A stretch of 64,000 nt of DNA from Acidobacteriota bacterium (GTDB lineage: Bacteria; Acidobacteriota; Terriglobia; Bryobacterales; Bryobacteraceae), in NCBI GenBank assembly GCA_018268935.1, contig JAFDVS010000051.1:3535-67534 (forward strand), in the 5' to 3' direction. The notes beneath the pieces are model-generated. The model worked only from the letters and a program-made list of their open reading frames with translations. It did not search any database and was not told the DNA's origin. Positions 1 through 64,000 of the stretch are shown piece after piece; positions within the stretch are counted from its first letter, which is position 1, and the number at the start of each line of letters is the position of its first letter. The translations under genes were made by a program, and so were the position numbers.

Positions 1-1
1 C

Positions 2-1468
2 CCCGTCGATCGCTACGACCGCGCCTCCAACTTCGTCGCCGAATTCAACAAGATCGTCATCGCCGATGACCGCGCCATCCCCAATCTCCAGGCCCGGCTC
101 GCCCAGTACAACGTCCAGAACAAAGTGGTTCTTGCCAGAGATGTCGGCTACCCCCGCGCCCTCGTCTACACCGACAAGATCAATCTCGCTCCACGCCTCG
201 GCTTCGCCTGGCGCGTTCCCGGCAAACGCACCACGGTGTTCCGTGGAGGCTACGGCGTCTTTTACACGAGTCACCTCCTCAATCCCATCAAAGACAGCCT
301 CATGACCGGCTTCCCGTTTTCCGTGAACCAGACCTTCTCCCGCCTCGCCTCCAACGTCAACCTGGTCACCCTATCCAATCCCTTCCCCGATTCCCGCGCC
401 ACCGAAGGCAACTCCACCAACTCCAACGGCTACGACCCGCGTCCTCCGCTCGGCTACCTCCAGAGCTACTCCCTCACCATCGAGCGGGAACTCGGCGCAG
501 GCTTGGCTATTGAGACCGCCTACGTCGGCTCCAAAGGCACACACCTCGGCCGCCGCTACGACCTCAATCAGCCCATCCGCTCCCTCGCCATGTACCAGGC
601 AGGCGTCGCCTTCCCGCGCCCCATCTCCGGCATCAACACCATCAACTACTATTCCTTCGGCTCCAATTCCAACTTCAACGCCGGCCAGATCTCTCTCCGC
701 AAGCGCTCCCGAGGCATGTTCTTCCGCGCCAACTACACCTTCGGCAAATCCATCGACGACGCGTCCCAGTTGAATGGCAACTCCACCGGCGGCTTTGCCA
801 ACGCTCAGAACTCGCAGGATCTGAAAAGCGAGCGCGCCCGTTCCGACTTCGACCGCCGCCACGTCATCACCGGAGTCTTCTCCTCGCCCCTCCCCTTCGG
901 CAAAGGCCGCCGCTTCTTCTCCGCCACCAAAGGCTGGCGCAACGGCATCATCGGCGGTTGGAACATGTCCGGCAGCGCCACATACTACAGCGGCCAGTCT
1001 TTCACCATCACCACTGCGGGCATCGACGCCAACCTCGGCGAATCGCTCCGTCCCAACCGCATCGGCACAGGCCTCCAACCCGACATCCCCGGCGCCGGCC
1101 GCCGCGGCGTCGATTACCCCTGGTTCAAACTCGACGATTTCGAAAAGGTCCCCCGCTGCCAGGCCCGCGACGTCTGTGAAACCAGCGCCTACGGTTTCAC
1201 CCCCTTTGCCTTCGGCAACGCAGGCCGCAACATTCTCGACGGCCCCGCTCAGCACTTCATCAACATCGCCATGCTGAAGAACTTCCGTTTCGAAAGCGGC
1301 AAAAACTTCCAGTTCCGCTACGAACTCTTCAACATCATGAATCACGCCAATTTCCAACTCCCCGACCGCGAATTCAACGCCCTCGGCGGTGGCCTCATCA
1401 CCGGCGTCAACGATCGCGGCCGCGGCGGCCCCCGCGTCATGCAAGTCGCCCTCAAGTTTGAGTTCTGA
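2..1468 (+). CDS. Oar-like TonB-dependent receptor, C-terminal part (5' end outside window)
   Basis: The reading frame is open from the first bases of the window, so this is the last 488 residues of a larger gene. It matches the C-terminal beta-barrel half of acidobacterial Oar-like receptors (usual total 1000-1200 residues): a segment resembling LAPRLGFAWR followed by a glycine/tyrosine GGYGVFYTS stretch, an ETAYVGSKGTHL segment, a RRHVITGVFSSPLPFGKGR segment, and an end in alternating residues closing on phenylalanine (VALKFEF), as in outer-membrane barrels. The likely role is uptake or binding of a large substrate at the outer membrane. The N-terminal carboxypeptidase-regulatory domain and plug are not visible, so substrate cannot be judged. 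A 240-base gap separates it from the next gene on the same strand. Confidence 0.85.
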   Translation, partial: PVDRYDRASNFVAEFNKIVIADDRAIPNLQARLAQYNVQNKVVLARDVGYPRALVYTDKINLAPRLGFAWRVPGKRTTVFRGGYGVFYTSHLLNPIKDSLMTGFPFSVNQTFSRLASNVNLVTLSNPFPDSRATEGNSTNSNGYDPRPPLGYLQSYSLTIERELGAGLAIETAYVGSKGTHLGRRYDLNQPIRSLAMYQAGVAFPRPISGINTINYYSFGSNSNFNAGQISLRKRSRGMFFRANYTFGKSIDDASQLNGNSTGGFANAQNSQDLKSERARSDFDRRHVITGVFSSPLPFGKGRRFFSATKGWRNGIIGGWNMSGSATYYSGQSFTITTAGIDANLGESLRPNRIGTGLQPDIPGAGRRGVDYPWFKLDDFEKVPRCQARDVCETSAYGFTPFAFGNAGRNILDGPAQHFINIAMLKNFRFESGKNFQFRYELFNIMNHANFQLPDREFNALGGGLITGVNDRGRGGPRVMQVALKFEF

Positions 1469-1708
1469 GTGGTCGCAAAGAAGCTGTCGAACGGAACGCG
1501 CCCAGCGCGAAGCCCTCTCCGAAGACATTCTCAACCCTCTACCCCTGCTCCGCAATGGATGGATCGACGCCGAGCGAGGCATCCGCCTGCCCGGCGAGGG
1601 TGTCCGCTTTGCTCGCGTCACAAGCGTGCAGATCCTGGGAGTCGGCGGACGTCCGCCATAGCGATCCCGCCTACAGTTCCTCTCCCCCACCGCCGAATAT
1701 CTGAATGA

Positions 1709-2980
1709 ATGGATAATCGAACACTGCGCCGATGGGCCTCCATCGCCATCGGTATCCTTCTGTCTGCCGTCCTCTTCCTCGGCCCCAACTTCATCTCCCC
1801 AGGGCTCGGCTGCTTCATCGCCTTCCTCATCGGCGCCGCCACCTTCACCTGGGAGCAGTTCACCAAACCCAACCACGATTTCGCGCGCCTCGCCCACGCC
1901 GCCAAAGCCGCCCTCAGCGAAGGCTATTGGATGATCGCCGAATCGAAAGCCCGCGAAGCTCTCGCCCTCGCCGCCAAGCTCCGCACCAAACAAACCGAAG
2001 CCACCCTCGCCGCCGGAATCCTCCTCACCACTTCCCTCAACGCCATGCGCCGCTGGCTCGATGCCTGCAACGCCGCAGAGGAAATCCTCGCCCGCGTCCC
2101 CACCGGCCGCACCTCCCACGACGCTACTGCCCTCGCCTCCATCCACAAATCCCACGCCGAAGCGCTCCTCCACCTCGGCCGCTTTCCCGAAGCCACCGAA
2201 GCCGCCCGCCAATGCATTCAATGGGCGCAGCAGGGCTCCGATACCGCCAAACTCTTCCAACACGAACTCGAAGCCGACCTCTGCCGCCATCAGGGGGATT
2301 ACCGCCGCATGCTCTCCCATCTCAAGCAACTCGAAGATCTCGTCGAAACCTCCACGAATCCCGCCATCCAGGACACGCTCGCCAGCGTCTGGCTGCATCA
2401 GTCCACCGCCTACATCGACACCTTCCAACCTGCCCGCGCCATGCTCCTCCTGGAAAAGGCGCTCTCCCGCTCGCAATCCACGCCCATCGTCAACGGTGTC
2501 CTGCTCACCCTAAAAGGCTCCACCCTCGACGATCTGCAGCGCCCCGCCGAAGCCCAGTCCACGCACCACGAATCCCTCCGCGTCTTCGAGCATCATATGC
2601 CGCCCGACGACCCGCGCCTCGCTTATCCGCTCCTCAACCTCGCGGACAGCTATGCCCGAGCAGGCGATCTGCCCGCTGCCATGCCGTTGGTCTCCCGCAT
2701 CCAGGCTCTCGAACCCACCCTCGACGATTCCGAACGCCGCAGCTATCTCGAACTCCGTGGCCTCATCGCCCTCCGATCCGGCAACCCCGCCGAAGCCGAG
2801 CAAATCCTTCGCGAAGCCCTTCGCCAGCAGGAAGCCCGCACCAATCCCACCCATCCGGACCTCGTCCGCATCCTCGAACATCTCGCTATCGCACTCGAAA
2901 GCCAAGGACGTACCGAAGAGGCCGCCGCACTCGAAGCCCGCCACAAGGCCATCCGTGAGGCATACGCCGATGTCGAATAA
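1709..2980 (+). CDS. TPR-repeat protein with N-terminal membrane segment
   Basis: This 423-residue protein has hydrophobic stretches at about residues 10-45, which could form one or two membrane helices. The rest (about 55-415) is helical with repeated TPR-like A/L/Y patterns, for example the segments around ARLAHAAKAAL, AEALLHLGRFPEATEAARQC, YPLLNLADSYARAGDLPAA and LEHLAIALESQGRTEEAA. It therefore looks like a membrane-anchored TPR scaffold, but whether the repeats face the cytoplasm or periplasm is unclear. Its stop overlaps the start of the following membrane-protein gene by 11 bases, which implies translational coupling and a joint function. No enzyme motif was seen. Confidence 0.75.
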   Translation: MDNRTLRRWASIAIGILLSAVLFLGPNFISPGLGCFIAFLIGAATFTWEQFTKPNHDFARLAHAAKAALSEGYWMIAESKAREALALAAKLRTKQTEATLAAGILLTTSLNAMRRWLDACNAAEEILARVPTGRTSHDATALASIHKSHAEALLHLGRFPEATEAARQCIQWAQQGSDTAKLFQHELEADLCRHQGDYRRMLSHLKQLEDLVETSTNPAIQDTLASVWLHQSTAYIDTFQPARAMLLLEKALSRSQSTPIVNGVLLTLKGSTLDDLQRPAEAQSTHHESLRVFEHHMPPDDPRLAYPLLNLADSYARAGDLPAAMPLVSRIQALEPTLDDSERRSYLELRGLIALRSGNPAEAEQILREALRQQEARTNPTHPDLVRILEHLAIALESQGRTEEAAALEARHKAIREAYADVE

Positions 2981-4391
2981 ATTCCTCGGCCCCATTATCG
3001 CCATCCTCCTGCTCGCCATCGAAACGCCTGTGCTCATTCGCACCGCCATCCAGGCGCAGCAGCGCGACACCCGCCAACCACGCCCTTTCAGTATCAAGAT
3101 CTTCGAGCCCGTCATCAACACACCAGTCCCTAGTGGCGAAAATCTCTATCACTCAGACCGGGTCATCGAAATCGACGGCCACCCCATTCTCAATCGCGCC
3201 GATTTCGAAGAAGCCATGCTCGCCGCCGAACCTCGCGGCAGCGCCACCGTCCTCGTTGAGCATTATCCCGACGACGACGAACCCTGGCAGGAGACCGCCA
3301 TCGCCACCTTCCGCCGCCAACCAGGTTCCTTCCTCATGGACAGCCTCGCCACCACCGCCTGGTTCTCCGCCGTCATCTGGCCGGCAGTCTGCGTTCTCCT
3401 CGCTGCCGCTGTGCTCGCCGTCAATTCCTCCAGCCGCCGCGCCTGGCTCGCCGCGCTCGTCCTCACCGGGGCAGGCCATTTCTCCTGGGTCGTTACATCG
3501 CCCTACGTCTGGTCCGAACCCCTCCGCACGCTGATGGTCGTCTACAGTGCGGCCATTGCCGCCGCCGGCCCCATCGCTCTCTTTGCCGCCGCCATCGTCT
3601 GGCCCGGCGCCCAGGAACGCCCCTGGCATCGCTGGATCTGGCGCACCGGCATTGCCTGGACCGCCGCCTCCGTCGCCGTCCGCCTCGCCGAAAAATCCTC
3701 CTACGCCCTGCTTGCACCGTTCACATTCTTCGACTCCATCTTCGGCTCCGGAACCTTTCTCCTCGTCATGATCGCCGGCATCACCACCGCCATTCGCTGG
3801 TCCGGAAAGCACCGGCAGGATCAATCCCCCTTGCATCGCTCCATGGCCACCGTGCTTCGCCGTGGCGTCTGGGCTTTCCAACTCAGCCTCGGCGTTCTCT
3901 TCATCTTCCTGCCCCGCTTCCTCGAGTTCGAAACCGTCCTCCAATTAAAGCCCATCGTTTGGATCCTCTATCTCGCCTGCCTCGGCTTCCCGCTCTCCCT
4001 CGCCTGGGTCGGCGCCCAACGCGACGGCGCTCCCATCGAAGTGGCTCCGCTCCCCCAAGCCGGCGGCTGGCCCGAACTCTTCGCCGCCGCCCGCCAAACC
4101 GCGCACGACAGCATCGGCCTTCAACTCCTCGCCCTCTACGGCCCGGCCGATGACGAACTCCGCGTCCAGGCCGCCGTCCCCGGTGCCATGCACTGGGCAC
4201 CCATCAAACCCGATGCGCCACCCCGCAGCGCCGTTGTCCAATGGGTCGCCTTCCCCCAAGGCTTCTTCGCCCTCGAAAGCGCTCCCATCGAAGACCGCCA
4301 GCGCGAAGCCTTACAACAGCTCGCCAACCAGGTTTCCGAACAGGCCCAGCACTTCACCTCTCGCGCATCACCCACCCAGCAAGCCTTCTGA
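2970..4391 (+). CDS. Polytopic membrane protein with N-terminal PDZ-like segment
   Basis: I place the start at the ATG inside the end of the preceding TPR gene, because it gives a normal N-terminal membrane anchor (MSNKFLGPIIAILLLAIETPVL). The protein has 473 residues. Residues about 55-95 (LYHSDRVIEIDGHPILNRADFEEAM) read like the ligand loop of a PDZ domain. About six membrane helices follow between roughly 120 and 345, then a soluble C-terminal region of about 125 residues. This layout resembles the sensory N-terminus of PDZ-containing membrane sensors, but no kinase, GGDEF or phosphatase motif is present. With the TPR gene it may form a two-protein membrane complex; the function is unknown. 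Confidence 0.7.
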   Translation: MSNKFLGPIIAILLLAIETPVLIRTAIQAQQRDTRQPRPFSIKIFEPVINTPVPSGENLYHSDRVIEIDGHPILNRADFEEAMLAAEPRGSATVLVEHYPDDDEPWQETAIATFRRQPGSFLMDSLATTAWFSAVIWPAVCVLLAAAVLAVNSSSRRAWLAALVLTGAGHFSWVVTSPYVWSEPLRTLMVVYSAAIAAAGPIALFAAAIVWPGAQERPWHRWIWRTGIAWTAASVAVRLAEKSSYALLAPFTFFDSIFGSGTFLLVMIAGITTAIRWSGKHRQDQSPLHRSMATVLRRGVWAFQLSLGVLFIFLPRFLEFETVLQLKPIVWILYLACLGFPLSLAWVGAQRDGAPIEVAPLPQAGGWPELFAAARQTAHDSIGLQLLALYGPADDELRVQAAVPGAMHWAPIKPDAPPRSAVVQWVAFPQGFFALESAPIEDRQREALQQLANQVSEQAQHFTSRASPTQQAF

Positions 4392-4416
4392 AGAAACTGC
4401 CACTTCATCCCAGGCC

Positions 4417-6660
4417 TCACTTCCGAGGCAGCGCAAACACCACGTAGCCCTTCGGCAAGTCCGTCCGCAGCCCGGTCTTCACCGCCGCATGGCCCGGATG
4501 CCCGCCCCCCGGTGTCACGCTCGATGATGCCGACACCACCAGATACTGTCTCCCGCCCGCCTCATACATCGATGGAACGCCTTCCGCACCCGCCGGCAGC
4601 GTCGCCGTCCACAACACCTTGCCCGTCTCCTCATCCAGCGCGCGCAGCTTGCCGTCACTCGCCCCAATGAAGATCAGCCCCGTCGACGTCACAATCATCC
4701 CGTGATGCTCCGCCATAAAAGCGCCCGTATCCTTCGCGCCCTGCGCTGCCGCCGCGGCATCCTGACCAAGCGGCACGGTCCACTTAATGGTTCCCGCGTT
4801 CAAATCGTACGCCACCACTTGCGACCATGGCGGACCCAGAACATAAGGCTGATTCGGATACAACCCCCAATCCGTGTAATAACGCACGCGAGGCGTATCG
4901 CTTCCCGCCGGATAATCCGGCCCGCCGAGCGGCGTGTACCGCTCCGAAGTGTTCTCCCTCACCACCAACCCGCCCGGCGCGCCGCCTGTGGCAACCACCG
5001 GCCCTCCCCGAGCCACCTTCTGCTCTACAGCCACCGCGGCCGGCGCCTTCACCCGGCTCAGAAGCTCGTAAAGCTCTTTCACTTCCCCATCGTCCAGATT
5101 CCGGAAAGCCGGCATCTTCCCGCGTCCGTTCCGCACCGCAATTTGAAACGACTCCAGCGTCATCCGCTTCCCGACAGCCGCCAGCGCCGGCGGCCCCGAT
5201 CCCGCGCGAACACCGTTCTCCCCATGACACGCCTGGCACCGCGCCTCGTACAACCCCTTCGCCCCCGACCCGCTGCTCCGCTTCGCCAGCGGATCCTCCA
5301 ACCCCAACTTGTAGATCGTGGGCCAATTCTGCGTGTTCAGATACATCAGCCCCTTGCTCGGATTCACCGCCCCGCTCCCCCAATTCGATCCGCCCCGCGC
5401 CCCCGGCATCGAGATCGTCTCCGTCAAGCCCGGCGGTGTGTACAACCCTTCGTTGCGCATCTTCCCAATGCGCTCCTTCCACGCCGCCCGCTCCGCATCC
5501 GACAAAATATACGGGTTTACATCGTCCGCCGATGCCGTCTGCCGCGCAAACGGTGGCGGAGCCGTGGGGAACGGCTGCGTCGGCCACGCCTGCTCTCCGG
5601 GCATCAGGCTCTTCGCTACCGGCCGCTCCTCAATTGGCCACAGCGGCTTCCCGCTCACCCGGTCAAATACGTAAAGAAATCCCTGCTTGCTCGATTGCGC
5701 CACCGCGTCCACGCGCTTCCCTTCGTGCGTCACCGTCAGCAATTGCGGAGCCGCCGTCGTGTCGTAATCCCACAAATCGTGATGCACCAGTTGGAAATGC
5801 CACAGCCGTTTCCCGGTGCGCGCATCCAATGCCACGATGCTATTGGAAAACAGGTTCATCCCAATGCGGTCCGCCCCATAGTAATCGTAGGTCGGCGATC
5901 CGGTGGGAAAATACGCGATCCCGCGCTTCACGTCCACCGTAATCTCCCCCCACGTGTTCGCCCCGCCCGAGTATTTCCACGCATCCTTCGGCCACGTCTC
6001 ATACCCGAACTCGCCCGGATGCGGAATTGTGTGAAAGCTCCACACCAGCTTGCCCGTGATCACGTGGTACGCCCGGATATCGCCCGGCGGCGCCAGATAC
6101 TGCTCGCCCGGTGTCGACCCCATCAGGATCAGATCCTCGAACACCCGCCCCGGTGTGTCCGTCTGAATCCGTGGAACGGTCTTCGGATCGCGCCCCAATC
6201 CTTCCCGCAGATCCACCAGCCCCTTCTTCCCGAACGTCAGAATCGACTTCCCCGTCCGCGCATCAATCTGCTGCAGGTAGTCGTTGATCGCGAAAATCAG
6301 CCGCCGGTCCTTGCGGTCCTTGCTTTCCCAATACGCCACCCCGCGCGTCGACAAGCCCGGAAGGTTCTCGTGAATCCAGATCTCTTTCCCCGTCGCCGCA
6401 TCCAGCGCCACCAGTGAGCTGTTCCTCGCCAGAACATACATCACGCCATCCACCACCACCGGGTTGAACAGGTAGGCATGATTGTCCCCTGTCGGATACA
6501 CCCAGGCCACGTCCAACTGGCCTACGTTCCCCTTGTGGATCTGCTTCAGGTCAACGAAGTGAGACGAATCCGGACCCCCGCCATAATCGGCCCAATTCTT
6601 CGGGTTCTTCCCCGCCGAATCGGCCCCGGCCGCGGCAGTCCCCCAAACCAGGAAGAGCAT
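4417..6660 (-). CDS. PQQ-dependent dehydrogenase with inserted cytochrome c domain
   Basis: This 747-residue protein is predicted to be a periplasmic quinoprotein dehydrogenase that oxidises an alcohol or sugar and passes electrons to its own haem. It shows repeated propeller blades typical of PQQ enzymes (VALDAATGKEIWIHE, VVALDARTGKRLWHFQ, LRALDEETGKVLWTATL) and a single CxxCH haem motif (CQACHG) placed between blades, followed by a Met-containing region (GKMPAFRNL). I chose the ATG at 6660 because it is preceded by GGAAG and opens a short hydrophobic leader (MLFLVWGTAAAGA). Alternatives are an ATG at 6720 and a GTG at 6744 that would overlap the DUF2200 stop. The two genes are probably co-transcribed. 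Substrate is unknown. Confidence 0.85.
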   Translation of the reverse strand: MLFLVWGTAAAGADSAGKNPKNWADYGGGPDSSHFVDLKQIHKGNVGQLDVAWVYPTGDNHAYLFNPVVVDGVMYVLARNSSLVALDAATGKEIWIHENLPGLSTRGVAYWESKDRKDRRLIFAINDYLQQIDARTGKSILTFGKKGLVDLREGLGRDPKTVPRIQTDTPGRVFEDLILMGSTPGEQYLAPPGDIRAYHVITGKLVWSFHTIPHPGEFGYETWPKDAWKYSGGANTWGEITVDVKRGIAYFPTGSPTYDYYGADRIGMNLFSNSIVALDARTGKRLWHFQLVHHDLWDYDTTAAPQLLTVTHEGKRVDAVAQSSKQGFLYVFDRVSGKPLWPIEERPVAKSLMPGEQAWPTQPFPTAPPPFARQTASADDVNPYILSDAERAAWKERIGKMRNEGLYTPPGLTETISMPGARGGSNWGSGAVNPSKGLMYLNTQNWPTIYKLGLEDPLAKRSSGSGAKGLYEARCQACHGENGVRAGSGPPALAAVGKRMTLESFQIAVRNGRGKMPAFRNLDDGEVKELYELLSRVKAPAAVAVEQKVARGGPVVATGGAPGGLVVRENTSERYTPLGGPDYPAGSDTPRVRYYTDWGLYPNQPYVLGPPWSQVVAYDLNAGTIKWTVPLGQDAAAAAQGAKDTGAFMAEHHGMIVTSTGLIFIGASDGKLRALDEETGKVLWTATLPAGAEGVPSMYEAGGRQYLVVSASSSVTPGGGHPGHAAVKTGLRTDLPKGYVVFALPRK

Positions 6661-6740
6661 CGCGGTCTTCCAACCGCGGTCGAAATGGAAAATCGATAGT
6701 GCTGGCACGGTGTGAACCATCCAGCCTATCAAGTTCCAGC

Positions 6741-7091
6741 TCACTTCCTCAGGATCTTGTCCATCGCCTTCCCCTTCGCCAGTTCATCCACCAGTTTGTC
6801 CAGGTACCGCACCTTCTGCATCAGCTTGTCTTCGATCTCCTCCACCCGGTAGCCGCAGATCACACCCGTTATCTTCGACGCGTTCGGATTGAGCCGCGGC
6901 GCCTGAGCGAAAAAAGTCTCGAAATCCACCCGCTGATCAATCACCTGTTGGAGCGCCGCTTCATCGTAGCCCGTCAGCCACTCGATGACCGCATGCAACT
7001 CTTCCTTCGTCCGCCCCTTCTTCTCCGCCTTCGCAACATAATGCGGATAGACGCTGGCGAACGTCATCCTGTATACCCTCGTGTTGTCCAT
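6741..7091 (-). CDS. DUF2200 family protein
   Basis: This 116-residue protein matches the whole length of the DUF2200 family: it starts [19 protein letters not shown], includes [18 protein letters not shown], and ends [11 protein letters not shown]. The family has no established biochemical role. I chose the ATG at 7091 because the family begins there; the longer reading upstream runs into the divergent marR promoter. It lies upstream of the PQQ dehydrogenase on the same strand and diverges from the MarR gene, with 77 bases between start codons, so the MarR operators could also act on it. Confidence 0.85.
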
Positions 7092-7131
7092 TGTCCACCA
7101 TTCTACCGCTCCGCCCCGCCGCACTTCAGGT

Positions 7132-7176
7132 TTGACAACTAGTTTCCATGGAAAGTACAATAGTTTCCATGGAAAC
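7132..7176 (+). promoter_or_regulatory. marR promoter with twin palindromic operators
   Basis: A -35 hexamer TTGACA (7132-7137) is followed after 18 bases by a -10 TACAAT (7156-7161). Two identical 12-base perfect palindromes, TTTCCATGGAAA, lie at 7143-7154 (inside the spacer) and 7164-7175 (over the expected transcription start). Their centres are 21 bases apart, two helical turns, which suits two MarR dimers on one face of the DNA. The second palindrome contains the likely start codon at 7169. Autorepression is inferred. Confidence 0.75.
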
Positions 7177-7636
7177 AAAAACGCTGCCGCCTGCCTCCAT
7201 CCTCGAATCCCACTTCGGCTACTGGCTCCGCCTCGTTTCCAACCACGTCTCCACGGAGTTCAAACGCGCCCTCAACACCAGACATACCTCCGTTGCCGAA
7301 TGGGTGGTCCTCTGCCAGGTGCACGAACGCCCCGGCATCACCCCCGGCGAACTCGCCGCCGCCCTGTCGCTCACCCGCGGAGCCATCTCCAAAATCATCG
7401 ACAAACTCGAAGCCAAACGCTGGATCACCGAATCCACCAGTCCCGCCGACAGCCGCGTCCGCCACCACTCCCTCACCCGCTGGGGCAGCCGCGTCCTCCC
7501 CGAGTTGCAGCAGATCGCCGACCGCAATGATCACACGTTCTTTCATGTCTTGACCGAAGACGAGCGTGTCACTCTACAACGCCTGCTCCACAAACTGATC
7601 GAGAGCCATGCCAGCCAGGCCGTCCCGGTCGAATAG
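7169..7636 (+). CDS. MarR-family transcriptional regulator
   Basis: This 155-residue regulator has a winged-helix MarR core: a dimerisation helix ([22 protein letters not shown]), the recognition region [32 protein letters not shown], and the wing with [11 protein letters not shown], where the D-x-R signature is present. An upstream in-frame ATG at 7148 would add seven residues but lies before the expected transcription start, between the -35 and -10 hexamers, so I use the ATG at 7169. That start has almost no leader, so the mRNA is probably leaderless. The DUF1398 gene follows after 20 bases and is likely co-regulated. Confidence 0.85.
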
Positions 7637-7656
7637 TCGCCACAAGGAGAAACAAA

Positions 7657-8073
7657 ATGAGCAAAGCAATCGAAATCCTCGAGGCCGCCTTGAAATCAGC
7701 CGCCGCCAATCGGCCCAAAGCAGGAGGTTTCCCCTATCTCGCCGAGACACTGCGCCTCGCCGGTGTCACCCGCAACCAATGGACTCTTCCCGCCTGCCAG
7801 AGTCTTTTCCTCACCAACGCCGGCCCCGTCGTGATCCAGGGCACGCCACTGGCCATGGGCATCACGGACGTCCCCGCATTTCACCGCGACGCCCTGATTG
7901 CGGCGTTGCGTAAGGATCAGGCCGGCGAGAGCACCTTTCAGGAATTCCTGGCATCTTCCTGGCGCGCCGGCGTGGTTCGTTATGACGTCGATTTCACCGC
8001 CCGCACAGTCACCTATTACGGCTGCCATGGCGAGCAGTACGTCGAAGCCTACCCCTCCGTCGAAGTTCTATAG
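7657..8073 (+). CDS. DUF1398 (YbcV-like) family protein
   Basis: This 138-residue protein matches the DUF1398 family along its length, including the C-terminal signature FTARTVTYYGCHGEQYVEAYP. The molecular function of the family is not established. A good Shine-Dalgarno sequence (AAGGAG) precedes the ATG by about eight bases, in contrast to the leaderless start of the upstream marR gene. Its position 20 bases behind marR suggests one transcript controlled by the twin palindromes. Confidence 0.85.
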   Translation: MSKAIEILEAALKSAAANRPKAGGFPYLAETLRLAGVTRNQWTLPACQSLFLTNAGPVVIQGTPLAMGITDVPAFHRDALIAALRKDQAGESTFQEFLASSWRAGVVRYDVDFTARTVTYYGCHGEQYVEAYPSVEVL

Positions 8074-8104
8074 TCATCGGTCTGCAACGCAAGTGGTCGC
8101 GCGA

Positions 8105-8698
8105 TTACGATTCCTTCTTCGACACAGACTCGGCGCCCGGTGGCTCACGGAACGGTTCCACCGCAATCCGCTCGTAACGCACCTCCAGCACAGTCAGATA
8201 CTCCGTGCCCCCCGGCGCGTGCAGCACCACCTCGTCGTCCTCCGCTGCTTTCATCAACGCCCGACCCAGCGGCGACACCCAACTGATGTGGTTCCGCTCC
8301 AGATCCACCTCATCCGCCCCCACGATGCTCACCACTCGCTCCGCCCCAGCGGCATTCGCAAACCGCACGGTTGCTCCGAAGAACACCCGCGCCGCCGCCT
8401 GCCCCGATCGCGGAGTCTCCGGGTCCACCACCTCCGCGGCTTCAATTCGCTTCGTCAGAAAGCGAATCCGTCCATCGATCTGCCGCAGCCTCCGCTTGCC
8501 GTACTGGTAGTCGGCGTTTTCACTCCGGTCGCCATTGCTCGCGGCCCAAGCCACCTTCTCCGTAACGGCCGGCCGTTCCCGCGTCAGCAGAAAACGGCAT
8601 TCCTCTTTGAGCCGCTGCAAGCCGCCCGGCGTGATGTAGTTCTTCCCCGGCGTCCCCGGCCCATCGGCTTGTGGTCTTCTCGTGAACCCTTGGCGCAT
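8105..8698 (-). CDS. greB: Transcript cleavage/elongation factor, GreB type
   Basis: This 197-residue protein has the two-domain Gre architecture: an N-terminal coiled coil that reaches into the RNA polymerase secondary channel and a C-terminal FKBP-like domain. The GreB signature is clear (NYITPGGLQRLKEE, then NGDRSENADYQYGKRRLRQID with the acidic D/E tip residues), and the C-terminal part has the expected ISWVSPLGRALMKA segment. It rescues backtracked RNA polymerase by stimulating transcript cleavage. N- and C-terminal tails of about 20 residues are longer than usual. It starts a few bases after the stop of the DEAD-box helicase gene and is probably in the same operon. Confidence 0.85.
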   Translation of the reverse strand: MRQGFTRRPQADGPGTPGKNYITPGGLQRLKEECRFLLTRERPAVTEKVAWAASNGDRSENADYQYGKRRLRQIDGRIRFLTKRIEAAEVVDPETPRSGQAAARVFFGATVRFANAAGAERVVSIVGADEVDLERNHISWVSPLGRALMKAAEDDEVVLHAPGGTEYLTVLEVRYERIAVEPFREPPGAESVSKKES

Positions 8699-8701
8699 CC
8701 C

Positions 8702-9898
8702 TCAGCTCTGGTCCTCCGTGGGCTTCGAATTCATCGACGCAAGAAACGCGCTCACATCCGTCACCAACCCAATTGGCCGCGGCAGCGAAGGCAGTTTACG
8801 GTAATGCATCTGAATCCCCAGCGTACGCTCATAACTGCGCACCGTCGCACGCTCAATCGGAGTCACAAATGTCCAGGAAGCGCCACGCGCGCCCGCCCGC
8901 CCTGTCCGTCCCACCCGGTGAATGAAGTTCTCCGGTTCCTGCGGCAGATCGTAGTTCACCACATGCGCGATGTTGTCCACATGGATCCCGCGAGCCGCGA
9001 CATCCGTCGCCACCAGCACCCGGTACACTCCGTCCTTGAAGCCCTGCAGCGATGCATTCCGCTGGCTCTGCGACCGGTCGCCGTGGATCGCGGCCACCTT
9101 GTGCCGCCCGCGCTGCAGGAATTTCGTCAGCCTTTCAGCGCCTTCTTTAGTGGCGACGAAAACAAGGAAAGAACCCTTTTCGTGTTTCAGCAAATATTCC
9201 AGCAAATCGAACTTCGAGCCTTGCGCCACTTCGTACCCAAACAGGTCGATCTTGCTTGCCGTTTCCGCGCACGCCTCCACTGCGATTCGCACCGGATCAT
9301 GAACGTAGCTCGCCACCAGCCCCGCCACCGATGGCTCCATCGTCGCCGAAAACAACATCGTCTGCCGTTTCGCCGGAACCTCGTCAAAAATGATCCGCAG
9401 CGACGGCAGGAACCCCATATCCAACATCCGGTCCGCTTCGTCCAGAACCACCGTCGTCGCGCCGGAAAGATCAATCAGCCGCCGGTCCAGATAATCACAC
9501 AGCCGGCCCGGCGTCGCAATCACCACCTCGGCCCCGGCCTTGATATCCCGCAACTGGTGGCCTTCCCCCATGCCGCCCACCACCACCGCGGTCCGGATGT
9601 GCATGCCATGGGCTAACTGCCGGAATGCCGCGTCAATCTGAATCGCAAGTTCCCGCGTCGGCGTGAGAATCAACGCCCGCACGGCCTTCTTGCGGGGCAC
9701 CGCGGCCAGCGCCTCAATCAAAGGAATGGAGAATGCCAGCGTTTTGCCCGTCCCGGTCTGCGCTGTCGCCACCACGTCGCGCCCTTCCATCAATGGCGGA
9801 ATGGCCTGCGCCTGCACCGGCGTCGGCGTGACAAATTCGTGCTTATCGAGGTTCTTCCGCAATGCGGAGCACAGATTGAGTTCGGAAAATGATTGCAT
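8702..9898 (-). CDS. DEAD-box ATP-dependent RNA helicase (RhlE-like)
   Basis: This 398-residue helicase has all the family motifs: Q motif (F..L.L, then TPTPVQAQAIP), motif I AQTGTGKT, Ia PTRELAIQ, Ib TPGRL, II LDEADRMLDMGF, III SAT, and VI HRVGRTGRAG. It has only a short basic tail, so it is a core-size RhlE-type enzyme expected to unwind structured RNA or assist ribosome assembly. I use the ATG at 9898 (MQSFSELNLCSALRKNL), which is where the family normally begins; a TTG at 9922 would add eight residues. It lies directly upstream of greB. Confidence 0.9.
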   Translation of the reverse strand: MQSFSELNLCSALRKNLDKHEFVTPTPVQAQAIPPLMEGRDVVATAQTGTGKTLAFSIPLIEALAAVPRKKAVRALILTPTRELAIQIDAAFRQLAHGMHIRTAVVVGGMGEGHQLRDIKAGAEVVIATPGRLCDYLDRRLIDLSGATTVVLDEADRMLDMGFLPSLRIIFDEVPAKRQTMLFSATMEPSVAGLVASYVHDPVRIAVEACAETASKIDLFGYEVAQGSKFDLLEYLLKHEKGSFLVFVATKEGAERLTKFLQRGRHKVAAIHGDRSQSQRNASLQGFKDGVYRVLVATDVAARGIHVDNIAHVVNYDLPQEPENFIHRVGRTGRAGARGASWTFVTPIERATVRSYERTLGIQMHYRKLPSLPRPIGLVTDVSAFLASMNSKPTEDQS

Positions 9899-10032
9899 CG
9901 ATCGAGTTCGATTGTTCCGCAACGAACCGGAACACGGTTGCTTTCCAGGATAGCAAGCATCGATGCAGACTTCCTCGGGCCCGCGCTTCCGTGATAAACT
10001 CCTCGCATCCTGCCTCGCGAGGAGCGAACCCC

Positions 10033-11622
10033 ATGAAATCGAAAAAGCCGAAATCCACTTCCGTCATGAACCGTCGCCAGATCTTTCTCGCTGGCGCATC
10101 CACCGGAGTTGCCAGTCTATTCAGCCCGCAGGCCGCCATCGGCGCCCCCATCCCCAAGCCCCGTGCCAACGGCCCGGGTGCGTACACCCAGTTCGGTGTC
10201 AAACCCTTCATCAATTGCACATCAACCTATACGATCAATGGCGGATCCGCGATGCTCCCCGAAGTAATCGAGGCTATGAACAGCGCTTCCTACTACCCCG
10301 TAAACATCGACGAGTTGATGGAAGGCGCAGGCAAACGCATCGCGGAACTCCTCCAGGTAGAGGCAGCCATGGTCAGTTCCGGAGCGGCCGGAGCCATCAC
10401 CTGCGCCACGCTCGCCTGTGTCGCCGGTGGCGACCCCGAAAAAATGCAGCAGCTTCCCGACACCACTGGCATCAAAGGCGAAGTCATCGTTCCCCGCTGG
10501 TCACGCAGCGTGTACGATCATGCCGTCCGCAGCACCGGCATGAAGATGATCGAGGTCGACACGCTCGATGATCTCGAGAAAGCCTTCGGCCCCCGCACCG
10601 CCATGGCCACCGGACAAGTCAACCTCGCCTCCGAAGGGAATCCCTTCACGCTCGAACAGTTCGTCGCCGTGGCGCACAAACACGGCGTTCCCGTCGTCAT
10701 GGATGTCGCCGACCGCCTCCCCCTGGTGCCCAATCCCTACATCTCCCGCGGCGTCGATCTCGTCGCCTACTCCGGCGGCAAAATCATCCGCGGACCCCAG
10801 ACCGCCGGTATGCTGGTCGGACGCAAGGATCTGGTGGCTGCCGCATTCATGAACAGCGCTCCACACCACGCCTTCGCCCGCGCCATGAAGGTCAGCAAGG
10901 AAGAAGTGGTTGGGATGGTCAAAGCGATTGAGCTGCTGCGAACCGGAAAGCGTAATCGCGATGCCGAAGATGCCGAGTGGCGTGCCTGGTTCCGCCATAT
11001 CACTGACACGCTCACCAGGATCCCCGGTGTCTCCGGTGAGATCATCGAACCAAAAGACAAGCAGTATTACCCAACCATGAAAGTGGTTTGGGATCCTCGC
11101 AAACTCGGCATCACCGCCGGCGAGATCGGCAAGCAACTGCTCGACGGTGAACCGCGCATCATGACCCACGCCGGACTGAAGGAAGGCGATCTGTCCAACG
11201 AAATGTTGTTGCGCCCTGCCGCCATGTGGCCGGAAGAGTACAAGGTCGTCGCCGATCGGCTGTACGAAATCCTCAGCAAAGCCCCCGCTCCCCGTGAGAA
11301 ACCACAGCGTGCGAAACCTTCGGGCGACGTGGCCGGTCTCTGGGAGTCCGTGATCCACTTCAAAGTGGGATCAGCCCGTCACTCCTTCTACCTCGATGCG
11401 AAAGGCAACAACCTCAGCGGCCAGTACACGGGCAGGCTCGTGAAAGGCGCGCTCAAGGGTCATCTCGACGGCAACAAAGTCGAGTTCTCCAGCAGCGGAA
11501 AGTTCGAGGGAACGTCGCTCCAGTACACCTACAAAGGCACCTTCGATGGCAGCCGCATGTCCGGCGTTGTCGATCTCGGCGAATACGGCGCGGCGAACTT
11601 CACCGCTACGCGGAAAGCGTAG
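10033..11622 (+). CDS. Tat-exported SelA-like PLP enzyme with C-terminal beta domain
   Basis: This 529-residue protein starts with a twin-arginine signal (NRRQIFLAGASTGVASLF), so it is predicted to be exported folded. Residues about 50-420 form a PLP-dependent fold type I domain of the SelA/D-glucosaminate-6-phosphate ammonia-lyase-like family. It has the glycine-rich VSSGAAGAI segment, DVADRLPL, and the PLP lysine K250 in SGGKIIRGPQ. The last roughly 100 residues (from GDVAGLWESVIHF) look like an added beta-sandwich with repeated G/Y/T strands. A Shine-Dalgarno GAGGAG lies about eight bases before the ATG. Exported relatives occur in acidobacteria; the substrate is unknown. Selenocysteine synthesis is unlikely for an exported protein. 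Confidence 0.8.
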   Translation: MKSKKPKSTSVMNRRQIFLAGASTGVASLFSPQAAIGAPIPKPRANGPGAYTQFGVKPFINCTSTYTINGGSAMLPEVIEAMNSASYYPVNIDELMEGAGKRIAELLQVEAAMVSSGAAGAITCATLACVAGGDPEKMQQLPDTTGIKGEVIVPRWSRSVYDHAVRSTGMKMIEVDTLDDLEKAFGPRTAMATGQVNLASEGNPFTLEQFVAVAHKHGVPVVMDVADRLPLVPNPYISRGVDLVAYSGGKIIRGPQTAGMLVGRKDLVAAAFMNSAPHHAFARAMKVSKEEVVGMVKAIELLRTGKRNRDAEDAEWRAWFRHITDTLTRIPGVSGEIIEPKDKQYYPTMKVVWDPRKLGITAGEIGKQLLDGEPRIMTHAGLKEGDLSNEMLLRPAAMWPEEYKVVADRLYEILSKAPAPREKPQRAKPSGDVAGLWESVIHFKVGSARHSFYLDAKGNNLSGQYTGRLVKGALKGHLDGNKVEFSSSGKFEGTSLQYTYKGTFDGSRMSGVVDLGEYGAANFTATRKA

Positions 11623-11659
11623 TCCGGGGCAGCCACACGCATTTTGACGGGGAGCATCA

Positions 11660-12463
11660 ATGACCTGGGTGAATCTGGAAGGTCGCGCGTTTTGGATGCT
11701 CTTCGTCGCTGCGTTCCTTGCCGTGGCAGTGTGGGAATCCTATCAGGCGAGGCGCGAACTCACCACACCCGCGGAGCGCAGGTGGAGCCGCCACGGACTC
11801 CTTTTCGCGATCTCTTCCATTGCCCAGGCGTTTCTGTTTCGCGTCAGTCCCGTGGCGCTGGCCATGGCAGTGGAAGCCAGTTCCTTCGGACTCTTGAATC
11901 GGCCATGGATTCCTTTCGCCCTACGCTGTCTGATTGCCGTTCTGGTGTTGGATCTTTCGCACTACGTGACACATCGCGCCTTTCACTCAATCTCCTGGCT
12001 GTGGCGGGTTCACGAAGTGCATCACTCCGACCCCGATTATGATGTGTCCACCGCTGCCCGCTTTCATCCGTTGGAGGTAATCCTCACGCAAGGATGCAAT
12101 CTCGGGCTGGTGATGTTGCTCGCGCCACCCGCCGTTGCCGTCTTTATCGCAGAGATGATGGGAGTGGTGGTGAACATCATCGTGCATGCGAATGTTTCCC
12201 TCCCGGGTCGCGCGGACCGCTTCATCCGGGCCGTATTCGTCACACCCAATATGCACCGCATCCATCACTCCGTGGAATTGGCGGAGCAATCGGCAAACTT
12301 CGGCCAGGCATTCTGTTGGTGGGACCGGCTGTTCGGCACTTACTTACACGATGCAGCCGCCGGTGAGCAGGCACTATCCACTGGGATCAGATGCAGACAA
12401 GGCGAGGACACACTAAGCCTTCGGCACCTCTTGGGTGCACCGTTCCAGGCACAGCGACGCTAA
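11660..12463 (+). CDS. Sterol desaturase/fatty acid hydroxylase superfamily protein
   Basis: This 267-residue integral membrane protein carries the histidine clusters that bind the di-iron centre: HYVTHRAFH (HX3HX3H), HEVHH (HX2HH), and HRIHH near the C-terminus. Membrane segments lie at about 12-28, 46-75, 85-105 and 140-180. It would use O2 to hydroxylate or desaturate a lipid or isoprenoid. The gene begins 37 bases after the PLP enzyme on the same strand and may be in its operon. It opens the stretch with relaxed strand skew (to about 15.5 kb). Confidence 0.85.
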   Translation: MTWVNLEGRAFWMLFVAAFLAVAVWESYQARRELTTPAERRWSRHGLLFAISSIAQAFLFRVSPVALAMAVEASSFGLLNRPWIPFALRCLIAVLVLDLSHYVTHRAFHSISWLWRVHEVHHSDPDYDVSTAARFHPLEVILTQGCNLGLVMLLAPPAVAVFIAEMMGVVVNIIVHANVSLPGRADRFIRAVFVTPNMHRIHHSVELAEQSANFGQAFCWWDRLFGTYLHDAAAGEQALSTGIRCRQGEDTLSLRHLLGAPFQAQRR

Positions 12464-12487
12464 TCAGACTTTGGTCTTGGGCCGGCT

Positions 12488-12640
12488 CTAGCGCTTACGG
12501 CGTCCGCGCAGTACCATGATGGCCCCGCCCAGCAGCGTCAATGCTCCAGCCGCTGAGGTGCCGTTGATCTCCGGCGTGGCTGGAGTTCCGGCAAAAGCGA
12601 TGAGGGTCATCCCGAGGAGAGCAATTGTCAGTTTGAGCAC
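12488..12640 (-). CDS. Minimal VPEID-CTERM-type exosortase substrate, 50 residues
   Basis: The small gene starts at a GTG preceded by AGGAAG and encodes a 50-residue peptide: signal-like hydrophobic N-terminus (residues 2-17), a motif TPEIN at 22-26, a hydrophobic helix at about 30-44, and a basic tail RGRRKR. This is the tripartite layout of PEP-CTERM-type sorting signals, closest to the VPEID variant that I recall being paired with exosortase E/protease fusions. Only a few residues separate the presumed signal cleavage site from the sorting motif, so there is practically no mature domain. It lies 116 bases downstream of, and on the same strand as, the exosortase E gene, which supports the pairing. 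Too short for routine gene calling. Confidence 0.75.
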   Translation of the reverse strand: MLKLTIALLGMTLIAFAGTPATPEINGTSAAGALTLLGGAIMVLRGRRKR

Positions 12641-12756
12641 GATTCTTCCTGCTTTCTTTGTTTTCCGCGGAGGATGGCCATACGGCCGGCTAACAACGCC
12701 CCAGTGTTGCATGCATCCTCAAAGGCAGATTGGCGCTAGCATATCACAGTTTGTAA

Positions 12757-14421
12757 TCACCACAGATGCCAGGTTCCCGTTGCCAGAACGTAACCGGCTA
12801 GCAGCGCGTTGGTAGTGGCATGCGCGAGAACCGCATCGCCGAGGCGCCCGCTGCGCTTGGCGGCGAAGGCGTACATCACGCCCGCCATCGTGCCCGCAAG
12901 CCAGCGATCACCGTGCATCAGGCCAAACAGCACGGAGGAGATCGCTATCGCCACGGAATGGACACGGAGATACGATATCTCTTCAAAGTGGGATCCCATC
13001 AGGCGGCGCATCGCGAATCCGCGAAAGGCCAGTTCCTCGGCCACTGGCGCTGCCACCACTGCGCCCAGCGTCCGAAGGACAATCCAACACGCCTGCACCA
13101 AAGCGGAAGCGCTGGCCAGCGCGGCGGGCATCCCAATGCGCTCAGCCGTCGGTTTCACCAAGGGCTCCATGGCAATCCAAAGAGCAAAGACCGCGATGCC
13201 AATGGCGACCCCAAGCCATCCGCATCGCCAATCCACACTGGAGTAACTTCGCCGCAGCAGCCACAGGGTGATCAGAGCGGCAAACAAACGCAGCGAGTAG
13301 ACCCATTCGAAGCCTCCCGACATCGCTTGCGAAATCATCCCGGCTGCGATGATCGCCAGAAAGGGCAGCAGGTATGCGGCCGTGGGATTCTCCATCTCCG
13401 CACTTCCGTGTTGTAGCTGGTGTGCTCGCTGGTCCACCGAAAACCATGGCAGCCGCCGCGCGGCGACCGCCAAGCCGAATGCCACCGAGTTGAAGGCGAT
13501 CCATCCGGCCTGAGAGTGGAAGCCGCCAACCGCCACATCTCGGGCGCCCGCGTTCCCAATCAGAATGAGCGTTGCGATGCGCGCGGAATTGAGGAAGAAC
13601 AGGATCAATACACCCGCCGGGACCAGAATCAGGCTATGCGGGAAGCGCACCTCATGGCGAAACAATATCATCCATACGATGGCGAACACGATCAACAACC
13701 CCGCTCCTTCGAGTCCGGAACATTCCGGCGCAATGGCGACGGCGAAGCGCGAGGTTCCGATTCGCATTCGCTCCGGTTGCACCTGCATGTCTGTTACGAA
13801 TGGGCTGAGGAAGAGTTTCACCAGAGAGTATGTCAGGCGGGTCGCGGGGGGCCACAGGGCCCAACTCATCGCCCCGGCCACGCACGCGGCAGCCGACGCC
13901 ACCATCGCTTGTAGCCACAGCAGTCCCGTGCTGGCCACGAGATCGGCCCAATGCCGGTACGGAGCCACCGCGAAGACCGCCGATGCCGTCGCAGCCACGG
14001 CCGACAACGCCCACAGAATGGCGAGCATGTCGAAAGAAAGCCATTCGATGGTTCGGCTGTAAAGGGCGGTGGACAGGGCTGCGAATATCGCAATCGACAC
14101 GCCATGCAGCGCCAGCAACGGGCGATGGATTGGAGTGGTGGAGGCTTCCATCGCGATGCGCACCAGCGTGACGCGGTGTCTCAGATACCCAAACGTCGCA
14201 AACAGAGCCGCGAAGCCAATGATGCCCCGTACAATCCAGGCTCCCCATTGGGCGATGAAGTGACCCAGGACGCTGTCCCTCTGACGCAGTGTTTCGCCGT
14301 CGAGAAACAGGGACGCGGCCAGCGCTTCGATCAGCAACACAGCCGCCGGCAGCAGGATGCGAATCAGCCTTCGATCGAGCGCTGTTTCCTCCACGAAATG
14401 GACTTCACCGTTCATCCGCAT
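12757..14421 (-). CDS. xrtE: Exosortase E fused to CAAX-type membrane protease
   Basis: This 554-residue polytopic protein joins two membrane enzymes. The N-terminal part has the exosortase transpeptidase triad: C234 in APECSGLEG, R281 in NSARIATL and H302 in GGFHSQAGW. The C-terminal part has CPBP (CAAX protease) motifs: the Glu pair E462-E463 in AEELAFRGF, H503 in LMHGDRW, and H534 with N538 in AHATTNAL. This is the layout of exosortase E/protease of the VPEID-CTERM system. It should cleave and transfer the C-terminal signal of the neighbouring 50-residue protein in the inner membrane. Its ATG overlaps the stop of the upstream RluA-like gene by one base. The + strand beneath it is not C-biased, unlike most of the window. 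Confidence 0.88.
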   Translation of the reverse strand: MRMNGEVHFVEETALDRRLIRILLPAAVLLIEALAASLFLDGETLRQRDSVLGHFIAQWGAWIVRGIIGFAALFATFGYLRHRVTLVRIAMEASTTPIHRPLLALHGVSIAIFAALSTALYSRTIEWLSFDMLAILWALSAVAATASAVFAVAPYRHWADLVASTGLLWLQAMVASAAACVAGAMSWALWPPATRLTYSLVKLFLSPFVTDMQVQPERMRIGTSRFAVAIAPECSGLEGAGLLIVFAIVWMILFRHEVRFPHSLILVPAGVLILFFLNSARIATLILIGNAGARDVAVGGFHSQAGWIAFNSVAFGLAVAARRLPWFSVDQRAHQLQHGSAEMENPTAAYLLPFLAIIAAGMISQAMSGGFEWVYSLRLFAALITLWLLRRSYSSVDWRCGWLGVAIGIAVFALWIAMEPLVKPTAERIGMPAALASASALVQACWIVLRTLGAVVAAPVAEELAFRGFAMRRLMGSHFEEISYLRVHSVAIAISSVLFGLMHGDRWLAGTMAGVMYAFAAKRSGRLGDAVLAHATTNALLAGYVLATGTWHLW

Positions 14422-15311
14422 TAGCAGGAATGTCCCTGTGGCAAAGCCGCCTCCAGATGGATTCTTTCTCCGCTGATCGGGTGGTTCAACTTCAGATACT
14501 GCGCGTGCAGGAGATAGCCTCCATCGCCGGGCAGCCCAGGGAGATTGTCCAGTGGCTGACCCGTCATTCCGTACAGAGGATCGCCGGCCAGTGGATGCCC
14601 GATGAATGCCAGATGGATTCGGATCTGATGCGCCCGGCCCGAGTTCAGGCTTACCTCAAAGGTGGTGGTGCTGGTAGTGCGTGAGATCACTCTCGCCAGT
14701 GACTTCGACGGTTTGCCTTGCGCGCTGGCGGCCCACACCAAACCAAGACGCGGGTGCGGTACCAGCCCGATCGGCGCCACGATTTCGTACTCGTCTTGCT
14801 GTGCAACGTTTTGCGCCAATGCCCGGTAGATTTTTTGAATGTTGGGTGTGTTCCAGTTTGCGGATAGATGAGCCGCCGCCTGCGGTGTCTTGGCGAAGAG
14901 TACGATGCCGCTCGTGCCGCGGCCCAAACGGTGGACCGGATTCGCACAGGGAGTGATCGCTTGCACCAGCCGTAAAAGCGTATTTTCCAGAAAGCCGCCG
15001 GCCGGCAGTGTGGGCAGCCCGCTGGGTTTGTTCACCGCCAACAAATGCTCGTCTTCAAACAGAAGTTCGAAATGCCGCGGGCAGTCTGGTTCGACCCACG
15101 CTGCGCGATTCCACACCAGCGTTTGGCCCGCAATGACCCGTTCGCCTCCAGTCGCAGTGACCCCGTTCAGCGTGACTTCGCCGTTATCCAGTCTTTGTTG
15201 CCAGGTTTCCGGAGTTGAGTGCGAATAGAGGCTTGCCAGGTGCGAAAGCAGACGTTGCCCATCGTGCTTGCCGCTGATGCGGGTGGTGTAGGCATAGCCC
15301 TGATTGAGCAT
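14421..15311 (-). CDS. RluA-family pseudouridine synthase-like protein, catalytic Asp replaced
   Basis: The protein (296 residues from the ATG at 15311) matches RluA-type RNA pseudouridine synthases: an S4-like N-terminal region, FEDEHLLAVNKPSGLPTLP, and a C-terminal GRAHQIRIHLAFIGHPLAGDPLYG segment. The active-site motif normally reads HRLDRxTSG; here it is HRLGRGTSG at residues 127-135, so the aspartate that attacks uridine is glycine (codon GGC). Similar Gly versions are known in some eukaryotic organellar family members, so this may be a distinct subfamily rather than a dead enzyme. A GTG at 15359 behind GGAAGAAGG is an alternative start. The stop overlaps the exosortase start. Confidence 0.75.
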   Translation of the reverse strand: MLNQGYAYTTRISGKHDGQRLLSHLASLYSHSTPETWQQRLDNGEVTLNGVTATGGERVIAGQTLVWNRAAWVEPDCPRHFELLFEDEHLLAVNKPSGLPTLPAGGFLENTLLRLVQAITPCANPVHRLGRGTSGIVLFAKTPQAAAHLSANWNTPNIQKIYRALAQNVAQQDEYEIVAPIGLVPHPRLGLVWAASAQGKPSKSLARVISRTTSTTTFEVSLNSGRAHQIRIHLAFIGHPLAGDPLYGMTGQPLDNLPGLPGDGGYLLHAQYLKLNHPISGERIHLEAALPQGHSC

Positions 15312-15336
15312 GTAGTTTGAGTGTAACCCCGCCGCC

Positions 15337-15475
15337 TCAGTACCCGCGCTTTGCGGCACTCATCGCCTTCTTCCGGCACAAAGGCTTGAACACCCCGATC
15401 GCGATCAGCGCGCTATTCATCGCATTCCGGACCCAGTTCGCGGGTCCAGGATTTCCGTCGTGTTCATAGTTGCTC
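15337..15475 (-). pseudogene. Remnant of a DNA alkylation repair (AlkD-like) gene, 3' part
   Basis: Read on the minus strand, a frame ending at the TGA at 15337 encodes NWVRNAMNSALIAIGVF followed by a lysine-rich segment ending AAKRGY. This closely resembles the late VRxxMNxxxIAIG...KA...AAKRIG segment of HEAT-repeat DNA alkylation repair enzymes. The preceding helical repeats are absent and the usual final GKVEVD...CKTP segment is missing, so only a fragment remains. The strong Shine-Dalgarno-like TAGGAG just upstream drives only a 16-codon frame out of register. I read this as a decayed gene. Similarity is judged by eye from about 35 residues. Confidence 0.5.
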
Positions 15476-15545
15476 CTAAGCTTGCAACCGGGGCGTCGCC
15501 GTGATCCGCCACGCTAGCCGTCCCGGCGTGCGCATCATGGCAACC

Positions 15546-15734
15546 TCAAGGCGCTGGTTGCTTAGGTATGAGTATACGAAGACCGTACGCGATCCCCGAA
15601 ATCAAATCAATCCGCTGCATCACGCCCGGCGGCAGCGTGCATACCATCAAATCCCCTTCTATCCGCTGATACTCCGCGTTGTTCTGGAAAATGGCCACAA
15701 CTTTCCCCGTTCGCTCATAGTGTTCAGTCCGCAC
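15546..15734 (-). CDS. Possible small unknown protein or gene remnant
   Basis: A GTG-started frame encodes 62 residues with a balanced, protein-like composition (GKVVAIFQNNAEYQRIEG, then VMQRIDLISGIAYGL) rather than the arginine/proline-rich look of shadow frames here. No domain was recognised and no convincing Shine-Dalgarno sequence is present. It sits in a gene-poor 557-base stretch next to the alkylation-repair remnant and could be another decayed fragment. Confidence 0.3.
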   Translation of the reverse strand: MRTEHYERTGKVVAIFQNNAEYQRIEGDLMVCTLPPGVMQRIDLISGIAYGLRILIPKQPAP

Positions 15735-15868
15735 CGCCGGTGCGCCCGTGATCGGTGTTCATTCTTCCTCCCGTTTTATTGGCCGCTCAAATGGGAAAGG
15801 CCCAACATGCGGAAAAATTCTCGAGAGAACCATCAAAACTTTGCGTGGTATGATTGCCATTCGCCTCT
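15735..15868. other. Non-coding remainder of the 15.3-15.9 kb gap
   Basis: This stretch lies between the small uncertain frame and the AraD1-like gene. Base composition is mixed rather than C-rich. I saw no gene, strong hairpin or clear promoter hexamer pair, although the start of the AraD1-like gene must be served from here. Confidence 0.4.
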
Positions 15869-16864
15869 ATGACCGGACTCGTTCAGCTTCAGAAAAACGA
15901 TACACGCGTGGTCGCACTTGTCGCGGGAAATCAACTCCTCGTCATCCCTTCCGCGCGCAGCATCTACGACCTCGCCCAGCAAGCCATCGCCAAAGGGATC
16001 CGCCTCTTCGAACTTGTCCGCGATGTCACCGCCGCCGGCACCGTCCTCTACGACGACGTCTACGAAGGCCGCAGTGAATGGAAACTCCTCCCCGCCTTCG
16101 ATCACCCCACTGACCCCGCACGCTGCTTCATCACCGGCACCGGCCTCACGCACAAAGCCAGCGTCGATAACCGCAACGCCATGCACTCGGAAAAAACGCA
16201 AATCACCGACAGCATGCGTATGTACCAATGGGGCCTCGATGGCGGCCGTCCTGCCTCCGGCGAAATCGGCGTCTCTCCCGAGTGGTTCTACAAAGGCAAC
16301 GGCGCCATCCTCCGTTCCCCCGGTGAGCCCATCAGCGTCCCTGCCTTCGCCGAAGATGGCGGCGAGGAAGCCGAAATCGCCGGCATCTACCTCATCGACA
16401 GCGACGGCAATCCCCGCCGCGTCGGCATGGCCCAGGGCAACGAATTCTCAGACCACGTCTTCGAAAAGAAAAACTACCTCTACCTCGCCAGCTCCAAGCT
16501 GCGCGAATGTTCCATCGGCCCCGAACTCATGCTCGACCCCGATTTCTTCATCGTCCGCGGCCACGCCCGCATCCGCCGCGCCGGCGAAGTGCTCTGGGAA
16601 AAAGAAATCAAATCCGGCGAATCGAACATGTGCCACACGCTCGAAAACATGGAGCACCACCACTTCAAGTTCCCGCTCCACCGCCGCCCCGGCGACGTCC
16701 ACATCCACTTCTTCGGAGCCAGCGCCTTCAGCTTCGGCGATCAAATCAAACTCGAAGCAGGCGACGTTATGGAGGTCAACTACCCCACCTATGGCAAACC
16801 CCTCCGCAATCCGCTCCGCGTCGATCCCGGTCCCGCCGCCCTCGTCAAAGTGATTCCCCTCTAA
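15869..16864 (+). CDS. AraD1/GguC-family protein (FAH-like fold)
   Basis: The 331-residue protein resembles the AraD1/GguC family, related to fumarylacetoacetate hydrolase-type dehydratases and isomerases of sugar-acid catabolism. Features include the central FITGTGLTHKASVDNRNAMH segment, GEIGVSPEWFYKGNG, and a C-terminal metal-site-like NMCHTLENMEHHHF region. The usual role in the family is conversion of a 2-keto-3-deoxy sugar acid. I start at the ATG at 15869 (MTGLVQLQKND) because the longer reading requires an upstream TTG. The last 20 bases overlap the end of the convergent Nudix gene. It fits a sugar-acid-using lifestyle, as do the dehydrogenase/kinase pair near 45 kb. Confidence 0.78.
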   Translation: MTGLVQLQKNDTRVVALVAGNQLLVIPSARSIYDLAQQAIAKGIRLFELVRDVTAAGTVLYDDVYEGRSEWKLLPAFDHPTDPARCFITGTGLTHKASVDNRNAMHSEKTQITDSMRMYQWGLDGGRPASGEIGVSPEWFYKGNGAILRSPGEPISVPAFAEDGGEEAEIAGIYLIDSDGNPRRVGMAQGNEFSDHVFEKKNYLYLASSKLRECSIGPELMLDPDFFIVRGHARIRRAGEVLWEKEIKSGESNMCHTLENMEHHHFKFPLHRRPGDVHIHFFGASAFSFGDQIKLEAGDVMEVNYPTYGKPLRNPLRVDPGPAALVKVIPL

Positions 16865-17345
16865 ATCGCCGCCGCAGCGCCAGCAGCGAATCCGGAGTCA
16901 TCGGCCGTCCGTCCCACCCGTCCAGCACGGTCTCTAACGCCACCCGTGTCACCGACTGCACTTCCTCCGCCTGCGGCACAATCTCCCCATCCCACACGCA
17001 CGAAAACGCACGTCCCCACACCTTCCCCGCATCTTCAAAATAGAAATCGAACCACGGCTCCAGCTCCACACCGCGAATCCCCATCTCCTCTTCCAACTCC
17101 CGCACTGCCGACACTTCGTAGCTTTCCCCATCTAACACCACGCCGCCGGCCGCCAGATCCCAATACCCCGGATACACGTCCTTCGTCACCGTGCGATGCT
17201 GCACATGCAATCCACCCGCCGAATCGAACACAAACACATACGTAGCCCGATGCAGCAGATTTCCGGCGCGCATCACATGCCGCGGCACTGCCCCCACCAC
17301 GCGGTTCTCCGCGTCCACCACCGCCACCATCTCATCGCGAGCCAT
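16845..17345 (-). CDS. Nudix hydrolase
   Basis: This 166-residue protein has a complete Nudix box at residues 68-90 (G-x5-E-x7-R-E-x-E-E-x-G), with E83, E86 and E87 placed to bind Mg2+. The surroundings (RHVMRAGNLLHRATYVFVFD and YPGYWDLAAGGVV) resemble the YfcD/isopentenyl-diphosphate-isomerase-like subgroup rather than MutT. It would hydrolyse a nucleoside-diphosphate-linked compound; the substrate is unknown. It lies nine bases behind a membrane-protein gene that itself follows a receptor, so the three are probably one transcript. Its 3' end overlaps the AraD1-like gene on the other strand. Confidence 0.88.
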   Translation of the reverse strand: MARDEMVAVVDAENRVVGAVPRHVMRAGNLLHRATYVFVFDSAGGLHVQHRTVTKDVYPGYWDLAAGGVVLDGESYEVSAVRELEEEMGIRGVELEPWFDFYFEDAGKVWGRAFSCVWDGEIVPQAEEVQSVTRVALETVLDGWDGRPMTPDSLLALRRRFRGESL

Positions 17346-17354
17346 GCGCGTCCG

Positions 17355-17819
17355 TTACGCCGGCTTAAAATACAACACCAACCCCGCCCCCAACGAAGCC
17401 AGCAAATATCCCACCCACAGCAGCGGATTCGGGCTGGTCTTCGGCGGATGCGTAATCATCGACACCAGCACATTCACCAGCGGAGCCAATCCAAAAACAA
17501 TCGGCATCACATAAGCCGGAGTCCCGCCATTGCGAAACGCAAAAATAATGAACACCGCTCCCAGTGCCCCCAAAGCCCCCGCAAAGGTAGCCATAGTGGT
17601 CCCGGATGTAGTAAACCCATTCAACTGTCCCTGTGAAGCGAGAGTCGCCACAGGCACCAGCACGCCCACCAGAAAGTAAGCCACGCCCACGCAAAGCAGA
17701 GCCCGCATAGGATTCCCCAATGCCACCTGTCCCTTATGCAAAGACGGTCCATACATACCCCAAGCCAAAGCCGCTCCCAGCGCGAATGCCACCCAAAGCA
17801 TAGATTTTTTTCGCTCCAT
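17355..17819 (-). CDS. Small five-helix membrane protein, DMT/EamA-like half-size
   Basis: The 154-residue protein consists of about five hydrophobic helices (residues about 7-24, 39-60, 74-93, 101-121, 131-151) with short loops. The pattern and length are like half of a drug/metabolite transporter (EamA-type) or a GRP-type sugar transporter, but no diagnostic motif allows a firm call. It starts only four bases after the stop of the Oar-like receptor and is followed by the Nudix gene, so it may act on material brought in by that receptor. That link is inference from gene order. Confidence 0.7.
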   Translation of the reverse strand: MERKKSMLWVAFALGAALAWGMYGPSLHKGQVALGNPMRALLCVGVAYFLVGVLVPVATLASQGQLNGFTTSGTTMATFAGALGALGAVFIIFAFRNGGTPAYVMPIVFGLAPLVNVLVSMITHPPKTSPNPLLWVGYLLASLGAGLVLYFKPA

Positions 17820-17823
17820 GTTG

Positions 17824-20800
17824 TTAGTACGTGATTCTCATTCCGAACTGAATCTGCCGGCTCGAAGTCACCGTATTCCGAATACGTCCCAGCGACCCCA
17901 GCGGTGCTTCATTATCCGCCGCTCCAGTAAAAGCCGTCAAGCTTGGCACCCCAAAGTTGGCACGGTTCCCCACGTTGAATACCTCCGCCCGGAACTGCAC
18001 ATTCCCCGCTTCTCCCAGCTTCTTCCACTTCGCATTTTTGAACACAGCCACATCCACATTCCGCAGATCCGGCCCCATCAGCGCCCCGCGCCCCAGATTC
18101 CCCAGCGTCCCCGCCGCCGGCAGCACGAACGCCGCGGGATTGAAATACGCCGCCGGATCCCCCGTCACCGCGCTCGCATGCGTGAACCCCGGAGCCATAC
18201 TCGGCCGGTCCGGGCCCAATCCCGGCCCCAGCGACGGAGCCCACTGCGACCGCGACCGGTTCCGCGCCACAAACAACGTCAGCGGATTCCCGCTGTGCAT
18301 GGACGCAATCCCCGCCACCTCCCATCCCGCGAACAGCGCTTTCGAAACACCCTGCAAATCCTTCCCGAACGGCACCGTCCAAATCGAGTTCACCACCCAG
18401 TTGTGCTTGGCATGATAATCCGCCAGCCCCTTGTTATAGGAAAACCCCGGATACTCCGGCATCGCCGACGTCGTCCCGTTCGTCCCATCCGAAAAGAACG
18501 TCGAAGCCTGCGTCGTATCAATGTTCCGCGCGAACGTATAGCTCGATTGCAGACTGAACCCCGCGCTCCACCGCTTCCGTACCTCCGCCACCATCGCGTT
18601 GTACCACGAGTTCCCATCGCTCTTCTTCAACTCAATCGTCGAGAACGCCGGATTCTGCCGCACCGCTGTCGCCGGAAAGAACAGCGTCCCATCGGCCAGC
18701 TTCTGCGGAATCGCCGTGTTCACATCCGACGAGCGCAGCAGATGAATCCCCCGCGCCCCCGCATACCCCACCGTCAGCACCGAATCGAACGGCAGCTTCT
18801 GCTGCAGATTCAAATTCCACTGGTGCACATTCGGATTCTTCAGATTCCACTCCACCGGCCGGATCGTGTTCCCAATCCCGCGGTCAAACGGAGGCACCGG
18901 AAACGTCGGATTCGCAATGCTCAACCGCGGCGTCGCCGGAGGATTCGTCACCGTCACAATCAGGTTCTGCTGGTTGTTCGTATTGAAGAAGATCCCATAC
19001 CCGCCCCGCAACGCTGTACGCCCGTTCCCCGACACATCGTAGGCAAAACCAAATCGCGGAGAAATGTTTTTGTACGTCGGGTTCTGATACAGCGGACCCA
19101 CTGTCGGCGCCGCGTCCGTCAACCGGATCAGCGCCGAATCCCGCCCATACAGATCTACCGGCATCGTCTGGAATTCATACCGCAACCCCAGGTTCAAGCT
19201 CAGCCGCGAATGCACCCGCCAGTTGTCCTGCAAATAGAACCCGAACGACAGGAACCGCCAGTAGCGATCCAGCGCCCCCTTCGGATCCAGTCCGATAAAC
19301 CGCTGCGGCCGGTTCTGCAGAAAATCCGCAATCCCCGCAAAACTAAAAATCCCCAGCGCAAACGTCGGATTCACCATGTTGTCCCGATACCGCTCCATCA
19401 GCCCGCCCACCTTCAACAGATGCTTCCCGCGAGTCAGCGCCAGCCCGTCCTCCACTCCAAAAATGTTCTGCGTCAACTTTACATTCACGGAAGTCTGCGG
19501 CCCGAAACGCCCCGGGATCCCGCCAATGTCAATCCCGCCCATAATCCCGCGCCCGGGAACAAAACTCGGTAACTGCGGATTCAACAGGCTCTCCACTTCC
19601 TGCCCCACACGCGTCCGCGAAAAGCTCCCCCGCAGCGTGTTCAGCGTCCCTGACCCAAACACATGCCGGTGCTCCAAAGTCAAGAACTGATTGCGCGATG
19701 CGAACGTCCGTGGAAACTGCGGATAATCCGTCGGCAGATACTGCTCCGCGCCATCAAAGGTGTAGCGTGCGAAGAACTGGCTCCGGTCCGTCAGATTCTG
19801 ATCGAACCGCCCCTGCCCGAAATTCTGATCCAGCATCTGATTGAACCGGAACAGATGCTCTCCCAAACCCAGCCCCGCCGAGGGCCGCCCCGGCGTCGGC
19901 AGCGGATACGCATCCAGATATGGCCGGATCGCCGCGCTAATCGGAGCAATCGCCCCGCTCCGCGCCCGCTCATCCGGCACGATCGTCAGAATGCTTCGCC
20001 CCTTGCGCTCGCGCAGCGTTTCATACCCCAAAAAGTAGAAACTCTTGTCCTTCTTCCACGCCCCGCCAATCGTCGCCGCCAGCTGGTGCCGCTTGAACTC
20101 CGGCTTCGCATCATCGAAGTAATCCCGCGCATCCACGTTATCGTTCCGGTGCAGATACACCAAACTCCCATGCACCTCGTTCGATCCCGACTTCGTCAAC
20201 GCATTGAACTGCCCGCCCGAATTCCTCCCAAACTCCGCGCTGTACGAATTCGCCTCCACCCGGAACTCCCGAATCGTCTCCGCCCCCAGCGCCGTTCCCG
20301 CCGCGCTTCCCGCCGGACCGTTCGTGAAATCGTTCTGCGGTGTCCCGTCCAGCAAATACACGTTCGATCGCGGATCCTGCCCGTTGATGCTCATCCCCAA
20401 TCCGTGCGCCACCACCGATCCGCCATCGCGATGCGGATACGCCACCACCCCCGGCTGCAGCAACGCCAGGTCCGTCACATTGCGCCCGTTCAACGGTAGT
20501 TCCCGAATTGCCTGCTCCCCCACCAGGTACGCCAGTTCGTGCGTCATCGTGTTCACCAGCGGAGCCGCCTCCGTCACCGTCACCTGTTGCCCCGGGTCCC
20601 CTACCTCCAAAACAAGATCCAGAAAAATGGTTTGGGCCACCGTGAGCTCCACGCCCTGCCGCCTCTGCGCCCGGAAACCCTTCGCCTCCACCTGCAAATC
20701 GTAGTGCCCCGCCGGAAGATACGGCAGCGCGAACTGCCCCCGCCCGTCCGTCTCGCTCTTGTGCCGGATCCCACGCTCCACCTGCGTTACACTTACCTGC

Positions 20801-20916
20801 GCCCCGGGAATCACAGACCCCGACGCATCATGCACTCGCCCCGCAATCGTTCCCGCTGTCTGGCTCCACGCCGCAATAGCTGCCACAAACAAAAACACAA
20901 ATATTGTTCGTACCAC
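17824..20916 (-). CDS. Oar-like TonB-dependent receptor
   Basis: This 1030-residue protein has a signal peptide ([19 protein letters not shown]), a carboxypeptidase-regulatory/Ig-like domain at about 20-105 ([22 protein letters not shown] to LVLEVG), a plug-like region with [21 protein letters not shown] and [27 protein letters not shown], and a long beta-barrel ending in MRITY. It is therefore an outer-membrane receptor of the acidobacterial Oar type. The start is a GTG behind GAGG. It heads a compact minus-strand group with the small membrane protein and Nudix hydrolase. Substrate is unknown. Confidence 0.92.
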
Positions 20917-21070
20917 GATGAATCCTCATCTTAACGTAACGACGCCCCAAACCCCCGTCACGTTATGGATGCAACACCGCCACCTACCGATTCGATATCA
21001 TGTATACATTCAGTGGGGGTGTTTTGCCGTCGTAACGAGCACTACTTGCTGACGGGGAAGGATTCATCTC

Positions 21071-22450
21071 TTACACGGGGGATCCTTCTTCAACTCCCCT
21101 TCGTTTCAACCACGCATCGTACCCGCCCGTAATATTCACCGCCTTCTCAAACCCCGCCCGCCGCAGCAAACTCGTCGCAATCGAACTCCGGTATCCGCCC
21201 TTGCAGTGCACGAACAGCCACTTCCCCCGGTCCAGTTCCTCCATCCGCCCAGGCAAATTTCCCAACGGAATCCCGATCGACCCGTCCATGCACCCAGCTT
21301 CCCTTTCCCCGCTCTCCCGTACATCCAGAATCGTCATCTGCTCCCGCCGCTCCCGCAGCCATTCACCCAATTCATCCACCGAAACCTGCGGCACATACTC
21401 CACCGGAAACCCGCGAAACACCCAGCTCGCGATTCCATCAAACAAATACCCATCCACATTCTCAATCCCCACCCGCGCCAGCCGCGTCCTCGCTTCATGC
21501 ACCTTCGCTTCATCCTCGCCCGTCAGCACAATCCGTGCATTCAGCCCCAATAGCCGTGCCGCCCACGAGGCGAATTGCCCCGACAAAGCAATATGCACCG
21601 ATCCCGGAATATGCGCCACGCCATACTCCATCACCGTCCGTGTATCCACCACCACCGCGCCTTGCTTCTGTAATTCCAGTACCTCCGCCGGAGCCAGCCG
21701 CTCCAAAGACGGCAGCTCATCCAATACCGCCGCGCCCTTCCGGTTCAGCTCCACTTCATGCCGGAAATATTCCGGCCGCGCCGGCAAATCCGACGTCAAC
21801 AGCGCCACGAACTCTTCCTTCGATCCCGCCCGCAGCGCGTAATTCCCAGACCTCTCCCGCCCGATCGTGGAAAATTTGTCTGAGCTCATCTGCTTCCCGC
21901 ACAGCGACCCAGCCCCGTGCGCCGGATACACCTTCACCTCGTCCGGCAACGTCATCAACTGCTCGTGCAGGCTGTCATACAGCATCCCCGCCAGCTCTTG
22001 CGGAGTCTTGTCCGGAGCCAGGTCCGGCCTCCCCACATCCCCCACAAACAAAGTGTCGCCGGTGAACACCACCGTCGGCTCTCCGCCTTCCCGCACCAGT
22101 ATGCAGATGCTCTCCACCGTGTGCCCCGGCGTCTCCAACACTTCAAACTCCACATCGCCGCACTTCACCCGGTCCCCTTGACGCACATCCACATGCTCGA
22201 AGCCCGCATGCGCCGCCGCGCCTAAATAAATCCGCGCCCCCGTCTTCGCCCCTAACTCCACATGCCCCGATACAAAATCCGCATGCAGGTGCGTCTCGAA
22301 AATGTGCCGGATCTTCACTCCCAGCTTCCGTGCCGCCTCCACATAAATCTCCACATCGCGTTGCGGATCAATCACCGCAGCCTCACCATTCGATGCCACC
22401 AGGTACGACGCGTGCGCCAGGCATCCCAGATAGAATTGCTCCAGAACCAT
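21071..22450 (-). CDS. Persulfide dioxygenase-like metallo-beta-lactamase with two rhodanese domains
   Basis: The 459-residue protein has an N-terminal metallo-beta-lactamase domain with the HLHADFVSGH motif (H54, H56, D58, H63), the ethylmalonic-encephalopathy type that oxidises glutathione persulfide to sulfite. Two rhodanese domains follow. The first (about 255-355) has no cysteine at the active-site loop (VLTGEDE) and is probably inactive. The second has C416 in VHCKGGYRS and should transfer sulfane sulfur. The role is sulfide/persulfide detoxification in the cytoplasm. The start MVLEQFYLGCLAHASYLV is the normal family start and lies only seven bases from the divergent GH2 start. Confidence 0.88.
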   Translation of the reverse strand: MVLEQFYLGCLAHASYLVASNGEAAVIDPQRDVEIYVEAARKLGVKIRHIFETHLHADFVSGHVELGAKTGARIYLGAAAHAGFEHVDVRQGDRVKCGDVEFEVLETPGHTVESICILVREGGEPTVVFTGDTLFVGDVGRPDLAPDKTPQELAGMLYDSLHEQLMTLPDEVKVYPAHGAGSLCGKQMSSDKFSTIGRERSGNYALRAGSKEEFVALLTSDLPARPEYFRHEVELNRKGAAVLDELPSLERLAPAEVLELQKQGAVVVDTRTVMEYGVAHIPGSVHIALSGQFASWAARLLGLNARIVLTGEDEAKVHEARTRLARVGIENVDGYLFDGIASWVFRGFPVEYVPQVSVDELGEWLRERREQMTILDVRESGEREAGCMDGSIGIPLGNLPGRMEELDRGKWLFVHCKGGYRSSIATSLLRRAGFEKAVNITGGYDAWLKRRGVEEGSPV

Positions 22451-22457
22451 ACCGTCA

Positions 22458-25400
22458 ATGTATCCTGTTTCTTTGAGAACAGCATTTGTAATAGCCCTGA
22501 CGGTAGTGGCCGCCGCCGCTCAAACATTCACCGTCACCGTGGAGGAGCCCACCGGCCTCTACCCGCGCACCAACGAAGTCATCGCCATTCCGCTCACCAA
22601 CCTCGGTGCCCAGCGCGGCGCCTACACCGTCATTTCAAAACAGGGCAGGGAACTCCCCACTCAGCAAACCACCAGCCACCTCCTCTTTCCCGCCACCGTC
22701 TCCCCCGGCGAACTCCCCACCTACACCATCCAATGCTGCACCTCCGTCAAACCAGCCACCCCCTTCACCACCGATCTCTACGCCCGTCGCATCGGCCTCC
22801 AGCGCGTCGAACTCGGCAATAGCCGCTTCCGCCTCGTCATCGATCTCCGCACCCCCGCCATCATCGAAGCCTACTCGCTCTCCGCCGCTCCCAACCGTAG
22901 CGTCAACCTCGTCGAAACCTCGCCCGAATCGAAAGCCGCCGTGCGCGACGATATTCACGCCTCCACCCACAAACCACTCCCACCCGTCCCCGGCATTGAA
23001 GGCGAAAACACCGGCTGGACCACTCCCGGCGCAACCGCCTTCACCACCGTCGATTTCCTCGAATCCGGCCCACTTCAATCCCGCCTCCGCCTCTCGAACT
23101 CCACCACCACGTGGGAATTCACCTGGCGCGCACACACCCCCGTCATCGAATGGAAAGCCGCCAAAGGCTTCCGCTTCCTCAGCCTCTCCGCTGAGCCCTA
23201 CCTCCCCTTCAACCGCTGTGTCGATGGCTCCGAATACCTCTGGCCCTCTGGCCCCGATGCCTCTGAACCCGAGCCCCACAACATTGCTCCGCGCAATTGG
23301 ACCACGCCCCCCGGCGGCCACTTCGTCTACTACACGCACGAAGCCAACTACGCCGCCCTCGGCATCATCCCCCTCTCCGGCTCGCCGAAATTCCACGCCG
23401 CCTGCGCCCGCAAATTCACCGCCGATGGCGACGCCACACTCGCCCTCACATTCCCCGCCTGGCAAGCCGCCGGCACCGTCCTCGATGCCCGCCGCATCTA
23501 CCGCACACTCCGCCAACCCATCCTCGCCACCGTCAGCCAGCCCGGCAATCAAGCCGTACTCAAATTCACTCCCGCCCCGCGCGATCCGCAACGCATCTTC
23601 GCCAACGCCGCCCCCGCACCCTTCCAACCCCAATCCATCTCCCTCAACGGAGCCTGGCAACTCGCTTTCACCGAGCCCGGCCAAGGCCCTCCCAGCGACA
23701 CCGCCCATTGGCGCACCGTCCAGGTACCCGGCTCCGTTCACCACCAATGGCTCAAGCCCGATCAGATCTACACCCGCGACGCCGAGTGGCTCTCCCGCAA
23801 AGAATGGTGGTACCAGCGCACCGTCGCCATCCCCGAAACATTCAGCAGCAAAAATGTTCGCCTCGAATTCGACGCCACCGATTACTACGCCACCGTCTTC
23901 TGGGACAACCAGCCCATCGCCCGCCACGAGGGCTACATCGATCCCTGGTACGTCACCATCACCAACCCCAAGCCCGGCCCGCATCAAATCACCGTCCGCA
24001 CCTGGACCCCGGTCAGCTACTACTGGAAGCACCGCCCCTACAATGTGAAAGGTTCCTACGGCGCAGTCGATCAAAAGCCCGACGACATCACCGCCCTTGG
24101 CATCACCCGTTCTGTCCGCCTCTCTGCATATGACGGTCCCACCATAGACGACATCGCCGTCGACACCCGCCTCATCTCTCCCACCAAAGCCGAAGTCATC
24201 ATCGACGCCCGCGCCGTCTCAGGCACATTCCAACTCACACTCTCCCCGCGCAACTTCGCATCCACCGCGCGCTATCAAGTCACCGGAGCCCCCGGCCGCT
24301 TCGTCATCCCCATCGACAACCCGCAACTCTGGTGGACCTGGGATCACGGCAAGCCCAACCTCTACACTCTCGATGTTCGCCTCCTCGACCCCGCCACCAA
24401 CAAACCCACCGACGCCCGCACCCTCGCCATCGGCATCCGCGAAATCGAAAAAATCGGCTGGGATTTTTACCTCAATCGCAAGCGCCTCTTCATCCGCGGC
24501 ACGAACTACTACCACAACCTCTTCCTCGCCGAAATGACCCGCGACCGCTACGCCCGCGACCTCGACCTCATGCTCGGCATGAACGTCAACATGATCCGCC
24601 TCCATTGCCACTTCGCCAACCCCGAGTTCTATCAGCTCGCCGACGAGCGCGGTGTTCTACTGTGGCAGGATTTCCTCGAAGCCTGGTATCCCCACGACAC
24701 CAAATTCTCGCTTCACGCCTCCGCCCTCTACGACAATCACATCCGCCTTGTCCGCAATCACCCGTCCATCGCCCTATGGGCCGCCAGCGATGAAGAGGAT
24801 TGGGAAAACTATCGCGATCTCACCAAACACCTCGCCGCCCGCACTGCCTTCCTCGATCCCCAACAACGTCCCGCCATCCGCTCCACCGGCCGTTTCGGCG
24901 ACTCCCACATCTACTACGGCTGGTACAACGGTTCGCTCTGGGACTACACGAAAATGGACCAGGCCTTCATCAGTGAACTCGGCGCAACGCTTCTCCCCAA
25001 CTACGAAACCCTCGTCAAATTCATGGGCTCGAAGTGGCCCATCAAAGATCACGAAGAAGAGTGGACCTGGCGCCGCCTCCAGATCCCCGAAGCCATGCGC
25101 GCCTGGGGCGACCCCGGCAACATGTCCATGCGCGATTACATCCCGCGCACCCAAGCCTACGTCGCCCGTCTCTTCCAAATCGCCATCGAGCGCACCCGCC
25201 AGCGCAAAAAGCAAGGCGCCGGAGGCATCCTCCACTTCCACGCCATCGACATCTGGCCCTCCGTCACCATGGCCGCCATCGACTTCGATCGCCGCCCCAC
25301 CAAAGTCTGGGACACCGTCAAACGCAGCTTCGCCCCCATCGCCGCAACATTCCAATACGATCGCGACCAATGGAAGCCCGGTGAGCAAGTCCAATGCACC

Positions 25401-25649
25401 CTCTGGGCCATCAACGATCAATGGAACCCCATCGACGCCACCATCGACTGGCGCATCATCAACCACAACGGCGCACCCCAATCCACCGGCTCATTCCCCG
25501 CACCACTCCAGTCCGACGACGCCATCCGCCTCGGCCAGATCCAATGGCAAACCACCACTCCCGGCAGCTACACCCTTCAAGCCACCGTCCGCGCCCGCAA
25601 CAAAACCATCTCCGAAAACCTCTTCGAATTCACCGTCTCAACGCCCTAA
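22458..25649 (+). CDS. Secreted GH2-family glycoside hydrolase with large N-terminal extension
   Basis: This 1063-residue protein has a signal peptide (to about residue 22), then about 370 residues of unassigned beta-rich sequence. The GH2 part follows: sugar-binding domain from about 390 (SLNGAWQLAF, WRTVQVPGSVHHQW), Ig-like domain, and TIM barrel from about 670 (KRLFIRGTNYYHNLF, NMIRLHCHFANPEFYQLADERGVLLWQDF). The acid/base region reads NHPSIALWAASDEED, with D778 where mannosidases and galactosidases have Asn-Glu. The nucleophile is probably E840 in FISELG. This Asp pattern recalls exo-beta-D-glucosaminidases. A TTG at 22473 is an alternative start. Its 3' end overlaps the next convergent gene by 12 bases. 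Confidence 0.82.
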   Translation: MYPVSLRTAFVIALTVVAAAAQTFTVTVEEPTGLYPRTNEVIAIPLTNLGAQRGAYTVISKQGRELPTQQTTSHLLFPATVSPGELPTYTIQCCTSVKPATPFTTDLYARRIGLQRVELGNSRFRLVIDLRTPAIIEAYSLSAAPNRSVNLVETSPESKAAVRDDIHASTHKPLPPVPGIEGENTGWTTPGATAFTTVDFLESGPLQSRLRLSNSTTTWEFTWRAHTPVIEWKAAKGFRFLSLSAEPYLPFNRCVDGSEYLWPSGPDASEPEPHNIAPRNWTTPPGGHFVYYTHEANYAALGIIPLSGSPKFHAACARKFTADGDATLALTFPAWQAAGTVLDARRIYRTLRQPILATVSQPGNQAVLKFTPAPRDPQRIFANAAPAPFQPQSISLNGAWQLAFTEPGQGPPSDTAHWRTVQVPGSVHHQWLKPDQIYTRDAEWLSRKEWWYQRTVAIPETFSSKNVRLEFDATDYYATVFWDNQPIARHEGYIDPWYVTITNPKPGPHQITVRTWTPVSYYWKHRPYNVKGSYGAVDQKPDDITALGITRSVRLSAYDGPTIDDIAVDTRLISPTKAEVIIDARAVSGTFQLTLSPRNFASTARYQVTGAPGRFVIPIDNPQLWWTWDHGKPNLYTLDVRLLDPATNKPTDARTLAIGIREIEKIGWDFYLNRKRLFIRGTNYYHNLFLAEMTRDRYARDLDLMLGMNVNMIRLHCHFANPEFYQLADERGVLLWQDFLEAWYPHDTKFSLHASALYDNHIRLVRNHPSIALWAASDEEDWENYRDLTKHLAARTAFLDPQQRPAIRSTGRFGDSHIYYGWYNGSLWDYTKMDQAFISELGATLLPNYETLVKFMGSKWPIKDHEEEWTWRRLQIPEAMRAWGDPGNMSMRDYIPRTQAYVARLFQIAIERTRQRKKQGAGGILHFHAIDIWPSVTMAAIDFDRRPTKVWDTVKRSFAPIAATFQYDRDQWKPGEQVQCTLWAINDQWNPIDATIDWRIINHNGAPQSTGSFPAPLQSDDAIRLGQIQWQTTTPGSYTLQATVRARNKTISENLFEFTVSTP

Positions 25650-26633
25650 CACCCCTTCGCGCAAAGCGCGCTCCACTTCATCCCCACGCGCCGTCCAACC
25701 CTCTTCTACAAACATCACCGATAACTCCGTCTCCGTGAATCTCGTCCACGGCCGTATCTCAATCCCACCGTCGGAATAACATGCCAGATAAGCCTCCGCG
25801 CATGAATCCGTCTTCCGCAAGCCGGCACTCCTCGCAATCCCGTCCACCTTCCCCAGAAACTCCGCCCGCGCGAATCTCCCGGTAGGCATCGTCATCACAA
25901 TGGTCCGCTCCACGGTCCCGCCGGGCAGGGAACTGAGCCCCGTCCAGATCCGCCGCGCCTTTTCCCGATGCGCATCGCTCTCCAAACGAACCCGCACCAT
26001 TTCTTCCTTCGAAAACTCCACCACCTCCAGCCGGATCCCTTCGCCCTCGAACGCCGCCAGCGTATTCGCCGCTCGCTGCTCCGGCCGGCTAAGACCCGAT
26101 GCACCCGCCACCTCCGCCACTCGCTCCACCGCCATCTTCTTCACCCCATCGCTGCGCCGGAAATCCATCCGGATCGTCTGCCGCGCGTTCGCCTTCCCCA
26201 GTTCCTGCTGCACCACCGCTCCAGTCCACTCCGGAGCCGCTGCCTCATCGAACTTGCCTGCACTATCCCGCCGGAACTGCACGGAGAGCACTTGCCGCAA
26301 CCCACCATCGCGCCGCTCATACAACACCACCTCCGCCACACTCTCCTCCCAACGTACCGCCGATTCCAACTCCCCAGCCTCCACCGCGTAACTCCTCCGC
26401 AGCAGTTCGCGCCCATCCTTGTCCCCCAAAAAAAGCGTGACCTCTTTCCGGTTCCGGTTCGCGTATCCCTTCGACGCATCTGCCGCGACCGTCGTCGTGA
26501 GCCTGTAACTGCACTCCTCGGCAGAAGGAACGCAGTGGGTCTTGCTCGTCCATGTCACATGCTGCCCGCACGAAACCAGCAGCAAACCAGCCGCAACCCT
26601 GGCTTGCCGCCACATCCGCCCTCGTCCCAACAT
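25638..26633 (-). CDS. Uncharacterised lipoprotein coupled to a receptor gene
   Basis: The 331-residue protein begins MLGRGRMWRQARVAAGLLLVSCGQ, a basic n-region, hydrophobic core and lipobox LVSC, so it should be a lipid-anchored envelope protein. The rest is rich in E/R and beta-strand patterns and no family was recognised. The C-terminal part has a Cys pair in CAEAYLACYSDGG. Its ATG overlaps the stop of the upstream Oar-like receptor in a TGATG arrangement, so translation is coupled and a physical partnership with that receptor is plausible. The 3' end overlaps the GH2 gene by 12 bases in convergent orientation. Confidence 0.7.
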   Translation of the reverse strand: MLGRGRMWRQARVAAGLLLVSCGQHVTWTSKTHCVPSAEECSYRLTTTVAADASKGYANRNRKEVTLFLGDKDGRELLRRSYAVEAGELESAVRWEESVAEVVLYERRDGGLRQVLSVQFRRDSAGKFDEAAAPEWTGAVVQQELGKANARQTIRMDFRRSDGVKKMAVERVAEVAGASGLSRPEQRAANTLAAFEGEGIRLEVVEFSKEEMVRVRLESDAHREKARRIWTGLSSLPGGTVERTIVMTMPTGRFARAEFLGKVDGIARSAGLRKTDSCAEAYLACYSDGGIEIRPWTRFTETELSVMFVEEGWTARGDEVERALREGVLGR

Positions 26634-29600
26634 CACCAATACATCCGCAACGCCAACTGCACCTGCCTCGGCCGGTTCGACTGGCTGCTGATCACCCCAA
26701 ACGTCGCTCCCCCGAATCCCCCATTCGGCAGCCCGAATACCGGAGTGTTCGTCGCGTTAAACATTTCCGCCCGGAATTGCAACCGTAACTTCTCCCGCAG
26801 CGGAAAAATCTTGAAAATCGACAAATCAATGTTGCTTGCGCGCGGACCCCGCACATCCGGCAGTGTGCGGCTCACGTTCCCATACGTATACACCGCCGGA
26901 GCCGAAAACGCCGCCGTATTGAGATACCCGTTCAACCGCGATTGCACCGGCCCGTCCATCGCCGAGCTAATCCCCGTGCTGTTCGGCCGCTGCGTCCCGC
27001 CCAGTGCCCGCGACGTATTCGGTGTGTTCGTAATCACCAGCGGCGGCCCGGTCTGCATCGACATCAACGCATTGATCTGCCAACCGCCCGCCACCGTATC
27101 CATCGCGCGCCCCCAGCCCGCGCCCAGCAGCCTGCCTCTCCCAATCGGCAACTCCCAGTTCACGCTGCTCGTAAACCGCTGTGCGATGTCCTCCTCTGTC
27201 AACGACCGGTCGGCCCGGCGGTTGTACGCATCCTGATGACCCGCCGCCGGCCCGATCGTCGCCGGCGAATCGCTGATATTCTTCGACGTCGTGTACGACG
27301 CCAGAAAACCCAGTCCCGCCGCGAACCGCCGTTCCGCTTTCACCGAGAAACCGTGATACGTCGATGCCGACGCCGCCGGATTGAATACCGTCAGATTGCC
27401 AAACTGCGGATACGGCCGCAGCAATTGTCCCCGCGCCACCTGCGCCGCCCGCAACGACCCAGGATTCGTAATCACCCCGAAAAATGGATTCGCCACCAGT
27501 TGCTGCAGCGCGTTGCCCAACTCCAGCGCGCTCGCCGGAAGTTGGTTGATCTGGAAACCCGCTCCATCCCCCAAATGAATCCCTCGCGATCCGCTGTAAG
27601 CCGTCTGCACCAGCATCGCCCCGAACTGCCGCTGAATGCTGAAATTCCATTGTTGGTTGTAAGGCAGCGGCGCACCCCTGTCAAACAGCCTCGTAATATC
27701 CTGCCCCAAAAACGACGACAGCCCCTGCGAATTCCCCACCGCCTGCGCAAATCCGTTCGGAAACGGATTATCCAAAAACGTCGTCGGACGCAACCCGTCC
27801 AAACTCCCCACCAGGTCCGTCGACGGTGCAAAGCCCAGCGACGCAATATTCCACCCCCCGGCGCCCACACTCCCTGATCCGAAAAACACCCCGTATCCGC
27901 CGCGCACCACCGTCGTGCTCGTCACTTGATACGCGAATCCGAACCGCGGCGCGAAGTTGTTGCCGTCCGTCGCAAAGTGCCGCCGCGGATTGCTCCCAAC
28001 CCCCGCAAATTGCAGCCCGCCTCGTATCTCGCCCAACCCCGCCACCTTGCCGCTCAGCGGCGACACAACGTTGTAATCGAACCAATCCAGCCGGTCTTTC
28101 GCCTCTTGCCGCGGCACTTCCAACTCGTAGCGCATGCCCAGGTTCAGCGTCAGCCGCTGCGTCACTTTCCAATCGTCCTGCACGTAAATCCCGTAATAAG
28201 GACTCGACGAACTCGAACTGATCAGCGTCCCGAACGCCCCGTCCGACGGCACTCCCAACAGCATCGAAGCATATCCGTCCCCCGCCGTTGCTCCGCCCGT
28301 CAACGCATTCGGCCCCTGCGTGAATCCCCGGCTGAAGTTATACGTGCCGCTCGCGTCGATCGCCCGGTCCTGCGGTACTTTCGAAAGCCGCAGATCCGCC
28401 CCGAACTTCACCGTGTGCCTGCTGCTGATCTTCGTCGCGTTCGCCTGGAAAGAGTGCGTCAGATAGCTGAACGCGTTGATCCCTTCGTTGTTCCCCAACA
28501 CCGTATATCCGGCCGCGTTGAACCGCGGAAACACCCGCAGCTTCGCCTCCTGCTGCACATAGTTCGGAAAGCCCAGACTCGTTAGGTCAAATCCGCGCGA
28601 TAGTTCGATGTTGTCGTGCGTCCGGTCCGTGAACCCGTACCGCAGGTTCAACAGAAACGTCGGCCGCAGCGTATAAACGTGATCCACCGCTACCGAGTGC
28701 ACATCCTGATCCAGCCCGATATAGCCTCGCGCCACGTTCCCGTAATAGTCCGGACTGCGCGAATCGTCCCGCGTCCGGTTGTATCGCACATACATGTTCT
28801 GCCGTTGCGTCAGTGCATGGTCCACTCGCACCCCGAAAATGTCGTGCGTCGTCGCATCCGTCCCGCTCAGCACGAGATTATTCACCGCCCCCGCCTGATT
28901 CGGATTCGGGAAAAATGCCGATGCCTTCGCCGCCACCGGATTGATCCGAGCTCCCGGAATCCGGTTTCCCGCAAACGGTTGCCGCGTCGGCGTTCCTGTC
29001 GTCACCGTAGTCAGCGGATCGTAAATCGTGATCAACTGGTCCCGCGCGTTCGTCAGCCGCGAAAAATCTCCACCTCGCATCTCTGCCGTCGGTACCGTCC
29101 GCACCGTGTTCGCCGCGCTCCGGTCACGCGTCGCCTGATAGTTCGCGAAGAAAAACGTGCGGTTCCGCCCGCTGTACAACTTCGGCAGAATCACCGGCCC
29201 GCCCAGCGTCCCTCCAAACTGGTTCCGCTTGAAACTCCCCAGCGCCACTCCGCCCCGGTTGGCGAAAAAGTTGTTCGCGTCCATCTTGCTGTTGCGGTGA
29301 AACTCGAAAAGACTCCCATGCCAGTCGTTCGACCCGGACTTGCTCACCATGTTGATCAGCCCGCCGCCCGTTCGCCCATACTCGGCCGAAAACACGCTCG
29401 TCTGCACCTTGAATTCCTGAATCGAATCCACCACCACTGGCGTCCCCAATATCCCGCGTCCCGGCCACACCCCAGGCGTTGTGTTCGGCGCACCGTCCAG
29501 CAGAATCTCGTTCTGACCCGGTCGTGATCCGTTCGCGCTGAACTGGTTCGCATTGTTGAACGTGTCCGGCGAGAAGTTCCGCCCCAACGACACGTTGTCG

Positions 29601-30070
29601 CTCAGGCTCAACAGCCCCAGCGCCGTGCGATTGTTCAGTGGCAGGTCCGTGAACTGCTTTGAGTCGATCACCTGACCCAGCGACGATGTGCTCGCCTCCA
29701 GCAGCGGCGCGGCGCTCGTCACATCAATCGCCTCGGAAACCGTGCCAACCTCCAGCACGAAGTCCAGCCTCGCCACCTGGTCCACATTCAATGTAATCCC
29801 TGTCCGCGCCACCGCCCGAAAACCTTCCTTCTCAATGCGGATCTGATACGTGCCCGGCGGCAGCAGAGCCGCCGTATAATAACCTGCGTCGCTCGTCGGG
29901 ATCCGCCGCGCAATCCCCGTCCCCGCGTTCGTCACCGTAACCACCGCGCCCGGCACAGTAGCCCCCGATGTGTCCGTCACCGATCCCGTCAGTGTCGCCG
30001 TCGTGGTTTGCGCATAAGCCGCCACCACAAAAATCACCAAATAGACAACGAATGAAAAATGTTTGTTCAT
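26633..30070 (-). CDS. Oar-like TonB-dependent receptor
   Basis: This 1145-residue receptor starts at the ATG at 30070 with a signal peptide ending VAAYAQ. It continues with a carboxypeptidase-regulatory domain (TLTGSVTDTSGATVPGAVVTV to DFVLEVG), a plug-like region (FTDLPLNNRTALGLL, EILLDGAPN, SAEYGRTGGGLINMVSKSGSN), and a barrel ending LALRMYW. It sits in the outer membrane and probably binds or imports a large ligand. AGGGA precedes the start. Its stop overlaps the start of the lipoprotein gene. A PEP-CTERM protein gene diverges from it, 98 bases between starts. Confidence 0.92.
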   Translation of the reverse strand: MNKHFSFVVYLVIFVVAAYAQTTTATLTGSVTDTSGATVPGAVVTVTNAGTGIARRIPTSDAGYYTAALLPPGTYQIRIEKEGFRAVARTGITLNVDQVARLDFVLEVGTVSEAIDVTSAAPLLEASTSSLGQVIDSKQFTDLPLNNRTALGLLSLSDNVSLGRNFSPDTFNNANQFSANGSRPGQNEILLDGAPNTTPGVWPGRGILGTPVVVDSIQEFKVQTSVFSAEYGRTGGGLINMVSKSGSNDWHGSLFEFHRNSKMDANNFFANRGGVALGSFKRNQFGGTLGGPVILPKLYSGRNRTFFFANYQATRDRSAANTVRTVPTAEMRGGDFSRLTNARDQLITIYDPLTTVTTGTPTRQPFAGNRIPGARINPVAAKASAFFPNPNQAGAVNNLVLSGTDATTHDIFGVRVDHALTQRQNMYVRYNRTRDDSRSPDYYGNVARGYIGLDQDVHSVAVDHVYTLRPTFLLNLRYGFTDRTHDNIELSRGFDLTSLGFPNYVQQEAKLRVFPRFNAAGYTVLGNNEGINAFSYLTHSFQANATKISSRHTVKFGADLRLSKVPQDRAIDASGTYNFSRGFTQGPNALTGGATAGDGYASMLLGVPSDGAFGTLISSSSSSPYYGIYVQDDWKVTQRLTLNLGMRYELEVPRQEAKDRLDWFDYNVVSPLSGKVAGLGEIRGGLQFAGVGSNPRRHFATDGNNFAPRFGFAYQVTSTTVVRGGYGVFFGSGSVGAGGWNIASLGFAPSTDLVGSLDGLRPTTFLDNPFPNGFAQAVGNSQGLSSFLGQDITRLFDRGAPLPYNQQWNFSIQRQFGAMLVQTAYSGSRGIHLGDGAGFQINQLPASALELGNALQQLVANPFFGVITNPGSLRAAQVARGQLLRPYPQFGNLTVFNPAASASTYHGFSVKAERRFAAGLGFLASYTTSKNISDSPATIGPAAGHQDAYNRRADRSLTEEDIAQRFTSSVNWELPIGRGRLLGAGWGRAMDTVAGGWQINALMSMQTGPPLVITNTPNTSRALGGTQRPNSTGISSAMDGPVQSRLNGYLNTAAFSAPAVYTYGNVSRTLPDVRGPRASNIDLSIFKIFPLREKLRLQFRAEMFNATNTPVFGLPNGGFGGATFGVISSQSNRPRQVQLALRMYW

Positions 30071-30168
30071 AAATAGATCCCTGCACAAGCTGCCGTCATT
30101 ATAGTCCTCCCCGCACTGCCATGCGAACGAACGTGACCCCATTTCCCCCGCCGTTACGCATCACTAGT

Positions 30169-30795
30169 ATGCCGTCCACCAAGAAACGCCTCCTCCCCCT
30201 GCTGGCGCTCGCTTCCGCCTGCCACGCCGGCATCCTCTACGACAACATTTACCCCGCCGATGCCTATTGGCCAAGCTCTGCCCGGCCCACGTACCAAAAC
30301 ACCGCCGAAATCGCGAGCCGGTTCACAATCACGCAAACCTCGCTGATGACGGGTTTCGAAGCTGTTCTCGAACCGCTCGATTCCGTCCCCTGCTGTAGCC
30401 CGCTCGGCAACCCCCGTACCTTCACCGTCACCGTCTACGAGGGAAACGCGGGCATCGGAGCCGCTCTAGGCTCAGTTACGGTATCTCAAGTACTCGGTAG
30501 CACGTGGCCGGTTCCGATTACTACCGTATCCTTCCCGGATCTCCTCCTCACGCCAGGCGCCTATTACATCGGCATCAGCAACCCCGGCATAGACATGGGC
30601 TGGTACTTGAGCACTCACTCCGGCCTGCTCGCCTATTCGGTGCTGCGTGTGGACACCGGCGTCTGGGATACCGTCCCCGCCGATCGCTTCTACACCACAC
30701 GCATCCTCGGAGACCCCGTCCCCGAACCAGCGACTGCATCTTTATTCGCTTTCGCTCTCGCGGCAGCAGCCACGCTCTATCACCGCCGCCGTTGA
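30169..30795 (+). CDS. PEP-CTERM surface protein
   Basis: The 208-residue protein has a signal peptide (MPSTKKRLLPLLALASACHA), a beta-rich body with tyrosine- and threonine-containing strands (LTPGAYYIGISNPGIDMGWYL), and a C-terminal sorting signal: VPEPAT, a hydrophobic helix and a basic tail YHRRR. It should be exported, then processed by an exosortase and placed at the cell surface or in an extracellular matrix. The ATG at 30169 is chosen for the signal peptide. The end overlaps the convergent tetR gene by 16 bases. No standard PEP-CTERM exosortase is in the window; the exosortase E at 13-14 kb is of a different class. Confidence 0.85.
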   Translation: MPSTKKRLLPLLALASACHAGILYDNIYPADAYWPSSARPTYQNTAEIASRFTITQTSLMTGFEAVLEPLDSVPCCSPLGNPRTFTVTVYEGNAGIGAALGSVTVSQVLGSTWPVPITTVSFPDLLLTPGAYYIGISNPGIDMGWYLSTHSGLLAYSVLRVDTGVWDTVPADRFYTTRILGDPVPEPATASLFAFALAAAATLYHRRR

Positions 30796-31388
30796 GCCAC
30801 CCCACCCCATACAATCCCCACCATCTCCCGCGCAAACCCCGCCGGTATCCGCCCACTCGCCAGATACCGCGCATAAAACCCGCCCACTAGCATCTGCACC
30901 GCCGCATCCACATCCGCGTCCTCCCGCAACTCCCCGCGCGCCGCCGCACGGTGCAATATCCCCCGCAGGATCGCCCGCCGCGGCCCCACAATCCGCTCCC
31001 GGAACAGCCGCAGCAACTCCGGAGTGTGCCCCTCCTCCGCCAGCACCGTCCCAATCAACGACATCCCGTTTGGCCGCAACAGCGATCGCGAAAAATTCTC
31101 CAGCGCCGCCACCAGATCCCCCACCGTCGACCCCGTATCCACCTTCGGCTCCGCCACCTGCATCGTTCGCAACGCCGCCGTCGCCAGATCCGCCTTCGAA
31201 CTCCACCGCCGGTAGATCGTCGGCTTGCTTACCCCCGCCTCCGCCGCCACCGTGTCCAGAGACATCCGGCTGTATCCATCCGCGCTCAACAGCCGCAACG
31301 CCACTTCCAGAATCCGTTCCTCCGTCTCCGGATCCCGTGGCCGCCCCGGCGCCCGCTCCTCTTCTTTTTTCTGCATCCCGTACCCCAT
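30780..31388 (-). CDS. TetR-family transcriptional regulator
   Basis: This 202-residue regulator has an N-terminal TetR helix-turn-helix (ILEVALRLLSADGYSRMSLDTVAAEAGVSKPTIYRRWSSKADL, about 26-68) and a helical ligand-binding C-terminal domain. The YRRW and GRPR features place it with the acrR/TetR_C-type repressors. It diverges from the pfpI-like gene, and a 17-base near-perfect palindrome lies between them, so it probably represses both itself and the divergent pair. The ATG at 31376 is a possible alternative start. Its end overlaps the PEP-CTERM gene. Confidence 0.88.
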   Translation of the reverse strand: MGYGMQKKEEERAPGRPRDPETEERILEVALRLLSADGYSRMSLDTVAAEAGVSKPTIYRRWSSKADLATAALRTMQVAEPKVDTGSTVGDLVAALENFSRSLLRPNGMSLIGTVLAEEGHTPELLRLFRERIVGPRRAILRGILHRAAARGELREDADVDAAVQMLVGGFYARYLASGRIPAGFAREMVGIVWGGVAQRRR

Positions 31389-31389
31389 C

Positions 31390-31429
31390 TTGACAATCAG
31401 TATAGATACGATACAGTATCGTAATTATA
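31390..31429. promoter_or_regulatory. Divergent promoter and TetR operator
   Basis: A palindrome TACGATAC-A-GTATCGTA occupies 31407-31423. On the + strand TTGACA (31390-31395) and TACAGT (31412-31417), 16 bases apart, form a promoter whose -10 lies inside the palindrome. On the minus strand TATAAT is read at 31429-31424. The arrangement fits a TetR dimer blocking transcription both ways. The pfpI ATG at 31433 follows within about nine bases of the expected transcript start, without a Shine-Dalgarno sequence. Confidence 0.7.
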
Positions 31430-31432
31430 CAC

Positions 31433-32170
31433 ATGAGCACCAAACACATCGCCTTAGTCCTCTCCAACCCCGCCGTCTCCTCCACCACCGGCTGGCCCGT
31501 CGGCTTCTGGTGGAGCGAACTCACACACCCCTTCCACGAGTTCCGCGAAGCCGGCTACGAAGTCACACTCTTCAGCCCCAACGGCGGCCCCTGCGTCCCA
31601 GACGCCATGAGCGACCCCCGCGATCCCAGCGGCTACTCCGCCAACGACATCCTCACCCTCGGCTTTCTCTCCACACCCAAACTCGCCGCCCTCGTCGAAA
31701 ACACAACTCCCATCGCCAACCTCGACCACGATAAATTCCACGCCATCGTCGTCGCCGGAGGCCAGGCCCCCATGTTCACCTTCGAACACGCCACCAGCCT
31801 CCACCAAACCTTCGCCCGCTTCTACGAGACCGGCAAAATCGCCGCCGCCCTCTGCCACGGCGTTGCCATCCTCCGCTACGCCCGCACCTCCATCGGCGAC
31901 CTCATCGCCAAAGGCAAAACCATCACCGGCTTCGCCAACGCCGAAGAAGATTACGCCGACCACGCCGTCTGGAACATGGGCCTCCTCCCCCGTGACAAAC
32001 ACGTCATGCCCTGGCGCATCGAAGACGAAATGAAACTCGCCGGCGCCAACTTCATCCAGGCCGGCGCCTGGCGCCCCTTCGCCATCCGCGACGGCAACCT
32101 CATCACCGGCCAGCAAAATTTTTCCGGCGCCGCCACCGCGCGCGCCATCATCCAATCCCTCGGAGCATAA
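31433..32170 (+). CDS. DJ-1/PfpI (Hsp31-like) family protein
   Basis: The 245-residue protein belongs to the type 1 glutamine amidotransferase-like DJ-1/PfpI superfamily, Hsp31/glyoxalase III-like branch. The nucleophile elbow is ALCHGVA (the Cys), preceded by VVAGGQAPMF, and the N-terminal LVLSNPA...GFWWSELTHPFHEF segment is typical. Such proteins detoxify methylglyoxal or repair glycated molecules. It is the first gene behind the TetR operator and is followed after five bases by a reductase gene, so the two are probably induced together by an electrophile or redox signal. That signal is inferred. Confidence 0.85.
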   Translation: MSTKHIALVLSNPAVSSTTGWPVGFWWSELTHPFHEFREAGYEVTLFSPNGGPCVPDAMSDPRDPSGYSANDILTLGFLSTPKLAALVENTTPIANLDHDKFHAIVVAGGQAPMFTFEHATSLHQTFARFYETGKIAAALCHGVAILRYARTSIGDLIAKGKTITGFANAEEDYADHAVWNMGLLPRDKHVMPWRIEDEMKLAGANFIQAGAWRPFAIRDGNLITGQQNFSGAATARAIIQSLGA

Positions 32171-32175
32171 TCCTC

Positions 32176-32811
32176 ATGAACATCGCATTCCTCGGTTACG
32201 GCAACGTCGGCGCACCGCTCGCCGATCATCTCCAACGCGCGGGCCACAACGTCACCCTCGCCGCCCACGACCCCCACTCCGCCAGCGTCCTTAAGGCGCA
32301 AGCCCGCAACCCCAACCTCAAACCACTCGACCCCCAAACCGCGGTCGCCCAATCCGAAATCGTCTTCCTCGCCACCCCCTTCAACGCCAATGCGGATGCC
32401 ATCGCCTCCGTCGCCCAACAACTCCCCGGCAAGATCATCGTCGATTGCACCAACCCCGTCGGCCCCGGCCTCACTCACGGACTCAACAACACCCAATCCG
32501 GCTCACAAGCCCTCCAGAGCCTCGCCCCGCAATCCCACATCGTAAAAGCCTTCACCATCTACGGCTACGAAAATTTCGAAAACTCCGCCTACCCCAACTA
32601 CAACGTCAAACCCGTCATGATGCTCTGCGGCAACAACGCCGCAGCCAAACAAGCCGTCTCCCAACTCACCGCCGATCTCGGCTGGGAACCCCTCGACGTC
32701 GGTGGCCTCGAACAGGCCCTCCACCTCGAACACATGACACTCCTCTGGATCCGCATGGTCCGCATCCACGGAGCGTCACCGAACATCGTCTGGGCCGCCC
32801 TCCGCCGCTAA
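32176..32811 (+). CDS. NAD(P)-binding reductase, F420-dependent NADP reductase-like
   Basis: The 211-residue protein opens with a Rossmann dinucleotide motif (IAFLGYGNVGAPLADHL), has EIVFLATPF and IIVDCTNPVG in the expected places, and a small C-terminal helical part. It resembles the NADPH:F420 oxidoreductase-like family found in many bacteria that lack F420, where these proteins are probably NADPH-dependent reductases. It is coupled to the PfpI-like gene and under the same TetR operator. The 3' end overlaps the convergent kinase gene by four bases. Confidence 0.82.
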   Translation: MNIAFLGYGNVGAPLADHLQRAGHNVTLAAHDPHSASVLKAQARNPNLKPLDPQTAVAQSEIVFLATPFNANADAIASVAQQLPGKIIVDCTNPVGPGLTHGLNNTQSGSQALQSLAPQSHIVKAFTIYGYENFENSAYPNYNVKPVMMLCGNNAAAKQAVSQLTADLGWEPLDVGGLEQALHLEHMTLLWIRMVRIHGASPNIVWAALRR

Positions 32812-34484
32812 TCCATCTCGAACCGGAAGTCCCCAAACACTCCTTCGCCCATCGCCGATTCGTACGCGCCAAACCCGATCCCCACCCCGGGACTCTCCAG
32901 ATACTCGTGAGTCCCGCGGTAACCCTCCACCAGCACAACCCCATCCGCCGACAACCGCGCCGTCCCGCTCCCGGGATCAAACACCATCTCGAACCGCGTC
33001 ATCCGATCCTTCGCAAACTGCGCCGCCTTCCGCTTGCCCGTAATCGAGGGCCGGTATGTCTCCGTCAAAAACACATACGAATCACCGCGATCCGGCGCCA
33101 CCGCCGTTGCCACGAATCGCACCCCCACTTCCGCGAAGCACACGCCGAAATTCGAATCCCCATGCACCGGAAGAATATCCGCCACAATCCGCCATCGCCT
33201 CGCCAAACCAAAGCGCTTTACCCGCCCAGCTAACGGATAAACATACGACCCCTGATCCCGGCTCACCAATCGGTTCCCCATCACCTTCGTTCGCGTCGCA
33301 TCGAACACCGTCACATCCGTATCTACCGTGCCCATCAATCGCCATCCCACGTCCCGATACGTTTGCCCCGCCTGATATTCCACACGCCGCTCTTCCGCCG
33401 ACAGCGGACGCCGGTCATACGCCACCCATCCCGCCACCGGACCCACAACCCCCGCCGCCATCAACAACCACCGCCGCGACGGACGCCATCCCCGCGGCTC
33501 GCGAATCTCCGCCGCCGCCCCGCGCGCAAACTCACCCACCTCCGGCCGCTTCGCCGCTTCCGCCCGCAGTCCCTTCCCCAACACCTCCCGCAAACCAAAC
33601 GCGACATCCGGCCCAAACGAACCCCCGCCGAACTTCCGCTGCTCTTCATACAACGCCACCGGAGTCTCGCCCGCAAACAGCGCCCGCCCCGTCACCATCT
33701 CATATACAATCAGCGCCAGCGCATACACGTCGCTCGCCTTTACCGGCTTGCCCAGCAACTGCTCCGGAGCCATATACCGCGTCGTCCCGAAGAATTTCGT
33801 CGTCGTCCCCGCGCCCGTCTCCCCATCCGCAAACAACGAAATCCCAAAATCAATCAGCACCGCCCGCACCCCACCATCGCCCCGCCTTTGCACCATCACA
33901 TTCTCCGGCTTGATGTCCCGGTGAATCACACTCTCCGCATGCGCCGCCGCAATCGCTTCCCCCAATTGCTCCACAATCGCCGCTGCCTCTTCACGCCCCA
34001 CCGGCCCACGCTCCAACACCGCCCGCAGCGACTCCCCTTCCACGAATGGCATCACAAAAAACGGAGTCCCCTCCGCCGTCTTGCCCGCACCCAACATCGA
34101 CACAATCCCCGGATGCCGCAGCCGCCGTAATATCTCCACCTCCGCCAGAAATCGCCGGTGCAGATCCTCCCGGTACCACTCCCAATGCAGCGGCATCTTC
34201 ACCACCACGCTCTCCCCCGTCTCCAGATCCTGGCTCAACCATGCCTCGCCGCTTCCACCCGTGCCGAGCAACCGCATCAGCTCATAGCGTTCCCCCACCA
34301 CTCGCCGCCTCTGCGTCGCTGTGCCCCCATGATTCCTCTCCGCTTCAAGATGCGCCGCCCGCAGCCGCCGCACCTCCGCCTGAATCGTCTCCGTCTCGTT
34401 TCGCAAAATCTCTGCTTCACGCGAAGGTTCCTCCAGCACATCGCCCAGCAACTCCGTCACCCGAGCCCATTGCTCCGCGTTCAA
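32808..34484 (-). CDS. Membrane Ser/Thr protein kinase with extracytoplasmic C-terminal domain
   Basis: This 558-residue protein is a Hanks-type kinase: glycine loop GTGGSGEAW (74-82), catalytic lysine K96, HRDIKPEN with D190, DFG at 212-214 and APE-like MAPEQ. A membrane helix lies at about 339-355. The C-terminal 200 residues form a beta-rich domain (VGWRLMGTVDTDVTVFDATR through FGDFRFEMD) that would face the periplasm and resembles a lectin/LamG-like sandwich. An N-terminal helical segment of 65 residues matches those of sigma-factor-linked kinases. Its ATG overlaps the stop of the ECF sigma gene by four bases. Confidence 0.88.
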   Translation of the reverse strand: MNAEQWARVTELLGDVLEEPSREAEILRNETETIQAEVRRLRAAHLEAERNHGGTATQRRRVVGERYELMRLLGTGGSGEAWLSQDLETGESVVVKMPLHWEWYREDLHRRFLAEVEILRRLRHPGIVSMLGAGKTAEGTPFFVMPFVEGESLRAVLERGPVGREEAAAIVEQLGEAIAAAHAESVIHRDIKPENVMVQRRGDGGVRAVLIDFGISLFADGETGAGTTTKFFGTTRYMAPEQLLGKPVKASDVYALALIVYEMVTGRALFAGETPVALYEEQRKFGGGSFGPDVAFGLREVLGKGLRAEAAKRPEVGEFARGAAAEIREPRGWRPSRRWLLMAAGVVGPVAGWVAYDRRPLSAEERRVEYQAGQTYRDVGWRLMGTVDTDVTVFDATRTKVMGNRLVSRDQGSYVYPLAGRVKRFGLARRWRIVADILPVHGDSNFGVCFAEVGVRFVATAVAPDRGDSYVFLTETYRPSITGKRKAAQFAKDRMTRFEMVFDPGSGTARLSADGVVLVEGYRGTHEYLESPGVGIGFGAYESAMGEGVFGDFRFEMD

Positions 34485-35071
34485 ACCCCACCCCCGCCGC
34501 TCAACTCCGAATACAAAAACGCGCGAGCCGCAATCCAGTCCCGCCGCACCGTCCGCTCGCTCATCTCCAGCATCGCCGCAATTTCATCCAACTCGAACCC
34601 GCCGAAGAATCGCAGTTCCACGATATTCGCCTGCCTCGAACTGAACCGTGATAACCTCTCCAGGGCCAGCCGCAATTCCACCATCGGAGCCATGCTCCGC
34701 TCCTGCGGCGTATTCGCCGACCCCAAATCCGCCAAGCCCACACTCTTGTCTCCAGGTGGCCGCTTCGCCGCCTTCTTCGCACGGTGCCGGTCGATGACAA
34801 TGGCCCGCATCGCCGCCGCCGCGTACGCGTAAAAATGTCCCCGTCCTTCCCACTTCCGCCCCCCGTCGCGAAGCAGCCTTACATAAAACTCGTTCACCAA
34901 CTCCGACGGCTCAATCGTCTGTGTCCTCCCCGCCGCCGCAAACTGCGTCAATACCGACACCGCCAGCCGCTGCAGTTCGCGATCCACCAGCGGAGCCAAT
35001 CGGCTCCATCGTGTCGCCCCAGGCCCCAACGGCCGGTTTAAATGATCGGTGATGGACTCAGTCAACAGCAA
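34481..35071 (-). CDS. ECF sigma factor of the kinase-linked type
   Basis: This sigma-70-family protein of about 196 residues has region 2 (ELVNEFYVRLLRDGGRKWEGRGHFYAYAAAAMRAIVIDRHRAKKAAKR) and region 4 (LSRFSSRQANIVELRFFGGFELDEIAAMLEMSERTVRRDWIAARAFL). It belongs to the acidobacterial/planctomycete group commonly found beside Ser/Thr kinases. I place the start at the TTG at 35071, nine bases after GGAGG; a TTG at 35065 is possible, and a longer reading to 35161 lacks family similarity. The kinase gene follows with a four-base ATGA overlap. Activation by phosphorylation rather than an anti-sigma factor is inferred; no anti-sigma gene is near. Confidence 0.85.
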   Translation of the reverse strand: MLLTESITDHLNRPLGPGATRWSRLAPLVDRELQRLAVSVLTQFAAAGRTQTIEPSELVNEFYVRLLRDGGRKWEGRGHFYAYAAAAMRAIVIDRHRAKKAAKRPPGDKSVGLADLGSANTPQERSMAPMVELRLALERLSRFSSRQANIVELRFFGGFELDEIAAMLEMSERTVRRDWIAARAFLYSELSGGGGV

Positions 35072-35261
35072 CAGTATAATCCTCCCCACGTTTCTTGCAG
35101 CCGCAATCGGACACCACCCAAGCGAAATTTCACAAAATATTCTCTGTCCGCCCAATCGCAAATTTTACGTAAGGGACGCCCCCCCTCCCTCCCTTACCAG
35201 TACTTTTCCGCTGTCCGCCGGCTCACAGAATTCCCGTGTGTAGGGATAGAGGAGCCTTTTC

Positions 35262-35903
35262 ATGTCTCTATATCGGATATCAATCTTCGCGGCCTTTGCC
35301 GCCTTATCGTCGGTGGCCTTCGCCACCCCGGTGGACAACGATCTCTGGGAGTACACCAATTCCGGGTTCAGCATTGTTTCCCTCTCTTCTCCCACCATCT
35401 GCGGCGACATTCGGAATGCTTTCGGCGCCGCGCTCGCCGGTGCTACGGATGCCACTACTTCCTGTTCCGCCGAAAATGCAGCCGGCGTCGTCGTCCTCCA
35501 TGACACCGGCTTCGCGGATACGGTCGTGGAATGGAACAGCGCCCTCAGCAATCTCACCAGCTTCGAACTCAACATCGCGCCCGACAGTCCCGTGAACCGC
35601 ACGCTCGATCGCCTCAGACTCGCCTATTGGAATGGCTCCACCTACGTCCAATTCTTCGACAGCGGCTCAGGGGCCTATCCCTACGGCACCAATAGCTTCC
35701 CCGTCACCCTCGGCTCATCCGTTCAGTCCAGCCGCTGGCAGGCCACTTTCACCAACGGCGGCGGCTCCTTCCCCGGTGCGCGCATCTGGGAACTCGACGG
35801 CTTCGGCTCCCTCGTCGACACCTCCGGGGTCCCAGAGCCCTCCTCCATTGGATTCATGGCGCTCGGACTCAGCACACTCCTCCTGCGCTTCCGTCGCTCC
35901 TAA
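35262..35903 (+). CDS. PEP-CTERM surface protein
   Basis: The 213-residue protein has a signal peptide (MSLYRISIFAAFAALSSVAFA), a beta-rich body with two cysteines likely forming a disulfide (TICGDI, TTSCSAE), and a C-terminal sorting signal: VPEPSS, a hydrophobic helix and RFRRS. It should be exported and processed by an exosortase not present in this window. The ATG is preceded by GAGGAG. It diverges from the ECF sigma-kinase operon with 190 bases between, so it could be a target of that system; this is only suggested by position. Confidence 0.87.
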   Translation: MSLYRISIFAAFAALSSVAFATPVDNDLWEYTNSGFSIVSLSSPTICGDIRNAFGAALAGATDATTSCSAENAAGVVVLHDTGFADTVVEWNSALSNLTSFELNIAPDSPVNRTLDRLRLAYWNGSTYVQFFDSGSGAYPYGTNSFPVTLGSSVQSSRWQATFTNGGGSFPGARIWELDGFGSLVDTSGVPEPSSIGFMALGLSTLLLRFRRS

Positions 35904-35962
35904 CCTGACCGCTCCATCACGGCCACGGCTCAGTAAGCAACTGGAAACACGTAACAACGTTA

Positions 35963-35980
35963 CTGAGCCGCGCGCGTGAG
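35963..35980 (+). repeat. Dispersed repeat A, short copy
   Basis: This holds the 5' half of a repeat core reading GAGCCGCGCGCGTGAG. Fuller copies lie at 36052-36076, 36098-36121 and 47406-47429, and a variant at 41291-41310. All copies are intergenic. Confidence 0.6.
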
Positions 35981-36023
35981 AGTCTGTGAAAAAACCTGCC
36001 GCATGGAGATAGCCACTCCAGAT

Positions 36024-36047
36024 TGTGGGGCAGACTTCAGTCTGCCG
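36024..36047. repeat. Dispersed repeat B, palindromic
   Basis: The 24-base element contains GGCAGACT-TC-AGTCTGCC, an 8-base inverted repeat with a 2-base loop. An identical copy (with one extra G) lies at 41325-41349. Both sit beside copies of repeat A in intergenic DNA, suggesting a composite dispersed element. Confidence 0.65.
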
Positions 36048-36051
36048 TTTC

Positions 36052-36076
36052 AGAGCCGCGACCGTGAGGGAGCGGT
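36052..36076 (+). repeat. Dispersed repeat A
   Basis: The copy reads GAGCCGCGACCGTGAGGG followed by AGCGGT. It lies five bases after repeat B in the gap between a PEP-CTERM gene and the PQQ-propeller gene. Confidence 0.65.
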
Positions 36077-36097
36077 CTTCTGCCCTCTCCCGTTTTT

Positions 36098-36121
36098 GAG
36101 CCGCGCACGTGAGCAAGCGGT
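36098..36121 (+). repeat. Dispersed repeat A
   Basis: A copy with core GAGCCGCGCACGTGAGCAAG followed by CGGT. It is 21 bases after the preceding copy, so this gap holds a tandem-like cluster of the repeat. Confidence 0.65.
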
Positions 36122-36179
36122 TTCGCGGGTATTGCCGCAGCCTGCTAGCGTTCCAGCGTTCGATCCGATCCCATTCGCT

Positions 36180-37568
36180 TTATTCGGATAGCGCCCCAAA
36201 ACAATACAGCGCCTCCGCCGTGCGCACAAAAATCTTCCCCGCCGAAAGCGCCGGCGTCGCAAACATCCCCTCTCCCAGATCATTCACCTGCATCACCGCC
36301 CACTCCCGCCCGGCCCGCACCACAGCCACTTTCCCCTCCTCACTCGCGAAATAAATCCGCCCCTCCGCCATCACCGGCGACGACGAATACCCGCCCAGCG
36401 CCCCTTCCATCCGTCCCATCTTCGTCACCTCCCCCGTCTTCGCATCAAACGCCGTCAAAATCCCCCCATTCTTCACTGAATACAACATCCCGTCTGCGAG
36501 CAGCGCCGAAGGAATCACGCCTTCAAATCCCTTTCCAAACCGCCACAAAAGCCTGGGTTGCTCCGTCGCCGTTGCCCCCGCCACATCAACAGCCACCAGC
36601 CCCGTCGGCCCCTTCACATGCTCATTCCACTGCCGCCACTTCTCCTCTGTCAAAATCCCGTCCCGGTTCCCAATATATTGCCCCGCCGACCGCAGCACGT
36701 TCACCGTCCCATATTCGTCCGGGGTGATCACTCCGTCTTTGTTCTTATCGCTCCGCGCCAGCAACTGCGAGAAGGGCACGGCCGTCTGAACCCCGTAGCC
36801 GAACGCATACACCGTATTCTTCTCCAGCAGCGGGCTCGCCACCATCGCCGGACTGGCCTCCGCAAACGTGAACGTCCGCTTCCCATCCTTCGCCCGGTGC
36901 GCGCCCAACTGATTCGCCCCCACCGTGAGAATCTGCAACTCCCCGCCTCGCTCGTACAGAATCGGCGTCCCCCAACTCTCCGATTCCTCCCGCGCCACCT
37001 TCCATCGCAACTTCCCGTTCGCTGCCGCGTAAGCCGCCAGATACGATCCCTCCAACTGGTCTACCTGCACAATCACCATATCTCCGGCCAGAATCGGTGC
37101 CGCCCCTAACCCCTGGCTGTTGGTGAACGGACCCAACGCCACCTGCCACCGCAGCTTGCCCGCCGCATCATACGACACTAGCCCATAGTCTTTGAAGAAC
37201 GCATACACATTCTCCCCATCCGTCACCGGAGTAATGGCCGCCGCATCGTTCAGCAGGCTTGACCCGCTTTTGTGTACCAGCGGCACACTGCGCTCCCATA
37301 ACAGCTTGCCCGTCACCCGGTCGAAGCAAAAAGTGTACAGGCTGTCCTTCTCATGCCCGGTAAGAAACACGTGCTTGCTCGTCAGCACCGGCGACGACTT
37401 CCCGGCCCGCACCGCAGTCCGCCACGCCACGTTCTTCGTCCGCCCGAACTCCACCGGAAAACCCTTAGCCGCCGAAACCCCCTGGCCATTCGGACCACGG
37501 AAGCGCGACCACTCCTCCCCCCACGCCATCAGGCTCATCAGAAAGCAAACACTCGTCGACACGCGCAT
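36180..37568 (-). CDS. Secreted PQQ-type beta-propeller protein with EF-hand
   Basis: The 462-residue protein has a signal peptide (MRVSTSVCFLMSLMAWG) and repeated propeller blades of the PQQ/BamB type (FCFDRVTGKLLWERSV, YDAAGKLRWQVALG, AYAAANGKLRWKVAR, AFDAKTGEVTKMG). Between blades lies a canonical EF-hand loop, DKNKDGVITPDEY (about residue 276), which should bind calcium. It lacks a haem motif and the tryptophan/aspartate set of true quinoprotein dehydrogenases, so it is probably a binding or scaffold protein of the cell envelope. It is followed by intergenic repeats; upstream lies the serine hydrolase gene on the same strand. Confidence 0.8.
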   Translation of the reverse strand: MRVSTSVCFLMSLMAWGEEWSRFRGPNGQGVSAAKGFPVEFGRTKNVAWRTAVRAGKSSPVLTSKHVFLTGHEKDSLYTFCFDRVTGKLLWERSVPLVHKSGSSLLNDAAAITPVTDGENVYAFFKDYGLVSYDAAGKLRWQVALGPFTNSQGLGAAPILAGDMVIVQVDQLEGSYLAAYAAANGKLRWKVAREESESWGTPILYERGGELQILTVGANQLGAHRAKDGKRTFTFAEASPAMVASPLLEKNTVYAFGYGVQTAVPFSQLLARSDKNKDGVITPDEYGTVNVLRSAGQYIGNRDGILTEEKWRQWNEHVKGPTGLVAVDVAGATATEQPRLLWRFGKGFEGVIPSALLADGMLYSVKNGGILTAFDAKTGEVTKMGRMEGALGGYSSSPVMAEGRIYFASEEGKVAVVRAGREWAVMQVNDLGEGMFATPALSAGKIFVRTAEALYCFGALSE

Positions 37569-37590
37569 GAATGCGAGTCTACCAGTTCAC

Positions 37591-39225
37591 TTATTGCGCC
37601 TTCACTGGCTCCCGCACAAACGCCAAGTTCCGCACCCGCCCCGTCGTGATCCGTAACCCTGTTATCTTCTTCTCCCCATCGCGCTCAAACAACACGTTGA
37701 TCGCGCCCGCTTGAAAACGATCCGGACCCGTCGGCGCAAGTTCCCCAATCGACTGCTCGCCCTGCTCCAACGTCAACCTGCTATCGAAGAACTGCACGGC
37801 CATATCCGCCTGCGCCTCATCGGAATGATAATTCCCCACATACTGCGCTGCATCCGCAATCGGCCCCGGACGCCATTCCACCCGCTCATACACCGCCGGT
37901 TTATGCGACTCCGCCTCAATGCGCACAAACCGCGGCTCATCCTTCGCCCCCGCTTCGCGAAACTCCACTTCGAAATCGAGCGGCGAATTCACACTACGAA
38001 ACCGCATCGGCCCGTACGGCAGCAACAGCATTTGAAAACTCTGGTACGACGCTTGAAGCCCCGGCGGCGCAGGTTGCAGCACCAGCAGATCACCCGTGTC
38101 CCGATCGCGGAATGTGCCCGCCTTACGCGCCAGTTGTTCATTGCTCAGCTTCACCGGCTCCAGCGGCTTCCGTGCAGGCAGAAATGCATCTGCCACCATC
38201 CGCGCCAGTGGCCCCGCTTGCGCATCGGACCGGTTGCACAGCACCGCCGTCCCCAATCGCTCCGACGGGATCCACAAAATCTCGCTCCGATATCCGCGCA
38301 GCCCGCCCACATGGCTCAACACATCCAGCCCTCGATACTTCTTCAGCATCAAACCGCGTCCATATTCGGCAAAGTCCCCGCTCGACAGTTGCGCCCGGGT
38401 CTGCATCGCCGTGAGCGCCTTCGCCTGCGGATCCTTTGGGCTGTCGAAAAACTGCAGCCAGCGCGTCATATCTTCAATCGTCGTGAACACCCCGCCATCG
38501 CCTGCAACATCCAGCGTCCCGCTGTTGATCGTATAGCCGCCTGTCACCGCTCCCGATGGCGAATAACCCGTCGCCCGCTTCGGCAGCAGCGTGAAGCGGT
38601 CCGTATAATACAGCGTCCGCTCCATCCCCAATGGCTGGAACACCACCCGCTGCACCAGCGGCCCCAACTGGCTCATCGCCGCCGGACGTATCGCCATCGC
38701 CAGCAAATAGTACCCCGAGTTGCTGTACAAAAACTCCGTGCCCGGCGTGAAGTTCAGCTCCTTCTGCCGCCCAATCAGATCCAGCACCTTCGTGTCCGTC
38801 AGCGGAGCATCGTTGGCCGGGCCGCTCAGCGTCCACAACGCGATATAGTCCCGTATCCCGCTCGTGTGCTCCAGCAGATGCCGGATCGTGATCGGCTTGG
38901 TATACGCCGGCAATTGCGGCAGATACTTCAGAATCGGATCGTCCAGCTTCATCCGCCCCATTTCCACCAGCAGCATCACCGTCATCGCCGTGAACTGCTT
39001 CGATGTCGACCCTAGATAGAACTCCGTCTGCCCGTTGATCGGCACATCCCACTCCAGGTTCGCCATGCCGTACAAACCCTGATGCACCTGCTTGCCGTCT
39101 TTCACCACCGTCACCGCACACCCGGGTGAACCCGGCTGTTTGTACCGCTCGAAAATCTGATCCACTGCCGCCGGCCCCGCTGCCATCAGCGGCGCTGCCA
39201 TCATCCACGTCAGCACTCCAATCAT
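37591..39225 (-). CDS. Secreted serine hydrolase, class C beta-lactamase/esterase family
   Basis: The 544-residue protein has a short signal-like N-terminus and a beta-lactamase/transpeptidase-like domain. The nucleophile motif is S73-T-S-K76, the tyrosine motif is Y167-S-N169 and the third motif is HVGG. Such proteins act as esterases, D-amino-acid peptidases or penicillin-binding protein relatives; true beta-lactamase activity is less likely. A C-terminal region of about 180 residues is beta-rich and of unknown role. The gene starts within the last four bases of the methyltransferase gene, so the two are translationally coupled. Confidence 0.85.
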   Translation of the reverse strand: MIGVLTWMMAAPLMAAGPAAVDQIFERYKQPGSPGCAVTVVKDGKQVHQGLYGMANLEWDVPINGQTEFYLGSTSKQFTAMTVMLLVEMGRMKLDDPILKYLPQLPAYTKPITIRHLLEHTSGIRDYIALWTLSGPANDAPLTDTKVLDLIGRQKELNFTPGTEFLYSNSGYYLLAMAIRPAAMSQLGPLVQRVVFQPLGMERTLYYTDRFTLLPKRATGYSPSGAVTGGYTINSGTLDVAGDGGVFTTIEDMTRWLQFFDSPKDPQAKALTAMQTRAQLSSGDFAEYGRGLMLKKYRGLDVLSHVGGLRGYRSEILWIPSERLGTAVLCNRSDAQAGPLARMVADAFLPARKPLEPVKLSNEQLARKAGTFRDRDTGDLLVLQPAPPGLQASYQSFQMLLLPYGPMRFRSVNSPLDFEVEFREAGAKDEPRFVRIEAESHKPAVYERVEWRPGPIADAAQYVGNYHSDEAQADMAVQFFDSRLTLEQGEQSIGELAPTGPDRFQAGAINVLFERDGEKKITGLRITTGRVRNLAFVREPVKAQ

Positions 39226-40232
39226 TTGTGGCTCACGATGACGCGTTGCGGCGAACGCTGCAATTGATGCTTCACATTCGCCGTGAAGCCCGCCTGCCGG
39301 AACATCAGATCGTATTCGGCGAACGTGTAGGCGTCGCCGTGCGCCGTGTTGGCTAACATCGTCAGCGCAAACCGAGCCAGTTCCGGCGGCGTCACCCGAT
39401 CCTCATTCGGAGCGAACTCCAGCGTCACCATCCGCCCGTTCGGCGCCAGCGCATCAAAAATGCGCGCCGCCAGGTGCCGGCACGTCTGCACATCGAAGTG
39501 ATGATAGAAATTCGTCACCAGCACCACATCGTATCCCTCACCCAGATTCAGTTCGAACGCGCTTCCCGCCATAGTGTGGTGCCGCTCAGCCACGCCAAAC
39601 TTCGCCGCATTGCGCGATGCCACTGCCAGCACCGGCGCCCAATCCAACGCCGTCACCTGCGCCTGCGGAAACTTCTGCGCCATCGCGATCCCGAATATCC
39701 CGTGCCCTGCCGCAATGTCCAGCACCTTACCCACCGGATGCGGATCGCAAGCCACAATCCCCGCAATCTCATGTGCCGCTGGAAACATCATCGGCATCAT
39801 GCCTTGCGCGAACTCCACCCACATCGGATGCTCCGGCTCCATCGAGCCCTCTTCGCTCAGCGCCGTGCCCCCATGCCGCACCGCCTGCGTCAGGCTATGC
39901 ATTCCCTCCATCATCACCGGATTGGTCATGAAATGCGCGCAGGAAGCGATGCACGCCGGCGAACGGTGATCGAGGAACATCGCCGCCTCCGCCGAGAGTC
40001 CGTAGCTCTCCTCTGACTTCGTCAAAAGCCTCAGCGTCACCAGATAGTCGCAAAGAATGCGGACACCGCGCTCGGAGGCGTGTACCCGCGCGGCCAGCGC
40101 CGCCGCGTCAACTACACCCTCACCGATTGCCGTAAACAGGTCCAGATCAATAGCGCTACGCAGTGCGGCTGTGCGTTGATAGCCGAGCAGTGCGTCAAGG
40201 ATAGGAGCGGGATTGGGTTGCGTATCGGCCAT
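39222..40232 (-). CDS. SAM-dependent O-methyltransferase (acetylserotonin/hydroxyindole type)
   Basis: The 336-residue protein has an N-terminal dimerisation/winged-helix domain (ILDALLGYQRTAALRSAIDLDLFTAIGEG) and a C-terminal class I methyltransferase domain. SAM motif I is LDIAAGHGIFGIAMA, followed by VTALDWAPVL and NFYHHFD with the His pair. This architecture is that of small-molecule O-methyltransferases of secondary metabolism. The start at 40232 is chosen because homologues begin with this region. The coupled serine hydrolase might process the same metabolite, though no other biosynthetic genes are near. It diverges from lexA with 76 bases between starts. Confidence 0.85.
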   Translation of the reverse strand: MADTQPNPAPILDALLGYQRTAALRSAIDLDLFTAIGEGVVDAAALAARVHASERGVRILCDYLVTLRLLTKSEESYGLSAEAAMFLDHRSPACIASCAHFMTNPVMMEGMHSLTQAVRHGGTALSEEGSMEPEHPMWVEFAQGMMPMMFPAAHEIAGIVACDPHPVGKVLDIAAGHGIFGIAMAQKFPQAQVTALDWAPVLAVASRNAAKFGVAERHHTMAGSAFELNLGEGYDVVLVTNFYHHFDVQTCRHLAARIFDALAPNGRMVTLEFAPNEDRVTPPELARFALTMLANTAHGDAYTFAEYDLMFRQAGFTANVKHQLQRSPQRVIVSHK

Positions 40233-40271
40233 AGGGTTCCAGTATAGTATCCTCCGCCTCAAACATGCCTA

Positions 40272-40305
40272 TTGACGTTCTCTTTTTCTTCGCCAATAAT
40301 GAAGG
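40272..40305 (+). promoter_or_regulatory. lexA promoter
   Basis: TTGACG (40272-40277) and AATAAT (40295-40300) are separated by 17 bases. The expected transcript start, near 40307, is only about two bases before the lexA ATG at 40309. The GAAGG that could act as a Shine-Dalgarno sequence would then lie upstream of the transcript. No LexA box was recognised with confidence. Confidence 0.6.
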
Positions 40306-40308
40306 CAT

Positions 40309-40935
40309 ATGGCTTTGACACGCAGGCAAAAGGAAGTCCTCGACTTCATCGCGGGATTCGTCGAACAACACGGCTACAGTCCCAGCTACGAGGAAATCGC
40401 CGAAGGCATGCAACTCGCCTCGCTGGCCACCGTGCACAAGCACATCCAGACGCTCGAAACCAAACAATACCTCAGCCGCGGCTTCAACCAAAGCCGTTCG
40501 CTCGAACTCTCGCCCAACTATCTGCGCGATTGGAAAAAAGACCGCCCCGCTCCCGATCAGTTGGAAATCGCCATCCAGGGACGCATCGCCGCCGGCGCTC
40601 CCGTTGAGGCTTACGCCGCTCAGGAAACGCTGAATTTCACGGAAATGCTCAGCGACCGCGATTTATACGCGCTACAGGTTCGCGGAGAATCAATGATTGA
40701 AGATCACATCTGCGATGGTGATTTCGTGTTGATCGAACGGACTCAAGACGTGCGAAATGGCGATATTGTCGTCGCCCTTGTCAAAGGCGCCGAAACAACA
40801 TTAAAGCGTTTCTACAGGGAGAATGGATTGGCACGGCTGCAACCCGCCAATGCGGCCATGCAGCCTATCCTGGTGCCTCTGGAAGACCTGCAAATACAGG
40901 GGAAACTACTGGCGGTGCTCAGAAAGTACCGCTAG
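40309..40935 (+). CDS. lexA: LexA SOS repressor
   Basis: The 208-residue protein has a winged-helix N-terminal domain (MALTRRQKEVLDFIAGFVEQHGYSPSYEEIAEGM) and an S24 autoprotease domain. The self-cleavage site is A95-G96 in IAAGAP, with nucleophile S128 in RGESMIEDHI and general base K166 in TTLKRFYR. It represses DNA-damage genes until RecA-ssDNA stimulates its cleavage. Composition is balanced G/C unlike the C-rich surroundings, as expected of a conserved housekeeping gene. The last 30 bases overlap the end of the convergent DUF2934 gene. Confidence 0.95.
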   Translation: MALTRRQKEVLDFIAGFVEQHGYSPSYEEIAEGMQLASLATVHKHIQTLETKQYLSRGFNQSRSLELSPNYLRDWKKDRPAPDQLEIAIQGRIAAGAPVEAYAAQETLNFTEMLSDRDLYALQVRGESMIEDHICDGDFVLIERTQDVRNGDIVVALVKGAETTLKRFYRENGLARLQPANAAMQPILVPLEDLQIQGKLLAVLRKYR

Positions 40936-41178
40936 CTTGCTCATCACTTCGCGTTCAGCGCGCAGCCAGTCTTCCACGGCATTGCCGTGTTCCTGGCCAC
41001 GTTCCATCCAGAAGAAATACGCCATTCTGGCGATTTCATGCTGGAGTGTTTCATAGCTTTGCGCAACTGGGGCAGGCGCCGCTTCTTTGCGGACGCGCGT
41101 TTTCTTTTCCTTTACAGGAGCCGGAGCCACTACTTGCGGCGCGGCGGCGGTAACGGATTTGCTGCTCTTTTTGGCCAT
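40906..41178 (-). CDS. DUF2934 family small protein
   Basis: The 90-residue protein has a lysine/alanine/proline-rich N-terminal tail (residues 1-38, strongly basic) and a C-terminal DUF2934 segment (IARMAYFFWMERGQEHGNAVEDWLRAEREV). The family is small, widespread in acidobacteria and proteobacteria, and has no assigned function; the basic tail suggests nucleic acid contact. Its end overlaps lexA by 30 bases tail to tail. Confidence 0.8.
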   Translation of the reverse strand: MAKKSSKSVTAAAPQVVAPAPVKEKKTRVRKEAAPAPVAQSYETLQHEIARMAYFFWMERGQEHGNAVEDWLRAEREVMSKLAVLSEHRQ

Positions 41179-41290
41179 AATAAACTACAAGAACCCTTAG
41201 TATAACATGAGAGCCGCAACGGAAACATTTCGCCCTCAAGATGTTTCAAACATCCCCACACTTCGCCCTGTTACTGAGCCGCCGCCTACT

Positions 41291-41310
41291 GAGCCGCGAC
41301 CGTAAGGGAG
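41291..41310 (+). repeat. Dispersed repeat A, variant
   Basis: The copy reads GAGCCGCGACCGTAAGGGAG, one substitution from the 36052 copy. It lies 14 bases before a copy of repeat B, the reverse of the order near 36 kb. The surrounding 277 bases between the DUF2934 gene and the receptor show no gene. Confidence 0.6.
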
Positions 41311-41324
41311 TTCCGATGGCCCCA

Positions 41325-41349
41325 TGTGGGGCAGACTTCAGTCTGCCGG
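41325..41349. repeat. Dispersed repeat B, palindromic
   Basis: This matches the element at 36024-36047 over all 24 bases, including the GGCAGACT-TC-AGTCTGCC palindrome. It is followed at once by a second small inverted repeat of CCGGCTG and CAGCCGG. Confidence 0.65.
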
Positions 41350-41455
41350 CCGGCTGGAACAGCCGGCTGTGCCTCGCACCCGCCCAATGCGATGAAGACG
41401 CGGATGCCGGTTCGTTTACACTTCAGCAGTTTACTTCGCGACTTCAACGGAGCGG

Positions 41456-44400
41456 TCAATAATAAAACTTCAACCCGAACTGAATCACCCGCGCCCGCTC
41501 CGTCCCCGTAAGCGTCCCGAACTGCGGCCGCCCGAATACCGTCGAATCCCCATCCGGCAACTGGAAATTCACATTGTTCATCAGATTGAAAAACTCCGCC
41601 CGGAATTCCACCCGCTTCGACTCAGTGACAGGAATCCGCTTCAACACCGACAAATCCCACACCTGAATCGCCGGCCCCCGATTGTCCGGCAGGTTCCTCC
41701 CCACGTTGCCGAACGCATACCGCGCAGGCACGGAAAACGCAGCCGTATCAAACCACCGGTCCACACGTTCCTTCGCACTCCCGCTCGTCTGGCTCGAGAT
41801 CCCCGTGCTGTTCGGACGCTGTGTCCCATTGAACGACGCCGTCGTGTTCGCCGCCGATGTGATCGACACCGGCTGCCCGCTCTGCAACGTCGCAATCCCG
41901 TTCAAACTCCATCCCGCACCCACCGCCCGCAGCGCTTTCTGCTGCCATCGGAACGGTACTTCATATTGAAAATTCACCGCCAGGTGATGCGGCTCATCAA
42001 GCGATGACAGCGCCTTGTCCAGCCGCCGGTTGTTGTTGTTCGTGAACCCCGGATACGAGATCCCATACCCGCCCACCGACGAAAAATCATCCAGCATCTT
42101 CGACCATGTGTACGCCGCCTGCATCTGCAGCCCGTTCCGGTAACGCTTCCGGAACTTCGCCTGCAGCGAGTGATAACTGGAATGCGCCATCGACCCATAC
42201 GTCTGCTGGAACCCCGTCAAATGCGGGAACGGCCGCAGCAATTGCCCCAGCGTCGTCGTGCGCTGCCCGATGCTGCTCGTCGTCGGAATGATTCCGAAAA
42301 ACGGATTCGCCACCGAAGAGTTGATCGCATCGCCCAGCGCCAGATTCTGATCCGGCAATTGATTCAACTGCGCCTGCGCCTGCAACTTCACCCCCGAATT
42401 CCCCGCATAAGCCACATCCATCAGCATTTCATTCGGCAATTCATACTGCACATCGAAATTCCATTGCATCGTGTACGGCACACGATCAAACCGCGCCACG
42501 CCGTTGATGGATTGCCCGATAAACGTCAGCAACCCATCCGCCCCGTTCGCCGGCTGATTGAAGCCCTGTGGAAACGGATCCGACAGCGTCGTGAACGGCG
42601 TCCGTCCACCGTCAATCGACGTCGTGATGTTCGTCACCGCGTTGTAGCTGATCCCGCCGCTGTTCGTCGAATTCGGCCCAATCCCCGTCGTCGGCGAATA
42701 GAACATCCCGAATCCCGATCGCAACACCAGCCGGTTCGCCGCCTTGAACGCAAACCCAACACGAGGCGCGAAATTGTTGTAGTCCGGATCTTTCTGCCCC
42801 CGCGGCGTCCCGTTGCGATTGGCGAACACCAGCCCTCCTCGCAGCGGCCCCAGCCCCGGAGCCCGCACCGGCAACACTGCATCGAAATCAAACCACGACG
42901 TGCGGTCGAACCGCTCCGTCAACGGCAGGTCTACATCCCATCGCAATCCAAGATTCAGCGTCAGCCTGCCGTTCACGCGCCAGTCGTCCTGAAAGTAGAA
43001 GCCCATATACGGCACCTGCAGCGCCGGCTGTGGCTCGTACTGCATGCGCCCGCCCGACATCAGCCCCAGCAGCATCGACGCAATCGAATTCCCACCCCGA
43101 TTCCCATTGAACGTATCGCGCGTCCACGCTTCGTTGAACGTGTACAACCCCGCCGGTGAATTCGGCCGCGAGTTCGACACCCGATTCAACCGGTACACTC
43201 CACCAGTCTTGATCGTATGATTGCCGATCAGTCGCGTCGCATCGCCAGTCGCCGTGTACGTCTCGAACTTGTTCCCGATGATCCACGTTGCGTTGCCCCC
43301 CAGCGATACATAACCCGCCGGCTCAAACCGCGGGAACATCGCAAACTGCGCCTGCTCCGCCACAGCCTTCGGAAATCCCAGCGACGCAATATCGAACCCG
43401 TTCGAAAACGAATCCCGCGGATTCGCGTGATACGCATACCCCAGGTTCCCGTGCAGCACCCAGCCGCCGATCATGTAGCTGTCGTCAATCGTCGCACTGC
43501 GGTTCCGCGCGCCCGAATTCCCCGCGTCCGGCGACCCCGGATTCCCAAACAAATCCGCCGTTGTGTTGTTCACCGTATTCCACGAAAACCGCCCGAACAG
43601 ATTCTGCCGCGACGAAATCGTCCGGTCGATCTTCACCGAAAAATCATCGCCTCTGCCCGAACTGCCCGCCTGCGAAAAGAAATTGTTCGCCACCCCGTCC
43701 GATGTCGGATTCGGAATGTAGCCAAGCACCTTCAGCGCCACAGGATTGAACCGCGTCGACGGAATCCGATTCCCTGCAAACGGCTGCCGCGCCCCTGCCG
43801 CGTTGATTGTAGTGGGATCGTACACCACACCACTCACCTGCGAAAAATCGCCCTGCTTCATCGCCGCCGTCGGCACTGTGTTCACCGCCGAGCCCGGATT
43901 CACCGTCCGCAGCCCTTCAAAGCTTACAAAGAAAAATGTGTTCTGCCGCGATGGCGTCAACGGCCCGCCCAACGTAAACCCGAACTGGTTGTACCGGAAC
44001 GGTGCCTTGTTCCTCCCGTTGCGGTTATTGAAGAACCCATTCGCATCAAACTTGTCGTTGCGCAAAAATTCGTATAAAACACCGTGAAACTCTTTTGTCC
44101 CCGACCGGTGCACCAGGTTCACCACCGCTCCCCCCGTCCGTCCGTACTCCGCCGAAAGCGAATTCGTCTGCACCCGGAACTCCTGCAACGCATCCGGCGT
44201 CGGCACATACGCCGGCTGGTTGTAGCCCATCACCACCTGCGGCGATCCATCCAGCATCACTTCATTCGATACATCGCGCCCGCCGTTGGCCGAAAACGCC
44301 ATCGACGTGATCGACCCGTTCCCCGTCGTCGACCCCCGATACGACCGCGTCGTATTGATCCCCGGCGTCAACGCCACCAGTTGCAGCACATTGCGCCCGT

Positions 44401-44827
44401 TCAGCGGCAGCGCTTCCGCCGTCTTCTGATTCACCACCGCGTCCAGTGTCGAACTCGCGGTCTCCAGCAGCGCCACCTGCGTGTTCACTTCCACCACTTC
44501 GCTCACCGCGCCCACTTCCATCGTCACGTCCAACGCCGCCACCTGCGCCACTTCCAGAATCATCTTCGTGCGCTGATATTGCTTGAAGCCCTTCGCCTCC
44601 ACCGTCATCGAATAAGGCCCCGGCGGGATCTGCACAATCACATAAGCGCCTTCTTCGTTTGTCGTGGCATTCCACGTACGCCCCTGCGCCGTATGCGTCA
44701 AAGTCACGCGCGCCGCCGGAATCACCGCGCCCGTATTGTCAAACACCACGCCGCGCAGTGTAGCGGTCTGCGTCTGTGCGCCAAGCACGCCTGCAAACAC
44801 GGCAAGCGCCAATAAAAGTGAGCTCAT
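41456..44827 (-). CDS. Oar-like TonB-dependent receptor
   Basis: This 1123-residue receptor starts at the ATG at 44827 behind a strong AGGAGG, with signal peptide MSSLLLALAVFAGVLGAQ. It has a carboxypeptidase-regulatory domain (TLRGVVFDNTGAVIPAARVTL to LDVTMEVG), plug region ([57 protein letters not shown]), and a barrel ending IQFGLKFYY. It is an outer-membrane protein with unknown substrate. It diverges from the zinc dehydrogenase/kinase operon, 72 bases between starts, which might mean shared regulation with sugar catabolism. Confidence 0.92.
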   Translation of the reverse strand: MSSLLLALAVFAGVLGAQTQTATLRGVVFDNTGAVIPAARVTLTHTAQGRTWNATTNEEGAYVIVQIPPGPYSMTVEAKGFKQYQRTKMILEVAQVAALDVTMEVGAVSEVVEVNTQVALLETASSTLDAVVNQKTAEALPLNGRNVLQLVALTPGINTTRSYRGSTTGNGSITSMAFSANGGRDVSNEVMLDGSPQVVMGYNQPAYVPTPDALQEFRVQTNSLSAEYGRTGGAVVNLVHRSGTKEFHGVLYEFLRNDKFDANGFFNNRNGRNKAPFRYNQFGFTLGGPLTPSRQNTFFFVSFEGLRTVNPGSAVNTVPTAAMKQGDFSQVSGVVYDPTTINAAGARQPFAGNRIPSTRFNPVALKVLGYIPNPTSDGVANNFFSQAGSSGRGDDFSVKIDRTISSRQNLFGRFSWNTVNNTTADLFGNPGSPDAGNSGARNRSATIDDSYMIGGWVLHGNLGYAYHANPRDSFSNGFDIASLGFPKAVAEQAQFAMFPRFEPAGYVSLGGNATWIIGNKFETYTATGDATRLIGNHTIKTGGVYRLNRVSNSRPNSPAGLYTFNEAWTRDTFNGNRGGNSIASMLLGLMSGGRMQYEPQPALQVPYMGFYFQDDWRVNGRLTLNLGLRWDVDLPLTERFDRTSWFDFDAVLPVRAPGLGPLRGGLVFANRNGTPRGQKDPDYNNFAPRVGFAFKAANRLVLRSGFGMFYSPTTGIGPNSTNSGGISYNAVTNITTSIDGGRTPFTTLSDPFPQGFNQPANGADGLLTFIGQSINGVARFDRVPYTMQWNFDVQYELPNEMLMDVAYAGNSGVKLQAQAQLNQLPDQNLALGDAINSSVANPFFGIIPTTSSIGQRTTTLGQLLRPFPHLTGFQQTYGSMAHSSYHSLQAKFRKRYRNGLQMQAAYTWSKMLDDFSSVGGYGISYPGFTNNNNRRLDKALSSLDEPHHLAVNFQYEVPFRWQQKALRAVGAGWSLNGIATLQSGQPVSITSAANTTASFNGTQRPNSTGISSQTSGSAKERVDRWFDTAAFSVPARYAFGNVGRNLPDNRGPAIQVWDLSVLKRIPVTESKRVEFRAEFFNLMNNVNFQLPDGDSTVFGRPQFGTLTGTERARVIQFGLKFYY

Positions 44828-44899
44828 CCTAACCTCCTGTCCCTTTGCTTGAGTTGTTATATCAAAGCCCGCCACCATTGTGGGACAATATCGATTCCC

Positions 44900-45931
44900 A
44901 TGCGTTCCTTTGCCCTGGTTGATCAACGGAAATTAGAAGAAGTCATCATGCCGGATCCCCCCGATCCCGGCCCCGGCGAAGTCCTCGTGAAACTCCATCA
45001 AGTCGGAATCTGCGGCTCCGACATGCACTGGTATCTCGACGGGGGAATCGGCCACACGAAAGCCCTCTATCCCCAGGTCCTCGGCCACGAGCCCGCCGGT
45101 GAAATTATCGCCGTCGGCAAAAACGTCCATCACCGCAAAGTCGGCGATCGCGTCTCCATTGAGCCCTCCATCACTTGCGGCCACTGCGAATACTGCCTTC
45201 GCGGCCAGCACAATAACTGCATCCACTGCGTCTTCCTCGGCAGCAGTGGCATGCCCGGACTCTTCCGCGAATACGCCAACATCCCCGAACACAACGCCGA
45301 CCCTGTCCCCGATAACCTCACCTGGTCGCAAGCCACCCTCATCGAACCCGTGGCCGTCATCGTCCACATCATGGAACTCGTGCATATCAATGTTGGCGAC
45401 ACCGTCGCCGTCATGGGCTCCGGCCCCATTGGCATGCTCTGCGCGTCGATGGCGAAACTTTCCGGCGCGTCCAAAGTCTTCCTCTGCGACAAGCTTCCGC
45501 ACCGCCTCGAAATCGCCGCCAAAATGGGCGCCGAGCGCCCCATCCTCGTCGATCGCATGGAAGAACTCGTCATGGACGAAACCCGCGGCCGCGGTGTCGA
45601 CCTCGTCCTCGATGCTGCCGCCGCCAAGCAAACCATCAACATGGGCATCCGCATCACCCGCCCCGGCGGAACCTATATGTTGATCGGCATCCCCACCGAA
45701 GAAAACCTCGACATCGACATCCAAACGGCCATGAGCAAGGAAATCCTCATCCGCACGCTCAAGCGCTCCAATCACAAAGGTGCCGCCGCCGCGCGCCTTC
45801 TCGCCGACAAGCGCGTCTCCGATGCTCTCGTCACTCACGTCCTCCCCTTCGATCAAACCGCGCGCGGTTTCGAACTCCTCGCCGATTACTCCGACGGCGT
45901 CGGTAAAGTCATCATTGAGGTTGCCAAATGA
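44900..45931 (+). CDS. Zinc-dependent alcohol/polyol dehydrogenase
   Basis: The 343-residue enzyme is a medium-chain dehydrogenase of the sorbitol/threonine dehydrogenase type. Catalytic zinc ligands are C38 and H63-E64 (GHEPAGE), structural zinc is held by C93, C96, C99 and C107, and the NAD site is VAVMGSGPIGMLCA. It should oxidise a polyol or sugar alcohol. I use the ATG at 44900 (MRSFALVDQRKLEEV), where the family begins. Its stop overlaps the start of the FGGY kinase by four bases, so both probably act in one sugar pathway, the dehydrogenase yielding a ketose for phosphorylation. Confidence 0.9.
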   Translation: MRSFALVDQRKLEEVIMPDPPDPGPGEVLVKLHQVGICGSDMHWYLDGGIGHTKALYPQVLGHEPAGEIIAVGKNVHHRKVGDRVSIEPSITCGHCEYCLRGQHNNCIHCVFLGSSGMPGLFREYANIPEHNADPVPDNLTWSQATLIEPVAVIVHIMELVHINVGDTVAVMGSGPIGMLCASMAKLSGASKVFLCDKLPHRLEIAAKMGAERPILVDRMEELVMDETRGRGVDLVLDAAAAKQTINMGIRITRPGGTYMLIGIPTEENLDIDIQTAMSKEILIRTLKRSNHKGAAAARLLADKRVSDALVTHVLPFDQTARGFELLADYSDGVGKVIIEVAK

Positions 45932-47367
45932 AGCACTACCTCGGCTTCGATCTCGGCGCCGAAAGTGGTCGTGCCATGCTCGGCGCAATCGTCGATGGCA
46001 AGCTCGCCCTCGAGGAACTGCACCGTTTTCCCAACCAGCCGGTCCGCCTTCCCACCGGCCTCTATTGGGACACCCTCCGTCTCTTCCATGAAATGACCGA
46101 AGGCCTGCGCATCGCCACCCGCGAGCGCAAACTCTCGCTCAGCGGTATCGGCATCGATACCTGGGGCGTCGATATCGCCTTCCTCGGCCGCGATGGAGCC
46201 CTCGTCGATAACCCCCGCCACTACCGCGATGCCCGCAACAACGGTCAGATGGAGCGCACCTTCCCCGTCGTGCCCCGCGACGAAATCTTCGCGCAAACCG
46301 GCTTGCAGTTCATGCAGATCAACAGCCTCTTCCAGTGGCACGCCATGGCGCAGCAGAATGCGCCCGCTCTCGCCATCGCCGAAACGCTGTTCTTCATGCC
46401 CGATCTGTTCAATTACTTCTTCACCGGAGTCAAACGCGCCGAACTCACCATCGCCAGCACCTCGCAATTCTACAACCCCATCCAAAAACGTTTTGCCACC
46501 GAATTGTTGCAGCGCCTTTCCCTCAACCCCGCTATCCTCCCCGAAATCGTTCAACCCGGCACACTCCTCGGCCCCGCGCTCCACAGCGATGTCCCCGTCT
46601 ACGCCGTGGCCGGCCACGATACCGCCGCCGCCGTTGCCGCAGTCCCCGTCGAAAGTGGCGACGACTGGTGTTACATCAGCAGTGGCACCTGGTCATTGAT
46701 GGGCGTCGAACTTCCCGAACCCGTCGTCAACGCCCGTTGCGCCGAACTCAATTTCACCAACGAAATCGGCGTCGAAGGCCGCGTCCGCCTGCTCAAAAAC
46801 ATCGCCGGACTCTGGCTCTGGCAGGAATGCCGCAAGGCCTGGGCTCTCGAAGGCTCGTCCTACTCCTACGCCGAAATGGCCGAAATGGCTGCCTCCGCGC
46901 GCCCCTTCTCCGCCGTGCTTCATCCCGATGCCTTCCTCGAACCCGGCGACATGCCCGCGAAGATCGCCGCCCACTGCCGTGCCAACTCGCAGCAGCCGCC
47001 GCAATCGCACGCCGAATTCTGCCGCGCCATCCTCGAAAGCCTCGCCCTCCGCTACCGCCAGGTACTCGAAAGCCTCGAATCCTTGCTCGGCCGCCGCATC
47101 AATCGCATCCACATCGTCGGCGGAGGCAGCCGCAACGCCCTCCTCAATCAATTCGTCGCCGATGCCACCAACCGCACTGTCATCGCCGGTCCCTCGGAAG
47201 CAACGGTAGCGGGCAACATCCTCGTCCAAGCCATGGGAGCCGGCGACCTCAAAGGCCTCGCCGACATCCGCCAGGTCGTGCGCGATTCCTTCCCCGTCAC
47301 TACACACGAACCCGCCGCCTCAACTCAGTGGGACGCCGCCTACGCCCGCTTTCTAAAACTAACCTAG
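45928..47367 (+). CDS. rhaB: FGGY carbohydrate kinase, rhamnulokinase-like
   Basis: The 479-residue kinase has the FGGY-family phosphate loop (YLGFDLGAESGRAMLG), IGIDTWGVDIAFL, GHDTAAAVAAVP, SSGTWSLMGVEL, and the ATP-site HIVGGGSRNALLNQF. These match rhamnulokinase more closely than xylulokinase, especially DLGAESGR and the GTWSL segment. It should phosphorylate L-rhamnulose or a similar deoxyketose. It is translationally coupled to the zinc dehydrogenase. The usual rhaA and rhaD partners are not in the window, so the exact sugar is uncertain. Confidence 0.85.
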   Translation: MKHYLGFDLGAESGRAMLGAIVDGKLALEELHRFPNQPVRLPTGLYWDTLRLFHEMTEGLRIATRERKLSLSGIGIDTWGVDIAFLGRDGALVDNPRHYRDARNNGQMERTFPVVPRDEIFAQTGLQFMQINSLFQWHAMAQQNAPALAIAETLFFMPDLFNYFFTGVKRAELTIASTSQFYNPIQKRFATELLQRLSLNPAILPEIVQPGTLLGPALHSDVPVYAVAGHDTAAAVAAVPVESGDDWCYISSGTWSLMGVELPEPVVNARCAELNFTNEIGVEGRVRLLKNIAGLWLWQECRKAWALEGSSYSYAEMAEMAASARPFSAVLHPDAFLEPGDMPAKIAAHCRANSQQPPQSHAEFCRAILESLALRYRQVLESLESLLGRRINRIHIVGGGSRNALLNQFVADATNRTVIAGPSEATVAGNILVQAMGAGDLKGLADIRQVVRDSFPVTTHEPAASTQWDAAYARFLKLT

Positions 47368-47405
47368 CTAACCCAGGCGCCCCTTCTAACCCGCGCGCCC
47401 CTTCT

Positions 47406-47429
47406 GAGCCGCGCGCGTGAGCAAGCGGT
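47406..47429 (+). repeat. Dispersed repeat A
   Basis: The copy begins GAGCCGCGCGCGTGAGCAAG and continues CGGT. It sits in the 65-base gap between the convergent kinase and S9 peptidase genes, directly before the peptidase stop. Confidence 0.6.
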
Positions 47430-47432
47430 CTT

Positions 47433-49574
47433 CTATCTCAAATGCCGCTCAAAAAACTCCGTCATCGCCTCCCGCATGTGTCTCCCATAAGCCCCCGTCA
47501 CCCCATGTGACTTCTGCGGATACACCAACAGATCAAAATGTTTCCCCGCCTTCTGCAACTCCACCTGCATTTGCAGATTGTGCTGATACAGCACATTGTC
47601 ATCCCCGTAGTTATGCACCAGCATCAGCTTCCCCTTCAGATTCCCCGCATAGTGCAACGGCGAACTCTTCCGGTACCCCTCCGCATTCCCCTCCGGTAAC
47701 CCCATATACCGCTCCGTGTAGATCGTGTCGTAATGCCGCCAATCCGTCACCGGAGCGCCGCTAATCCCCGCCCGAAACACATCCGGAGCACGCAGCAGAG
47801 CCACCAGCGTCATATACCCGCCATAGCTCCACCCGTGTATCCCAATCCGCTTCTCATCCACAAACCCCAGCGATTTCAAATACTGCACACCCTCCAATTG
47901 ATCCGCCAACTCCTGCTTCCCAAACTCGCGGTTCACCACCGACTCCCACTTGTGCCCGCGCGCTCCCGAACCCCGGTTGTCCATCTGCCAGATCACGAAC
48001 CCGCGATGCGCCAGCACCTGGTCCCACGAAAGCCCCGCGTAACTATCCTTCACCGTCTGCGCATGCGGCCCGCCGTACACCATCACAATCGCTGGATACT
48101 TCTTCGCCGCATCGAAGTTCACCGGTTTGATCAGACGCGCATAGTACAACGTCCCATCGCTGCCCTTAAAGCTCAATAGCGATGTCGGCAGAATCTCATA
48201 CTCCTCCCGCGCCTTCATCGAAGGCTCGCGCAGCGTCATGACAACATTCCCCGACGCATCGCGAAGCACCGTGCGCGAAGGCTCGCTGATGCTCGAATAC
48301 GTATCCACCCAGTACTCCGCATTCGGGCTCATTTCCACCGCATGCGTGCCCTTTTCCTTCGTCAATTTCCGCCGCTGCCCGTCGCGCCCCACCACGTACA
48401 AGTGCCGCTCCAGCGGGCTCTCCTCCGTCGACAAATAGAACACCCGCTCCCCAGCCTCATCCACATGCACCAGCTCCGTCACTTCAAACTCACCAGATGT
48501 AATCGGTCGCAATTCCTTCCCGTTCTTCCCCACCAGGTACAAATGCCGGTACCCTGTGCGCTCACTCCCGAAAATCGCCTGCTCGCCCTTTGACAACATC
48601 GCAAAGTCATCCCGCACGTTGATCCACGCCGGATCCTTCTCTTCCATTGCCACCTTCGAACGCCCCGTCGCAGCCTCCGCCCCGATCACATGCAATTCGT
48701 TCTGCACCCGGTTCAACCGGAACGCCACCAGCCCCTTCGAATCCGGAGTCCAGTGCACCCGCGCCAGCAACCGGTCGCGCATCTCACCCAGATCCATCCA
48801 TCGTGTCGCCCCGCCCTTCGCCGCCACTACGCCCAGCCGCACATCCGCATTCGGAGTCCCCGCCTTCGGAAACCGCTGCGGCTCCAACTTCGCATACAAC
48901 CCCAGCATATCCACATGCGGATGCACCATCTCTCTACTGATGTCGAATTGCATATACGCAATCGACTGCGAATCCGGCGCCCACCAGTACGCCGTCCCCA
49001 ATTGCAATTCCTCCGGATACACCCAATCCAATTCCCCATTCAGCAGCGATAACGACCCATCCTTCGTCAATCGCGTGATCCCCCTCGATGCCAGATCCAT
49101 CACGTACAAATCGTGATTGTGCCGGTAGGCCAGCTTCTTTCCATCCGGCGACAACTTCGGATCGCGCTCCGCATACGGCGTTGCCGTCAGTTGCTGATAC
49201 CCGCCCGCGTCCACCTGGATCACGAACACGTCCCCGCCGCGCGCCGCCAGCATCCGTTTTCCATCCGGCAGCCACTGCAGCGACTGTTCACTCACTCGAC
49301 GGTTCTCCCAACCGAATGCCTCCGCCGCGGGCACAGCAGTTGCCGACGCCGTAAGCGCACTCAACGAAAGCACCGTCCGCCGCGACCGCGTGCCCACATC
49401 AATCAACTGCAGATTGTTCCCCTGCTCGATCGCAATCCGCTTCCCATCCGGCGACCACAGCACCGTACCCATCAGCGGCGGCGCCTGCCCCGCAAGCGCA
49501 TCCAACGTCACCGGCTTCCGTTGCGCGGGCACAACTACCGCGGCCACAAGAAAAACAATGCTGAAGCGGACCAT
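47433..49574 (-). CDS. Secreted S9 (dipeptidyl peptidase IV-like) peptidase
   Basis: The 713-residue protein has a signal peptide (MVRFSIVFLVAAVVVPAQ), an eight-bladed propeller region (WSPDGKRIAIEQ, LSPDGKKLAYRH, LDWVYPEEL), and a C-terminal alpha/beta-hydrolase domain. The catalytic triad is S583 in GWSYGGYM, Asp 658/659 in GDDN and H690 in KSHGV. The EE motif in VYPEEL is that used by DPP-IV enzymes to hold the substrate N-terminus, so removal of X-Pro or X-Ala dipeptides in the periplasm is likely. It is a peptide-scavenging enzyme consistent with a heterotrophic life style. Confidence 0.92.
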   Translation of the reverse strand: MVRFSIVFLVAAVVVPAQRKPVTLDALAGQAPPLMGTVLWSPDGKRIAIEQGNNLQLIDVGTRSRRTVLSLSALTASATAVPAAEAFGWENRRVSEQSLQWLPDGKRMLAARGGDVFVIQVDAGGYQQLTATPYAERDPKLSPDGKKLAYRHNHDLYVMDLASRGITRLTKDGSLSLLNGELDWVYPEELQLGTAYWWAPDSQSIAYMQFDISREMVHPHVDMLGLYAKLEPQRFPKAGTPNADVRLGVVAAKGGATRWMDLGEMRDRLLARVHWTPDSKGLVAFRLNRVQNELHVIGAEAATGRSKVAMEEKDPAWINVRDDFAMLSKGEQAIFGSERTGYRHLYLVGKNGKELRPITSGEFEVTELVHVDEAGERVFYLSTEESPLERHLYVVGRDGQRRKLTKEKGTHAVEMSPNAEYWVDTYSSISEPSRTVLRDASGNVVMTLREPSMKAREEYEILPTSLLSFKGSDGTLYYARLIKPVNFDAAKKYPAIVMVYGGPHAQTVKDSYAGLSWDQVLAHRGFVIWQMDNRGSGARGHKWESVVNREFGKQELADQLEGVQYLKSLGFVDEKRIGIHGWSYGGYMTLVALLRAPDVFRAGISGAPVTDWRHYDTIYTERYMGLPEGNAEGYRKSSPLHYAGNLKGKLMLVHNYGDDNVLYQHNLQMQVELQKAGKHFDLLVYPQKSHGVTGAYGRHMREAMTEFFERHLR

Positions 49575-49602
49575 TTCTCCTCAGTATACTTGCAGGTAAC
49601 TG

Positions 49603-51018
49603 ATGAAACTACGATTTTGGGGAGCGGCCAAGACAGTCACCGGCTCCATGCACATCCTCGAGATGGACGGCAAACGCGTCCTGCTCGATTGCGGGCTCTT
49701 CCAGGGCCGCCGCCGCGAAGCCGAAGAGCGTAACCGCAATCTTCCGTTCGATGGCCACGACGTCCACGCCGTTGTCCTTTCTCACGCCCACATCGATCAC
49801 AGCGGCAATCTGCCTTCGCTCTACAAGTCCGGATTCCGCGGTCCCATCTATTCCACCGCGGCCACTGCCGATCTGTGCGAGGCGATGCTCAAAGACTCCG
49901 CCTTCGTCCAGGAACGCGATTGCGAGTTCCTCAACAAGCGCCGCCATCGCCGCCGCATGATCGGCGAACCAACCGACGATCGCCAGGATTGCCCCCTCTA
50001 CACCGTGGAAGACGCGGAGCACACCCAAACCCTCTTCCGCCCTGTTCGAATGCATGACGAAACCAGCGTCACCGATGCGCTGTCTTTCCGCTACCACGGC
50101 GCTGGTCACATGCTGGGCTCCGCCTGCGTCTCCCTCGAATACAAACACAACGGCAGCCCCATCCGCCTCGGCTTCTCCGGCGATGTCGGCCGCGTCGGCC
50201 TGCCCATCATCGAAGACCCCGAGCATCTCCCGCCCATCGACTACCTCATCCTCGAAAGCACCTATGGCGATCGTTTCCACAGGCCGCTCGACGCAGTCGC
50301 CGACAAACTCGCCGACACGGTCACTCGCACCGCAGCCCGTGGTGGCCGCATCATTGCCCCCGCCTTCGCCGTCGGCCGCACCCAGCAATTAGTGGTCCTG
50401 CTACACAACCTCGTCCTGCAGAAACGCATCCCGTCCATCCCCATCTTCGTCGACAGCCCGCTGGCCGTGAACGTCACCGACGTCTTCCGCAAGCACCAGG
50501 AATTGTTCGATGAAGAAACGCGCAAGTTCCTCCAGAACGGCAGCGATCCCTTTGGCTTCAAAATGCTCCGCTACGTGCGCTCCGTCGAAGAATCAAAAGC
50601 CCTCAACGAACTGCGTCATCCCTACCTCGTCATCTCCGCCTCCGGCATGTGCGAAGCCGGCCGCGTCCTCCACCACCTCCGCAACAGCATCGAGGATGGG
50701 CGCAACACGGTCCTCATCACCGGCTTTCAGGCCGAAAACACCCTCGGCCGCAAGATCGTCGACAAGATGCCCGAAGTCCCCGTATTCGGCGACCTCATGC
50801 GCCTTCGCGCCGAAGTCGTTCGCATCAACGAACTCTCCGGCCATGCCGATCAGGGCGAACTGCTCGAATGGATCCGCCCCATCGTGAAAGGCCTCAAAAC
50901 CATCTTCCTGGTGCACGGGGAACCGCTCCAGCAACGCGCCCTGGCCGAAGCCATAACGCGCACCTACGGTACCCCGGTCACCATCCCTTCACGCGGCGAC
51001 GAGTTCGACCTCGGCTAG
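49603..51018 (+). CDS. Beta-CASP metallo-beta-lactamase RNA hydrolase
   Basis: The 471-residue protein has the metallo-beta-lactamase motif HAHIDH (H61, H63, D65, H66), ESTYGDRFH, and a beta-CASP domain with PAFAVGRTQQLVVLLH and SASGMCEAGRVLHHL, ending in a SGHADQGELLEWI segment. It belongs to the YSH1/CPSF-like group and should be an endo- or exoribonuclease in the cytoplasm. The start codon MKLRFWGAAKTVTGS is the usual start. It diverges from the S9 peptidase (28 bases between starts) and its end overlaps the convergent unknown gene by four bases. Confidence 0.9.
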   Translation: MKLRFWGAAKTVTGSMHILEMDGKRVLLDCGLFQGRRREAEERNRNLPFDGHDVHAVVLSHAHIDHSGNLPSLYKSGFRGPIYSTAATADLCEAMLKDSAFVQERDCEFLNKRRHRRRMIGEPTDDRQDCPLYTVEDAEHTQTLFRPVRMHDETSVTDALSFRYHGAGHMLGSACVSLEYKHNGSPIRLGFSGDVGRVGLPIIEDPEHLPPIDYLILESTYGDRFHRPLDAVADKLADTVTRTAARGGRIIAPAFAVGRTQQLVVLLHNLVLQKRIPSIPIFVDSPLAVNVTDVFRKHQELFDEETRKFLQNGSDPFGFKMLRYVRSVEESKALNELRHPYLVISASGMCEAGRVLHHLRNSIEDGRNTVLITGFQAENTLGRKIVDKMPEVPVFGDLMRLRAEVVRINELSGHADQGELLEWIRPIVKGLKTIFLVHGEPLQQRALAEAITRTYGTPVTIPSRGDEFDLG

Positions 51019-51944
51019 CCTTTGTGAATTAACCCCAAACTCCGGTACTCCGACGCCACATAGAAGAACGAAACCTCCAGCGTCCCCGGCACGAACGGAA
51101 TGTCGAAGGCGAACACATCGAAATTGTTCTCATCCATTCCCATCGCTTCCTTCAGCCCGCGCAGTTGCTTGAATAACTCCGCCGACTTCTCCGCATCGGC
51201 TCCGATCTTCTGCATCTTCGCCACAAATGTCGCCACTTTCCCCACGTTCAGCGACTTGAAAAATTTCACCGCCGGAGCCAGCTTCCCCAGCTTCGCCGCC
51301 TTCCCCGCATTGAACCCGATGCTGATGTTGAAATCCCAATCGGCCGGCTTCACATACCCGTTCAACTCGTTATGTTGATCCATGCCCGTCACCAGAATTC
51401 CCGTCAGCCCGATGCCTCCACCTAATCCCGGTCCCACGCGCCAGCCTTCCGACATGAACCCCATGCACTCCGGAAAACGGTGCGCCGCAAACAGCACGCC
51501 GTTGATGTTCTCCTTGCCCGAAATGCCCAGAATCCCGCCGTGCTTCTCGCCCAGGCCAAACCACATCTTCAACGGCTTCTCCGCCGGTGGCTGCCCCACA
51601 ATCACCGTCTGCCCGCTATCCAGCACCGGCAGATACACAATGCCCGGCGCGGCATCCGAGTGAAACATGAAGTTCTTCCGGTCCGGTGTCGTCTTCCGGC
51701 ACCCGACCTTGTGATACAGATACCAGTTGATCTCGGCAGGCACCGACGTCTTGAAATTGAATGCACACAGTTGCAGCGCGTTCAATCCCGATGCCTTCAC
51801 CTGATCCTTTGCGGCAAGCTTCCACCAGTCGTCTTGCGACTGGACTTTATACGGCAGGCTCCCTGCGGGAACGTAGGTCAAATCCGCCGCTGCGGGTTTC
51901 TTGCAACATCCCGGTACGAGTGCGGCAATAGCTGGGTCGGTCAT
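51015..51944 (-). CDS. Unknown 309-residue protein with LysM-like N-terminal segment
   Basis: No family was recognised. The N-terminus has a CCKK pair (residues 13-16) but no signal peptide. Residues about 30-75 (YKVQSQDDWWKLAAKDQ to INWYLYHKVGC) have the spacing of a LysM domain: Y-x-V, then W..LA, then L...N, then I...LY. A glycine-rich middle (KMWFGLGEKHGGILGISG, GWRVGPGLGGGIGLTG) looks like a beta-structured binding region, and a helical segment at about 215-270 precedes a hydrophobic end. It is convergent with the beta-CASP gene. It could be a cytoplasmic or non-classically secreted binding protein. Confidence 0.65.
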   Translation of the reverse strand: MTDPAIAALVPGCCKKPAAADLTYVPAGSLPYKVQSQDDWWKLAAKDQVKASGLNALQLCAFNFKTSVPAEINWYLYHKVGCRKTTPDRKNFMFHSDAAPGIVYLPVLDSGQTVIVGQPPAEKPLKMWFGLGEKHGGILGISGKENINGVLFAAHRFPECMGFMSEGWRVGPGLGGGIGLTGILVTGMDQHNELNGYVKPADWDFNISIGFNAGKAAKLGKLAPAVKFFKSLNVGKVATFVAKMQKIGADAEKSAELFKQLRGLKEAMGMDENNFDVFAFDIPFVPGTLEVSFFYVASEYRSLGLIHKG

Positions 51945-52025
51945 GTTGGTGGCTCCTCAAAATGCGCTAGCGTAACACAAGCGCTCTTGACCTTACACGC
52001 GGAATCGGAGCGGTACAATCCATCA

Positions 52026-52376
52026 ATGACTTATTATCAGGTGCAGGAATTGTGGCGCTACCCCCTCAACTCCCCCGGCGGTGAGAACCTCGAAGCCGTC
52101 GACCTTGGCCACGATTCCGCCCGCATCCACATCATGACCACCGCCACGCTCCACGAACTCGGCGGCGCCTACCCCGATGGCTTCCGCCCCAACATCATTG
52201 TCGATCGCGATGACGACGCACCCTTTGCCGAAACCAAATGGGCCGGACGCGTCATCGCCATCGGCCCTGAAGTGCGCATCCGCATCACTACCACCAGCAG
52301 CACCGTCCCTGGCGCCTACGGCGAAATCGAGCGCGAAGGCCGCATTCGCCTCGGCCACTCCATGCACGTCCTCTAA
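52026..52376 (+). CDS. Compact MOSC-domain-like protein
   Basis: The 116-residue protein carries pieces of the MOSC superfamily: an N-terminal VQELWRYPLNSPGGENLEAV, as in MOSC_N, then SARIHIMTTATLHELGG and FRPNIIVDRDDDAPFAETKWAGRVIAIG, as in the MOSC core. About 60-80 residues usually between these parts are absent, and the usual molybdenum-cofactor cysteine near the C-terminus is replaced by the segment TTTSSTVPG. It may be a degenerate or specialised form without sulfur-carrier activity. The ATG at 52026 has no clear Shine-Dalgarno sequence. Confidence 0.65.
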   Translation: MTYYQVQELWRYPLNSPGGENLEAVDLGHDSARIHIMTTATLHELGGAYPDGFRPNIIVDRDDDAPFAETKWAGRVIAIGPEVRIRITTTSSTVPGAYGEIEREGRIRLGHSMHVL

Positions 52377-52474
52377 AAAGCGCAAAGGGCACGCTCCGCG
52401 CCGCCAATACCGAAGGAACACGCGTTCGCATCAAGGCGCGGGCGGGCTCCGTTTTGCGCGTGTTCATCAAAAGC

Positions 52475-52510
52475 CAAGAGGGACAGAGCCCGAAAGCCCT
52501 GCCCCTCTTG
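52475..52510. terminator. Bidirectional hairpin terminator
   Basis: CAAGAGGGACAG (52475-52486) pairs with CTGCCCCTCTTG (52499-52510) around a 12-base loop, one mismatch. On the minus strand the stem is followed by TTTT, and on the plus strand by CTTTCC. It sits between the convergent MOSC gene and the receptor ending at 52534 and probably ends both transcripts. Confidence 0.6.
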
Positions 52511-52533
52511 CTTTCCCAACAACGAGAAACGGA

Positions 52534-55500
52534 TTACCAGTTCACTTTCAACCGCACCTGAATCTGTCGCGGCAGCATGTTCTGTGTCGATACCAACGAC
52601 GGGAAGATGGTGCCGAAGTTCGGATTGTTCGGGTCCGTATTGAACTGATCGCGGCCAAAGTAGTTGTGGTTCGCCAGATTGAACGCCTCAAATCCAACTT
52701 GCGCCCGGATCCGCTCTGTGATCTGCGTCGTCTTCGTGATCGACGCATCCCACTGGAAGGCGTGATGCCGCCGCACTTCGCCCGTGCGGTTTGGCGTGTA
52801 GCGCGGCTCATACCCCGAGCCCGCGCTCTGTCCCGAGCCCACCGCCGTGAACAGCCACACATAGTTCGATTGATCCGTTCCACAACCTGCGGCCAGCGAA
52901 TAAGGCATCGGCGCGATCGAACCATCGGACTGTTGCCGCAACACGCACGGGCTCCACGCCCGCACCTGGTTCGCTTTCCAGTCCGTCTTGCCGCTCCAGC
53001 CCGCCGCCGTCAACGGCGACTTCAGCGGAATCACGTTGCTCGGCAGATCCGCCGGGAATCCAAGGTTCGGATTCACCACGAAGTTCGTCACCTGCCATCC
53101 GCTCACCAGCCGGTCCACGAACCCGTTCGACGAATTCATGAACTTCCGTCCACGCCCGAACGGCAACTCGTAAATCGCCGTCACCTTCAACACCTGCGGC
53201 CGGTCCAGGAAGTACACGCTCTTCTGCAGCACGTTATTGTAGGGATCGTTGAATCCCGATTGCTCAATCTGCTTGGACAGTGTGTAGTTGCCCAGCAGGC
53301 TCAATCCGCCGCGCAACCGGAAGTTGTAGTTGACCTGCAGCGAGTCATACCACAGCTTCGCTTCGTTCCGCCCCGCTTCCGTCAGGTTGCCGTTGAACTG
53401 CGGGAACAACCGCGCCATCTGGAACCGCGAAATCGTGTTCGCCGTGAAGAATCCCGTTCCGTTGAATGCCGATAGCCCGCGGAACGGATTCGGCACCTGC
53501 GCGTCGCAGAAGTTCGCGTTGCCACCCTGCGTTCCGCTGCACAGCTTGCGGAAATCGTTCGACACCAGGTTGTAGTCCCGGCTCATGTTCATGTCGGTGC
53601 TCCGGCTGCCCACGTAAGAGAAGTCGAGCATCGATGCTTTCGTCACCTGATACTGGAAGCCGAACGAGAACGACCACACCTTCGGCGTCCGGAAGTTGGA
53701 GTTGAACCAGTTGTTGTTCCGCCCCACAAACGTCAGTGGCCCCAGCGAAGACCCTGTTGGTAAGGAAATCCCCGTCGGATACGGGTTCGACAGCACGTTG
53801 GCAATCGCCGTCCGCCCGCCGTCATTCGAATTCACCAGCGTCGTGCTCGTGCTGAAACCCGCCGTCTGGAAGTAATCGTTGTTCGGGTTCGAATAGTACA
53901 GCCCGATCCCTCCGCGCATCACCAGCCGGTCGTTGATCTGATACGCCGCCCCAAACCGCGGCTGCCAGTTGTTCTTGTTCAGCTTCGCTGGCGTCGACCC
54001 GATTCCGCCCACCCCTGCGAACGTCATACCGCCCTTCAGATTCCGCAGCGCGTCGTAGTACCGTTGCATGTCCGCCGGAATCCCCGTCACTCCAGCCAGG
54101 TTGATCTGTGAAGCCAGAGGACTGGTTACGTTCGCGTCGAACGGCCCGTTCATCCGGTTCCACTTCTCATGCGGAGCCGCGTTGAAATCGATGCGCAGGC
54201 CCAGGTTCAGCGTCAGCCGCCGTGACACCTTCCAGTCGTCCTGAATATACGGCGCCGAGTAGATTTGCTTCCACCACGGGAACAGCGGATAGTTCGACGT
54301 CCCGCTCGGAATCCCCAGCAGGAACGTCGCGTATCCGTCGCCGCTCACCGTGTCATTCTGATTCCACAACCTCGAAGTCCACGTCGTGTTCCCAGTGAAC
54401 GACAGAATGTCGCCCGTGTTCTGCTGCAGGTAGTTGATCTGCCGGATGTCGAAGCCCGCCTTCATCGTGTGCCCCGAAAAGATCTTCGTCACGCTGAATT
54501 CGGCCTGATAGGTGTTCGTGAAGTTGTTCGATTGTCCGCGCCCCAGCGAGTTGTACCCGTCCAGGTTCCACCGTCCAAAGTAGGCTTTGCCCGGAATCGC
54601 TGAGAGCAGGGAAGCTGGCAGCCCCAGCTTCGAAAGGTCGAACCCTTCGTTCGCCCGGCCGAATCCCTTCTCGATAAACCGGTTGTACGAAGCGCGCGCG
54701 TTCAACACCAGCGACGGGCTGATCGTGCCTACCCAATCCACCACATACGCATCGTTGATCCGTTGAAACGGCTGTTGCCCGTCCGTCCCCGGCTTGTTGT
54801 CCACCCCGTTCACGGCGCGGTCTTCCGTGCGGTCGTTCGATGCGTGCCGGAAAAACGCGCGGTGCCTGTCGCCAAAGTTCCAGTCGAACTTCAGGCTCAG
54901 ATTGTAGAACTTGTCTTTGTCGTAGTAGTCGGGAAGGAACAGGTTCGACGTCGAATAGCGCTGCCCGGCAGGAGCAGCCCGGTTCGGTTCCGGCATATAC
55001 CCCGTCACCGTCCGCGCCACCGGATTGATCATGCTCCCCGGAATCACATTGTTCGGGAACGGATTGCGTACCGGATTCCCGCTCGCATCCAGCGTGTAGT
55101 CGAACGGGTTGTACAGCGTCACCTTCTGCCCCTGTGCGTTCACCAGCTTCGAAAAGTCGCCCCCGCGCATTTCCTTCTCCGGCCACGACACGATCAACGG
55201 GTTCGGCGTCCCTTCGCGGTAGTTCTCAAACGCCCCGCTATAAAACAATTTCACGGCCGATGATTTGGTCAGCAGCTTCGGAATGTACACCGGTCCTTCC
55301 ACTTGGAACCCATACTGGTCCAGATAGTGCGCCGGCCGCTTTGCCCCAGTCGCATTGTTCTGGAAGGTGTTCGCGTCCAACGATTGCCGCCGCATGAACT
55401 CCCATGCCGACCCGTGGAACGTCGCCCCGCCGCTCTTCAGCACCACGTTCATGATGCCGCCGCCCGTGCGCCCGTACTCCGCGTTGTACAGGTTCGACAT

Positions 55501-56169
55501 CATGTTGAACTCCTGCACCGCGTCCACAATCGGCACCAGTGCGATGTTGTTGCTTCCCATCTGTCCGCCGTTCGATGCCCCGTCCAGCATGTACTCCGTC
55601 GACGAGTCGCGGCTCCCGTTTACCGACCATTGCGCAATCGCCCCGTTGTCGAACGGCCGCTGCCAGATCGCAGCGCCGTTGAACGTTACGCCCGACATCA
55701 TCGTGCCCAGCATGAACGGGTTCCGCGCATTCAGCGGCAACTCCGCCACCTGCTGGTTCGTCACCACTCCGCCGCGCATCGCGGTCTGTGTTTCCAGCAC
55801 CGCGGCCTCAGCCACCACGTTGACGGTCTCCGTCAATTGCCCGACTTCCAGATTGATATCAATACCGGCGATCTTCGCCGCTTCCAGCACAATCCCTTCG
55901 CGCTGGTGCGTCTTGAACCCCGCGGCCGATACCGTCATCCGGTAGTTGCCTGGGCGTAGAAATGGAATCGAATACCCGCCGCTGGTGTCCGATGTGGCGT
56001 TCGTGGTTTCATTGCTGTCCACGTTGATTGCCGCCAGTTTCGCGCCTGGAATGGCGCTCCCGCTAGCGTCGTAGATGTGACCGGATATGGTCGATCGGAA
56101 TTCCTGTGCAAAGAGGTTGACACAGATCAGGCATGCGGATGCAAGCATCCGGAAGGTGCGACACGACAT
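52534..56169 (-). CDS. Oar-like TonB-dependent receptor
   Basis: This 1211-residue receptor starts at the ATG at 56169 behind GGGGAGA, with signal peptide MSCRTFRMLASACLICVNLFAQ. It has a carboxypeptidase-regulatory domain (TISGHIYDASGSAIPGAKLAA to IDINLEVG), a plug region (AELPLNARNPFMLG, YMLDGASNGG, NAEYGRTGGGIMNVVLKSGGATFHGSAWEFMRR), and a barrel ending IQVRLKVNW. It is an outer-membrane protein. Upstream on the same strand lie the TPR and TPR/FG-GAP/ASPIC genes, 273 bases away, suggesting a surface assembly with those proteins, similar in spirit to receptor plus surface lipoprotein pairs of Bacteroidetes. Confidence 0.92.
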   Translation of the reverse strand: MSCRTFRMLASACLICVNLFAQEFRSTISGHIYDASGSAIPGAKLAAINVDSNETTNATSDTSGGYSIPFLRPGNYRMTVSAAGFKTHQREGIVLEAAKIAGIDINLEVGQLTETVNVVAEAAVLETQTAMRGGVVTNQQVAELPLNARNPFMLGTMMSGVTFNGAAIWQRPFDNGAIAQWSVNGSRDSSTEYMLDGASNGGQMGSNNIALVPIVDAVQEFNMMSNLYNAEYGRTGGGIMNVVLKSGGATFHGSAWEFMRRQSLDANTFQNNATGAKRPAHYLDQYGFQVEGPVYIPKLLTKSSAVKLFYSGAFENYREGTPNPLIVSWPEKEMRGGDFSKLVNAQGQKVTLYNPFDYTLDASGNPVRNPFPNNVIPGSMINPVARTVTGYMPEPNRAAPAGQRYSTSNLFLPDYYDKDKFYNLSLKFDWNFGDRHRAFFRHASNDRTEDRAVNGVDNKPGTDGQQPFQRINDAYVVDWVGTISPSLVLNARASYNRFIEKGFGRANEGFDLSKLGLPASLLSAIPGKAYFGRWNLDGYNSLGRGQSNNFTNTYQAEFSVTKIFSGHTMKAGFDIRQINYLQQNTGDILSFTGNTTWTSRLWNQNDTVSGDGYATFLLGIPSGTSNYPLFPWWKQIYSAPYIQDDWKVSRRLTLNLGLRIDFNAAPHEKWNRMNGPFDANVTSPLASQINLAGVTGIPADMQRYYDALRNLKGGMTFAGVGGIGSTPAKLNKNNWQPRFGAAYQINDRLVMRGGIGLYYSNPNNDYFQTAGFSTSTTLVNSNDGGRTAIANVLSNPYPTGISLPTGSSLGPLTFVGRNNNWFNSNFRTPKVWSFSFGFQYQVTKASMLDFSYVGSRSTDMNMSRDYNLVSNDFRKLCSGTQGGNANFCDAQVPNPFRGLSAFNGTGFFTANTISRFQMARLFPQFNGNLTEAGRNEAKLWYDSLQVNYNFRLRGGLSLLGNYTLSKQIEQSGFNDPYNNVLQKSVYFLDRPQVLKVTAIYELPFGRGRKFMNSSNGFVDRLVSGWQVTNFVVNPNLGFPADLPSNVIPLKSPLTAAGWSGKTDWKANQVRAWSPCVLRQQSDGSIAPMPYSLAAGCGTDQSNYVWLFTAVGSGQSAGSGYEPRYTPNRTGEVRRHHAFQWDASITKTTQITERIRAQVGFEAFNLANHNYFGRDQFNTDPNNPNFGTIFPSLVSTQNMLPRQIQVRLKVNW

Positions 56170-56278
56170 GGAATCTCCCCGTAGCCGGCCCTGGACGTGC
56201 CGGCCCCAACCTAAGTTACGAATAAAGGACGAACGAGTCGAATGCAATCCCAATAACCCTAAAAACCCTGCGATTGCA

Positions 56279-56303
56279 CGTTGGGGTTAAATATAGCCCA
56301 ACG
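56279..56303. promoter_or_regulatory. Inverted repeat around AT-rich core upstream of receptor
   Basis: CGTTGGG (56279-56285) and CCCAACG (56297-56303) flank the AT-rich GTTAAATATAG. Read on the minus strand, the core contains TATATT, a possible -10, about 110 bases before the receptor start. It could be an operator around a promoter. Position and symmetry are the only evidence. Confidence 0.3.
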
Positions 56304-56442
56304 CGCAGTGCATGGCAAGGCAAAACATTCAATTGCTCGCACAAAGTGAGGAAATTTTAACGATGCCGTCTGGCTCTATGAAAAACGGAATCAAATCCTC
56401 GGCCCTTCCACCCCACAAATACAGTTTTTCAAAGCCTTCCGT

Positions 56443-58827
56443 TCACTGCTCCCCTGGCTCTCGCACCGCATGCACCCGGTTCGCCTCCAGCCCGCGTAGC
56501 ACCTGCTTCGCTCCAGACGGCCACTCCACGGTAAGAGTATCCACTCTTCGCTGTGAGCCAATTCCTACGTGCTGCCGGTACGGATTAGTCGCCCCAAATC
56601 CTTCGCTCCCCTTCACCTCCCGGTACACCACTAACTCACCCGCGCGTACCGTCAGCTTCGCCCCAATCGCCAAACGGTTACTTTTCGTTGACTGTAGATC
56701 AATCTGAACCCAGTTGTTCTGATTCCCTCGCATGTTCCTGTAAAAGGCATTGAATGCGTGATCCCCTGGGTAATGCCCCCCCAACTGGGCAAAGATGTCC
56801 AGATCGCCATCATCGTCGATATCGGCGAACGCTACACCATGTCCCTTATTCCCCGGCCGCGCGAAACCAACTGTGTCCGTCATGTCCGTGAAAGTCCCAT
56901 TCCCCTCGTTCCGGAAAAAACGGTTCGGCTCCAATCGAGTCAACTGCGGATCACCTGTACCGAAGTACAAATCCACATACCCGTCGTTGTCTACATCCGC
57001 CACGCCCGCGCCCATCGTTCCCATCGGGAAATATAACTTCGCCTGGAACGTCACATCGGTGAACGTGCCGTTCCCATTGTTCCGGAACAGCCGGCTCGCG
57101 TCCGGATGCACCGCCCGCGCGTTCGCCGGCGCATAACCGTTCTTCAGCCCTTCCACCACCACGTCCCACGGCGCCAGGCTCGTCGTCAAAAGATCCGGCC
57201 ACCCATCATTGTCGAAGTCCACAAAGAAGGCCACAAACCCGTTGTGCGGCGCTTGCATCACCCCCGCCTTCTGCGTGACGTTGCGGAATCGCCACCCGCC
57301 CTCGTTGTGATACAGCCGGTTCGGCCCATCATTCAACCCGTTCACAAATACGTCCAGCCGCCCGTCTTTGTCGTAGTCTCCCAATGCCAAACCAATTGCC
57401 CCATGACTCGATGGTTCCGTCCCCCATGCCTGCGCCGTCATGTTCGTGAACGTGCCATCGCGATTGTTCCGGTACACCTGCGGCACGCTGCCGTCCTTCA
57501 ATACCCCATTGGCAATCACCGCATCCACCCACCCGTCGTTGTCCAGATCCCCCCACAGCGAAATGAACCCCGACCCTCCATCGTTCAATCCGCTCTTCAC
57601 GGATACATCCACATACCGCCCCCGTTCGTTATGGAACAGCCGGTTCGGCATCGGCCCCGACCACCCATTCAACGTTACGTACAAATCCAGCCAGCCATCG
57701 TTGTCATAGTCCATCAGGTTCAGCGAATACCCCGACGGGATCTTCTCCAGTCCCACCGCAGCCGTCATATCCGTGAACTTGCCGCCTTCATTCCGATGCG
57801 CGCTCAGAAACCCTCCGCTCCCGCATACCAGCACATCCAGATCCCCGTCGTTGTCCACATCCCCAAACGCCACCGTCCCGTTGCCATTGAACTTCCGCAG
57901 CCCGATCGACTCGGCCATATCCTCAAATGCCAGAGACGGATGCGCTGTCTTCGCCCGCAGGAATGGCGCAATCGCCGGCAACTCCGGCACAGGCCCCTGG
58001 ATCTGCGATACGGCTGTCTTCAGCAAATACTGATCCACCGCATTTGGCGCCCACTGCAATGCCTCGTGAAAACGTCGCGCCGCATCGTCGAAGTGCCCCG
58101 TCCGGTACAGGCTCGCCCCCAACTCCCGCAACGCCGCCCCACGTTGCGCCGCGCTCAGATTGCGCTGCAGTTCAATTTCGTAATACCGGATTGCTTTATC
58201 GTAATTGCCTCGCCGCGCCAGCGTGTTCCCCATCAGGAACAGCGACGCTGCTTCCTCCGCGCTATGCGGCACCACCTCGTCCAACACCCGGTCCAGCAAA
58301 TCGAACGAACGATCCAACCCCAGCAGCGGATCGTGCGGCACCCGGTGCCCGCTTTCCTGCGAAAACCGTACCTCCCCAGACATCCACTCACTCAAATTGA
58401 TTAGAAATCCATGATTGTGCGGCTCCAGTTTCGCCGCCCTCGCCGCCAGTTGATAAGAGAGATTCGGATCATAATATAACAATTCTGCCCGCGCATGAAT
58501 CATCGCCTTCGCCCGCAGCGCCGGAATATGGTCCGGCGCCTTCTGCAACGTGATCCCCAGATTCTCCATCGCTAGCGCCAGCGCGATGCGCCGCTTCGCC
58601 GCGTCCGTCTCACGATAGAAGTCCGCCAGGTACGAACGCGCCATCTGAAACACGATCTCCGCGTTCTCCGGTTCCCGCTTCCGCAATGCCTCCAGCTCCA
58701 CTCGCGCCGCCGCCGTCTTGCCCTCCCGCAACATCATCGAAGCGCGCGCCAGCGGGCCCGTCCGCTCCGCCAGCTCCTGCGCCGCCAGCATCGCCACCAC
58801 TGCGCATCCCATTACCATCCGCTTCAT
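56443..58827 (-). CDS. TPR, FG-GAP/VCBS repeat and ASPIC/UnbV surface protein
   Basis: The 794-residue protein has a signal-like N-terminus (MKRMVMGCAVVAMLAAQ), TPR-like helical repeats to about residue 280, then a propeller of FG-GAP/VCBS repeats with calcium-binding loops (FGDVDNDGDLDVLVCG, MDYDNDGWLDLYVTL, ADVDNDGYVDLYFG), and a C-terminal ASPIC/UnbV domain (KLTVRAGELVVYREVKGSEGFGATN to LTVEWPSGAKQ). Such proteins are exported and calcium-stabilised, often partnered with outer-membrane receptors. Its start overlaps the stop of the TPR gene by four bases, and the receptor follows downstream. Role in polymer capture is inferred. Confidence 0.9.
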   Translation of the reverse strand: MKRMVMGCAVVAMLAAQELAERTGPLARASMMLREGKTAAARVELEALRKREPENAEIVFQMARSYLADFYRETDAAKRRIALALAMENLGITLQKAPDHIPALRAKAMIHARAELLYYDPNLSYQLAARAAKLEPHNHGFLINLSEWMSGEVRFSQESGHRVPHDPLLGLDRSFDLLDRVLDEVVPHSAEEAASLFLMGNTLARRGNYDKAIRYYEIELQRNLSAAQRGAALRELGASLYRTGHFDDAARRFHEALQWAPNAVDQYLLKTAVSQIQGPVPELPAIAPFLRAKTAHPSLAFEDMAESIGLRKFNGNGTVAFGDVDNDGDLDVLVCGSGGFLSAHRNEGGKFTDMTAAVGLEKIPSGYSLNLMDYDNDGWLDLYVTLNGWSGPMPNRLFHNERGRYVDVSVKSGLNDGGSGFISLWGDLDNDGWVDAVIANGVLKDGSVPQVYRNNRDGTFTNMTAQAWGTEPSSHGAIGLALGDYDKDGRLDVFVNGLNDGPNRLYHNEGGWRFRNVTQKAGVMQAPHNGFVAFFVDFDNDGWPDLLTTSLAPWDVVVEGLKNGYAPANARAVHPDASRLFRNNGNGTFTDVTFQAKLYFPMGTMGAGVADVDNDGYVDLYFGTGDPQLTRLEPNRFFRNEGNGTFTDMTDTVGFARPGNKGHGVAFADIDDDGDLDIFAQLGGHYPGDHAFNAFYRNMRGNQNNWVQIDLQSTKSNRLAIGAKLTVRAGELVVYREVKGSEGFGATNPYRQHVGIGSQRRVDTLTVEWPSGAKQVLRGLEANRVHAVREPGEQ

Positions 58828-59570
58828 TGCGCCGCCGCCTCCAATCTCGCCGCCGCTTCAAAGTGCGCCTTCGCCTCCGCGCCACGCCCAAGCCGTACCA
58901 ACGCCTTCGCCAGCAACACATGCGCCTGCCCCGAATTGGGCGTCAACCGCACAGCCGCCTCCAACTGCTCCCGCGCTCCCTCTCCATCGTTCTTCTCAAG
59001 CAACAGCCGCCCCAGATGCACCCGCGCCGCCCCCGCATTCGGAAATGTGGACACCGTGGCCCGCAACACCGGTTCTGCTTCCCCTTGACGTCCCTGCCGC
59101 AGCAGAAACAACCCCAGCGCCGCCCCTGCATCCGCCGTCTTCCAACCGCACGTCCGCAACGCCTGCCGAAACGCCGCCTCCGCTTCCGCCCCGTTGCCCA
59201 GCGCCTCGTGCGCTTGCCCTTTCGCCAATTGCACCTCGCACGACCCCGCCGGAGCCTTCTCCAACGCCACCAGCGAATCCGGGAACCGATTCAATGCATA
59301 CAGCGCGCGTCCATGGTAGTAACACGCGTCCGCCAACGCCGGCGCCAACCGGCACGCCTTCGCAAAAGCCGGCTCCGCATTCGCATATTGATTCATCGAT
59401 GCATACGCCACACCCAACGCCTTCCACACCCGCGCATCCTTCGGCTGATCGCGCGACACCTTCTCCAGCAGCCCCACCGCCGCCTGTGGATTCCCCTTCT
59501 CGATCAATGCCACGGCATCGTCGTACTCCGTCCCCGCCAAAGCAAACCCGCACAAAAGAAGCGTCAGCAC
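58824..59570 (-). CDS. Exported TPR-repeat protein
   Basis: The 248-residue protein has a signal peptide (MLTLLLCGFALAGTEY) and about six TPR repeats covering the rest (DAVALIEKGNPQAAVGLLEKV, KALGVAYASMNQYANAEPAFAKA, CYYHGRALYALNRFPDSLVALEKA, VHLGRLLLEKNDGEGAREQLEAA). Cysteines at several repeats could form disulfides in the periplasm. It is a likely scaffold for the coupled ASPIC/UnbV protein. A second FG-GAP/ASPIC gene diverges from it, 41 bases between starts. Confidence 0.85.
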   Translation of the reverse strand: MLTLLLCGFALAGTEYDDAVALIEKGNPQAAVGLLEKVSRDQPKDARVWKALGVAYASMNQYANAEPAFAKACRLAPALADACYYHGRALYALNRFPDSLVALEKAPAGSCEVQLAKGQAHEALGNGAEAEAAFRQALRTCGWKTADAGAALGLFLLRQGRQGEAEPVLRATVSTFPNAGAARVHLGRLLLEKNDGEGAREQLEAAVRLTPNSGQAHVLLAKALVRLGRGAEAKAHFEAAARLEAAAQ

Positions 59571-59611
59571 TTTCTAGTCAACATAACATGAGGGTACTCT
59601 GAGAGAGTCTC

Positions 59612-61183
59612 ATGCTAGCGCCGTTGCTCCTCGCAGCCCTCGCCTTCGAAGATCACTCCTCCATCCCTTTTGTGCTCCGTCACCACCCCACTCCCGAAAA
59701 GCACCAGATCGAAACCATGCCCGGCGGCCTCGCCGCTTTCGACTACGACAACGACGGCCGCATCGATCTCTTCTTCACCAACGGCGCCCCCCAGCCCTCG
59801 CTCATCAAACAACATCCCGCCGACTGCAATCGCCTCTACCGCAACCTCGGCAATTGGCGCTTCGAAGATGTCACCGATCGCGCTGGCCTCTGCGGCGAAG
59901 GCTATTCCATCGGCGCCGCCACTGCCGACTATGACAACGACGGCTTCACCGACATTTACGTCGCGGGAGTCAATCGCAACCTCCTCTTCCGCAATCGCGG
60001 TGACGGCACATTCGAAGACGTCACCGCCAAGGCAGGCCTCGCCAATCGCGGCCAGTGGGCCGTCGCCGCCGGCTGGTTCGACTACAACAACGATTCCCGC
60101 CTCGACCTCTTCATCGTCAACTACGTCCGCTGGGACCCCGCCAAAGAGCCCTTCTGCGGCGACGCAAAGGCCGGCTACCGTTCCTATTGCCATCCCAAAT
60201 TCTACGAAGGCCTGCCCAATCTGCTGTACCGCAACAACGGCGATGGCACGTTCACTGACGTCTCCCAACAGACCGGCATCGCCCAACACACAGGGAAGGG
60301 AATGGGCGTCGCCTTCGCCCAAACCACCGGCAGCGGCCCGCTCGACATCCTCGTCACCAACGACACCACTCCGAACTTCCTCTTCCGCAATCGCGGCAAC
60401 GGCACATTCGAAGAAACCGGCTTCACCGCTGGCATCGCCATGAACGACGATGGCCGCGCCCTCTCTTCCATGGGTGTCGACTTCCGCCCCATGCGCGGCC
60501 CGCTCCCCGACATCTTCATCACCGCCCTCTCCAACGAAACCTTCCCCCTCTATCGCAACCGTGACGGCCGCACCTTCTCAGACGCCACCTACGCCTCCCA
60601 AATCGGCCGCGCCACTATGCCCTTCAGCGGTTGGGGCGCGGGCATCTACGACTTCGACAACGACACGCGCAAAGACATCTTCGCCGCCTGCGGCGACGTG
60701 CAGGACAACACCGAGGTCTACTCCAGCCGCAAATCCAAACAACCCAACCTGCTTCTGATCGCCAAACCCGGCGACACCTTCGAACCCGCGCCAATCGGCA
60801 CGCCCGCGCTGCACCGCGGCGCCGCATTTGCTGACTTCGACAACGACGGCCGCATCGACATCGCCCTCACCCACCTCGGCGGCAAACCTGTCCTGTTGCG
60901 CAACACCCTTGGCGCCGGCAACCATTGGATCGCCTTCCACCTCCGCGGCACACGCAGCAACCGCGACGCCATCGGCGCTCGCATCCACATTGTCACCACC
61001 GCCGGCGAGCAGTGGAATCACGTCACCACTTCCGTCGGCTATGCCTCATCGTCGCCCACCATCGTCCACTTCGGCCTCGGTGCAAACACCACCATCACCG
61101 AAGCCGAAATCCATTGGCCCTCCGGCGAGCGCACCACCATCAAAGCGCCCGCCATCAACCGCCTCTACACCATCCGCGAATAG
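59612..61183 (+). CDS. FG-GAP/VCBS repeat and ASPIC/UnbV surface protein
   Basis: The 523-residue protein has a short leader (MLAPLLLAALAFEDHS) and FG-GAP/VCBS propeller repeats with calcium-type loops (FDYDNDGRIDLFFTNG, ADYDNDGFTDIYVAGV, FDYNNDSRLDLFIVNY, FADFDNDGRIDIALTHLG). A C-terminal ASPIC/UnbV domain follows (NHWIAFHLRGTRSNRDAIGARIHI to AEIHWPSGERTTI). It is shorter than the 794-residue neighbour because it lacks the TPR part. Two cysteines in FCGDAKAGYRSYC may form a disulfide. It faces the TPR/ASPIC/receptor operon across 41 bases, so the four genes probably form one surface system. Confidence 0.9.
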   Translation: MLAPLLLAALAFEDHSSIPFVLRHHPTPEKHQIETMPGGLAAFDYDNDGRIDLFFTNGAPQPSLIKQHPADCNRLYRNLGNWRFEDVTDRAGLCGEGYSIGAATADYDNDGFTDIYVAGVNRNLLFRNRGDGTFEDVTAKAGLANRGQWAVAAGWFDYNNDSRLDLFIVNYVRWDPAKEPFCGDAKAGYRSYCHPKFYEGLPNLLYRNNGDGTFTDVSQQTGIAQHTGKGMGVAFAQTTGSGPLDILVTNDTTPNFLFRNRGNGTFEETGFTAGIAMNDDGRALSSMGVDFRPMRGPLPDIFITALSNETFPLYRNRDGRTFSDATYASQIGRATMPFSGWGAGIYDFDNDTRKDIFAACGDVQDNTEVYSSRKSKQPNLLLIAKPGDTFEPAPIGTPALHRGAAFADFDNDGRIDIALTHLGGKPVLLRNTLGAGNHWIAFHLRGTRSNRDAIGARIHIVTTAGEQWNHVTTSVGYASSSPTIVHFGLGANTTITEAEIHWPSGERTTIKAPAINRLYTIRE

Positions 61184-61189
61184 CGCCCC

Positions 61190-61963
61190 TTAATACGCGC
61201 GCGCCATCGAGCCGCCGTCCACCGTGATCACCGTCCCGTTCACAAAGCTCGCCGCATCCGAGCACAACCACACCACCGCTTCCGCTACTTCTTCCATATT
61301 CCCGAGCCGCTTCATCGCTGAGTGCCGTTGCAGCGTCGCCGCGAAAAACTCCGGCATCGCGCCTACCGCCCCTTCCATCACCTCCGTTCGCGTATACCCC
61401 GGACTCACACAATTGATCCGCACCCCAGTGCCCGCATAATCAATCGCCGCCGATTTCGACAACCCCACCAGCCCGTGCTTGCTCGCGCAATACGGTGCAT
61501 GCCCCAACTCGCTCGGCTTCGATCCATAAATCGACGACATATTCACAATCGCGCCCCCGCCCTGCCGCAGCATCACAGGAATCTCATACTTCATCGACAG
61601 CCACACACCCTTCAGATTCACATTCATCACCGCATCCCACCCCGCCTCATCCACGTCCGCCACCGGAGTCATCACCGGCCCCGATACACCCGCGTTATTC
61701 ACCGCATAATCCAATCGTCCAAACCGCGCCACCACCTGTTCCACCATCTCCTCAATATCCGCCCGCTGCGACACATCGGCCTTCACAAACAAAGCCTCCG
61801 CACGCAGCGCCTCAATCTTCCGCACCATCGCCTCGCCCTGCTCCACCCGCCGGGCCGCAATCGCCACCTTCGCCCCACCGCGCGCAAACCGCAGCGCCGT
61901 CGCCGCGCCAATCCCCGAACTTCCGCCTGTAATAAGAGCCACCTTACCCGAAAAAGAATGCAT
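61190..61963 (-). CDS. Short-chain dehydrogenase/reductase, glucose 1-dehydrogenase-like
   Basis: The 257-residue enzyme is a classical SDR: cofactor motif TGGSSGIG (12-19), NNAG (89-92), catalytic S143/S144, Y158 and K162 (YCASK), and PGYTRTEV. It should use NAD(P)H to oxidise or reduce a hydroxyl group. The substrate is not evident; relatives are often annotated as glucose 1-dehydrogenase or 3-oxoacyl reductase. The ATG at 61963 is chosen because the SDR fold begins there. A nitrilase gene diverges from it with start codons 21 bases apart. Confidence 0.9.
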   Translation of the reverse strand: MHSFSGKVALITGGSSGIGAATALRFARGGAKVAIAARRVEQGEAMVRKIEALRAEALFVKADVSQRADIEEMVEQVVARFGRLDYAVNNAGVSGPVMTPVADVDEAGWDAVMNVNLKGVWLSMKYEIPVMLRQGGGAIVNMSSIYGSKPSELGHAPYCASKHGLVGLSKSAAIDYAGTGVRINCVSPGYTRTEVMEGAVGAMPEFFAATLQRHSAMKRLGNMEEVAEAVVWLCSDAASFVNGTVITVDGGSMARAY

Positions 61964-61967
61964 CCAG

Positions 61968-61975
61968 TTATTATG
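61968..61975. promoter_or_regulatory. Shared AT-rich -10 element between divergent genes
   Basis: The sequence TTATTATG gives TATTAT (61969-61974) on the + strand and CATAAT (61975-61970) on the minus strand. The expected transcript starts fall at about 61981 for the nitrilase gene (ATG at 61985) and 61963 for the SDR gene (its ATG). I see no good -35 on either side. Function inferred from the 21-base spacing, which leaves no other room for a promoter. Confidence 0.4.
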
Positions 61976-61984
61976 GGCAGACAT

Positions 61985-62737
61985 ATGGCAGCGAACGCCA
62001 TCATCATCGCCGCGGCTCAATCCAGCGCAAAGCCCGGCGACATCGCCGCCAACCTCGCCACTCATCTGCGCTTCGCCGAGGCCGCCGCCGCCCACAGCGT
62101 GCAACTCCTCGTCTTCCCGGAACTCTCCCTCACCGGCTACGAGCTCTCGCTCGCCCCTTCGCACACCATCGATCCCCGCAGCCCCCAACTCCATCCCCTC
62201 CGCCACCAGGCCGTCCGCACCCGCGTGACCATCGTCGCCGGCGCGCCGCTCGCTGCCCCCAACAACCAACTCCACATCGGAGCCATCGCATTTCTCCCCG
62301 ATGGTAGTCTGTCTACCTACGCGAAGATTCACGTCCACTCCAGCGAGCAGCACGTCTTCTCACCCGGCCCCGGCGGCCCCGACCTCCACATCGACGGCAC
62401 ACCCGTGGCCCTCGCCATCTGTGCCGACGCCTCCCATCCCCAACATGCCGCCAACGCCGCTGCCCGCCGCGCCCGCATCTACGCCACCGGAGCCATGATC
62501 GACATCCCCGCCTACCCCCGCAAATCCGCCCTCCTCGAATCCTACGCCCGCGATCACGGCATGGCCGTGCTCCTCGCCAACTACAGCGGCGACACCGGTG
62601 GCATGCAATCCGCCGGCAACAGCGCCATCTGGTCCGAAACGGGCACACCAATCGCCGTGGCCCAGGGCAGGGAAGAACTGCTAGTCATCGCCAGCCGGCA
62701 ATCAGGCCATTGGACCGGCTCTGTGGTCTCACTGTAG
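61985..62737 (+). CDS. Carbon-nitrogen hydrolase (nitrilase superfamily)
   Basis: The 250-residue enzyme has the nitrilase-fold catalytic triad: E46 in FPELSLTGYE, K114 in YAKIHVHSSE and C146 in AICADASHP. Substrates in this family are amides, nitriles or N-carbamoyl compounds; this one is short and cannot be assigned. A start at 61973 would add four residues but falls inside the -10 region. It diverges from the SDR gene and may be co-regulated with it. Confidence 0.85.
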   Translation: MAANAIIIAAAQSSAKPGDIAANLATHLRFAEAAAAHSVQLLVFPELSLTGYELSLAPSHTIDPRSPQLHPLRHQAVRTRVTIVAGAPLAAPNNQLHIGAIAFLPDGSLSTYAKIHVHSSEQHVFSPGPGGPDLHIDGTPVALAICADASHPQHAANAAARRARIYATGAMIDIPAYPRKSALLESYARDHGMAVLLANYSGDTGGMQSAGNSAIWSETGTPIAVAQGREELLVIASRQSGHWTGSVVSL

Positions 62738-63295
62738 GAACTTGTTCAACTCCTCCAACACGCCCAACTCCACCGCCATCTCGTGCAAGTAGGCACGATC
62801 CAATTTCTCGCCCTGTATCGTGATTACGGCCAGAATGTCCCGCCGCTGCTGCTCGCTTACACCACCGGCCTGTCGCATCCAGTCGAGTTTCGCCAGTATC
62901 GTATCCTCAGGGCTTACCATCGCGAAGTCGATCAGTTTCCCCTCCACCTCGATCTCCCGAAACTGCCTGCGATCCAACTCGCGTTGGGGAAAGAGTCCAT
63001 TGCCGGCCGGGAAAAGATCGAACTTGGATGCCGTCGGGATATGGATTACGTTCACGCTCCTTCCCCTACGAATCGCGTCTTGGATCATGTCTGCATCTAC
63101 GTAGAATTCGGCGCTCAGACAATCCACAAAGTCCCCTACTCGGTCTTCATCAAGTTCCACCAGAATGTCGACATCATTTGTGAAGCGATGAGTTCCGTAC
63201 TCTGAACTTGCCACCGAGCCCCCGACCGCGTACCGCATTTCAAGCCGGTCAAATGCTGCCAGCAGTTTTTCGAAGGCGTCCGCTAGCCCGTTCAT
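62729..63295 (-). CDS. Nucleotidyltransferase-fold protein of a two-gene module
   Basis: The 188-residue protein shows a minimal nucleotidyltransferase pattern: GGSVASSEYGTHRFTNDVDILVEL, where the GGS and the DVD aspartates would bind metal and nucleotide, and later DFAMVSPEDTILAKLDWMR. The family resembles MNT/AbiEii-like proteins often found in pairs with a small partner. The start at 63295 lies 47 bases inside the upstream 104-residue gene, so the two overlap and are coupled. The pair may act like a toxin-antitoxin module. Confidence 0.75.
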   Translation of the reverse strand: MNGLADAFEKLLAAFDRLEMRYAVGGSVASSEYGTHRFTNDVDILVELDEDRVGDFVDCLSAEFYVDADMIQDAIRRGRSVNVIHIPTASKFDLFPAGNGLFPQRELDRRQFREIEVEGKLIDFAMVSPEDTILAKLDWMRQAGGVSEQQRRDILAVITIQGEKLDRAYLHEMAVELGVLEELNKFLQ

Positions 63296-63563
63296 CGTAC
63301 TCCTCCCGCTCTCCTCTTGGGTACGCTTTCTCCGCCAACTCCCGCCCATAGCGCCGCGCCGCTAACTCCCGCAACGCATCGTATTCACTAATCCCCGGGT
63401 TCGCACGGCGAATCTCACCTAGCGCCAAGGCAGTCATGAAATCAACCATTTGAAAAACCATGGCAGTCTTCCGCCCCGGCGGCAACCGCCGCAGCGCCTC
63501 CACCCAAACCTCCATCGCCTCCGGACTCGTATCCGCCGGCCGCCAATCCTCCATACTCATCAC
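63249..63563 (-). CDS. Small partner protein of the nucleotidyltransferase
   Basis: The 104-residue protein has the pattern [61 protein letters not shown], seen in a widespread but uncharacterised family encoded just before nucleotidyltransferase genes in cyanobacteria and acidobacteria. It is mostly helical. It overlaps the nucleotidyltransferase gene by 47 bases and the end of the DUF1501 gene by four bases upstream. An ATG at 63554 is a possible alternative start. An antitoxin or DNA-binding role is inferred. Confidence 0.7.
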
Positions 63564-64000
63564 GCAATGATATCCGTCACCACATTGCCATGAATATCCG
63601 TCAACCGGAAATCCCGCCCCGCATAGCGATACGTCAGCCGCAAATGATCCATCCCCAACAAGTGCAGCATCGTCGCATGCAGATCATGGAAGTGCACCTT
63701 CTTCTCCACCGAGTAATACCCATAATCATCGGTCGACCCATAACTCAACCCCGCCTTCACGCCCCCGCCCGCAAGCCACACCGTGAAAGCCTCCGGATTA
63801 TGATCCCGCCCGTCCGAACCCTGCGCCGTCGGTGTCCGTCCGAACTCCCCGGCCCACAGCACCAGCGTATCCTTCAACAACCCGCGCGCCTTCAAATCCG
63901 CCAGCAGTGCCGCAATCGGCTGATCCACTTCCCGCGCGTTCCCCTCATGATCGCGCTTCAAATTCGCATGCTGATCCCATTTGTACGTATGGCTCACCTG
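63560..64000 (-). CDS. DUF1501 protein, C-terminal part (5' end outside window)
   Basis: The frame is open to the end of the window, so only the last 146 or so residues are seen. [36 protein letters not shown] is the signature end of DUF1501, followed by [37 protein letters not shown]. These proteins are exported, belong to the alkaline-phosphatase/sulfatase-like superfamily, and normally have about 480 residues with a Tat signal and a planctomycete-type cytochrome partner gene. The stop overlaps the next gene by four bases. Confidence 0.88.

Follow-up and report, generated by a model that had tools for sequence, protein, structure and literature searches.

A predicted exosortase E/CPBP protease fusion, its 50-residue PEI[DN] peptide and a linked FA_hydroxylase-family gene in Acidobacteriota

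Described sorting systems and the fused enzyme

The closest described system is exosortase E/VPEID-CTERM of the Rhodobacterales (TIGR04162/TIGR04161), in which the same fused enzyme is accompanied, at or near xrtE, by a short tail protein (57-88 aa) with PEI[DS], a helix and a basic end. EpsH-CAAX protease fusions were already noted in 2006 (PMC1569441). In our literature search, VPEID-CTERM was not found as a term, and exosortase E was rarely named. The classical PEP-CTERM/exosortase (EpsH) system has a homologous catalytic core and the tripartite C-terminal signal in common with the system examined here. Dedicated two-gene enzyme-substrate pairs with a CPBP protein in C-terminal sorting are represented by myxosortase MrtX/MYXO-CTERM and by MrtJ/JDVT-CTERM, the latter being a precedent for such pairing (PMC11980579). 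MrtJ and MrtX are stand-alone CPBP proteases with Cys in the motif; our case differs in that the CPBP domain is joined to an exosortase and the motif lacks Cys. Substrates of the archaeosortase ArtA are lipidated at the C-terminus, and the enzymes responsible were traced through a gene for lipid synthesis next to artA (PMC7157517). ArtA with PssA/PssD resembles the present system in its exosortase superfamily membership and its adjoining lipid-biosynthesis gene, but its substrates are large and of the S-layer type, and its lipid enzymes are phospholipid synthases rather than an FA_hydroxylase. The acceptor of bacterial exosortase substrates is an open question in the field, on which the system described below bears.

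The window, a stretch of 64,000 nucleotides from contig JAFDVS010000051.1 of an acidobacterium (Bryobacteraceae), encodes XrtE, a protein of 554 aa, at 12757..14421 on the minus strand. Its identity as exosortase E, proposed in an earlier sequence-only reading, is borne out by TIGR04162 (exosortase E/protease; 221.2 bits, cut-off 150), together with PF09721 (37.2 bits, cut-off 25.7) and PF02517 (60.8 bits, cut-off 22.4). Within 12757..14421, the exosortase domain covers approximately residues 59-322 (C234/R281/H302) and the CPBP glutamic protease domain approximately residues 446-540 (E462/E463/H503/H534/N538). All the catalytic residues named in that reading are present, and the Cys/Arg/His exosortase triad and the CPBP EE..H..HxxxN pattern lie on a single chain. 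Aligned over 21 homologues, C234, R281, H302, E463, H534 and N538 do not vary, while E462 is E in 20/21 and H503 is H in 19/21; proteolytic/transpeptidase activity is predicted for XrtE.

Positive-inside charge alternation gives 15 predicted transmembrane helices with the N-terminus inside. This charge-based topology puts C234 and H302 in predicted periplasmic loops, and E462/E463, H534 and N538 in the predicted inner (cytoplasmic) half of the membrane; such an arrangement on opposite sides suggests that the exosortase cuts from outside and the CPBP site acts from inside. The AF2 model (pLDDT 84) gave no meaningful match in a fold search against the PDB (best Z 5.0, helical bundles), nor did the XrtE profile match any PDB chain by sequence. 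At 14419-14423 of the window, the stop codon of a pseudouridine synthase gene overlaps the XrtE start (TAATG), which suggests translational coupling; the pseudouridine synthase is absent from the conserved neighbour families at relatives' XrtE loci. A homologue in genome G209 (L042 6001-7452) has E462 replaced by A, and no tail match was found at its locus or in its genome. CPBP function was possibly lost there together with the substrate, in this single case.

The 50-residue peptide and its family

A peptide of 50 residues with a signal, a TPEIN motif, a helix and a basic tail had been described beside XrtE in the sequence-only reading. Its gene lies at 12488..12640 on the minus strand; it starts with GTG and is preceded by AGGA. 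Along that strand follow a predicted signal peptide, VLKLTIALLGMTLIAFA (12590..12640), a five-residue stub, GTPAT, from the predicted signal peptidase site to the motif (12575..12589), the sorting motif PEIN (12563..12574), and a C-terminal helix with a basic tail, GTSAAGALTLLGGAIMVLRGRRKR (12491..12562); signal peptidase sites were placed by the simple (-3,-1) rule. N- and C-terminal helices thus stand on either side of GTPATPEIN, followed by RGRRKR, and the AF2 model has two helices around a short hinge, the C-terminal one at 27-48. A scan for promoters and terminators around the gene found none.

A GTG start and the lack of a TIGR04161 match are what a spurious ORF beside XrtE might show. 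Yet the tail profile built without the window peptide scores 49.3 bits (5e-13) on it, with the next window ORF at about 10 bits and 2,000 shuffled sequences reaching 9.6 bits at most; a profile from Gammaproteobacteria alone gives 43.9 bits. Homologous peptides are also under purifying selection (of seven pairs, five have a dN/dS between 0.10 and 0.22, and the other two are very close and uninformative). Because of the leave-one-out score, set against the shuffles, the peptide is, judged from its sequence, a real and conserved gene, and the spurious ORF, already refuted, has a negligible probability.

The assignment to VPEID-CTERM fared differently. The sequence-only reading had made its case depend on a match to that model, and taken literally it fails: neither the peptide itself (no match to TIGR04161, cut-off 33 bits, at E≤1) nor its locus in a whole-genome search was recognised. 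Homology to VPEID-CTERM members is clear through relatives, by the leave-one-out and gamma-only profiles; 20 of 28 short homologues match TIGR04161 at E≤0.1 (best 1.9e-8), although mostly weakly. By the model, the peptide stands outside TIGR04161, and by homology it falls in a sister group. It has no match to TIGR02595 (PEP-CTERM) at E≤1 either, and its locus is absent among the PEP-CTERM matches of the genome. An LPXTG anchor (TIGR01167) scored 17.3 bits, above the cut-off of 15.9, with only profile positions 12-34 matched; this assignment was rejected because the peptide has no LPXTG motif and the match comprises the helix and the basic end.

The source genome (87% complete, 4.5% contamination) holds one tail only, since the tail profile search gave a best score of 52 bits and a next of 15, so that no other protein of this genome has this tail, in line with the earlier reading. 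Its classical PEP-CTERM system is separate, with a second exosortase on contig C8 and about 110 PEP-CTERM matches in larger frames, mostly 200-300 aa. In this soil acidobacterium, sortase and protease are joined in one membrane protein, and the sole substrate recognisable by sequence is a 50-residue peptide that has hardly anything to display.

The pairing was examined in 200 genomes of the order, with XrtE counted above cut-off and up to 40 tail candidates per genome scored (the relaxed search of XrtE genomes, with up to 150, gave nearly the same result). All 38 XrtE genomes have the tail, as against 5/162 of those without XrtE (Fisher p 8e-36, the genomes being related and not independent), and among these five, G085 has a frameshifted XrtE and G193 a partial XrtE match. 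In G085, the frameshift splits XrtE (L161 11-1388), whereas neither the peptide gene nor the hydroxylase gene is disrupted. Co-occurrence with XrtE, a mark of VPEID-CTERM, is thus shared by the acidobacterial tail. Most XrtE genes (35/41) have a tail within 2 kb. Conversely, 47 of 91 tails are beside XrtE, in variable gene order. Of 37 homologous loci in named genomes, most have one to five peptides next to XrtE, which may precede it, follow it or lie on the other strand; loci lacking the peptide include contigs ending at XrtE, L012 (a broken remnant only) and L042. Relatives carry up to about seven peptide genes per genome, many of them distant from XrtE. At L021 4841-5845, XrtE is directly preceded by five tandem, divergent micropeptide genes.

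The family has more than 100 members. Some 90 tail-bearing ORFs in 43 genomes are, but for about seven, 44-61 aa long, as measured from automatically picked starts, and most have a Shine-Dalgarno match; their layout is a signal peptide, about 2-6 residues, PEI[DN], a helix and RGRRK. Alignment of 107 peptides shows P and E of the motif to be invariant and A10, G16, R22 and R24 to be kept in 93-95%. An A at -6 from PE in 57/107 homologues marks a probable signal peptidase site, which would leave about five residues ahead of the motif, and the linker there carries little information (A, V, P, T, S, G). A relaxed search of the 37 other XrtE genomes turned up no larger protein whose tail was convincing.

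In Gammaproteobacteria, peptide stubs of about 19-37 residues occur, and the same tail also stands at the end of larger, otherwise ordinary secreted proteins (roughly 200-290 aa), and so serves to tag substrates in that class. In Alphaproteobacteria, plasmids with annotated xrtE have substrates of 57-88 aa at or near it. Small substrates are therefore normal for XrtE, with those of Acidobacteriota at the extreme. The puzzle raised in the earlier reading, a dedicated enzyme for a peptide with little mature part, is a real one, and it is most acute in Acidobacteriota, where about 2-6 residues precede the motif, as against a mature part of roughly 9-35 residues in Rhodobacterales. Multicopy peptides, an FA_hydroxylase partner and a window peptide without a TIGR04161 match further set the acidobacterial system apart from that of Rhodobacterales.

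Since the tail is by far the best conserved part and the two active sites are predicted to face opposite sides of the membrane, the product might be the hydrophobic, cationic helix itself, cut free from both faces. A recognition signal would produce equal conservation, and the same tail on larger secreted proteins elsewhere argues against this explanation, which we consider very unlikely.

In some XrtE substrates of alpha- and gammaproteobacteria (L202 3178-3372, L203 3190-3399, L207 2161-2376, L034 7670-7885 and L043 1406-1621), two Cys separated by a few residues immediately precede VPEI[DS] or APEID, and the pair suggests a small disulphide loop, as read from sequence. Such loops, the tandem copies (five in L021) and the very short mature part would suit a signalling peptide, freed as a short oligopeptide by signal peptidase and XrtE and leaving the cell as a pheromone. 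The neighbours examined include no conserved receptor, kinase or importer, and the acidobacterial linker is poor in information, making a pheromone improbable.

The FA_hydroxylase-family gene

A membrane di-iron oxygenase of the FA_hydroxylase family is encoded at 11660..12463 on the plus strand, convergent with the peptide gene across a 24-bp gap. It scores 111.2 bits against PF04116 (cut-off 31), and its His boxes, HX3H, HX2HH and HX2HH, are invariant in 12 sequences. A gene of this same family recurs in the flanks of XrtE-unlinked peptides, 19 of 44 such tails having a member within 1 kb. The 13 best members in the 200 genomes (319-440 bits) each have a tail at a distance of 20-321 bp, mostly in convergent orientation and also at loci without XrtE, while the three next-scoring members are in tail-less genomes; the profile was trained mostly on peptide-adjacent members, which biases the scores but not the positions. 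By a rough estimate from search counts, about 0.01 chance adjacencies would be expected against these 13. In the hydroxylase tree, the adjacency label changes 5 times versus 11.8 in shuffles, and is thus clustered. At XrtE loci the gene occurs in the window, L016, L020 and L161, and at L210 one more remote peptide is adjoined by a different FA_hydroxylase.

The FA_hydroxylase is a recurrent third partner, a linkage new here. Only about 12 of the 43 genomes with a tail have it next to a peptide, so that it cannot be needed in all of them, and none was seen at gamma- or alphaproteobacterial loci. No other conserved family besides the peptide and the hydroxylase was found among XrtE-locus neighbours. 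An ABC exporter near remote peptides was also considered and set aside, having only generic ATPase similarity. The module had been proposed to be self-contained; its dedicated pairing holds, but two genes make it incomplete, with the hydroxylase recurrent and up to about seven peptide genes per genome, many of them remote.

If the peptide were simply a very small surface protein of an ordinary VPEID-CTERM pair, as the annotated alphaproteobacterial loci and the TIGR04161 matches of 20/28 relatives would allow, the hydroxylase linkage would be incidental. With all 13 best hydroxylase members adjoining a tail, and only about 2-6 mature residues throughout the clade, this seems unlikely. Stable linkage to two membrane enzymes could also mean that the peptide is an uncleaved small membrane protein, both helices staying in place, which serves XrtE or the hydroxylase as docking subunit or regulator rather than as substrate, and the hinged AF2 model and information-poor linker are consistent with this. 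We judge it rather unlikely, as the tail has a full tripartite sorting signal, ends secreted gammaproteobacterial proteins of about 200-290 aa, and occurs in several divergent copies per genome.

A proposed route for the peptide

We tentatively favour, at somewhat under an even chance, the view that Acidobacteriota have a variant of the exosortase E system whose enzyme acts on micropeptides without cargo and on nothing else. In this variant: the peptide would be exported by Sec, and signal peptidase I would remove its N-terminal signal; the C-terminal helix and RGRRK would keep it membrane-held, leaving PEI(D/N) on the periplasmic side; the predicted periplasmic site, C234/R281/H302, would cut at this motif or immediately behind it; what is left of the peptide, roughly 7-10 residues, would pass to an acceptor, for which a membrane lipid is the likeliest candidate; the CPBP site, in the predicted cytoplasmic half, may trim or destroy the freed tail; and the neighbouring FA_hydroxylase-type oxygenase may hydroxylate the lipid acceptor or the lipid-linked product. 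Transfer to a lipid is proposed because of the ArtA precedent and the hydroxylase linkage. That the pair is kept together, often with the hydroxylase added, suggests that what is made may be a very small peptide, perhaps joined to a lipid, and not an ordinary surface protein. The low information of the linker counts against this scheme, as no specific peptide product is evident from it.

A bolder form, which we regard as doubtful, would be a ribosomal lipopeptide pathway, with XrtE as the lipid ligase for peptides of about 7-10 residues and a dedicated FA_hydroxylase tailoring the lipid, yielding short surface or secreted lipopeptides of soil Acidobacteriota. Since the sorting system persists without cargo, the processed peptide or the processing must be useful. 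With one enzyme, one 50-residue substrate and a candidate lipid-modifying partner, the system is minimal, small enough for reconstruction in a laboratory host and for its whole product to be read by mass spectrometry.

Two further neighbours were observed. Rhodobacterales xrtE loci have a large upstream protein (L202 110-3007, L203 1130-3151, L205 1-2084 and L207 592-2028) with similar C-termini (QPF...F...DCLC or DCLIL), possibly a further partner there. Beside the module in the window, at 9889-11622, lies a SelA/aminotransferase-like PLP enzyme whose N-terminus is apparently of the twin-arginine type and which has an additional region at its C-terminus.
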